From a virus: 29,673 nucleotides of DNA. The notes below the pieces were generated by a model. The model saw only the letters and a list, made by a program, of their open reading frames with translations, made no database searches and was not told where the DNA came from. The stretch lies in the IMG/VR virus record IMGVR_UViG_3300025771_000126, positions 1-29,673 of that record; one strand, written 5' to 3'. Made by a program: the position numbers and the translations under genes. Shown here piece after piece: positions 1-29,673 of the stretch (positions are counted from its first letter, which is position 1; each line of letters starts with the position of its first letter).

Positions 1-635
1 GGGCGACGCTCGACCTGTTCACCTACGACCAGAAGGCCACAGCGACCCCCACCTATGCGGACGACGGCACGCTCACATGGGATCAGACCCCAACAAACCA
101 AGAGCTCAAGCTCGCGGGGGCTCTCAAGGTGGGCAGCAACTACCTCATCAAGCCCGACGAATTATATCAGAGCAGGAGCAGGGGTATCGCACAGCAGGGG
201 GCGATTCAGCACTTGACCTTTCTGGCGAACCCTCGCGTCTTGGACATGATCATCAACACGGACGAAGCCATCAGCATGACGACGAGCTACCAAGAGATCG
301 GAGGCTACGACACGAGCACCTTCGACCAGTGCACCTGCTTCACGAAGAACCTCACGACGGGGGAGTTCACGCAGAACGACAACTTCATCACCGAGGTCAT
401 CTTTCACGCATCCTTCACAAATGAGACAACGAAGGACATCCAGTTCGCCATCCTTGTGAACGGGGTCGAAACTAACTTTGTAGCATTCGAGCCGAACGGG
501 TCGAGCGAGGTGATGCTTGTGGGGCTGATGAATTTGTTCAACGAGGACACCATCAGCATCGGCATCAAGAAGGTGGCAAGCGGCAACGCCACGCTCACGA
601 TCTCGGACGCTTCATTCATAGTAAAAAGGGCATAG
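1..635 (+). CDS. C-terminal part of a tail/fibre structural protein (5' truncated by window edge)
   Basis: An open frame enters from the left edge (first full codon at base 3) and ends at a TAG at 633-635, giving 210 visible residues. The last 120 or so residues look like a beta-sandwich of the C1q/TNF-like kind used by phage fibres: alternating short strands with segments such as FAILVNG and SIGIKKVASGNATL, ending in FIVKRA. This suggests a receptor-facing or distal tail protein. It lies 3 nt upstream of a small ORF and just before the tape measure gene. The frame is compatible with the gene that runs off the right edge (28380 onward), so the two could be one 642-residue protein in a circular genome. 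No catalytic motif is visible. The exact fold is inferred from strand pattern only. Confidence 0.7.
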   Translation, partial: ATLDLFTYDQKATATPTYADDGTLTWDQTPTNQELKLAGALKVGSNYLIKPDELYQSRSRGIAQQGAIQHLTFLANPRVLDMIINTDEAISMTTSYQEIGGYDTSTFDQCTCFTKNLTTGEFTQNDNFITEVIFHASFTNETTKDIQFAILVNGVETNFVAFEPNGSSEVMLVGLMNLFNEDTISIGIKKVASGNATLTISDASFIVKRA

Positions 636-638
636 CGC

Positions 639-788
639 ATGATCACAGAAATCATCAAGCTGCTCCAGATGGAGGAGCACAAAGGAATCAGCGAAGAGGT
701 CGATATCGCGAAGGGTAGGCACTACCTCCCGACCACATGGAGGGGCGCGGTGAAGGCAATCAAAAGAATGACATGGCGAACGAAGTAA
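639..788 (+). CDS. small conserved-type ORF upstream of tape measure
   Basis: A 49-residue frame opens with ATG 3 nt after the preceding stop and ends at a TAA at 786-788. It is charged, begins MITEIIKLLQMEEH and ends in a basic stretch (AIKRMTWRTK). It overlaps the tape measure start by 16 nt, the tight packing seen between real genes throughout this genome. Small ORFs often sit next to tape measure genes and some act in tail assembly. I do not recognise the family, so no function is assigned. Confidence 0.55.
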   Translation: MITEIIKLLQMEEHKGISEEVDIAKGRHYLPTTWRGAVKAIKRMTWRTK

Positions 789-2341
789 TCATCGAGCTCA
801 TCGCCCGGACGCAAGCAGCGGAGGGCAAGATCAAAGACCTCGAGGGGAAGCTCAACGAGACGAAGAAGACCACCGAGGACGCAACAGCAGCCACCAGAGG
901 GCTAACTGGACAGCTCGATAAGATGACGGGCGGGGCGGTGACAGCCTTCAGGGGCATCGTGAAGGGGGCGAAGAGCGGGGTCGTAGCCATGACCACCCTC
1001 AAGGGAGCGATCGCAGCCACGGGCATCGGCCTGCTCGTCGTCGCTGTGGGCTCATTGGCCACCATGTTCAGCAAGACGCAGGAGGGTGCAGAGATGTTCA
1101 ACAAGATCACCGCAGGCATCGGGGCGACCATCAACGTGGTGATCGACCGCATCAGCATGCTCGGCAAAGCGATCACTTTGGTATTCAGGGGAGAGTTCAC
1201 GGAGGCCGCGAATCTGGCAGCGGAAGCCGTCAGGGGTGTGGGCGATGAGATAGAGAGAGAGACAAAGCTCGCCATCGGCCTCGCAGAAGCCACAGATCAG
1301 CTCGAAAAGAAGGAGGCAGAGATGATACTCACCTCTGCAAAAAGGAGGGCGCAAATCGAAGATTTAAGGCTTGCCGCTGAAGACCAAACGAAGAGCAGGA
1401 AGGAGCAGGCCGCAGCACTCCGCGAAGCCATACGCCTCCAGAGGGAAGAAGCAGACGAGCAGATCGAGATCGCAAGGGAACGCGCCCGAATCATTGCCGA
1501 GGAGGTGGCCATGAGCGAGAGCCTGACCGAGGACATCAAGAGGCAGAGGGAGGCCGAGGCTGAACTCTTCGACCTTGAGAGGCGCAGGGACAAGCGACTG
1601 AAGGAGATGATCACCCGCCTGAACTCATTGAGCAAAGCCGAGCAGCAGCAGACGCAGAGCATCGAGGACAAGATCAAGGCCATGAAGGAGGCCATCGCGA
1701 TGGAGGAAGAGGACGAGGCGATCATGGAGGAGAACTTCAACGCAGAGCTCGACCGACAAATCGAGATGAGCAAGGTGCGGAAGAAGGCACACCTCGAGCG
1801 CATCGACGAACAGATCAAAGAGGGCGAGATCGCGGAGCAGATCGCCAAGCAGAAGCAAAGGACAGAGGAGCAATTTGCAGAAGCAAGGGTCGCCCTCGCG
1901 CAGACTGGCTTGAATGTCATCGGTGAGATATTCGGAAGAGAGAGCGCAGCAGGGAAGGCCGCAGCCATCGCCTCCGCAACCATCGACACATACAAGGCGT
2001 TCACCAACGCCCTCGCCAACACACCCCTGCCACCTCCCGGCCCACAGATCGCGGCAGGCTTGACGCTCGCCTCGGGCTTCGCACAGGTGCGCAACATCTT
2101 GAGCACTCCAGTCCCCAACGGATTCGGAGGCGGTGGAGGAGCAGCAGCAGGCAGAGGGGGCGCACCTACGCCCACCATGCCGAACGTCTCCATCTTGGGA
2201 GGCAACGAAGCCATGACGCAGGCCACCCGATCGCTCGCCCAGTTCGGGAAGAAACCGACCCGCGCCTATGTGGTCAGCGGTGAGATGACAGACAACCAAG
2301 CCCTCGACAGAAGAATCGAACGAAACGCCTCATTCGGATGA
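773..2341 (+). CDS. tail tape measure protein
   Basis: This 522-residue protein sets tail length in phages of this type and is packed inside the tail tube. Residues about 78-99 form a hydrophobic membrane-like segment (AIAATGIGLLVVAVGSLATM). Residues about 130-370 are rich in E, K, R and A with long helical, coiled-coil character. The C-terminal part has the pattern GKAAAIASATIDTYKAFTNA then GLAxGFAQVRNILST, followed by a Gly-rich tail, which I associate with tape measure proteins of Bacteroidota phages. I chose the ATG at 773 (MANEVIIELIART) over an in-frame ATG at 737, because the upstream small ORF occupies that stretch. At about 1.5 angstrom per residue the length suggests a tail of roughly 80 nm, short for a siphovirus. 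The stop overlaps the next start as ATGA. Confidence 0.85.
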   Translation: MANEVIIELIARTQAAEGKIKDLEGKLNETKKTTEDATAATRGLTGQLDKMTGGAVTAFRGIVKGAKSGVVAMTTLKGAIAATGIGLLVVAVGSLATMFSKTQEGAEMFNKITAGIGATINVVIDRISMLGKAITLVFRGEFTEAANLAAEAVRGVGDEIERETKLAIGLAEATDQLEKKEAEMILTSAKRRAQIEDLRLAAEDQTKSRKEQAAALREAIRLQREEADEQIEIARERARIIAEEVAMSESLTEDIKRQREAEAELFDLERRRDKRLKEMITRLNSLSKAEQQQTQSIEDKIKAMKEAIAMEEEDEAIMEENFNAELDRQIEMSKVRKKAHLERIDEQIKEGEIAEQIAKQKQRTEEQFAEARVALAQTGLNVIGEIFGRESAAGKAAAIASATIDTYKAFTNALANTPLPPPGPQIAAGLTLASGFAQVRNILSTPVPNGFGGGGGAAAGRGGAPTPTMPNVSILGGNEAMTQATRSLAQFGKKPTRAYVVSGEMTDNQALDRRIERNASFG

Positions 2342-2709
2342 AAGCAAAACTGAAGACAATCCTCGAATCTTACAGCGATTATCCTGAAGCCGTAAGCAAC
2401 AACGCGAAGCGGGGCATCGCCCTGAACGCCCGCGTCAATAACAAGTGCGCGACCCAAATCGGGAAGATAAGAGCCCAACAACTCGCACAAAAAAAACCCA
2501 TCACAGAGGCTGTGATCCGTCGGATGTACAGCTATTTGAGCAGAGCCGAAACCTACTACGACGAGAGCGACACCAAAGCGTGCGGCACTATCTCTTACCT
2601 CCTCTGGGGAGGCAAGGCAGGGAAGCGGTGGGCAGCGTCCAAGCTGAAGGAGCTCGGCATCGAACTGGCAGAGATCGGGGAGCGTGGAGGATATAAAAGA
2701 AAGAAATGA
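2338..2709 (+). CDS. conserved phage protein of the tail/head-maturation module
   Basis: This 123-residue basic protein starts in an ATGA overlap with the tape measure gene. It has a well-defined pattern: YPEAVSNNAKRGIALN near the N-terminus, KCATQIGKIRAQQLA, IRRMYSYLSRA in the middle, then CGTISYLLWGG. I know this pattern from Bacteroidota phages next to or fused with XkdF-like proteases and portal proteins, where its function is unknown. The sequence looks all-helical and soluble, with no signal peptide or membrane segment. Its place two genes upstream of the prohead protease suggests a role in head maturation or assembly. That role is inferred from position only. Confidence 0.7.
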   Translation: MKAKLKTILESYSDYPEAVSNNAKRGIALNARVNNKCATQIGKIRAQQLAQKKPITEAVIRRMYSYLSRAETYYDESDTKACGTISYLLWGGKAGKRWAASKLKELGIELAEIGERGGYKRKK

Positions 2710-2873
2710 GCTACCAGAAACCCATCGGCAACAAGTCCCTCACATGGGGGCGTTCAGGCAAGAGAGGAGGGCGCAGGGCGTGCCTCTGTGAAGACAACAC
2801 CTACAAGATCGAGTGCTGTCAGGGCTACCTCCTGAACCAAGGCATCGGGGACGTGTACGGAGGTAATGACTAA
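2706..2873 (+). CDS. small Cys-rich conserved phage protein
   Basis: A 55-residue frame starts in an ATGA overlap with the previous stop and ends at the TAA at 2871-2873. The N-terminal half is basic and Gly-rich (SGKRGGRR). It is followed by a compact four-cysteine motif, ACLCEDNTYKIECCQG, with cysteines at residues 26, 28, 37 and 38, then YLLNQGIGDV. I recall very similar CxC-x(8)-CC peptides in other Bacteroidota phages just upstream of the XkdF-like protease. The four cysteines could bind one metal ion or form two disulfides. Function is unknown. Conservation of the motif and the translational coupling make it a believable gene despite its size. Confidence 0.65.
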   Translation: MSYQKPIGNKSLTWGRSGKRGGRRACLCEDNTYKIECCQGYLLNQGIGDVYGGND

Positions 2874-2882
2874 TTTTGTAGC

Positions 2883-3467
2883 ATGAAGATCATCGAGCTG
2901 ATAATGATGGAGGACGAGAAGCGTGCCGGAGTGGACACGATATCCCTCGTCTACGACCCCGCGATCGAGGAGAACTTTGTCGCCTTATCCAAGCAGCAGG
3001 AGGGCAGGGTCGCCCTCTCCTCCGAGTATATGCGCATGACCTTGAGCGACGCAGACAAGCGCATCGTGACAGGTGCGGCACTCGTCCCAAATAAGCCCAT
3101 CTACCGCAACGACGGAGGGGATGAATATTACATCTACTTCAGCAAGGACACCACCCGCAAGGCGTCGGAGAGCTTCCTGAAGAACGGCTACCAGAGGAGC
3201 ACCAACCTCGAGCACGAAGAGGGCGACAGGCTGAAGGGTGTGAGCGTGGTGGAGAGTTGGATCATCGAGGACGAGGTGAACGACAAGAGCAAGTTCTACA
3301 AGATGAACCTCCCCGTCGGCACTTGGATGGTCTCGATGAAGATCGACAACGATGAGGTCTGGAAGGAGTACATCAAGGAGGGCAAGGTTCGAGGCTTCTC
3401 CATCGAGGGGTGGTTCGTCGATAAGATGAAGACCAAGACGAAGACCGAGCAGGCGCGGTTGAAATAA
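2883..3467 (+). CDS. prohead protease, XkdF-like (Peptidase_S78_2 type)
   Basis: This 194-residue protein matches the XkdF-like family of phage prohead proteases, which cleave scaffold and capsid precursors during head maturation. The order of features fits: an N-terminal strand pair with LVYDPAIEENFVAL, a VTGAALVPNKPIYR core at about 62-75, TNLEHE with a conserved His at 111, the SVVESWIIED strand at 121-130, PVGTWMVSMKI, and a C-terminal KVRGFSIEGWF. His111 plus a downstream Ser (151 or 173) are the likely catalytic residues; I cannot tell which Ser. The usual order here would be protease then scaffold then capsid, and those genes follow at 5370 and 6056 after two inserted genes. Confidence 0.85.
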   Translation: MKIIELIMMEDEKRAGVDTISLVYDPAIEENFVALSKQQEGRVALSSEYMRMTLSDADKRIVTGAALVPNKPIYRNDGGDEYYIYFSKDTTRKASESFLKNGYQRSTNLEHEEGDRLKGVSVVESWIIEDEVNDKSKFYKMNLPVGTWMVSMKIDNDEVWKEYIKEGKVRGFSIEGWFVDKMKTKTKTEQARLK

Positions 3468-3514
3468 AAAAAGAGGCCGAAGCCTCTCAAAGAAAAAAGC
3501 CCCCGAAGGGGCTT
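3465..3514 (-). terminator. tandem intrinsic terminators of the minus-strand gene
   Basis: Two hairpins lie just past the stop of the minus-strand gene. The first (3497-3514) has a 7-bp stem AAGCCCC/GGGGCTT. The second (3472-3487) has a 6-bp stem AGAGGC/GCCTCT. Read on the minus strand both loops are TTCG and both stems run into T tracts, the second one TTTTTTT at 3465-3471. The T tracts are absent on the plus side, so they mainly stop minus-strand transcription from entering the protease gene. Confidence 0.8.
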
Positions 3515-3517
3515 GTC

Positions 3518-3919
3518 TTATTTTGCGATTGCAACGTAGCGGGCGTAATCGTAGCCCTGCGGGTCAATGAAAATCTCTTCTCCTGTTGTGCTCATCACCT
3601 TAACGACGAGGCTGAAGGACTGCTTCTTCCATGCTTCGCGCTCTTCTTCGTTCATCTGAAGCCAGTCTTCGGTTTCTGTCTGGTAGTCGCTATCTGTTCC
3701 GCCTTTGCCTGAAAGCCACTCTTGATTGTCGAGGAGGCTCATCTTGAAGATGTTGAAGTCTCTGTCGGTCAAGACTACCATGTCGGTGACCAGAGCCTTC
3801 ATCGGGATGGTGAATTTGTAGTCGTTAAAGTTCTCGAGCTTGCTCGTATCTCCGAGCAGAAGGTCGATGCGCTGATTCATTTGAACTTGAGCGAGGGGAG
3901 TGATTTCGATGGTTGTCAT
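3518..3919 (-). CDS. lone minus-strand gene, unknown function
   Basis: This is the only convincing minus-strand gene in the window, 133 residues, starting MTTIEITPLAQVQMN. It is acidic with short strand-like segments, a WLSGKGG turn, and ends IDPQGYDYARYVAIAK. It has no signal peptide or membrane segment, and I do not recognise the family. It has its own promoter (3954-3990) and tandem terminators, so it is a self-contained transcription unit inserted between the protease and the metallophosphoesterase, like a moron or an early anti-host gene. Its promoter is nearly identical to that of the isolated gene at 24973, which suggests the two are expressed together. Codon use resembles its neighbours. 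Confidence 0.85.
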   Translation of the reverse strand: MTTIEITPLAQVQMNQRIDLLLGDTSKLENFNDYKFTIPMKALVTDMVVLTDRDFNIFKMSLLDNQEWLSGKGGTDSDYQTETEDWLQMNEEEREAWKKQSFSLVVKVMSTTGEEIFIDPQGYDYARYVAIAK

Positions 3920-3953
3920 GATGTTGGTGTTTTTGGTTGTTGTTGTTTGACAT

Positions 3954-3990
3954 TGCTAATATACAACCGTTTTCAACAATACCAAACATT
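3954..3990 (-). promoter_or_regulatory. Bacteroidota-type promoter for the minus-strand gene
   Basis: On the minus strand a TTTG element (3983-3986) is separated by exactly 19 nt from TATATTAG (3956-3963), fitting the -33 TTTG / -7 TAnnTTTG promoter of Bacteroidota with one change in the -7 box. The 18-mer AACGGTTGTATATTAGCA (3954-3971) recurs exactly at 24936-24953. The leader to the ATG is A-rich and lacks a Shine-Dalgarno sequence. Confidence 0.7.
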
Positions 3991-4003
3991 TCAAGAAAAT
4001 TTT

Positions 4004-4014
4004 TGAACTTTGTG
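4004..4014 (+). promoter_or_regulatory. putative -7 element for the metallophosphoesterase gene
   Basis: TGAACTTTGTG lies 13 nt before the ATG at 4027 and resembles TAnnTTTG with one mismatch. The 16-mer AACTTTGTGAAAACCA (4006-4021) is repeated exactly at 7764-7779, upstream of another operon, which supports a regulatory role. No clear -33 TTTG is visible. Confidence 0.45.
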
Positions 4015-4026
4015 AAAACCAACACA

Positions 4027-5103
4027 ATGGCAGCGAACGAATCAACACCCGAGGGCGAACTCGTCAAGAAGTACATCGAAAAGTACCTCGACGACCTCAA
4101 CGATAAAGCCGAACCACTCGGAAAAAAGACGCTCGCCCGCATCATCGTCAGAGACAACCCCGACCTGTTCACCGAGAACGACGTGGACAATGTGCGCACC
4201 CTCATCCGCTACTACACAGGGCAGTCAGGAGAGAAGAGAAGGAAGAACAAGATCATCGACGCACCACCCGCTGACAGGGGGGCAGCGCAGAAAAGAGGCA
4301 AGAGCATCCCCGAGAGCCATGCCCGCAGGCACAAGCCCTTCGAGATTGAAGGCAAGCGGATCGGCATCATCAGCGACGTGCATATCCCATACCACGACCC
4401 CGCAGCCATCTGCGCAGCTCTGGACTACTTTCAGAAGAAGGAGGTGGACACCATCCTGATGAATGGCGACATCCTCGACTTTTGGAAGATCAGCCGCTTC
4501 CTGAAGAAGGGCAACAAGCCCGACCTCGTGGAAGAGATAGAGGCGGGGCGTGAGTTCCTCGAGTGGCTGCGGTGGCAGTTCCCCGAGGCTCGGATATATT
4601 ACAAGCTCGGCAACCACGAGGCGCGGTGGGAGCTGTATCTGTGGGAGAAGGCGGGAGAGATGGCCAAAGCCCTCGAGATGGAGTTCGGGCAGTCGCTCGG
4701 CTTCGCCCAGTTCCTGCACCTTGAGGAGCATGGCATCACCTACATCCCCGACAACCAACAGATCAAGGCGGGCAAGCTGAACATCATCCACGGCCACGAG
4801 TTCGGGGGGAGCTTCTTCAACCCTGTCAATGCAGCGCGGGGGCTGTTCATGAGGGCGAAGGCTTCGGTCCTTGCAGGGCACAACCATCAGACGAGCGAGC
4901 ACCAAGAGGGCAACATCAACGGGGACGCCATCGCCTGTTGGTCTACGGGATGCCTCTGTGAACTCGCTCCAGAGTATCGACCTTTCGCTTTTACGAAGTG
5001 GAACTTGGGCGCGGCATGGGTTGAGGTGTACGAGGACGGGAGCTTCATGGTGGACAATTTCAGAATCATCGAAGATGCAGATGGACTTTACTCGATCCGA
5101 TAG
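4027..5103 (+). CDS. calcineurin-like metallophosphoesterase
   Basis: This 358-residue protein carries the complete motif set of the metallophosphoesterase superfamily, which uses two metal ions to hydrolyse phosphate mono- or diesters. The motifs are SDVH (Asp117, His119), NGDILDFW (Asp148), GNHE (195-198), HGHE (255-258) and AGHNH (283-287). Residues 1-75 form a charged helical extension with KKTLARIIVRDNP and VRTLIRYYTG, possibly a DNA-binding or recruitment segment. The substrate cannot be told from sequence; phage members include DNA nucleases and nucleotide phosphatases. I chose the ATG at 4027 (MAANESTPEG), because an in-frame ATG at 3937 would read through the divergent promoter region. 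It sits between the prohead protease and the scaffold, an unusual place for a DNA enzyme, and is followed by a small overlapping gene. Confidence 0.88.
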   Translation: MAANESTPEGELVKKYIEKYLDDLNDKAEPLGKKTLARIIVRDNPDLFTENDVDNVRTLIRYYTGQSGEKRRKNKIIDAPPADRGAAQKRGKSIPESHARRHKPFEIEGKRIGIISDVHIPYHDPAAICAALDYFQKKEVDTILMNGDILDFWKISRFLKKGNKPDLVEEIEAGREFLEWLRWQFPEARIYYKLGNHEARWELYLWEKAGEMAKALEMEFGQSLGFAQFLHLEEHGITYIPDNQQIKAGKLNIIHGHEFGGSFFNPVNAARGLFMRAKASVLAGHNHQTSEHQEGNINGDAIACWSTGCLCELAPEYRPFAFTKWNLGAAWVEVYEDGSFMVDNFRIIEDADGLYSIR

Positions 5104-5257
5104 GACAGACCTTGAGCGCGTGCCTGTCGCCTGCAACCTCTTCCACAAGGGCTGCGACTGCGCACCAACGGAGGCCATGAAGTGCCACAGCGTGGAGCTC
5201 GAGAGGCGCAGGAAGATGGATATCTCCACCATTAAGAAGCCAAAGGCAGGGCAATGA
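5075..5257 (+). CDS. small Cys-rich ORF overlapping the phosphoesterase end
   Basis: This 60-residue frame (58 residues if the ATG at 5081 is used) overlaps the last 29 nt of the phosphoesterase gene. Its middle has four cysteines in VACNLFHKGCDCAPTEAMKC, which could bind zinc, followed by a basic helix (VELERRRKMDI) and a basic tail. The overlapping start and metal-site pattern argue for a real gene, but I do not recognise the family. It is the last frame before the terminator at 5314, so it would be cotranscribed with the phosphoesterase. Confidence 0.5.
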   Translation: MQMDFTRSDRTDLERVPVACNLFHKGCDCAPTEAMKCHSVELERRRKMDISTIKKPKAGQ

Positions 5258-5280
5258 TGGAAAGAGCCACCTCAAGGGCT

Positions 5281-5289
5281 TTATCCACA
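5281..5289 (+). promoter_or_regulatory. perfect DnaA-box sequence in an intergenic gap
   Basis: TTATCCACA exactly matches the consensus DnaA box and lies in the 112-nt gap between the small Cys-rich gene and the scaffold gene. I found no second perfect copy in the window. One match in 30 kb could be chance, but the phage encodes a DnaA domain IV protein at 20253. Confidence 0.35.
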
Positions 5290-5313
5290 GGCACTTTCGA
5301 AAATTAAAAGCAA

Positions 5314-5339
5314 GCCCCTCAATGTAGGGGTCTTTTTTT
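5314..5339 (+). terminator. intrinsic terminator after the phosphoesterase unit
   Basis: The stem CCCCT/AGGGG (5315-5319 with 5326-5330) encloses the loop CAATGT, and TC plus seven T residues follow. It separates the phosphoesterase unit from the capsid unit. Confidence 0.8.
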
Positions 5340-5343
5340 ATCT

Positions 5344-5354
5344 GACCTTTGTGA
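5344..5354 (+). promoter_or_regulatory. putative -7 element for the scaffold/capsid unit
   Basis: GACCTTTGTGA lies directly after the terminator and 15 nt before the scaffold ATG. It is a one-base variant of the AACTTTGTGA motif found at 4006, 7764 and 24907, and resembles TAnnTTTG with one mismatch. No -33 element is clear. Confidence 0.4.
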
Positions 5355-5369
5355 CATTAAACTCGAGGC

Positions 5370-6029
5370 ATGTCCATAATCCAAAAAATATTTTCAGCTC
5401 TGAACGCTGACGAGAAGCAGGCGGTGAAGACCGAACTCGCTCAAGCCGAACTGAAGGAAGGCACAACCATCGAGGCTGACAGCTTCGAGGAGGGTCAAGC
5501 CATTTTCATCGTTACCGAGGACGGGGAGAAGATACCGATGCCCGAGGGCACATACGAGCTCGAGGATGGCCGCAAGGTTGAGGTGAACGACAGCAGCATG
5601 ATCGTGAGCATCGGATCAGGAGAGGAGAAAGAAGAGGCCGAGGTCGAGCAGGAGGCGAAGGAAGAGATGAGCGAGGAGGGCGAAGCCACAGAGGTCGAAG
5701 CCAAAGAGGATGAGAAAGAAGAGGAACTCGGTGACATGGACAAGCTCCGCGAAGAGCTGCGCCAATACGTCCGCGAGGTGGTCATGGAGGCCATGCAGGA
5801 GAAGGAAGAGATGAGCAGCGAGGAGACCACTCCCGAGGCAGCAGCCGAAGAGACTGAAGAGAAGGCCGAGGAAAAGGCCGAGGAGGTCGCTGTCGAAGCG
5901 TCTGCCCAGAAGGTCAGCGCGAAGATCAAGGTGAAGCCCGAAGGCACTCGCCCCGACTCCATCGACTGGTTCAAGCCGCAGATGCGCAGCACCACGATGG
6001 GCAACGTATTCAAGCACTTGAACAAGTAA
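5370..6029 (+). CDS. capsid scaffolding-like acidic protein
   Basis: This 219-residue protein is extremely rich in glutamate (runs such as EEKEEAEVEQEAKEEMSEE). Residues 1-75 form a small ordered domain with FEEGQAIFIVTEDGEKIPMP. A long acidic coiled-coil region includes MDKLREELRQYVREVV. A short basic C-terminus (KIKVKPEGTRP, then VFKHLNK) could dock on the capsid protein. It lies immediately upstream of the major capsid gene, where scaffold genes are found. Scaffolds organise capsid assembly and are removed by the prohead protease. The low complexity means the call rests on composition and position. An acidic head-decorating protein is the alternative. Confidence 0.75.
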   Translation: MSIIQKIFSALNADEKQAVKTELAQAELKEGTTIEADSFEEGQAIFIVTEDGEKIPMPEGTYELEDGRKVEVNDSSMIVSIGSGEEKEEAEVEQEAKEEMSEEGEATEVEAKEDEKEEELGDMDKLREELRQYVREVVMEAMQEKEEMSSEETTPEAAAEETEEKAEEKAEEVAVEASAQKVSAKIKVKPEGTRPDSIDWFKPQMRSTTMGNVFKHLNK

Positions 6030-6055
6030 GACACTAAAATCAAAAACCCAAAAGA

Positions 6056-7003
6056 ATGCCCTCAATTACTGATACAGGCGTAAGCTACGCCGGTGAATTT
6101 GCAGGCAAGTACATAAGTGCAGCCCTGCTTTCAGGAACAACTCTCGCCAACAACGAGATCACCATCCTGCCGAACGTCAAATTCAAGCAAGTAGTTCAGA
6201 ACGTAGCCACAGGCAACCTGATCAGCTCCGCTTCTTGTGACTTCACGGACAGCTCATCCATCACTTTGACCGAGCGCGTCATCGAGCCACAGGAGCTTCA
6301 GGTGAACCTCGAGGTCTGCAAGAGCGACTTCCTGAACAACTGGCAAGCCCTCGAGATGGGATTCTCTGCTTACCATGAGCTGCCTCAATCCTTCGAGGAC
6401 TTCATGCTCGCCCACGTTGCCGAGAAGGTAGCCGAGGAGATCGAGAAGAACATCTGGCAGGGAGACACCGCAGGCTCTGCCCCCGTGAACCACTTCGACG
6501 GCTTCGAGAAGCTGATCGACGCAGTCACTCCCGGTGGAGAAATCACAGCCGCAACCGTCACCGCCTCGAATGTAGTGGACGAGCTCGGCAAGATTGTCGA
6601 CGCGATCCCTTCTGCTGTTTACAGCAAGAGCGACCTGAAGGTCTACGTCTCTTCAAATATCGCCCGCGCTTATCAGCGTGCTCTCGGTGGATTCGCTGCC
6701 GTAGGTACTGCGACTGACGCACTCACTCCCGGAGCAGGCTTTGAGGGTCAGATGTACGTCGGACGCAAGCCGATGAACTTCGACGGAGTTAATCTGGTAA
6801 TGTGCCCCGGCCTCGCTGACAACACAGCGGTCGCCACTCCTTCGAGCAACCTCTTCTTCGGAACTGGTCTCTTGAACGACCACAACGAGGTGCGCGTGAT
6901 TGACATGGCGCAGTACGACGGAAGCCAGAACGTCCGCATCATCATGCGCATGACCGCAGGCGTTCAGTTCGGAAACGCGAGCGACATCGTTCTGTACAAT
7001 TAA
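6056..7003 (+). CDS. major capsid protein
   Basis: This 315-residue protein follows the scaffold gene and matches the major capsid proteins I know from Bacteroidota siphoviruses, which are thought to have the HK97 fold. Recognisable blocks are YAGEFAGKYISAALL at the N-terminus, EVCKSDFLNNWQALEMGFSA, FMLAHVAEKVAEEIEKNIWQ (the long spine helix region), VYVSSNIARAYQRAL, and MRMTAGVQFGNASDIVLYN at the end. The length is typical. Codon use is strongly biased and clean, as expected for the most expressed gene. A strong terminator follows 25 nt after the stop, probably giving a capsid-rich short transcript. Confidence 0.88.
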   Translation: MPSITDTGVSYAGEFAGKYISAALLSGTTLANNEITILPNVKFKQVVQNVATGNLISSASCDFTDSSSITLTERVIEPQELQVNLEVCKSDFLNNWQALEMGFSAYHELPQSFEDFMLAHVAEKVAEEIEKNIWQGDTAGSAPVNHFDGFEKLIDAVTPGGEITAATVTASNVVDELGKIVDAIPSAVYSKSDLKVYVSSNIARAYQRALGGFAAVGTATDALTPGAGFEGQMYVGRKPMNFDGVNLVMCPGLADNTAVATPSSNLFFGTGLLNDHNEVRVIDMAQYDGSQNVRIIMRMTAGVQFGNASDIVLYN

Positions 7004-7027
7004 GAGCGATTAGATAGACAATTCAAG

Positions 7028-7058
7028 GGGGAGGGGCTGAATCCCTCCCTTTTTTTTT
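7028..7058 (+). terminator. strong intrinsic terminator after the capsid gene
   Basis: The 7-bp stem GGGAGGG/CCCTCCC (7029-7035 with 7043-7049) is followed by nine T residues (7050-7058). No promoter is obvious between it and the next gene, so the next gene is probably reached by read-through. Confidence 0.9.
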
Positions 7059-7080
7059 CACTCTAAAAAGACAAAAAGAA

Positions 7081-7632
7081 ATGGCTTGCAATTTGACACT
7101 CGGACGGAAAGAGCCTTGCAAAGATGTGGTCGGTGGGATCAAGAAAATCTACCTCATCAACTTCGAGCCCTTGACCTTGACAGAGGTGAGCGGTGAGGTG
7201 ACAGACATCGCAGACGCTGCCGGAACGGCTGACGTTGACGCGGTAGTCTACGAGGTGCGCCACGCTTCCTCTCTGACCACGAACATCAACAGCTCACGCG
7301 AGACGGGCACGACCTTCTTCGAGAGCACTCTCGAGCTGACCTTCAAGAAGCTCTCCCAAGAGGACAACGCAGAGCTCGCGATCATGGCACACGGACGCCC
7401 TCACATCGTCGTGGTGGACAACAACGACAACAGGATGATCGTCGGCCACGAGTACGGCTGCGAGGTAACTGGAGGCACTCTGGTGACAGGCAACGCGATG
7501 GGCGACCTCTCGGGCTACACCCTGACCTTCACGGCACAGGAGCGCACTCTTCCGAAGTTCATGGACAACGCTTTGACAGAAGCAACCTTCGAGGCTCTCC
7601 TCGGGACTGTGACTGAAGGCACAAATTCGTAA
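7081..7632 (+). CDS. probable major tail (tube) protein
   Basis: This 183-residue protein has the pattern of the major tail protein family found after capsid genes in Bacteroidota phages. It starts MACNLTLGRKEPCKDVVGGI, has the central block NSSRETGTTFFESTLELTFKKLS, then ELAIMAHGRPHIVVVDNNDN and EVTGGTLVTGNAMGDLSGYT. These conserved strands fit a tube-forming beta-barrel that polymerises around the tape measure protein. It is isolated by terminators on both sides, which suggests its level is set separately from the portal operon. The tail-tube role is inferred from family memory and position. Confidence 0.75.
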   Translation: MACNLTLGRKEPCKDVVGGIKKIYLINFEPLTLTEVSGEVTDIADAAGTADVDAVVYEVRHASSLTTNINSSRETGTTFFESTLELTFKKLSQEDNAELAIMAHGRPHIVVVDNNDNRMIVGHEYGCEVTGGTLVTGNAMGDLSGYTLTFTAQERTLPKFMDNALTEATFEALLGTVTEGTNS

Positions 7633-7693
7633 CTTAGCACCCGACACATGGAGCTGATCTGCTCCTCGTTGGTGTTGGTTTATTGTTTGACAG

Positions 7694-7722
7694 GAGGAGG
7701 GCTTCGCGCCCTCCTTTTTTTT
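7694..7722 (+). terminator. intrinsic terminator after the major tail protein
   Basis: The 7-bp stem GGAGGGC/GCCCTCC (7696-7702 with 7708-7714) has the loop TTCGC and is followed by eight T residues. Confidence 0.9.
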
Positions 7723-7760
7723 ATCAACATACCCAAGTACCTCAACAAGCCTCTGAATGC

Positions 7761-7779
7761 TTTAACTTTGTGAAAACCA
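7761..7779 (+). promoter_or_regulatory. putative promoter of the portal/fibre/lysis operon
   Basis: TAACTTTG (7763-7770) fits TAnnTTTG exactly and lies 19 nt before the ATG at 7790. AACTTTGTGAAAACCA (7764-7779) is an exact copy of the motif upstream of 4027. A -33 TTTG is not visible at the right distance. Confidence 0.55.
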
Positions 7780-7789
7780 CAAGGGACAG

Positions 7790-8341
7790 ATGCACATCCT
7801 GACAAGCTCGCAGACAGACTTGCAGACCATCAAGTTCGCGCCTCGCTCGATTGGTGCGCTCCAGTACCTGCTCCACCTTCAGGAGGAGGAGAGCGGCACG
7901 ACCTTTCAAATGATCGGCTACGGGATACAAGACGACAGCTACGTCAGCATCACCCGAACCTTCCCCCTTTATGAAAATTTGTACTACTACCTCCGGGTGT
8001 TCAGGCTGCCCTCTGGGGCTTTGTCTTCTACCATGTCAGCCCTCGACGAGCCGACCATCTACCGCAAGAGGGTGACGGACGACCTCGAGGCAGTAGAGGG
8101 ATGGGAGGAGAGCGTCTTCCAATGTGTTACAAATCTCGTTGATCCTTACACGAGCAAGACGAGAAGGCAGGCGAATGAACTCGTAACTTCGTACCTCAAC
8201 AGCGGGGAGATATTGAATGAGATTTATCGAGGCAAGGTGTTCTGCACAAACAGCACCGACCTCCAAGACTTCAGCGTCTACGACAAGCAGCCGATGACGC
8301 AGCAACCCGTTGACAATACTGCCAAATGGATCACAATTTGA
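7790..8341 (+). CDS. unknown structural-module protein before portal
   Basis: This 183-residue protein opens the portal operon and overlaps the portal start by 16 nt. It has an N-terminal strand-rich half (LQTIKFAPRSIGALQYLLHL, then YVSITRTFPLYENLYYYLRVF) and a more helical C-terminal half. There is no signal peptide, membrane segment or catalytic motif that I can see. The aromatic-rich beta region resembles small virion or neck proteins of Bacteroidota phages. A head-tail connector or portal-associated role is likely from position, but I do not recognise the family. Confidence 0.75.
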   Translation: MHILTSSQTDLQTIKFAPRSIGALQYLLHLQEEESGTTFQMIGYGIQDDSYVSITRTFPLYENLYYYLRVFRLPSGALSSTMSALDEPTIYRKRVTDDLEAVEGWEESVFQCVTNLVDPYTSKTRRQANELVTSYLNSGEILNEIYRGKVFCTNSTDLQDFSVYDKQPMTQQPVDNTAKWITI

Positions 8342-10098
8342 AGATATTAAAGCTCGCAAGCTACACCTCCCCGAAGGTGAGCGAGAAGCCTCGCAATGCG
8401 TGGGTCGAGTACGGAGAGGACAACAACTTCTACCAGTACCTGATCGACCTCTTCCACTCTTCGCCAACGAATAACGCAGCGATTCAAGGGATCAGCGATC
8501 TGATCTATGGCGAGGGCATGGAGGCAGCAGAGGGGAGCAGCCTCGAGGCTTATGTGAACTTCATCAAGATATTCCAAGCCGAGGATGTTCGTCGTGTATG
8601 CCACGACCTCAAGCTCTTCGGCCATGCATCCTTTCAGCTCACCCTCGACAAGGGTCAGGTGGTGGGTGCTTTCCACATCCCCCGCAACTATCTGCGCCCT
8701 GCGAAGGTGAACGACGAGGGTGAAGTGGACACCTTCTACTTTTCCAACGACTGGAGCAAGGCGAAGAGCCCAAAGTTCGCCCCTCAAGCCTTCCCCGCCT
8801 TCGGGCATCAAGCGGCAGGCGACGACGTGGCCATCTTGAGCGTTGAATCTTACAGCCCCGGGTCTGTTTACTTCAGCCCTGTGGACTATCAGGGAGGGCT
8901 TCAGTATGCAGAGCTCGAGGGAGAGATCGCGAATTACCACTTGAACAACATCAAGAACGGCCTCGCGCCTTCGATGATGATCAACTTCAACAATGGAGTC
9001 CCACCGATCGAGGAGCAGTTCGAGATCGAGCGCGACATCCTCGCGAAGTGGGGAGGGTCATCCAACAGCGGCAAGGCCATCATCGCCTTCAATGACAGCC
9101 CAGACAATGCGGCAACGATCGAGGCGGTGCAGCTATCCGATGCGCACAATCAGTACCAGTTTCTCTCCGACGAGTGCATTCGCAAGGTCATGGTGGCGCA
9201 TAGGATCACCTCTCCCATGCTTTTGGGCATCAAGGACAACACAGGGCTCGGCAACAACGCGGAGGAGTTACAGGTCGCGTATGAGCTTTTCAAGAACAGC
9301 GTCATCAAGCCCTTCAGGCATTTGGTGACAGAAGCAGCCGAGAGCGTCATGGCACACAACGGGCAGGAGATCGAGCTCTACTTCAAAGACCTCTCCCCGG
9401 TCATGATGGAGGCGGCAGCAGCCGAAGCCACCCCCGCGAAGCTGAACAAGGTCGAGATGAGCATCGAAGCCCCTCACTTCAGCGAGACAGCGGAGGAGGC
9501 ATGGCTGAAGTACCTCGAAGACAAGGGCGACAAGGTTGACCTCGACGAGTGGGAGCTCGTTCATGAGGAGGAGGTGACTGACCCCGACGAACCAGATGGG
9601 GAGGTCTTCAAGTTCTTCAAGAGATTCGCAGACCCAGAGGAGAAGAGCCGCCACGACGGAGGCATCTACAAGATTCGCTACCGCTACGACCCGAAGAGAA
9701 CCAAAGACAACAGCAGGACATTTTGCAAGAACATGGTCGCCAACGCAGAGCAGGGCGTTTATTACAGGCGCGAGGACATCGAGAAGATGAGCAGCGCAGG
9801 GGTGAACTCCGAGTTCGCGCCCAAAGGATCGTCATCTTATTCCATCTGGCGGTTCAAGGGTGGAGTGAATTGTCATCATCGTTGGTTTAGGATGATCTTC
9901 AAGCGCAAGCAAGTGGGCGGGAAGGTCAAGCCATTGGACGAGACCGAGAAGGGAACAACGCGCAGGGACATCGAAGAGAACTACAAGCGCACAAGCGAGG
10001 GCGCAGCGAAGAGCGCAGGGGTGCAGAACATGAACCCGGCAGGCTACGACGACGCGAAGATGCGCCCCATTGATATGCCAAACCAAGGGAGACGATGA
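8326..10098 (+). CDS. portal protein with C-terminal Cys-His extension
   Basis: This 590-residue protein forms the dodecameric ring through which DNA enters the head. The N-terminal part (YTSPKVSEKPRNAWVEYGED, then NNAAIQGISDLIYGEGM) and the middle (GLAPSMMINFNNGVPPIEEQ, then ITSPMLLGIKDNTGLGNNAEE with ELQVAYELFKNSVIKPF) match portals of Bacteroidota phages. After about residue 430 there is an added domain: GGIYKIRYRYDPKRTKDNSR, TFCKNMV, VYYRREDIEKMS, then YSIWRFKGGVNCHHRWFR. In related phages I recall this Cys-His domain at the end of portal or protease proteins, where it may mediate head-tail joining. The start overlaps the upstream gene and the stop overlaps the next start as ATGA. Confidence 0.88.
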   Translation: MDHNLKILKLASYTSPKVSEKPRNAWVEYGEDNNFYQYLIDLFHSSPTNNAAIQGISDLIYGEGMEAAEGSSLEAYVNFIKIFQAEDVRRVCHDLKLFGHASFQLTLDKGQVVGAFHIPRNYLRPAKVNDEGEVDTFYFSNDWSKAKSPKFAPQAFPAFGHQAAGDDVAILSVESYSPGSVYFSPVDYQGGLQYAELEGEIANYHLNNIKNGLAPSMMINFNNGVPPIEEQFEIERDILAKWGGSSNSGKAIIAFNDSPDNAATIEAVQLSDAHNQYQFLSDECIRKVMVAHRITSPMLLGIKDNTGLGNNAEELQVAYELFKNSVIKPFRHLVTEAAESVMAHNGQEIELYFKDLSPVMMEAAAAEATPAKLNKVEMSIEAPHFSETAEEAWLKYLEDKGDKVDLDEWELVHEEEVTDPDEPDGEVFKFFKRFADPEEKSRHDGGIYKIRYRYDPKRTKDNSRTFCKNMVANAEQGVYYRREDIEKMSSAGVNSEFAPKGSSSYSIWRFKGGVNCHHRWFRMIFKRKQVGGKVKPLDETEKGTTRRDIEENYKRTSEGAAKSAGVQNMNPAGYDDAKMRPIDMPNQGRR

Positions 10099-10595
10099 GC
10101 GACGTGCTATTCATACAGAGGGAAGACCTGATCCGCTACACGCTGATCGGGGGCAACGTGGACACCGACAAGATCATCCCACACATAAAGGTGGCGCAGG
10201 ACATCCACATCCTCCCCATCCTCGGAACGAAGCTATACGAGAAGCTCCAGAGCGACATCAGCGGCAGCACATTGGCGGGCAACTACTCGACGCTCCTGAC
10301 CGAGTTCGTGCAGCCCTGCCTCATCCATTTAGCCGCTGCGGAGTTCTACCAGTTCCACGCCTACGAGGTGAGCAACGCGGGAGTCTTCAGACATCAGAGC
10401 GAGAACGCGACCACGCCCTCGATTGATGAGCTTCAGGCATTGATCACCAAGCAGACGGATGTGGGCGACCACTACAAGAGGCGGCTCGTCGATCACCTCG
10501 AATACTATCCGACGCGCTTCCCCGAGTACACGGCAGCGCAGGAGGACGGCATGCATCCGAATCATTCACGCAGGTCAAATCGTTGGGTCTACTGA
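10095..10595 (+). CDS. head-tail connector-like protein (DUF6712-like)
   Basis: This 166-residue, mainly helical protein starts in an ATGA overlap with the portal. The N-terminal block LFIQREDLIRYTLIGGNVDT, the IKVAQDIHILPILGTKLYEK motif and FVQPCLIHLAAAEFYQFHAY are hallmarks of a Bacteroidota phage family that I believe is DUF6712, generally placed among gp6-type head completion proteins. Directly after the portal is where adaptors that close the head are encoded. The C-terminal 30 residues are Tyr/Pro/Arg-rich and probably unstructured. The connector role is inferred from family and position. Confidence 0.75.
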   Translation: MSDVLFIQREDLIRYTLIGGNVDTDKIIPHIKVAQDIHILPILGTKLYEKLQSDISGSTLAGNYSTLLTEFVQPCLIHLAAAEFYQFHAYEVSNAGVFRHQSENATTPSIDELQALITKQTDVGDHYKRRLVDHLEYYPTRFPEYTAAQEDGMHPNHSRRSNRWVY

Positions 10596-10596
10596 T

Positions 10597-12399
10597 ATGG
10601 CAAACAGCAACAACTGGGGAGAGATTTACAAGTCCACATGGTGGGGGGACAAGGCTTGGAGTGCGAACACGCTCTTCATCGATTCAGCCCCTCCCGGCTT
10701 TGGACTGAACCTGCTCAAGGCTTCCGAAGACCTCGACAATACAATCGACTGGGACAGGCTGCCCGACACCACGGACGTGCCCACCGTCTCGGCCAATACC
10801 ATCACAGACCCCAATGGGGGGACGACAGCCGAGCGCGTGGACTTCACCGCCAACAGACAGGCACGCCTTCAGCAGAGGGTCACGCTTGAGGCTTCCAAGG
10901 AGTATACCTTCAGCATCTACGCAAAGGTCAACACAGGCACGCAGAACTTCAGGCTTCGCAATGTGACGCTCGGAGATGCGGAGAGCAAGACAGCGACAAC
11001 CTCATGGACGCGCTTCAGCTACACCTTCACCACGACCACGGCGGGGGATTACGACCTCTCCCTCCAGAACAACGACAACACCGCCCGGACGCTTGAGTTC
11101 TGGGGCGCGATGTTGAACGAGGGAGCGACAGCGGGCGACTATGTGAAGACGGACGGATCGTTCAGCGGCAGCGCCCCTGCTCCGGCTTACGCTGGCTTCG
11201 GCGATGCTTTCGGAGGGGTTACGGCTTACTACTCTTTAAGGAAGTTCACCGAGGCCGAAACGCTCAACGCCATACGGGTGAGAAGGTCATCGGATGACAC
11301 CGAGCAAGATATAGGCTTCGATGCGAACGGGGACTTGGACACCACGGCTCTGACCACTTTTGTGAATGAGGATGTGGATGTGTACACCTCTGACTTTTCA
11401 AGCACGGAAGACTTAACCGAAACTAATGGAACGGGGGCAGCAGCCCAAAGCGTTGGAGGGGTGGATGATGCTTACAAGTTCAGCACAATAACGGGAACGG
11501 GGCAAATGTATGCTTCTATCGCTCCATTCAGCGGAAAGGGTGGGGGGAATAGTTTTAGGGTTCAAGCCGATGTGTATTTACCATCAACCAATTCGGAGAT
11601 TGACAAGGTTAGTATTTGGACAGGCTACGGAGCAGAGACGTTTGCTGATGTAACCGCCACCGACACTTGGACGAGCATCGACCAAACGATAACAATAACA
11701 CAAGGTTCGGCTTTAAGATTCCAAGCATATGATGGGTCAGATATAACGCCCACAACAACGGGGGCAAATGTCTTCTACTTGAAAAACATTGTAGTCACTC
11801 AAACCACGGCAGACGGAGCGGTCACTACCTTCTACGACCAAACGGGCAACGGCAACGATGCGACCAACGCGACCGAAAGCGAGCAACCATTGGTTGTGAG
11901 TGCAGGGACATTGGTAACCGAGAACGGAAAGGCGGCAGTTGAGTTTGAGCATAGCGGCACACGCACACCCTTAGATTTAAGTAACGCCGTATCAATTGGA
12001 ACGAACGACTTTATGATCGCTGCCGTTGTTAAGAACAAAACCAATCAAGCAAATAATTATATAGACAGTTCGACTAATGGGATGGATGTCCTCTACATCG
12101 GGAACAAGCCAACACTTTCACAAAGTGGCGTTGGGACAGTTTTACAACAAACTGCAACGGTCAATAATACCGACACTTTTTTAATCAACTTTCTGAGGCA
12201 TGGTGGTAGCGTTTACAATTACTTGAATGGAGGTAGCGAGGTAAGTGCAACAGATTCTACAGATTTTAGTGCGCAGATTGATTCCATCGGTGATGACGAA
12301 GTGATTATTCAAGAAATCATAATTTTCAACTCCGACCAATCCTCCAACCGCACGGGCATCGAGGGGAACATCAACGACCACTTTGACATCTACACCTAA
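10597..12399 (+). CDS. large modular adhesin / receptor-binding protein with carbohydrate-binding-like modules
   Basis: This 600-residue protein appears built of beta-sandwich modules. Residues about 45-190 form a carbohydrate-binding-like module (VTLEASKEYTFSIYAKVNTG, then WTRFSYTFTTTTAGDYDLSL). From about 205 there is a segment like the one in arabinofuranosidase-B-type domains (AYYSLRKFTEAETLNAIRVR, RSSDDTEQDIGF). Its usual continuation VTTFYDQTGNGNDATNA appears only about 150 residues later. The stretch between (11367-11811) looks like a second inserted sandwich. The C-terminal 180 residues resemble a LamG/concanavalin-type lectin. Such proteins bind surface glycans of the host or serve as head fibres. 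From about 11340 to 12360 the DNA is clearly AT-richer than its neighbours, a sign of module exchange. The start is the ATG 1 nt after the connector stop. Confidence 0.8.
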   Translation: MANSNNWGEIYKSTWWGDKAWSANTLFIDSAPPGFGLNLLKASEDLDNTIDWDRLPDTTDVPTVSANTITDPNGGTTAERVDFTANRQARLQQRVTLEASKEYTFSIYAKVNTGTQNFRLRNVTLGDAESKTATTSWTRFSYTFTTTTAGDYDLSLQNNDNTARTLEFWGAMLNEGATAGDYVKTDGSFSGSAPAPAYAGFGDAFGGVTAYYSLRKFTEAETLNAIRVRRSSDDTEQDIGFDANGDLDTTALTTFVNEDVDVYTSDFSSTEDLTETNGTGAAAQSVGGVDDAYKFSTITGTGQMYASIAPFSGKGGGNSFRVQADVYLPSTNSEIDKVSIWTGYGAETFADVTATDTWTSIDQTITITQGSALRFQAYDGSDITPTTTGANVFYLKNIVVTQTTADGAVTTFYDQTGNGNDATNATESEQPLVVSAGTLVTENGKAAVEFEHSGTRTPLDLSNAVSIGTNDFMIAAVVKNKTNQANNYIDSSTNGMDVLYIGNKPTLSQSGVGTVLQQTATVNNTDTFLINFLRHGGSVYNYLNGGSEVSATDSTDFSAQIDSIGDDEVIIQEIIIFNSDQSSNRTGIEGNINDHFDIYT

Positions 12400-12623
12400 T
12401 GTGGTACATCGGAACACGCGAAGAGGTTGAGCAGTACAACCAAAAGGTAAACGAGGCGAAGGCGTACAAGGGAAGCATCACAAGCAACTGGGCGAACCCA
12501 CGCCAACACCCTGACGGGAGCAAGTGGGCAATTCTTGCACATAGCACCGAACCGGATGAAGAGAGCAGCCTTATCTTTACAGAATCACTCTCGGACGACT
12601 GGACGGCCGAGGAAGAACTCTAA
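12399..12623 (+). CDS. small fibre-associated protein, unknown
   Basis: This 74-residue acidic protein starts in a TAATG overlap with the large adhesin. It begins MWYIGTREEVEQYNQKV and contains NWANPRQHPDGSKWAILAH, ending in a strongly acidic tail (DDWTAEEEL). Small proteins with this WYIGT or YIG start often follow fibre genes in Bacteroidota phages and may be fibre chaperones or tip proteins. I cannot name the family. The strict coupling to the upstream gene supports its being translated. Confidence 0.65.
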   Translation: MWYIGTREEVEQYNQKVNEAKAYKGSITSNWANPRQHPDGSKWAILAHSTEPDEESSLIFTESLSDDWTAEEEL

Positions 12624-12626
12624 AAC

Positions 12627-13361
12627 ATGGCGAACCTCTTTGACTCCGCGAGCTTGCTGCTCGTCGCATCTGCATTCAAATCAGCAAAAGCATACAGCGT
12701 TATTCCGACAGATGGAGGCGGAGACTTCACGTTCGCCAGAGCAGCGACATCCTCACGCACGAAGAGCGACGGAACGACGGAGACAGGCATCGCCACCAAC
12801 GTCCCCGCCCTGCACTACGGCACAGCGGGAGACCCCGAGACGTGCCCATCCTTCCGCGTGGAGAACAGCACAGCAGCCGCCACCTTCACCCTCTCGAACA
12901 TCGTCACGAACAGCATCCTCACGGGCACAGCCGGGACGCTGATGATTGAGGGCAAGCTGCCGGACAGCGTGACGGGATTCATCGACATCGGCTTGAGTTC
13001 CGACTTCAACAACAACCGCATCAGAACGCTCAACACAGGCTTCAGCATCGTGCAGGCGGGCTCGGGAGTGGTCTCCTCGGATGGGACGATCTTCGACAGC
13101 GATGGCACGCACATCGTGACACGGATCGCGGTCTCATGGAGTGGAGCAGGCGCAGCAGCAAGCGCGACCCCGACGATTCTGATGAGCCAGAACGGAGAGA
13201 CCAAGACGCACAGCATCACCGAGTGGAACGATGCGAGCTACTTTGACGAGATACGCATCACAGGGAAGAGCAGCGACGACAGCGACGAGATCAAGGTCTT
13301 CGCCCTCTGGGACACCGCCCTCACGCAGACGGAACTCAACACGATCACAAGTGGCAGCTAA
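12627..13361 (+). CDS. phage fibre / virion protein with LamG-like fold
   Basis: This 244-residue protein starts MANLFDSASLLLVASAFKSA. It has the PTDGGGDFTFARAATSSRTK block and the N-x-P-A-L-H-Y turn with CPSFRVEN that I associate with fibre or tail-surface proteins in environmental Bacteroidota phages. The C-terminal half is strand-rich (ILMSQNGETKTHS, then IKVFALWDTALTQTELNTIT), like the end of a concanavalin/LamG-like jelly roll. The role is probably adhesion or decoration of the virion surface. It follows two other fibre-module genes and is the last virion gene before lysis. There is no catalytic motif. Confidence 0.75.
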   Translation: MANLFDSASLLLVASAFKSAKAYSVIPTDGGGDFTFARAATSSRTKSDGTTETGIATNVPALHYGTAGDPETCPSFRVENSTAAATFTLSNIVTNSILTGTAGTLMIEGKLPDSVTGFIDIGLSSDFNNNRIRTLNTGFSIVQAGSGVVSSDGTIFDSDGTHIVTRIAVSWSGAGAAASATPTILMSQNGETKTHSITEWNDASYFDEIRITGKSSDDSDEIKVFALWDTALTQTELNTITSGS

Positions 13362-13785
13362 AAGCGACGAGATACGCCTCCACCTCATCCGAGAGCAGGA
13401 GGACGAGTGGCAGACGACAGGAAGGCTCGAAGATCGCAACGGCATCGAGCTCGCCAAAACCCTCGAGCTGCCGTGGAGGAACAATGAGCGCAACATCTCA
13501 CGAATACCGGGCGGTATTTATCCAGTCATCAAGCACATCAGCCCCAAGTTCGGACAGTCGTTTTGGCTTCAAGACACGGGCAGCCGTTCCCAGATACTCA
13601 TCCACGCAGGAAATTATCACAGAGATACACACGGCTGCATCCTTGTGGGTGAGGGACTTAAGGATATAAACAACGACGGACACCTCGATGTGTACAACTC
13701 CCGCAACACGATCACCAAGTTGCTGCGGGCTTTGCCTCGTAAATTTGTTCTCAAGATCACGACAATCGGAAAAGATGAAATTTGA
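13351..13785 (+). CDS. DUF5675 protein, probable lysis-associated murein enzyme
   Basis: This 144-residue protein matches DUF5675: LELPWRNNERNISRIPGGIY at 38-57, PKFGQSFWLQD, then LIHAGNYHRDTHGCILVG at 83-100. His85 and Cys96 in the H-x(10)-C arrangement resemble the catalytic His/Cys of YkuD-type L,D-transpeptidases, so a peptidoglycan-acting enzyme is plausible, though DUF5675 itself is uncharacterised. It sits immediately before a holin-like gene, which supports an endolysin role. I chose the GTG at 13351, which overlaps the upstream stop by 11 nt. The frame is open further upstream, but that stretch is the shadow of the fibre gene. Confidence 0.75.
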   Translation: MAAKSDEIRLHLIREQEDEWQTTGRLEDRNGIELAKTLELPWRNNERNISRIPGGIYPVIKHISPKFGQSFWLQDTGSRSQILIHAGNYHRDTHGCILVGEGLKDINNDGHLDVYNSRNTITKLLRALPRKFVLKITTIGKDEI

Positions 13786-14053
13786 TCTGGACGAGATAGG
13801 CATCAACATCGGGCTGATGATCGGGGGATTCTTCGGCAGCCTCATCACCATCAAGAAGAAGCGCGACCTGAAGGAGCAGCTCTTGAGCGTAGTCACGGGC
13901 ACAATGTCGGCCAACTACCTCGCCCCTGTTCTCATCGACTGGCTAAACTTGACAGGCTCGAGTCAATACGGCACGGCCTTCATCGTTGGCTTCGGTGGGC
14001 TGAAAATGGTCGAGGCCTTCTACCATAAGTTTTTCGATAAGGTCACCAAGTGA
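13775..14053 (+). CDS. putative holin
   Basis: This 92-residue membrane protein overlaps the DUF5675 gene by 11 nt. It shows three hydrophobic stretches: IGLMIGGFFGSLITI (about 10-24), LLSVVTGTMSANYLAPVLI (about 36-54) and TAFIVGFGGLKMVEAF (about 67-82), with basic residues between and after them. This three-segment layout and the place between a putative endolysin and a spanin fit a holin, which permeabilises the inner membrane at lysis time. Similar proteins occur in Bacteroidota phages. Function is inferred from topology and context. Confidence 0.7.
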   Translation: MKFDLDEIGINIGLMIGGFFGSLITIKKKRDLKEQLLSVVTGTMSANYLAPVLIDWLNLTGSSQYGTAFIVGFGGLKMVEAFYHKFFDKVTK

Positions 14054-14244
14054 ACAAGGGCAAGTTCATCGCGGAGCTCATTCAATGGCTTGTGATCGCC
14101 CTGCTCGCCTTTGCAATGTTCGCGTGGATTGAGGTGCGCTTCTTCCTCCCCACTCTGGAGCGCGACATCGAGAAGGTTATACACCACGACACGATCTACC
14201 ACGACACCATCTACATCGTCAAAGGGGACACCCTCGAGGGGTAA
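14050..14244 (+). CDS. single-span inner membrane protein of the lysis cassette
   Basis: This 64-residue protein uses a GTG start overlapping the holin stop (GTGA). One membrane segment covers residues about 9-28 (LIQWLVIALLAFAMFAWIEV). It is followed by a short, probably periplasmic tail with a small duplication, HHDTIYHDTIYIVKGDTLEG. The DTIY/DTI strand motif is echoed in the next gene (DTIRIIEEV). The position suggests a lysis accessory, such as an antiholin or a spanin partner. I cannot distinguish these. Confidence 0.65.
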   Translation: MNKGKFIAELIQWLVIALLAFAMFAWIEVRFFLPTLERDIEKVIHHDTIYHDTIYIVKGDTLEG

Positions 14245-14327
14245 AAGCATGAATCCTTGCTACCAAGTTTATGAGGACGGTAGCCTCTTCCTTGTTTACT
14301 TTTGCCTGCATCAATACGCCCCCGACG

Positions 14328-14810
14328 ATGACAAGGTTCTCTACTTCCAGATACCGCCTGCATATTCCTGACAGCGACATCCTCAAGGTGCTGATCCTGA
14401 TCACAGCCATCTGCATCCTGTCGCTCACCTCCTGCTCCGCGAACTGGCACTTAAGCAGAGCCATCGCCAAAGACCCGAGCATCATTCAACCGCCCGAGGT
14501 GGAGATCGTGGACACTACCATCGTCATCGAAGAAATACGCGCAGAGACGACGTTTGTGGCTCTTCCGATAGATACCATCACAATCGAAAAAGAACGCCTT
14601 AAAATCAAGATAAAGCGCATACACGACACTCTGAAGGTGGAGGGGGTCTGTATGACCGACACGATCCGCATCATCGAGGAGGTGGAGCTTCCTCCGGTCA
14701 TCAAGTACGAGCCGCGACCTACATGGCAGACCATCCTCGCGTGGCTACTTGCTGGGCTGTTTGCTTTTAAGATTATCCAGAGAGCGATCGACCGCTTCCT
14801 CGGGGCATAA
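14328..14810 (+). CDS. putative unimolecular spanin (lipobox plus C-terminal membrane anchor)
   Basis: This 160-residue protein has a hydrophobic segment at about 18-33 ending in a lipobox, LTSC, with Cys36 as the lipidation site. A periplasmic region of about 95 residues follows, rich in alternating beta-forming residues (DTTIVIEEIRAETTFVAL, ITIEKERLKIKIKRI, DTIRIIEEVELPP). A C-terminal membrane segment lies at about 134-151 (QTILAWLLAGLFAFKIIQ). An N-terminal lipoprotein plus C-terminal inner-membrane anchor is the topology of u-spanins such as T1 gp11, which fuse inner and outer membranes in the last step of lysis. Start choice is uncertain: the frame is open to an ATG at 14271, and a GTG at 14388 would give a shorter signal. 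The downstream terminator overlaps the stop. Confidence 0.65.
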   Translation: MTRFSTSRYRLHIPDSDILKVLILITAICILSLTSCSANWHLSRAIAKDPSIIQPPEVEIVDTTIVIEEIRAETTFVALPIDTITIEKERLKIKIKRIHDTLKVEGVCMTDTIRIIEEVELPPVIKYEPRPTWQTILAWLLAGLFAFKIIQRAIDRFLGA

Positions 14811-14833
14811 ATTTTTGCCCCTACCTTTTTTTT
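14802..14833 (+). terminator. intrinsic terminator at the end of the late (portal-lysis) operon
   Basis: The stem GGGGCA/TGCCCC (14802-14807 with 14816-14821) includes the spanin stop codon. Four bases later a run of eight T residues follows (14826-14833). Confidence 0.75.
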
Positions 14834-14834
14834 A

Positions 14835-14867
14835 TTTGCATATGTGCAAAAGAGTTTTATATCTTGC
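14835..14867 (+). promoter_or_regulatory. promoter with inverted repeat for the early operon
   Basis: TTTG (14835-14838) and TATCTTG (14860-14866) are 21 nt apart, a slightly long Bacteroidota-type promoter. The inverted repeat TTTGCA-TATG-TGCAAA (14835-14850) covers the -33 element and could be an operator. The leader to the ATG at 14890 is A-rich, and its CAACATCATGA ending resembles that of the minus-strand gene. Confidence 0.55.
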
Positions 14868-14889
14868 GCTCGTCAAAACAATCAACATC

Positions 14890-15183
14890 ATGAAAACACT
14901 ATTTGAACGGCTACGGCCAGAGCAGCGCGAACGCCTGCAAGAAATGAAGAAGGAGATGCCCTTCGTGCAGGACGGCCTCATCAAAGTACTCCAACAGAAC
15001 ACCCTCCTCATCCACGTCCCCTTCGGTGATGTGATCGACATCGTGCGATACTTGGGAGACGGGCGGCACTCCATCGGTGACGGCATTGTGGCTGTTTACA
15101 ACTGCTTTGAAGACATTGATAAAACAGGCGACGATCTGGGCCTTCAATCGGATCACAACGCTCAAACATCAACCAACACATGA
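14890..15183 (+). CDS. first gene of early operon, unknown
   Basis: This 97-residue protein begins MKTLFERLRPEQRERLQEMK, a charged amphipathic helix. It continues with a more hydrophobic strand-like stretch (TLLIHVPFGDVIDIVRYLGD) and an acidic, Ser/Thr-rich tail. No membrane segment or catalytic motif is seen. As the first gene behind the promoter at 14835 it is probably expressed early, a common place for host-takeover proteins. I do not recognise it. Its stop overlaps the next start as ATGA. Confidence 0.75.
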   Translation: MKTLFERLRPEQRERLQEMKKEMPFVQDGLIKVLQQNTLLIHVPFGDVIDIVRYLGDGRHSIGDGIVAVYNCFEDIDKTGDDLGLQSDHNAQTSTNT

Positions 15184-15695
15184 GCAACTTTTCATTCATC
15201 CCAGAGGGTCACAAGATGCCCTCGAGCAAAGGACGCTACACCAAAGTAAAAGAGGGCGAGACCCTCAAGCTCCGCGTCCTGTCTCTTCAGATTATCGACG
15301 GCTTCGTTCGGTGGTCAAACGACAACAAGCCCATCAGGTGGCGCAACGGCGAGGACGAGCCTGCGGGCTTCGACTTCCGAGAAGGCGACAAGGCCAAATA
15401 CTTCTGGGCTTTGGTCGTCTGGAACTACGAGACGGAGCAGTCTGAAGTTTGGGAGATCACACAGAAGAGCATCCTCGACTCCCTGCGCAACTACGCGACG
15501 GACGAAGATTGGGGGCATCCCAACACCTACGACCTCAAAATCTCACGCACCGGGGCAGGGCTCGAAACAAGCTACGCCCTCACCGCGCTGCCACATAAGG
15601 CAATGACGAAGAAGGTCGAGGAGGCGATGAACACCAACTTCCCGGACGTTCACGCGCTCTTCACAGGCGACGATCCCTTTCAAGCTGCGAAGTGA
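15180..15695 (+). CDS. putative single-stranded DNA-binding protein
   Basis: This 171-residue protein resembles phage SSB-like proteins: an OB-fold-like core with EGETLKLRVLSLQIIDGFVR, YFWALVVWNYETEQSEVWEI (about 77-96) and the TQKSILDSLRNYATDEDWG helix, then YDLKISRTGAGLETSYALTA. It ends with an acidic, aromatic-containing tail (ALFTGDDPFQAAK), the typical partner-recruiting tail of such proteins. SSBs coat single-stranded DNA during replication and recombination. Its place at the start of the early operon fits. The call rests on motif resemblance, and no experimentally known homologue is recalled with certainty. Confidence 0.65.
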   Translation: MSNFSFIPEGHKMPSSKGRYTKVKEGETLKLRVLSLQIIDGFVRWSNDNKPIRWRNGEDEPAGFDFREGDKAKYFWALVVWNYETEQSEVWEITQKSILDSLRNYATDEDWGHPNTYDLKISRTGAGLETSYALTALPHKAMTKKVEEAMNTNFPDVHALFTGDDPFQAAK

Positions 15696-15832
15696 TGGGG
15701 GCGAGCCGCGAGCTATTCATCAAAGAGCGGGAGGCCAATGCTTCCCGCTACGATGAGGACTACCACTATCACAAGTGGAGTCTCCAGAAACAAAAGTCAA
15801 ACAAGTCAACCAACCCAAAAAGAAAGAAATGA
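15695..15832 (+). CDS. small early protein, unknown
   Basis: A 45-residue frame starts in a TGATG overlap with the SSB-like gene and ends in an ATGA overlap with the next. It begins MGASRELFIKEREANASRYD, has a Tyr/His cluster (DEDYHYHKW) and a strongly basic tail (STNPKRKK). I have seen small SRE(L/M)FI-type proteins in the same position in Bacteroidota phages, with no known role. Overlaps on both sides are good support for translation. Confidence 0.6.
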   Translation: MGASRELFIKEREANASRYDEDYHYHKWSLQKQKSNKSTNPKRKK

Positions 15833-16251
15833 GCCAACCAAACACATACGAGGAGGTCATGGCGAACATGGTCACCGAGATCGAGGAGGGCAACGAGAGC
15901 GCGCTTCAGGCGTTCCTCTCCTTCCGCAACATCGAGAAGGTCGCGAAGGACTGCATGAAGCAGATCGAGCACCTCGCTCTGGAGGAGCTATCCGACCACA
16001 ACGGAATGCTCGAGCAGGGCGACATCGTTATCGAATCACGCAGCAGCGCAGGGCGGTGGAAGTTCACCGACGACGCTCACGCGGCACTCAAGCAGCAACT
16101 CAAGGATGCGGAGGAACTGCGCAAGCAAGCGCACAAGCTCCATCTGAAGGGCAGCGAGGTGATCGACCCAGAGACGGGCGAGATCGTGCCGCCTGCGGAC
16201 TACACCCCCGGCAAGGAGACCATCTTCATCTCTAAAGCACGGAAGTCATGA
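15829..16251 (+). CDS. early protein, helical, unknown (possibly Gam/Gp157-like by pattern)
   Basis: This 140-residue protein is mainly helical in its first half (EEVMANMVTEIEEGNESALQ, then IEKVAKDCMKQIEHLALEEL). A compact strand region (IVIESRSSAGRWKFTDD) and a second coiled helix (ALKQQLKDAEELRKQAHKLH) follow. It ends with a turn-rich tail, DPETGEIVPPADYTPGKETI. The helix-strand-helix pattern resembles Gam-like or Gp157-like phage proteins, but the match is weak, so I leave function open. It is coupled by ATGA overlaps on both sides. Confidence 0.75.
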   Translation: MSQPNTYEEVMANMVTEIEEGNESALQAFLSFRNIEKVAKDCMKQIEHLALEELSDHNGMLEQGDIVIESRSSAGRWKFTDDAHAALKQQLKDAEELRKQAHKLHLKGSEVIDPETGEIVPPADYTPGKETIFISKARKS

Positions 16252-16463
16252 TCAGGCGTTCACTCATGTCCAAGCTCTCGGACACCGACCGCCAGAAGGT
16301 GGAGAAGAGCGAGAACAGCACCATCGTGCTCCCTGCCCTGCGCACCCACTCCTTCGCCATGCACCTGACCATCCTCGAGGCAGTCATGGTGTGGCAGATC
16401 ATCAAGGGCGGCAACGTGCGCTTCGACTTTGTTGAATTCGCAAACCTATTTGAAACGCCATGA
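16248..16463 (+). CDS. small early protein, unknown
   Basis: This 71-residue protein starts in an ATGA overlap. It has a basic start (MIRRSLMSKLSDTDRQKVEK), then PALRTHSFAMHLTILEAVMV and a short acidic-aromatic end. It is soluble, with no recognised motif. A second in-frame ATG (MSKLSD) six codons downstream could also be the start. The overlap with the upstream stop favours the first. Confidence 0.6.
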   Translation: MIRRSLMSKLSDTDRQKVEKSENSTIVLPALRTHSFAMHLTILEAVMVWQIIKGGNVRFDFVEFANLFETP

Positions 16464-16576
16464 TACAGCCGATCCTTTTAACCATCGCCCTGTGCTCTGT
16501 GATCTTCTTCTTCTGCAAGGAGGTCAGAAGCACCATCACCGAAATCAATCAACACCTAAACAACAACAACCAATGA
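16460..16576 (+). CDS. small single-span membrane peptide
   Basis: A 38-residue frame overlaps the preceding stop as ATGA and the following start as ATGA. Residues about 3-19 form one hydrophobic segment (QPILLTIALCSVIFFFC), followed by a charged helix and an Asn-rich end. Both overlaps and the clear membrane segment support a real gene. Possible roles include superinfection immunity or membrane anchoring of early complexes. Nothing in the sequence decides between them. Confidence 0.55.
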   Translation: MIQPILLTIALCSVIFFFCKEVRSTITEINQHLNNNNQ

Positions 16577-17385
16577 ACACACAGACCAGTTTCACCGACT
16601 ACTTGAACAGCTTTACAGGTAAGTCTAAAGAGAAGCCAACGACGCAAGACCATCAAGTCGTGGCGCAGGTAGTTCAGACCAAAGACTACCAACAATTCAA
16701 CAAGGCGGCAGGCAACCGCGACGTGATACAGCTCCACGTTGAACGACTCAAGACATCAATGGAGGAGGAGTACCTCATGAGCCCCATCATCGTGAACGAG
16801 AAGATGGAGATCATCGACGGGCAGCACCGCTTCGAGGCAGCGCGACAGCTTGACCTTCCGATTCGATTCATAAAGGTCAGAGGCTACGCCTTGAGCCAGA
16901 TGCAGCAGATGAACGCTAACCAAAAAGACTGGGGAATCATGGATCACATACAAGCTCACGCAGAAATGGGGAATGAAAATTTCAAGCAGTTGATAATGTT
17001 TATTGAAAAACATCGGAAAGAGAAGCCTTTAAGGGTAATTCTTCACGCTTATGGAATGAATGGAAACACAAGAAAAACACTTCTTGAAAGCGGAAACTAT
17101 AAGTATGACATAAAGAAAGAGGCTCAAGCTGAGAGACTGTTGGACGCGATAAATGAAATACAGCCCTACTACAAAGGCGCGCACAGGATTGCTTTCATTG
17201 GTGCTATAAGGAAACTAATGAAGCATGACGTCTTTAATTTAGCCCTCTTTATTGACAAGCTGAGCAAGTTTAGCAGCATGATGGTGGACTGTACAACCGT
17301 AGACAACTACATCGACTTGATCGAGCACATCTACAACTACAAGAGCCGCAACAAGGTCTCCTTTAAATACCTCTCCGATGATTGA
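16573..17385 (+). CDS. ParB-like (ParB/Srx-fold) protein
   Basis: This 270-residue protein has a ParB-like N-terminal domain at about 45-115: NRDVIQLHVERLKTSMEEEY, then SPIIVNEKMEIIDGQHRFEA (key D-G-Q-H-R at 82-86) and the MNANQKDW segment. ParB-like folds can bind CTP or act as nucleases, and many phages carry them in early regions. The C-terminal half is helical and includes KEKPLRVILHAYGMNGNTRK, with no clear helix-turn-helix. The DNA from about 16930 to 17290 is AT-richer than both ends of the gene, suggesting that the C-terminal domain was exchanged. The start is in an ATGA overlap, and the stop overlaps the next gene by 8 nt. Confidence 0.78.
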   Translation: MNTQTSFTDYLNSFTGKSKEKPTTQDHQVVAQVVQTKDYQQFNKAAGNRDVIQLHVERLKTSMEEEYLMSPIIVNEKMEIIDGQHRFEAARQLDLPIRFIKVRGYALSQMQQMNANQKDWGIMDHIQAHAEMGNENFKQLIMFIEKHRKEKPLRVILHAYGMNGNTRKTLLESGNYKYDIKKEAQAERLLDAINEIQPYYKGAHRIAFIGAIRKLMKHDVFNLALFIDKLSKFSSMMVDCTTVDNYIDLIEHIYNYKSRNKVSFKYLSDD

Positions 17386-17815
17386 AATCAGACAAAAAGC
17401 CGAGCGCAAGTTCTGCAACATCGGAGGCCTCTGGTACATCTTCCGGAAGCTCCTCTTCGCCCGCGAGGTGGAGGTGCTGATCTACTTCCCCGACGATATG
17501 AAGAACGCGCACATGAGCGATATCAGAGCGAGAAAATACAAGCCCATCCTCGGCTTTAAGGGGATGGGAAGGAGTCAGGACATCTGCTTCAGGGCAACCT
17601 CCGAGGGGCGCATCTTCGAAACAGCCAAAACCTACGAAGACGACCGAGGGCGATTGTTGGGCGTGCAGGAGCTCAAGGCGAGCGCATCGAATGAAATCCC
17701 CGTCAAGGCGTACATGATGAGCCGCAGGCGGGGGGAGTGGCTTCCGATCCTCCCGCTGCACCCATACCCGAGCAATTCTTTCCGGTATCGCGTGGCGATC
17801 AGGCGCGTCAGGTAG
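17378..17815 (+). CDS. early operon end gene, unknown
   Basis: This 145-residue, very basic protein starts MIEIRQKAERKFCNIGGLWY and contains a strand-rich core (REVEVLIYFPDDMKNAHMSD, then KPILGFKGMGRSQDICFRAT). It ends in an Arg-rich stretch (RYRVAIRRVR). The charge suggests nucleic acid binding. I do not recognise a family. It is the last gene before the leader RNA; the -7 box of that RNA begins at the base after its TAG stop. Confidence 0.7.
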   Translation: MIEIRQKAERKFCNIGGLWYIFRKLLFAREVEVLIYFPDDMKNAHMSDIRARKYKPILGFKGMGRSQDICFRATSEGRIFETAKTYEDDRGRLLGVQELKASASNEIPVKAYMMSRRRGEWLPILPLHPYPSNSFRYRVAIRRVR

Positions 17816-17823
17816 TATCTTTG
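17816..17823 (+). promoter_or_regulatory. consensus -7 box driving the leader RNA
   Basis: TATCTTTG matches the Bacteroidota -7 consensus TAnnTTTG exactly. It lies directly behind the stop codon of the previous gene and about 70 nt upstream of the terminator hairpin. No -33 TTTG is visible. Confidence 0.6.
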
Positions 17824-17915
17824 AGGTGTTGGATGCCGCACACATCCATGACGAAAACAAGATTGAACCCATTGGGGGGAGGCGTGCGGGCCGAACCCTG
17901 ATGGGTTTTTTATTT
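17824..17915 (+). ncRNA. candidate structured leader RNA with attenuator
   Basis: This intergenic stretch of about 90 nt begins behind a consensus -7 box and ends in an intrinsic terminator 8 nt before the next start codon. A hairpin GGATG/CATCC (17831-17835 with 17843-17847) has the loop CCGCACA. Six loop bases (17836-17841) are complementary to GTGCGG at 17884-17889, which would form a pseudoknot. AACCCAT (17866-17872) is a perfect complement of ATGGGTT (17901-17907), which is also the 3' arm of the terminator, so two pairings compete. I do not recognise a known riboswitch or RNA family. It could be a ligand- or protein-sensing leader for the DUF6291 replication operon, or a free small RNA. 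Confidence 0.55.
17893..17915 (+). terminator. intrinsic terminator / attenuator before DUF6291 gene
   Basis: The stem AACCC/GGGTT (17894-17898 with 17903-17907) has the loop TGAT. The 3' arm merges into a T-rich tract to 17915. The stem is short (5 bp), which fits a conditional terminator. Confidence 0.65.
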
Positions 17916-17922
17916 GAATGAA

Positions 17923-18564
17923 ATGGCACAAGGAAAAAAGTCCTTTGTCCTGTACGCTGACCAGAGGGCGGTGTTCGACAAGATGGACGATGAACAAGCA
18001 GGCAAGCTGATCAAGCACATCTTCAGCTTCGTGAATGACGAAGACCCGGAGGGGGACTTCATCACCGAGCTCGGATTCGCTGCGATCAAGGCGCAACTCA
18101 AGCGCGACCTCGAAAAATGGAGGGAAACCAGAGAGAAGCGAGTGCAAGCAGGAGCAAAGGGAGGGAAGCAAAAGCAAGCAAATGCTACCAAAAGCAAGCA
18201 AAGCCAAGCAAACGTAGCTGTAAATGGTAATGTAAATGTCAATGTAAATGAGAATGTAAAGAAGAAAAACCCCCCTTACCCCCCAAAGGGGGAAGAGGTT
18301 GAGGTGATCCTTCCATTCCAAACAGATGTTTTTACAAGCCAGTGGCAGCTCTGGAAGCAGTATCGCAAACAGCAGCACCGCTTCACATACAAATCCCCCG
18401 CCTCGGAGCAGGCAGCACTCACCGAGCTCGGCAAGATGTCGGGCAGTCAGGAGAAGAAAGCCATCGCCATCCTCCACCATACGATGGCGCACGGGTGGAG
18501 GGGCTTCGTCGAACCAAAGCCAGAGGAGAACAGCACCAAAATGATTAATGTTGCAGATATATGA
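17923..18564 (+). CDS. DUF6291-type phage replication protein
   Basis: This 213-residue protein has the DUF6291 N-terminal pattern: KKSFVLYADQRAVFDKMDDE, QAGKLIKHIFSFVNDEDPEG, then IKAQLKRDLEKWRETREKR. A low-complexity linker (about residues 82-118, with KSKQSQAN and NVNVNVNENV repeats) leads to a C-terminal domain with HRFTYKSPASEQAALTEL and HHTMAHGWRGF. In Bacteroidota phages this protein takes the place of a replication initiator, comparable in layout to lambda O, but its biochemistry is unknown to me. I chose the ATG at 17923 (MAQGKKSF), which lies 8 nt after the terminator. The DNA of the linker contains direct repeats that could act as iterons. Confidence 0.75.
   Translation: MAQGKKSFVLYADQRAVFDKMDDEQAGKLIKHIFSFVNDEDPEGDFITELGFAAIKAQLKRDLEKWRETREKRVQAGAKGGKQKQANATKSKQSQANVAVNGNVNVNVNENVKKKNPPYPPKGEEVEVILPFQTDVFTSQWQLWKQYRKQQHRFTYKSPASEQAALTELGKMSGSQEKKAIAILHHTMAHGWRGFVEPKPEENSTKMINVADI
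18170..18262 (+). repeat. direct repeats inside the DUF6291 gene (possible iterons)
   Basis: AAAAGCAAGCAAA occurs at 18170-18182 and again at 18190-18202, exactly 20 nt apart. A partial third copy (CCAAGCAAA) begins at 18204. An AT-rich run of AATGTAAATG-type units follows (about 18219-18260), and then a CCCCC-AAA-GGGGG hairpin (18280-18292). The repeats also encode a low-complexity linker, so they may reflect protein rather than DNA function. Confidence 0.5.
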
Positions 18565-19292
18565 ACCAACTCGCACCACTCACCGCTGACATCGTAGCGG
18601 CAAAACAAGGGCAGCAGATGAGCTCCCTGAACGATGACGACCTCGGGGCGTTCCTGCGCGATGAGGTGAAGAAGGCACTCAACCGACTGGGGAGAAAACA
18701 GATCGACCCCGACGTTCTGAAGATAGCAGTCGAGGACATCGCCAACGACCTCCGCACGAAGTACCGCATCCTCACGATCGAGGAGGTGAGCATCGCCTTC
18801 CGGGAGGGAGCGCGAAGAAACGAGGAGCATCTCTTCAGCTCTCGCACCCTCGCCCAATGGCTCGAGACCTACATGAAGGAGATCAGGGTGAAGGCGTTCG
18901 ACCATAGCATCAAGCCAAAGAAGGCACTCCCGCAGGAGACATTCGACAGGGAGGAGTTCATCATGAAAGCCTTCGACCGCTTCAATATTGGGGGCGGGCT
19001 GTATGGGGCTGAACGCCTGTACCACCACCTCGAGAAGATGGGCAAGATCAACATGACCACCATCGAGAAGTGGCAGGCATTGAAGGACACGATCGACAAG
19101 GAGATGGACGACACGGCCAACTGCATCAGCAACCCAGTGCTCCGCAATTCAGCACGCAAGCGGATGGACGAGCTCAAGGCCGCGAAGATCGAGCCGACGA
19201 AGGCCGAGGAGTGGATCAGGGTGGCAACTATGCGCCACATCGTGGAGAGCTACTTTCGCAAGTGCTACCTTTCAAAAGTTTCTCCAGTATGA
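18561..19292 (+). CDS. phage replication-module protein, unknown
   Basis: This 243-residue helical protein starts in an ATGA overlap with DUF6291. The middle block IANDLRTKYRILTIEEVSIA, FREGARRNEE and SSRTLAQWLETYMKE follows a pattern that I recall after DUF6291 genes in related phages. There it resembles helicase-loader or primosome accessory proteins in length and layout. No Walker motif is present, so it is not an ATPase. The C-terminal half is coiled and charged. A loader or adaptor for a host helicase would make sense, since the phage encodes no helicase of its own, but that is inference. Confidence 0.65.
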   Translation: MNQLAPLTADIVAAKQGQQMSSLNDDDLGAFLRDEVKKALNRLGRKQIDPDVLKIAVEDIANDLRTKYRILTIEEVSIAFREGARRNEEHLFSSRTLAQWLETYMKEIRVKAFDHSIKPKKALPQETFDREEFIMKAFDRFNIGGGLYGAERLYHHLEKMGKINMTTIEKWQALKDTIDKEMDDTANCISNPVLRNSARKRMDELKAAKIEPTKAEEWIRVATMRHIVESYFRKCYLSKVSPV

Positions 19293-19897
19293 TCAACCTC
19301 AACCTCGGCGACTGCATGGAAGCTATGTCCAAGATGGAAGATAACGCTTATGACCTTGCTATTGTCGATCCTCCGTATGGAATTGGAGAAGATGGGGGGA
19401 GAGCAAGAACAAGAGGCAGTAAAAAAACTAATGGAACAAAAAAAGGGTGGGATAATAATAGACCCGAAAAGCCATATTTTGACGAGCTCAGGCGTGTGTC
19501 TAAAGATCAAATAATATGGGGCGGTAATTATTTTGCTGATTTATTACCAGCTTCAAGGTGTTGGCTTTATTGGCAAAAAAATATGGGTGGAGACTTTGCT
19601 GATGGCGAACTGGCTTGGACTTCTTTTGATAAAGTATTGAAACAGTACACAAAAAGAAGCGAAACATTTAATAGAATACACCCCACCCAAAAACCCGTGG
19701 CCCTCTACAAGTGGCTCTTAAAGAACTACGCAAAGGAGGGAGACAAGATTCTCGACACGCACCTCGGCAGCGGAAGCATCGCCATCGCCTGCCACGACGG
19801 AGGCTTCGCCCTCGATGCGTGGGAGATTGATGCTGAATACCACAAGGCAGCGACCGAACGATTCAACACCCACATCAAACAGCTCCGACTCTTATGA
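19289..19897 (+). CDS. DNA methyltransferase, DPPY type (N6-adenine or N4-cytosine)
   Basis: This 202-residue protein begins MINLNLGDCMEAMSKM and carries the catalytic DPPY at 27-30. HPTQKP (131-136) and the AdoMet-binding DTHLGSGSIAIA (156-167) lie near the C-terminus, the beta-class order of amino-methyltransferases. It transfers a methyl group to the exocyclic amine of adenine (most likely) or cytosine. There is no linked endonuclease of a restriction system, so it is probably an orphan enzyme protecting phage DNA. The DNA from about 19340 to 19690, covering the target-recognition region, is strikingly AT-rich, with GC-rich ends. This suggests replacement of the specificity region. The start overlaps the upstream stop as ATGA. 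Confidence 0.88.
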   Translation: MINLNLGDCMEAMSKMEDNAYDLAIVDPPYGIGEDGGRARTRGSKKTNGTKKGWDNNRPEKPYFDELRRVSKDQIIWGGNYFADLLPASRCWLYWQKNMGGDFADGELAWTSFDKVLKQYTKRSETFNRIHPTQKPVALYKWLLKNYAKEGDKILDTHLGSGSIAIACHDGGFALDAWEIDAEYHKAATERFNTHIKQLRLL

Positions 19898-20256
19898 AAC
19901 AAGATGAAAGCCGCCTTCAGATGGCCTGCGTGAAATGGTTTCGGATGCAATACCCGCAGCACCGCAAGCTTCTCTTCTCCGTCCCAAACGGAGGCTTTCG
20001 CAACATCGCCACAGCGAAGCGCATGAAGCTCGAGGGCGTGGTGGCAGGAGTATCCGACCTCATCCTCCTGATCCCCTCGCACGACTTCCACGGCCTGTGC
20101 ATCGAGATGAAGACACCCAAAGGCAGGCAGACCGACCATCAGAAGGCATGGCAGACCCATGTCGAGCAGCATGGCTATATTTACGCCCTCGCCAGATCGG
20201 TCGAGGAGTTTCAGAACATTGTCAGCGATTACCTAAACCAACACACGAAAGCATGA
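19894..20256 (+). CDS. VRR-NUC domain nuclease
   Basis: This 120-residue protein consists of a stand-alone VRR-NUC domain, a branch of the PD-(D/E)xK nuclease fold. Visible features are LLFSVPNGGFRN (27-38), GVVAGVSDLILLIP (48-61) with Asp55, and the catalytic CIEMKTPKGRQTDHQKAW with Glu71 and Lys73. Phage VRR-NUC proteins are thought to cut branched DNA such as flaps or junctions, helping replication or packaging. It is coupled by ATGA overlaps to the methyltransferase and to the DnaA-like gene. Confidence 0.88.
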   Translation: MKQDESRLQMACVKWFRMQYPQHRKLLFSVPNGGFRNIATAKRMKLEGVVAGVSDLILLIPSHDFHGLCIEMKTPKGRQTDHQKAWQTHVEQHGYIYALARSVEEFQNIVSDYLNQHTKA

Positions 20257-20681
20257 ACATCAGCGAGAAATTCACAGACAAGCAGCTCTTTCACTTCGCC
20301 CTCCGGGTCAAGTGCGAGCAGGATGACATCCCGCCCGAGGAGGTGGTGATGAAGACGCGCAAGAGGCACATCGTCGAGGCGCGGATGATGATCAGCAAGC
20401 TCCTCCTGAAGGAAGGGCTCACGCTCTCCGAGATCGCCCGCTTCCTGAACAAAGACCACGCGACCATCATCCACTACCGCAATTTGCACGACGACCTGAT
20501 GAAGACGGACGCGAAGTACAAGTTCAAGTTCGACAAGCTCGTCAGCGCGTTCAGGTATGAGATGGTCACAGGCGACGCGCAGCAATGGCGCGACTTCGTG
20601 GACAAGGCGAACGAGGCATACGACGAGCACGGGTGGGGCGTGGAGATGCTCCAGTTCCTCTACGAGATGAAGAAGGCATAA
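20253..20681 (+). CDS. DnaA domain IV-like DNA-binding protein without AAA+ domain
   Basis: This 142-residue protein contains the DnaA C-terminal DNA-binding signature. It has a basic helix KRHIVEARMMISKLLLKEGL (38-57), a helix-turn-helix LSEIARFLNKDHATIIHYRN (58-77) with the DnaA hallmark DH-x-T-(I/V)-x-H. No Walker A or AAA+ region is present, so it can bind DnaA boxes but not hydrolyse ATP. It could recruit host DnaA to the phage origin or compete with it at oriC. A single perfect DnaA box exists at 5281. The remaining C-terminal part is helical. It is coupled to the nuclease gene by an ATGA overlap. Confidence 0.82.
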   Translation: MNISEKFTDKQLFHFALRVKCEQDDIPPEEVVMKTRKRHIVEARMMISKLLLKEGLTLSEIARFLNKDHATIIHYRNLHDDLMKTDAKYKFKFDKLVSAFRYEMVTGDAQQWRDFVDKANEAYDEHGWGVEMLQFLYEMKKA

Positions 20682-21068
20682 ATGGCAACCTTCGAGAACG
20701 AGCGACCCGTCGGCAAGCGTCTGGACTTCTACGCAAGGGAGGAGGCCAACAAGATGCAGGCTTACCTCATCTGCGCGAAGACCGCCCGAAAGTTTTGGAA
20801 GATGTTCACACCCGAGGAGTACAAGATCAGGCGCATCGCCAACTCGGGCGCACCTGTCTCGTTTGAGGAGTTTAAGGAGCACGTTCGCTCCCGAATTGAT
20901 AACTTTGAGCTCTCAAGGGTGCACCACCTCCACGACCTCATCGAAGAGGGCAAGAAGGTCGAAGCCATTGATTACTTTTTCACATCAAGAAAAGCATGGA
21001 TAACAAATCAGCCGGACTCGGAGATTCGATCGAAAAGTTCACAGAGGCAACGGGGATCAAGCAAGTGA
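20682..21068 (+). CDS. unknown protein with long overlap into the next gene
   Basis: This 128-residue protein starts at the base after the DnaA-like stop. It is helical and charged (MQAYLICAKTARKFWKMFTP, then EEYKIRRIANSGAPVSFEEF and SRVHHLHDLIEEGKKVEAID). The last 24 residues are encoded within the start of the next gene (73-nt overlap) and look compositionally different, rich in Ser, Arg and Gln. Either the overlap is real or a frameshift removed an earlier stop. I do not recognise the family. Confidence 0.65.
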   Translation: MATFENERPVGKRLDFYAREEANKMQAYLICAKTARKFWKMFTPEEYKIRRIANSGAPVSFEEFKEHVRSRIDNFELSRVHHLHDLIEEGKKVEAIDYFFTSRKAWITNQPDSEIRSKSSQRQRGSSK

Positions 21069-21385
21069 TCAAACGCTTCACGAAGGCCACGGGCATCGAC
21101 TGCGGCTGCGACAAGCGCAAGGAGATTCTGAACGAGCTCTTCCCCTACCAGAAGCCCGCCTGCATGAACAGAGCACAGCACTCCGTCTGGCAGGACTTCA
21201 AGGAGAACAGAGGGCACAAGATCACAAGCCCAGAGCAGGAGATGGTGGCGCGGATGCACTCCGACCTCTTCCACCACAAATTCACAAAGCCCTGCACCTG
21301 TTCGCCCAAGAAGTGGAACGAGTGGATCAGAGACATCGACCGCATTTTTGACACCTATGGAAAGACCACAACAAAACAGCCCTAA
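20996..21385 (+). CDS. conserved Bacteroidota phage protein with Cys pairs
   Basis: This 129-residue protein starts with GLGDSIEKFTEATGIKQVIK, followed by TGIDCGCDKRKEILNELFPY, a pattern I know well from Bacteroidota phages and some prophages. Four cysteines (DCGCDKR, then PCTCSPKKW near the C-terminus) could form a zinc site. The function is unknown. The position between DNA-binding genes and the modification cassette suggests a DNA-associated role. Its canonical N-terminus confirms the start at 20996 despite the 73-nt overlap with the preceding frame. Confidence 0.75.
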   Translation: MDNKSAGLGDSIEKFTEATGIKQVIKRFTKATGIDCGCDKRKEILNELFPYQKPACMNRAQHSVWQDFKENRGHKITSPEQEMVARMHSDLFHHKFTKPCTCSPKKWNEWIRDIDRIFDTYGKTTTKQP

Positions 21386-21388
21386 AGA

Positions 21389-21961
21389 ATGGAAAGAATA
21401 AAGCTCAACAAAATCAAAGCCAACCCGAACAACCCGCGAATCATTCGGGACGGAAAGTTCAAGAAGCTCGTGAAGTCCATCAAGGAGTTCCCCGAGATGC
21501 TCGAGGCTCGCCCGGTCGTAGTCAACCCCGACATGGTGGTCTTGGGTGGCAACATGAGGCTGAAGGCACTCCGCGAGGCAGGGGTGGAAGAAGCTCCCGT
21601 CTATATCGCATCATGGGATGAAGTGAAGCAGCGGCAGTTCATCATCAAGGACAACGTCGGCTTCGGGGAATGGGATTGGGATGCCCTCGCCAACGAGTGG
21701 GATGAGGAAGAGCTGGGAGACTGGGGTTTGGATGTGTGGCAGCCCAATGAGGATTTAGACTACTCGCTTTTGGATGACGAGGATGAAGTGGACGATCAAA
21801 TCGAAGATATGGCCCTCGGCGTCAAAAAGGCGATTCAGATTGAATTTGAGCCCGAGCACTATGAAGAAGCCTTTGAGATTGTGAAATTCTGGAGAGAGCA
21901 AGACGCCTATGTCGGCAAAATGATTTTGGACTTCTTGAAATCAGAGAAGGGTAAAATATGA
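21389..21961 (+). CDS. ParB-like nuclease-domain protein
   Basis: This 190-residue protein is a second ParB/Srx-fold protein. KIKANPNNPRIIRDGKFKKL (8-27) is the typical opening. RPVVVNPDMVVLGGNMRLKA (41-60) contains the conserved G-G-N-M-R, and then comes QRQFIIKDNVGFGEWDWDAL. Such domains often sit upstream of or fused to DNA methylases and terminases in phages and may guide or nick DNA. The C-terminal third is very acidic. It starts the run of genes that leads through a FkbM methyltransferase and a TET/JBP-like oxygenase to the terminase. The DNA becomes AT-richer from about 21720 onward. Confidence 0.82.
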   Translation: MERIKLNKIKANPNNPRIIRDGKFKKLVKSIKEFPEMLEARPVVVNPDMVVLGGNMRLKALREAGVEEAPVYIASWDEVKQRQFIIKDNVGFGEWDWDALANEWDEEELGDWGLDVWQPNEDLDYSLLDDEDEVDDQIEDMALGVKKAIQIEFEPEHYEEAFEIVKFWREQDAYVGKMILDFLKSEKGKI

Positions 21962-22650
21962 AGACAACGGAGCACAACGGCATCAAATTTATTGCGAGGA
22001 GAGAGACAAGCGACATGAAGACCTTTGAGGAGGTAGTCGTACGTGATGTGTACCAAAAAAAAGGAAACAAGATAAGGAAAGGTGAGCATTGGATTGATTG
22101 CGGTGGCAATGTCGGAGCCTTTGCCCTTCTCGCATGTTCCAAAGGGGCGAGGGTGACTGTCTATGAACCCGACCCTTACAACTGCAAGATGATAGAAAAG
22201 AACTTGAAGCTGAACAACTTTGAAGCTGATATTGTCTGCGCGGGATTGGTTCACAATGAAACCAAACGGGCCAAACTTTATGTCGGCAACAATGGTAATG
22301 TATGGCGCAACTCCATGTTCAAAAACTGGAACGGCAAAGGACTGAAGGTAGATTGCGTCAATTTTGACGAGGTCGTTCCTGATGGAGCCTGCGTGAAGAT
22401 GGATATTGAAGGCGCTGAAATGCCGATTTTGGAAAGCACCACGCGCAAATTCAAAAAATTAGTCTTTGAATGGTCTTTTGACATCGACCCTAGTTTGCCG
22501 AGGTTTTGGAACGTCATGGACAAACTTTCTGAACAATACAAAATTGCAAGCATCGGGAACACCGCCAGAATAAAGACGAGAGATTATGACACTTGGCAGA
22601 AATCTTGGTTTCCGGCATGCACAAATGTTTTCTGTCATGCAAAAGATTGA
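21958..22650 (+). CDS. FkbM-family methyltransferase
   Basis: This 230-residue protein has the class I AdoMet fold of the FkbM family: HWIDCGGNVGAFALLACSKG (44-63, AdoMet-binding loop), VTVYEPDPYNC with the acidic ribose-binding Glu70, and VKMDIEGAEMPILE (146-159), the family signature. FkbM enzymes typically O-methylate hydroxyl groups on sugars or small molecules. In a phage it could modify a hypermodified base, a glycan or a virion component. The neighbouring TET/JBP-like oxygenase, which makes hydroxymethyl bases, offers a possible substrate. Codon use is AT-richer than the structural genes, suggesting acquisition. It is coupled by ATGA to the ParB-like gene. Confidence 0.85.
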   Translation: MKTTEHNGIKFIARRETSDMKTFEEVVVRDVYQKKGNKIRKGEHWIDCGGNVGAFALLACSKGARVTVYEPDPYNCKMIEKNLKLNNFEADIVCAGLVHNETKRAKLYVGNNGNVWRNSMFKNWNGKGLKVDCVNFDEVVPDGACVKMDIEGAEMPILESTTRKFKKLVFEWSFDIDPSLPRFWNVMDKLSEQYKIASIGNTARIKTRDYDTWQKSWFPACTNVFCHAKD

Positions 22651-23419
22651 ATTGAAGCACAGGGAGCACTCTACGAAAATAGGAGACAAGGCCCTGCGCA
22701 TTGAGCCAAACATCACCGAGGATTGTGTTTTTTACGAAGGTGGCGAGGCGATCGGATTCTTTTTGAGGCGCATGCCCGAGAAGGCTGTGAAACTCGCTGA
22801 AATAGCAGACAACGAATTTAGAAGCGACAAAGTCCCAAAATCCAGAATGAATCGCGGAACAGAGAAGCAGGCTAAAAGCAGAGGGCAAGAATGGGTCAGT
22901 CAGTTTTCGACAATATTGGGAAGCGTAGCGCCGAAGCCACACATGAAGCGGCCATACCCTACAAGAAGCAGCGTCCATCAAGTGAAGTCTGCCCAGACAT
23001 TCATCAAAGCCATGCTGTTGCTTGCACGCGAGAGCGAGAAACTCATGCAAGAGATACTGCCAGAACAACATCAAAGACAAAAGCAACTCTTTCAAGCCGT
23101 GCCGGATCAATGGAAATTTGGCAGCCTGTTCACCTCCTCGATCAGCAACTACAATATCAGCGCACCATATCACCGAGACACAGGCAACATAAAGGGCGCG
23201 GTGAACGTCATCATCACCAAAAGAAGAAACAGCAGAGGGGGCAACCTTCATGTACCTGACTATGACGCTACGATTGATCAATGCGACAACTCAATACTCG
23301 TCTATCCGGCGTGGAGAAATGTTCATGGGGTCACGCCCATTGAGCCAACTTTTGAGGACGGGTACAGGAACAGCCTGATCTTTTACCCCTTGAAAGCATT
23401 TGCCAACAAAACAGAGTAA
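22637..23419 (+). CDS. TET/JBP-like 2-oxoglutarate/Fe(II) dioxygenase
   Basis: This protein of about 260 residues has the jelly-roll dioxygenase motif set in its C-terminal half. HRD (His179, Asp181) lies in NISAPYHRDTGNIKGAVN, followed by a GGNLHVPDYD turn. The second metal His230 is in AWRNVHGVTPI, and the 2-oxoglutarate-binding Arg244 is in YRNSLIFYPLK. The order and spacing resemble phage members of the TET/JBP family, which oxidise 5-methyl groups of thymine or 5-methylcytosine in DNA. I placed the start at the ATG at 22637 (14-nt overlap with the FkbM gene); an ATG at 22625 is an alternative. It lies just upstream of the terminase genes, so it could act on phage DNA before packaging. 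Its actual substrate is unknown. Confidence 0.75.
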   Translation: MQKIELKHREHSTKIGDKALRIEPNITEDCVFYEGGEAIGFFLRRMPEKAVKLAEIADNEFRSDKVPKSRMNRGTEKQAKSRGQEWVSQFSTILGSVAPKPHMKRPYPTRSSVHQVKSAQTFIKAMLLLARESEKLMQEILPEQHQRQKQLFQAVPDQWKFGSLFTSSISNYNISAPYHRDTGNIKGAVNVIITKRRNSRGGNLHVPDYDATIDQCDNSILVYPAWRNVHGVTPIEPTFEDGYRNSLIFYPLKAFANKTE

Positions 23420-23424
23420 GAACA

Positions 23425-23754
23425 GTGGGAAAAGAGAACCTAAAGCCCTTCAAAAAGGGAGAGAGCGGCAACCCCAACGGACGACCGAAGGGCTCACGCA
23501 ACCGCAGCACCATCGCCCGCGAGTGGCTCGAGGTGAGCCAGTACATCACCAACCCAATCACAGGGGAGAAGGAGAAGCTCGAGCAGCAGGACATCATGAC
23601 GCTCGCCATCATCAAGAAAGCACGCGACGGAGATGTCGCAGCCTACAAAGCCCTGCTCGATTCAGCCTACGGACAACCATTGCAGCAGATACAGCAGGAG
23701 GTGAGTAAAATCGACGAGATCGAAATCGTCATCAGAGAGGCCGATGACTTTTGA
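23425..23754 (+). CDS. small terminase-like protein (DUF5681 type)
   Basis: This 109-residue protein uses a GTG start and carries the DUF5681 motif KPFKKGESGNPNGRPKGSRN (7-26), an AT-hook-like GRPKG segment, then a helical region (DIMTLAIIKKARDGDVAAYK). Proteins with this motif precede large terminases in many phages and serve as the small, DNA-recognising subunit. The stop overlaps the terminase start, which fits a packaging pair. DNA composition returns here from the AT-rich cassette to the genome norm. Confidence 0.8.
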   Translation: MGKENLKPFKKGESGNPNGRPKGSRNRSTIAREWLEVSQYITNPITGEKEKLEQQDIMTLAIIKKARDGDVAAYKALLDSAYGQPLQQIQQEVSKIDEIEIVIREADDF

Positions 23755-24902
23755 AAGCACGCCTTGAGACGTCCGGCCTGTTCAGGAAGAACCTCGAGGC
23801 CACCGACAGCATCGTCGTCAATCAGGGCGGCAGCCGATCGGGGAAGACGTACAGCATCTTGCAGGTGCTCATCATCAAAGCCCACCAGACCACAGGCAAG
23901 ACGTTCACCATCGCAAGGAAGACCCTCAAGAGCTTGCGCTCCACAGCCATGCGCGACTTCTTCGAGATACTGGAGAAGGCGGGAATGTACGACCAAAGCC
24001 TCCACAACAAGAGCGACAACATCTACTTCATCAACGGCAACCGCTTCGAATTTATGGGGATGGACGACCCCCAGAAGAAGAGAGGAGCGAAGAGACACAT
24101 CCTCTTTTGCAACGAGGCGAACGAACTGGCGAAGGAGGACTTCCTTCAGCTCGAGCTCCGAACCACCGAGCAGATATACATCGATTTCAACCCGTCGGAC
24201 GAATATCACTGGCTTTATGAAGACGTGATCCCTCGGGCGCACTTCATCAAGTCCACATACCGAAACAACCCCTTCCTCGATGCCCTCACCATTCAGCGCA
24301 TCGAACGGCTCAAGGATACCGACCCCCAAGCGTGGCAAGTGTACGGCCTCGGGGAGAGGGCGATCAGCAGGGACAACGTCTTCACATTCGACGAGCAGCC
24401 AATCCCGAAGGAGGCGAAGCTGATGAGCATGGGCATGGACTTCGGCTTCACGAATGACCCGACCGCGTTCGTTGAGGTGTGGGCGCAGGGGGATGACGTT
24501 TGGATCAAGGAGCGCATATACCGCACCGACATGACCAACCAAGACATCGGGCGCGAGCTGAAGAACCTCAACATCGACAGGCGCGACATCATCTACTGCG
24601 ACAGCGCAGAGCCGAAGAGCATCGAGGAGCTGCGACGCATGGGGTGGAACGTGCGCCCCGCAGACAAAGGGAAGGACAGCGTGAACGCGGGCATCCAGTT
24701 GATGAAGACCTTCAAGCTGCACGTCGACCCCTCGAGCACCAACCTCATAAAGGAGCTGCGGAACTACAAGTGGACGAAGGACAAGGACGGGCGCAACCTG
24801 AACAAGCCCGTCGATGCATTCAACCACGCCATCGACGCGACGAGATACGCGATCTTCTCAAAGGTGGGCAAGCCGAACCACGGCAAATATCATCTGCGGT
24901 AA
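23751..24902 (+). CDS. terL: terminase large subunit
   Basis: This 383-residue protein is the DNA-packaging motor. Walker A is GGSRSGKT (26-33), the Walker B region is ILFCNEAN (117-124) and the coupling segment follows in YIDFNPSDEYHWLY. The RNase H-like nuclease has Asp230 in MGMDFGFTNDPTA, Asp284 in IYCDSAEPKS and Asp362 in AFNHAIDATRYA. The length is slightly short but complete. The start is a TTG at 23751 overlapping the small-terminase stop as TTGA; no closer ATG exists upstream. The segment order matches terminases annotated as phage PBSX-type (Terminase_3/6). Phages of this type usually package by headful or cos mechanisms; the sequence alone does not tell. Confidence 0.93.
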   Translation: MKARLETSGLFRKNLEATDSIVVNQGGSRSGKTYSILQVLIIKAHQTTGKTFTIARKTLKSLRSTAMRDFFEILEKAGMYDQSLHNKSDNIYFINGNRFEFMGMDDPQKKRGAKRHILFCNEANELAKEDFLQLELRTTEQIYIDFNPSDEYHWLYEDVIPRAHFIKSTYRNNPFLDALTIQRIERLKDTDPQAWQVYGLGERAISRDNVFTFDEQPIPKEAKLMSMGMDFGFTNDPTAFVEVWAQGDDVWIKERIYRTDMTNQDIGRELKNLNIDRRDIIYCDSAEPKSIEELRRMGWNVRPADKGKDSVNAGIQLMKTFKLHVDPSSTNLIKELRNYKWTKDKDGRNLNKPVDAFNHAIDATRYAIFSKVGKPNHGKYHLR

Positions 24903-24906
24903 AAAA

Positions 24907-24953
24907 ACTTTGTGATTTATTTGGTGATGTTGATAACGGTTGTATATTAGCAC
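24907..24953 (+). promoter_or_regulatory. promoter of the isolated gene 24973, shared with the minus-strand gene
   Basis: TTTG (24921-24924) and TATATTAG (24944-24951) are separated by 19 nt, as in the promoter of the minus-strand gene. The 18-mer AACGGTTGTATATTAGCA is identical in both, and the match extends upstream (TTTGGTnnTGTTGAnAACGG) and downstream (TCAAACAA). An AACTTTGTGA motif (24907-24916) lies just upstream. Confidence 0.7.
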
Positions 24954-24972
24954 CATCAAACAAGCAGAAAAC

Positions 24973-25311
24973 ATGACCAACGAAATCAACTTCATCGACA
25001 ACGACTACAGCATCGCAGTTTGTGAGCTCATCATGGAAGGCATGAGCGTTGAGGAGGCGAAGGCAAAGGTGCTCATCGAGGCAGAGATTGAATCAAGCAA
25101 GAAGCAGGGCGAGCTTTACAAGCAGGGCAACTACGACAAGGCCGAGATGTATGCAGCACGCGAGGAGTGGGCAGAGATTCGTCGCCAGATCGTCGCAGAG
25201 TTCCCAAAGGAGCACGTGAGCGCGTACATCGTTGCCTCCAAGAAGGACAAGTTCAAGGCACTCACCACCGGATACAAGCTGCACGTCCCTAACTGGAAGC
25301 GCAAGCAGTAA
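24973..25311 (+). CDS. isolated gene with own promoter and terminators, unknown
   Basis: This 112-residue protein starts MTNEINFIDNDYSIAVCELI and is largely helical and charged (MSVEEAKAKVLIEAEIESSK, then YDKAEMYAAREEWAEIRRQI). It ends in a basic strand region (TTGYKLHVPNWKRKQ). I do not recognise a family. It stands alone between the terminase and the tail operon, with a strong promoter matching that of the minus-strand gene at 3518-3919 and two terminators behind it. This moron-like arrangement suggests a regulatory or anti-host function expressed separately from the late genes. I chose the ATG at 24973 because it lies downstream of the promoter. Confidence 0.8.
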   Translation: MTNEINFIDNDYSIAVCELIMEGMSVEEAKAKVLIEAEIESSKKQGELYKQGNYDKAEMYAAREEWAEIRRQIVAEFPKEHVSAYIVASKKDKFKALTTGYKLHVPNWKRKQ

Positions 25312-25322
25312 AAGAACACAAC

Positions 25323-25342
25323 GCCCCTCCGGGGGCTTTTTT
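25323..25342 (+). terminator. intrinsic terminator after the isolated gene
   Basis: The stem GCCCC/GGGGC (25323-25327 with 25332-25336) has the loop TCCG and is followed by six T residues. Confidence 0.85.
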
Positions 25343-25347
25343 CGTTT

Positions 25348-25369
25348 AAGGGGGCACACGCCCCTTTTT
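25348..25369 (+). terminator. second intrinsic terminator before the tail operon
   Basis: The stem GGGGC/GCCCC (25351-25355 with 25360-25364) has the loop ACAC and is followed by five T residues. It directly precedes the -7 box at 25371, so the tail operon must start a new transcript. Confidence 0.75.
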
Positions 25370-25370
25370 C

Positions 25371-25396
25371 TATCTTTGCACATACCCCTGTGCAAA
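25371..25396 (+). promoter_or_regulatory. tail-operon promoter with overlapping palindromic operator candidate
   Basis: TATCTTTG (25371-25378) is a consensus -7 box. A perfect 8-bp inverted repeat, TTTGCACA at 25375-25382 and TGTGCAAA at 25389-25396, spans the box, the predicted transcription start and the first base of the ATG. A protein bound here would block transcription of the tail operon. No -33 TTTG is evident. Confidence 0.55.
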
Positions 25397-26115
25397 TGCG
25401 CGAGATCAAAGTAATTGTGCCCACATCGTGGGAGGACATCACCCTCGAGGCTTACATGAAGTTCAGCGCGATCGACACCGACGCGAAGGAGGAGTTCATC
25501 CAAGTGAAAGCCCTCGCCTACTTCTGCGGCATCAACGAGCTCGACGCGATGGACATGAAGGTGAAAGATCGGGAGGCCATCATCGCCCAGATACTCGAGG
25601 TGCTCAACAGAGAGCCCGAGTTCACGCAAGCCTTCAGCCTCTTCGGTAAGGACTACGGCTTCCACCCGAACCTCGACGAGATCACCTTCGGGGAGTTCAT
25701 CGACCTCGAGAAATACCAGTACAACATGGAGAGCCTCGACAAGATCATGGCGATCCTTTACCGACCCATTGTGCGCAGCATGGGCGACCGCTACGAGATC
25801 GAGCCGTACAACGCGGACGGGGACAGCGAGGTCATCAAGAAGATGAGCGCAGGGACGGCCATCGCAGCCCTGCTTTTTTTTTATCGCATCGGAACACATT
25901 TGTCGATGCATATCCTGAAATCTTTGAGCCCCGAAGCGATGGAGGCATCGGAGGGGACAACTTCCTTAAGAAGTGGGGGTGGTTTGCAGCGATCCATCGG
26001 CTTTGCGACGGAGACATTGCAAGAGCTGATTCCATCACATCACTACCGCTTCATCGAGCGTTGTTCTGGCTTGCTTACGAGAGCGACAGGGACGAATACG
26101 AACGAAGAAGACTAA
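25396..26115 (+). CDS. tail assembly chaperone (gpG-like)
   Basis: This 239-residue protein matches the family found upstream of tail genes in Bacteroidota phages. It contains IVPTSWEDITLEAYMKFSAI, KALAYFCGINELDAMDM, FGKDYGFHPNLDEITFGEFI, then MAILYRPIVRSMGDRYEIEP. Such proteins bind tape measure and tail proteins during tail assembly. Up to about residue 175 (FFYRIGTHLSMHILKSL) the sequence looks canonical. The remaining 60 residues read like an out-of-frame sequence, while the conserved continuation lies in the -1 frame (to 26132). The start is the ATG at 25396; a GTG at 25390 is also in frame. I infer that this gene makes both a short product and a -1 frameshift fusion. Confidence 0.78.
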   Translation: MREIKVIVPTSWEDITLEAYMKFSAIDTDAKEEFIQVKALAYFCGINELDAMDMKVKDREAIIAQILEVLNREPEFTQAFSLFGKDYGFHPNLDEITFGEFIDLEKYQYNMESLDKIMAILYRPIVRSMGDRYEIEPYNADGDSEVIKKMSAGTAIAALLFFYRIGTHLSMHILKSLSPEAMEASEGTTSLRSGGGLQRSIGFATETLQELIPSHHYRFIERCSGLLTRATGTNTNEED

Positions 26116-26132
26116 AGCAGGCACATGGCTAA
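25874..26132 (+). CDS. -1 frame extension of the tail assembly chaperone (gpGT-like), via T9 slippery run
   Basis: Reading in the -1 frame from a run of nine T (25874-25882) gives an 83-residue extension up to the TAA at 26130-26132. Its core, NFLKKWGWFAAIHRLCDGDI then ARADSITSLPLHRALFWLAY, matches the second half of Bacteroidota tail chaperones. The frame has no ATG or GTG of its own before this core, so it can be translated only by shifting from the upstream frame. T_TTT_TTT at 25875-25881 is a classic -1 slippery heptamer. Together with the upstream 162 codons it gives a product of about 245 residues. A sequencing error or mutation in the T run is the alternative. Confidence 0.65.
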
Positions 26133-26598
26133 CTTTTACAGAATCACCGGACAGATCAGGCAGGCCATCGAGGCGACGAGCAGGGTTAACACCATCACCT
26201 TCGGCAACCTCGGGGACGTTGACCTGAACAAGCAGAACATATACCCCATCGCCCACATCACCCCCGAGAACTGCACCATGAACGGAGCGACCTCGACGTG
26301 GAGCTTCAACATCAGCATCTTCGATCAGGTGGACTTCAACAAGGACGACGTGAGGGATGCGCCTGTCTCCTTCCACGGCACGGACAACGTGCAGGACATC
26401 TTGAACGACTGCGCCCTCACCTTCCACATCTGGCTCGATGAGTTCAGGAGGGGAGATCGCCACGCGGACAACCTTCAGCTCGATGGAGGGGTCACGCTTC
26501 AGAGCTTCCTTGAGACGCAGACGAACAGCCTCGCAGGTTGGAGCGCATCCATCAGCATCACAGCGCCAAACGCAACGACGACCGATGGCCTCTGCTAA
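26125..26598 (+). CDS. tail terminator-like protein
   Basis: This 157-residue protein overlaps the frameshift extension by 8 nt. It has the pattern of a Bacteroidota phage family in the tail-terminator position: YRITGQIRQAIEATSRVNTI, TFGNLGDVDLNKQNIYPIAH, then FNISIFDQVDFNKDD, DNVQDILNDCA and NSLAGWSASISITAPN at the end. The alternating strand pattern fits the fold of lambda gpU-like terminators, which cap the tail tube. The role is inferred from family resemblance and order. Confidence 0.68.
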   Translation: MANFYRITGQIRQAIEATSRVNTITFGNLGDVDLNKQNIYPIAHITPENCTMNGATSTWSFNISIFDQVDFNKDDVRDAPVSFHGTDNVQDILNDCALTFHIWLDEFRRGDRHADNLQLDGGVTLQSFLETQTNSLAGWSASISITAPNATTTDGLC

Positions 26599-27163
26599 AT
26601 TTCCACGCCTCGAGGAGGTGCTGACCGAGATGGGCGACTGGGTCGTCAAGAAGGCGAAGCAGAACCTCGGAGCACGGCAGACACGGAAGAACGTCCGCGC
26701 CAAATGGAAGAACGGCAGGCCGACAGGCTTTGAGTTCAAGAAAGCGCAGCGCGACCTCAAGGCGACAGGCAGGCTTCAGAAGTCCCTCGGCTACGAACTC
26801 AAGGAGGACGGCCAGAGCATCGTGGTCAAATACAAGGGGCTCGATTATGGCTTCTATTTAGACCGAGGCCGTTATCCATTCATGAAGGGCGTGGCGCAGG
26901 GGAGAGGCATCCCGCCCGCGAAGATGAGGGACTGGATCGAGGCAAGCAGAATACAGCCCCGCGACCTGACGACCGGGCAGTTCATTGAGAAGACGGAGAG
27001 CAACATGAGGAGCATGGCCTTCCTGATGAACAGGAAGATCAAGTGGTTCGGCATCGAGCCCACCCACTTCTTCAGCGAGCCCGAGGAGCAGGCGCGTGAC
27101 AAATACGAACAGAAAATTATTGAAGCCTTCGAGGAGGACATCAGAAACCAAGTGACAGCATGA
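26585..27163 (+). CDS. HK97 gp10-like neck/tail completion protein
   Basis: This 192-residue basic protein starts in an overlap with the upstream stop (MASAKFPRLEEVLTEMGDWV). Residues 15-100 resemble gp10-like tail completion proteins: KKAKQNLGARQTRKNVRAKW, KATGRLQKSLGYELKED, then YGFYLDRGRYPFMKG. This family joins head and tail or completes the tail end. The C-terminal part has long helices. The stop overlaps the next start as ATGA. The family call is by pattern, and the exact step in assembly is unknown. Confidence 0.7.
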   Translation: MASAKFPRLEEVLTEMGDWVVKKAKQNLGARQTRKNVRAKWKNGRPTGFEFKKAQRDLKATGRLQKSLGYELKEDGQSIVVKYKGLDYGFYLDRGRYPFMKGVAQGRGIPPAKMRDWIEASRIQPRDLTTGQFIEKTESNMRSMAFLMNRKIKWFGIEPTHFFSEPEEQARDKYEQKIIEAFEEDIRNQVTA

Positions 27164-28383
27164 CGATCAACCAACAGCCAGGGGGCACGATCTACGCCTT
27201 GAGCCCTGTGATCTATCACATCAGCGACTCGGCCTACGCAGAAACGAACTTCAGGTACAAGCTCGAGGTCTACATCTGGGAAGGAGACAACCCAAGCGAC
27301 AAGCCCGGCTCGGCCACCTACACCCTCACCAAGCTGCCCGACAGCAACAACGTGGGCATCTTTGACATCAGTCAGCTCATTAGGTCGCAGCTCGGCTTTG
27401 AAGAGCCCGACGCGCTGCTCAATGCGAACAGCACCCAAGTGAACAACAACACGACGGGGGCGGTGTGGGTGCAAGTGACCGCAACCTACACGAGCGACGA
27501 CAGCACGGCCACGCCAGTAGATTCAGGCACGCGCCTCGCTGTTCGTGGCTTCACCAAATACTCGCAGGGCGTGAACTCGACCCACAGCTCAAGGGCAACG
27601 ATGAGCAACTTCATCGACGGGCTCGTCATCCCGAACAACCTCCAGTTCACCACATCCTTCCTGACCGCCACGATCGACAACCTCGTCATCGAGGGGGAGC
27701 ACGGCATCGACTACGCAATCGACATGACAGGGAAGGACACGACCGAAACCACCGAGAGCCTCGTCCATGTGCTCCTCGGCTCTGACCTCTACGGCCAGAC
27801 GCTCGAGAAGAGGAGGCAGGACATCGTGGCAGACAGCGGGACAGTTGAGTCGTTTTCCTGCGTTTACAGCTACGCAACCCAATACAATGACACCTACACC
27901 ATCATCGCCAAAGATGGCGCAGCAGAGCAGCGGAGGATGGCTGTGGAGGTGGCCTGCGCAGATAGGTACACGCAGTTCTTCATCGGCTTCTTGAATCGCT
28001 TCGGAGCATACGACTACATTCCCGCACTTAAGGCAAGGGAGGACAGCGCGACCTTCGAGCGGAGGGAGTTCAACAACAGCTACCTCACGACCGCAGCCCT
28101 CGCGGTGAGCTACACCGACACCGAAGGCACGGAGCGCATCTTTGAAGCCAATGGGCAGGAGAGCATCACCATCAATACAGGCTACCAACCCGAGGACATC
28201 TGGGAGATGATCACCGACATGATGCAGAGCGAGAAGGTCTTTCTCGTCGATGGGACGACCATCGTGCCCCTGATCCCCTCGAGCGGAGACGTGGCGAAGC
28301 AGAAGCACATCAACAACAAGCTCGTCAACTACACCCTCGCCTTCAGGGTGGCCAATGACCTGAAGAACATGGTGACGATATGA
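27160..28383 (+). CDS. distal tail/baseplate-type structural protein
   Basis: This 407-residue strand-rich protein begins MTINQQPGGTIYALSPVIYH and has segments known from tail proteins of Bacteroidota phages: FRYKLEVYIWEGDNPSDKPG, NNVGIFDISQLIRSQL, then EHGIDYAIDMTGKDTTE, FFIGFLNRFGAYDYIPALKA, and a C-terminal NYTLAFRVANDLKNMVTI. The conserved DIS(Q/P) and RFG(A/V) turns fit a virion protein of the tail tip region. No enzymatic motif is seen. It is coupled by an ATGA overlap to the gp10-like gene upstream and to the last tail gene downstream. Confidence 0.75.
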   Translation: MTINQQPGGTIYALSPVIYHISDSAYAETNFRYKLEVYIWEGDNPSDKPGSATYTLTKLPDSNNVGIFDISQLIRSQLGFEEPDALLNANSTQVNNNTTGAVWVQVTATYTSDDSTATPVDSGTRLAVRGFTKYSQGVNSTHSSRATMSNFIDGLVIPNNLQFTTSFLTATIDNLVIEGEHGIDYAIDMTGKDTTETTESLVHVLLGSDLYGQTLEKRRQDIVADSGTVESFSCVYSYATQYNDTYTIIAKDGAAEQRRMAVEVACADRYTQFFIGFLNRFGAYDYIPALKAREDSATFERREFNNSYLTTAALAVSYTDTEGTERIFEANGQESITINTGYQPEDIWEMITDMMQSEKVFLVDGTTIVPLIPSSGDVAKQKHINNKLVNYTLAFRVANDLKNMVTI

Positions 28384-29673
28384 GCAGGGTCTCGCTAATT
28401 ATCGGAGGAGTCACCGCTGACCTGTACAAAGGGGAGGACATCACCCTCGTCAAGCAAGCCAAAGACCTGACCGACCTCGGGGCGACGCGGACGGACTTCT
28501 CGCGCCCCTTCACCATCCCCGCGACGGACACGAACAACGGCATCTTTACGCACTTCTACAACCTCGACATCGACGACCCCTACCCTGTACACAACAAGGC
28601 AGAGGCATCCATCAACGTCAAGGGCGTGCAGATATTCGAGGGCGTGCTCGAGCTGATGAATGTCACCCTGAAGAACAACATCCCCGACAGCTATGAGGTG
28701 AACTTTTACGGAAGGAACAAGCAGCTCACCACCCTCTGGGGCGATGACTACCTCCGCGACATCAACATGAACCTCGACCACGCGCTGACATATACGAACG
28801 TGGTGGCATCGTGGGGCGGTACTCTTCAGAGCGGTCAGATACGTTACCCAGTCATCGACTTCGGCAGCAGAGAGCAGGGAGCATGGAACTACTCGACCGC
28901 AGGAATGGCACAGAACAGCATTGCCATAGATGGGGGAGCGATACACCCGGCAGAGCTACGCCCTGCGGTGCGATTGAGCACCATCTTGACCAAGTGCTTC
29001 ACGCATATCAGCAAGACCCTCACGCTCGACTCCTCCATCGACGACGACAACCTCTACATGATGGGGATGGAGAAGGTCGGCAAGTTTCTCGATGGCTACG
29101 ACGCAGAGGTGAACGCGGAGCTTGTTGTGGATGTATCAGCGGGGACATCTTACAACGACCTCGCAGGCTTTACCGAGAACACGGACAACGACATCAGATT
29201 CAACGACACGACGGGCGAGTTCACAGCGGCAACCGTTGGGAACTACACCTTCAGACTCGCCTTCACCTCCATCACCTCATCGCGATCTTTCAACATTCGA
29301 GCTCGGAAGAATGGAAACGTCATGCCGAACGCTCCAGTCCAATCTTCAGGCACTTCGCAGACCTACACCTTCACCATGTTCTTGCAGCAGGGCGACGTCA
29401 TCAAGTTCCAAGTGGCAGAGACGCAGGGGCTCGCGTTTACAGCGACCCTCGTCTACGACCTCATTGACTGGCCGACCTTCAAGACAGGGGCGACCATCCT
29501 CATCGAGGACGGGATGCCAGAGGTCAAGATCACCGACTTCATCAACGGAGTGCTCAAGATGTTCAACGCGGTGCTGACCACCTCCGACGGGGTGGCCTAC
29601 ACCATGAGCCCCCTCACGGACTACCTCAACGCAGGGGCGACGAAGGAGTGGTCGGACAAGATAGACACCTCCG
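28380..29673 (+). CDS. tail tip protein, 3' truncated by window edge
   Basis: At least 431 residues are visible; the frame is open at the right edge. The N-terminal block TDLGATRTDFSRPFTIPATD followed by NNGIFTHFYNLDIDDPYPVH is the signature of a widespread tail-tip protein of Bacteroidota phages. YEVNFYGRNKQLTTLWGDDY follows. Residues about 240-365 include a second beta-sandwich (GNYTFRLAFTSITSSRSFNI, then FTMFLQQGDVIKFQVAETQG) inserted before the conserved FINGVLKMFNAVLTTSDGVA region. This insert resembles carbohydrate-binding or C1q-like modules and may contact the host surface. If the genome is circular, the fragment at 1-635 continues this frame. Confidence 0.8.
   Translation, partial: MSRVSLIIGGVTADLYKGEDITLVKQAKDLTDLGATRTDFSRPFTIPATDTNNGIFTHFYNLDIDDPYPVHNKAEASINVKGVQIFEGVLELMNVTLKNNIPDSYEVNFYGRNKQLTTLWGDDYLRDINMNLDHALTYTNVVASWGGTLQSGQIRYPVIDFGSREQGAWNYSTAGMAQNSIAIDGGAIHPAELRPAVRLSTILTKCFTHISKTLTLDSSIDDDNLYMMGMEKVGKFLDGYDAEVNAELVVDVSAGTSYNDLAGFTENTDNDIRFNDTTGEFTAATVGNYTFRLAFTSITSSRSFNIRARKNGNVMPNAPVQSSGTSQTYTFTMFLQQGDVIKFQVAETQGLAFTATLVYDLIDWPTFKTGATILIEDGMPEVKITDFINGVLKMFNAVLTTSDGVAYTMSPLTDYLNAGATKEWSDKIDTS

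Follow-up and report, generated by a model that had tools for sequence, protein, structure and literature searches.

The window analysed here, the whole of the 29.7-kb virus record IMGVR_UViG_3300025771_000126, carries a structured RNA leader ahead of a DUF6291 gene, in which the apical loop of an intrinsic terminator is complementary to the loop of a promoter-proximal hairpin. The structure of this leader and its membership of a family are well supported by sequence comparison: the same architecture is found with quite different letters in dozens of Bacteroidota phages, and we therefore regard it as a real RNA family. The promoter box, hairpin 1, the kissing interaction, the terminator stem, its internal loop and the genomic position are shown by comparison between members, and attenuation is the regulatory mechanism that we infer. 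On balance, we lean towards the view that the leader belongs to a large unnamed family of promoter-proximal, attenuator-type gates with which the replication operons of Bacteroidota phages begin.

The leader in the window and its closest relatives

The leader lies between a 145-aa ORF and the DUF6291 gene. The features of the locus are as follows.

17378..17815, plus strand: 145-aa ORF ending at the promoter box; conserved neighbour of the leader
17816..17823, plus strand: -7 promoter box of Bacteroidota type, TATCTTTG, recognised from the sequence; abuts the stop codon of the 145-aa ORF
17830..17848, plus strand: hairpin 1, TGGATG (17830-17835) / CATCCA (17843-17848), from the fold
17836-17842, plus strand: hairpin 1 loop, CCGCACA, from the fold
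17836..17841, plus strand: kissing strand K1, CCGCAC, pairing with 17884-17889; wholesale covariation between relatives
17848..17901, plus strand: possible leader ORF of 17 codons (MTKTRLNPLGGGVRAEP), its start codon abutting hairpin 1
17849..17865, plus strand: single-stranded linker of 17 nt from hairpin 1 to the terminator, from the fold and the linker length in relatives
17866..17877, plus strand: 5' arm of the terminator lower stem, AACCCATTGGGG; 12/12 pairs with 17896-17907
17878..17880, plus strand: terminator internal loop, GGA opposite GAA (17893-17895); conserved as GGA/GAA in group I
17881..17892, plus strand: terminator apical hairpin, GGC-GTGCGG-GCC, from the fold; its loop is kissing strand K1'
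17884..17889, plus strand: kissing strand K1', GTGCGG, complementary to K1; wholesale covariation between relatives
17896-17907, plus strand: 3' arm of the terminator lower stem, CCCTGATGGGTT, pairing with 17866-17877
17906-17911, plus strand: terminator U-run of six U, from the sequence; retained in all relatives
17923..18564, plus strand: DUF6291 gene, the first after the leader (PF19808, E=3e-22; PHROG 6451, primosomal protein, E=2e-9)

A sequence-only reading of this DNA had placed a -7 box directly after a stop codon, and this proved correct, the stop codon being that of the 145-aa ORF, for which neither Pfam nor PHROG gave a match. No clear -33 element was found upstream of the box, where the region matches no consensus. 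The transcript would start at approximately 17829-17830, at the base of hairpin 1. This hairpin had been described as GGATG/CATCC around the loop CCGCACA; the loop is as described and the stem is longer. The proposed pseudoknot between CCGCAC and GTGCGG also holds, and the pairing is retained through compensatory change in relatives with unrelated leader sequence. As GTGCGG sits in the apical loop of the terminator itself, closed by GGC/GCC above the GGA/GAA internal loop, the pseudoknot is a kissing loop. Compensatory changes in both the loop pairing and the stems had been named as the evidence to look for, and both were found across homologous leaders; this comparison strongly supports a structured, pseudoknotted leader before the replication operon.

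The terminator took a different form from the one first suggested. AACCCAT (17866-17872) and ATGGGTT (17901-17907) do pair but, rather than competing with the terminator, they form the base of its stem, and the 12-bp stem with its six U has the makeup of an intrinsic (Rho-independent) terminator that is kept in relatives. The 5-bp AACCC/GGGTT hairpin (17894-17907) previously taken as the terminator is about 10 kcal/mol worse (-25.8 vs -36.1) and is not conserved. A switch based on the duplicated GAACCC was likewise discarded: the second copy is absent from three relatives (L003, L004 and L005), and both copies lie in one long stem. For this GAACCC alternative we found no mutually exclusive antiterminator conserved by covariation. 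The window leader has a folding z-score of -3.06 against shuffles, with an energy that beats 198 of 200 of them. The stretch of about 90 nt after the box, described as encoding no gene, does contain an ATG at 17848 that opens the 17-codon frame ending inside the terminator stem.

The terminator lies 15 nt ahead of the start codon of DUF6291, the product of which is a probable replication or primosome protein. The leader had been called an attenuator or riboswitch; with its own promoter box and a terminator this close to the start codon, attenuator-type control is plausible, but no evidence for a small-molecule ligand was found. Upstream of the leader the window encodes a ParB-like protein (16429-17385) and downstream a protein carrying the C-terminal DNA-binding domain of DnaA (19935-20681), neighbours that are consistent with a replication module.

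The -7 box is identical and in the same position in the relatives L002-L007, which also have the upstream ORF in common; in four relatives with differing leaders the ORF is retained at 77-99% protein identity. The entire leader is a different sequence in L003, L004 and L005-L007, with the same parts and fold. The kissing words, CCGCAC/GTGCGG in the window, are CCTCTCACA/TGTGAGAGG, CTCTCCAC/GTGGAGAG and CCTTCGAC/GTCGAAGG in these three, respectively. Hairpin 1 has other stem sequences and an unchanged shape in each, all 12 pairs of the terminator lower stem are present in L003, L004 and L005 despite unrelated sequence, and the apical closing stems read GUGCG/CGCAC, GCACG/CGUGC and GCGCG/CGUGC. 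A motif GGAG...UGAA/UGAC is common to the leaders of the close relatives. The first downstream gene is a small ORF in L003, an organiser-like protein other than DUF6291 in L004 and a weak DUF6291 in L005. Leader and first gene therefore move together as a cassette. The 8-nt pair CCTTCGAC/GTCGAAGG recurs in the otherwise unrelated leaders L005 (4535-4650), L238 and L275.

Searches built on this locus returned little else. Used as bait, the 145-aa protein found no relatives beyond six contigs and none among GenBank phages, and leader DNA similarity in GenBank phages was restricted to a meaningless 36-nt Lactobacillus phage match. A scan of viral contigs for the promoter with TGT and GGAGG gave 91 stretches, and there, as in a scan for GGAGGYRCGA, the true members were the known relatives only.

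A wider family before phage replication operons

Using DUF6291 as bait, we collected 133 upstream regions from viral contigs, GenBank phages and cellular genomes. A first descriptor required a hairpin with a U-run and, at its apex, a word of at least 6 nt that is reverse-complementary to the loop sequence of a hairpin further upstream. It matched 47 of the 133 upstream regions, compared with none of the downstream regions, none of the shuffled sequences and one antisense sequence. A second, looser descriptor anchored on the -7 box matched 41/134, compared with 0 downstream, 2 shuffled and 7 antisense; read in antisense, such a structure is still complementary to itself. When run on 2.27 Mb of unrelated viral DNA, the second descriptor gave five matches at a score of at least 56, a score reached by approximately 30 distinct leaders in about 0.09 Mb. 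We place independent weight on the controls of the two descriptor scans and on the unrelated viral DNA, since a self/non-self permutation test is partly circular, its members having been chosen for self-pairing. In the other groups, a TANNTTTG box stands 3-14 nt ahead of hairpin 1.

The family has members in cultured phages:

AJ842011, 33676-33722: Flavobacterium phage 11b
MN812240, 12681-12731: Flavobacterium phage tooticki
MT497067 (elemoC): Flavobacterium phage elemo
KC821633, 3143-3097, minus strand: Cellulophaga phage phi13:2
NC_062748: Olleya phage Harreka

One family-like copy was found in the complete genomes of 11b and tooticki and in the 50 kb of phi13:2 that were scanned, in each case directly before the replication operon. 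Other descriptor matches of similar score occur in these three and in the window, and a single one in each has the family layout, meaning a promoter box adjoining hairpin 1, a short linker and a position before the replication operon. The contig L158 possibly has two copies, at 2634 and 5704, with the kissing words CGTCTCAC and CGGGCAGG and before different genes.

The first genes after the leader across the family are DUF6291, a helicase, a DnaD-like replisome organiser and small ORFs. In a pattern scan, the 11b subfamily precedes a helicase in L290 and L300 (ResIII/DEAD in L290), a DnaD-like organiser in L294 (a call made by eye, the first 70 residues having no Pfam match) and DUF6291 elsewhere. 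As the first gene varies, the RNA is tied to the operon and not to one protein. In many members the terminator is 7-26 nt ahead of the start codon, a spacing that leaves no room for a second promoter.

DUF6291 is rare in cellular genomes (4/395 Bacteroidota). We considered whether the RNA is confined to viruses. It is missing from 24 cellular loci, but one of the cellular DUF6291 loci, L286 on a small contig of a Bacteroidota assembly, carries a member, and the confinement is not absolute. Five loci (L206, L209, L162, L165 and L212) have longer leaders outside our descriptors, in which a promoter box and large hairpins precede DUF6291, and these may be further structural variants.

Covariation, loop words and leader reading frames

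Within subfamily IIb (11 aligned sequences), 15 of 38 named pairs have changed on both sides, with a covariation score of 0.332 compared with 0.125 for shuffled and at most 0.09 for slid controls. The contributors are hairpin 1, K1 (4 of 8 pairs), the lower and upper stems, and K2 (5 of 7 pairs), a second pseudoknot in IIb between the linker and the loop of the inner hairpin. RNAalifold, given no structure, predicts the same nested helices. The IIIa alignment, also of 11 sequences, has seven pairs changed on both sides, four of 7 in hairpin 1 and three of 8 in the lower stem, and a score of 0.249 vs 0.082 shuffled. All 11 IIIa members have an identical kissing word, CGGGCAGG, and an identical core, AAGUAAAG-CCUGCCCG-CUUGAAA. 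Group I has GGA/GAA as its terminator internal loop, whereas group II and IIIa, which is part of group III, have AGUA/GAA; the AGUA/GAA loop is loop-E-like in sequence and may share that fold. A purine-rich motif of approximately AAAGAWATT in the linker between hairpin 1 and the terminator is common to groups III and IV (L150, L157, L170, L267 and L281).

The differences between near-identical IIb phages fall mainly in the kissing words, which change faster than synonymous sites, as judged from a handful of pairs. Between L247 and L252, 12 of 16 positions of K2/K2' have changed, compared with 4/88 in the rest of the RNA and 5/48 at 4-fold sites of two downstream genes, and the K2 pairing is largely retained (7 vs 5 contiguous pairs). 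Between L251 and L265, hairpin 1, K1 and K1' differ at 9 of 25 positions, the rest of the RNA at 0/89 and 4-fold sites at 6/46. Changes at paired sites are not independent counts, and only a few close pairs were compared. This turnover above the neutral expectation points to diversifying selection or, alternatively, to mutation by template switching, and the divergence of the words hints at self/non-self specificity. Fast turnover is absent from IIIa, where the word is fixed.

Reading frames in the leader follow the groups. Each of the four group I leaders has an ATG immediately adjoining hairpin 1, which opens 17 codons in the window and L004 and three in L003 and L005. In 16 of 16 group II leaders, the ATG adjoining K2 opens a frame that is free of stops across the whole terminator, the other two frames containing stops; for L008 our script took an earlier ATG, and from the homologous one the frame is open just as it is in L010. 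The group II ORF has about 30 codons and either shares the frame of the small gene that follows or overlaps the start of DUF6291 (L247:705-930, L221, L249, L147 and 12 others). No ATG is present in the linkers of groups III and IV, which rules out leader-peptide attenuation as the general mechanism. A ribosome-based switch may therefore be an elaboration of particular subgroups.

Readings of the leader and comparison with known systems

Under the attenuator-type reading, the transcript would begin at hairpin 1 and reach the intrinsic terminator, whose apical loop would kiss the loop of hairpin 1. Some of the polymerases would terminate at the U-run, yielding a discrete transcript of approximately 80 nt. 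Because the terminator abuts the start codon, the replication genes can be reached from the leader promoter only by readthrough, which would be the one visible route into them from there. The kissing contact and the purine internal loop may set how well the terminator hairpin closes; kissing may tune closure as the hairpin emerges, or may form a platform for a ribosome, a protein or a second RNA. The balance could be shifted by a ribosome on the leader ORF (groups I-II), by a phage or host protein or by a second copy of the RNA. Kissing leaves both terminator arms unoccupied, so there is no visible antiterminator that would exclude the stem through shared sequence. We also considered steric frustration, in which the linker would be too short for kissing and the full terminator to form together; the ratio of linker reach to stack length is mostly 0.67-1.36 across members, and such roughly equal lengths speak neither for nor against it. 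Against a gate, transcripts of same-strand genes further upstream could also run into the operon.

A rather unlikely alternative is that the leader serves as a stand-alone small RNA acting in trans. The terminated RNA would accumulate, its ends both sealed by hairpins, and K1/K1' would kiss nascent leaders of the same phage to cause termination, or would bind host targets; by analogy with the CI RNA of satellite phage P4, which acts through antisense pairing, the function could be control of copy number or superinfection. The IIb kissing words that outpace synonymous sites between near-identical phages bear the mark of specificity turnover, but this turnover comes from few close pairs with non-independent paired-site counts, the word is invariant in the 11 IIIa members, and intramolecular pairing should beat pairing in trans. 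We are doubtful, somewhat more so, of the idea that the loop words form a self-recognition code by which the terminated RNA would silence, or else release, a replication operon only in phages that carry a matching word.

It is improbable that the folded leader resembles put RNA in binding RNA polymerase and enabling it to pass terminators throughout the early operon. Its place near the promoter at the 5' end of that operon, its independence of the downstream gene and its compact two-hairpin form with a conserved loop-E/GA motif would all suit such a role, but the leader ends in an intrinsic terminator of its own, unlike a put element. A small-molecule riboswitch with a terminator as its expression platform is very unlikely. 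The pseudoknotted 5' leader that ends in a terminator and the invariant IIIa core would suit it; against it, apart from the internal loop, hardly any loop nucleotides are conserved across group I, the kissing words, often the site of ligand pockets, are free to change, and no Rfam riboswitch matched. We give almost no credence to an ordinary terminator of the upstream gene combined with chance complementarity. A U-run hairpin about 90 nt after a stop codon would fit, but the comparative data contradict it, as the kissing pairing and hairpin 1 covary in many lineages and the architecture is enriched over controls.

The sequence-only reading had recognised no known family, and Rfam 15 agrees: at the gathering score there were no matches in the window or in 12 related loci, and permissive E-values also gave nothing above threshold. 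The best Rfam match of L247 (803-873) and L303 (7220-7269) is TEG147 (RF03535), at 30.3 and 26.3 bits (16.2 in the window) against a gathering score of 56.1. TEG147 shares with L247 and L303 a terminator hairpin with an AGUA/GAA internal loop and a U-run, but its 60-nt model has neither a second hairpin nor a kissing partner, and the likeness to this Staphylococcus terminator hairpin is probably convergent. In the open literature searched, nothing matched kissing terminators, and no openly available paper names DUF6291.

Structured leaders and attenuators are already known; our searches of Rfam and of the open literature turned up no widespread family in which the terminator hairpin is itself the kissing partner. 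In Bacteroidota phages the family occurs once per genome, at the replication operon (11b, tooticki and the 50 kb of phi13:2). If it acts as a gate, it would offer a handle on the timing of DNA replication in abundant, little-understood phages. If the words confer specificity, they would represent a new route to phage-phage exclusion, an RNA-coded system of replication incompatibility or superinfection control.

Control of a replication-initiator gene by a terminator, or by a pseudoknot between a loop and a downstream sequence, is familiar from the attenuators of pT181 repC and pIP501 repR and from the leader pseudoknot of IncI-alpha repZ, systems that depend on a counter-transcribed antisense RNA. 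The HK022 put RNA, the analogue for the antitermination reading, is like the leader in position only. In phage Gifsy-1, IsrK comes from a single promoter in two isoforms, one short and terminated, the other made by readthrough (PMC4825925); the short form activates translation in trans, and the passages on IsrK in that source describe no kissing terminator. The P4 CI RNA, according to PMC4825925, is a short RNA from the leader of the phage replication operon, where premature termination controls the replication genes; it arises by processing of the primary transcript, in which it is flanked by its pairing partners seqA and seqC. P4 CI resembles the present leader in having complementary segments within the same leader at a replication operon; the present leader differs in that its partner segment is the loop of a canonical intrinsic terminator and in that the RNA comes from its own promoter.
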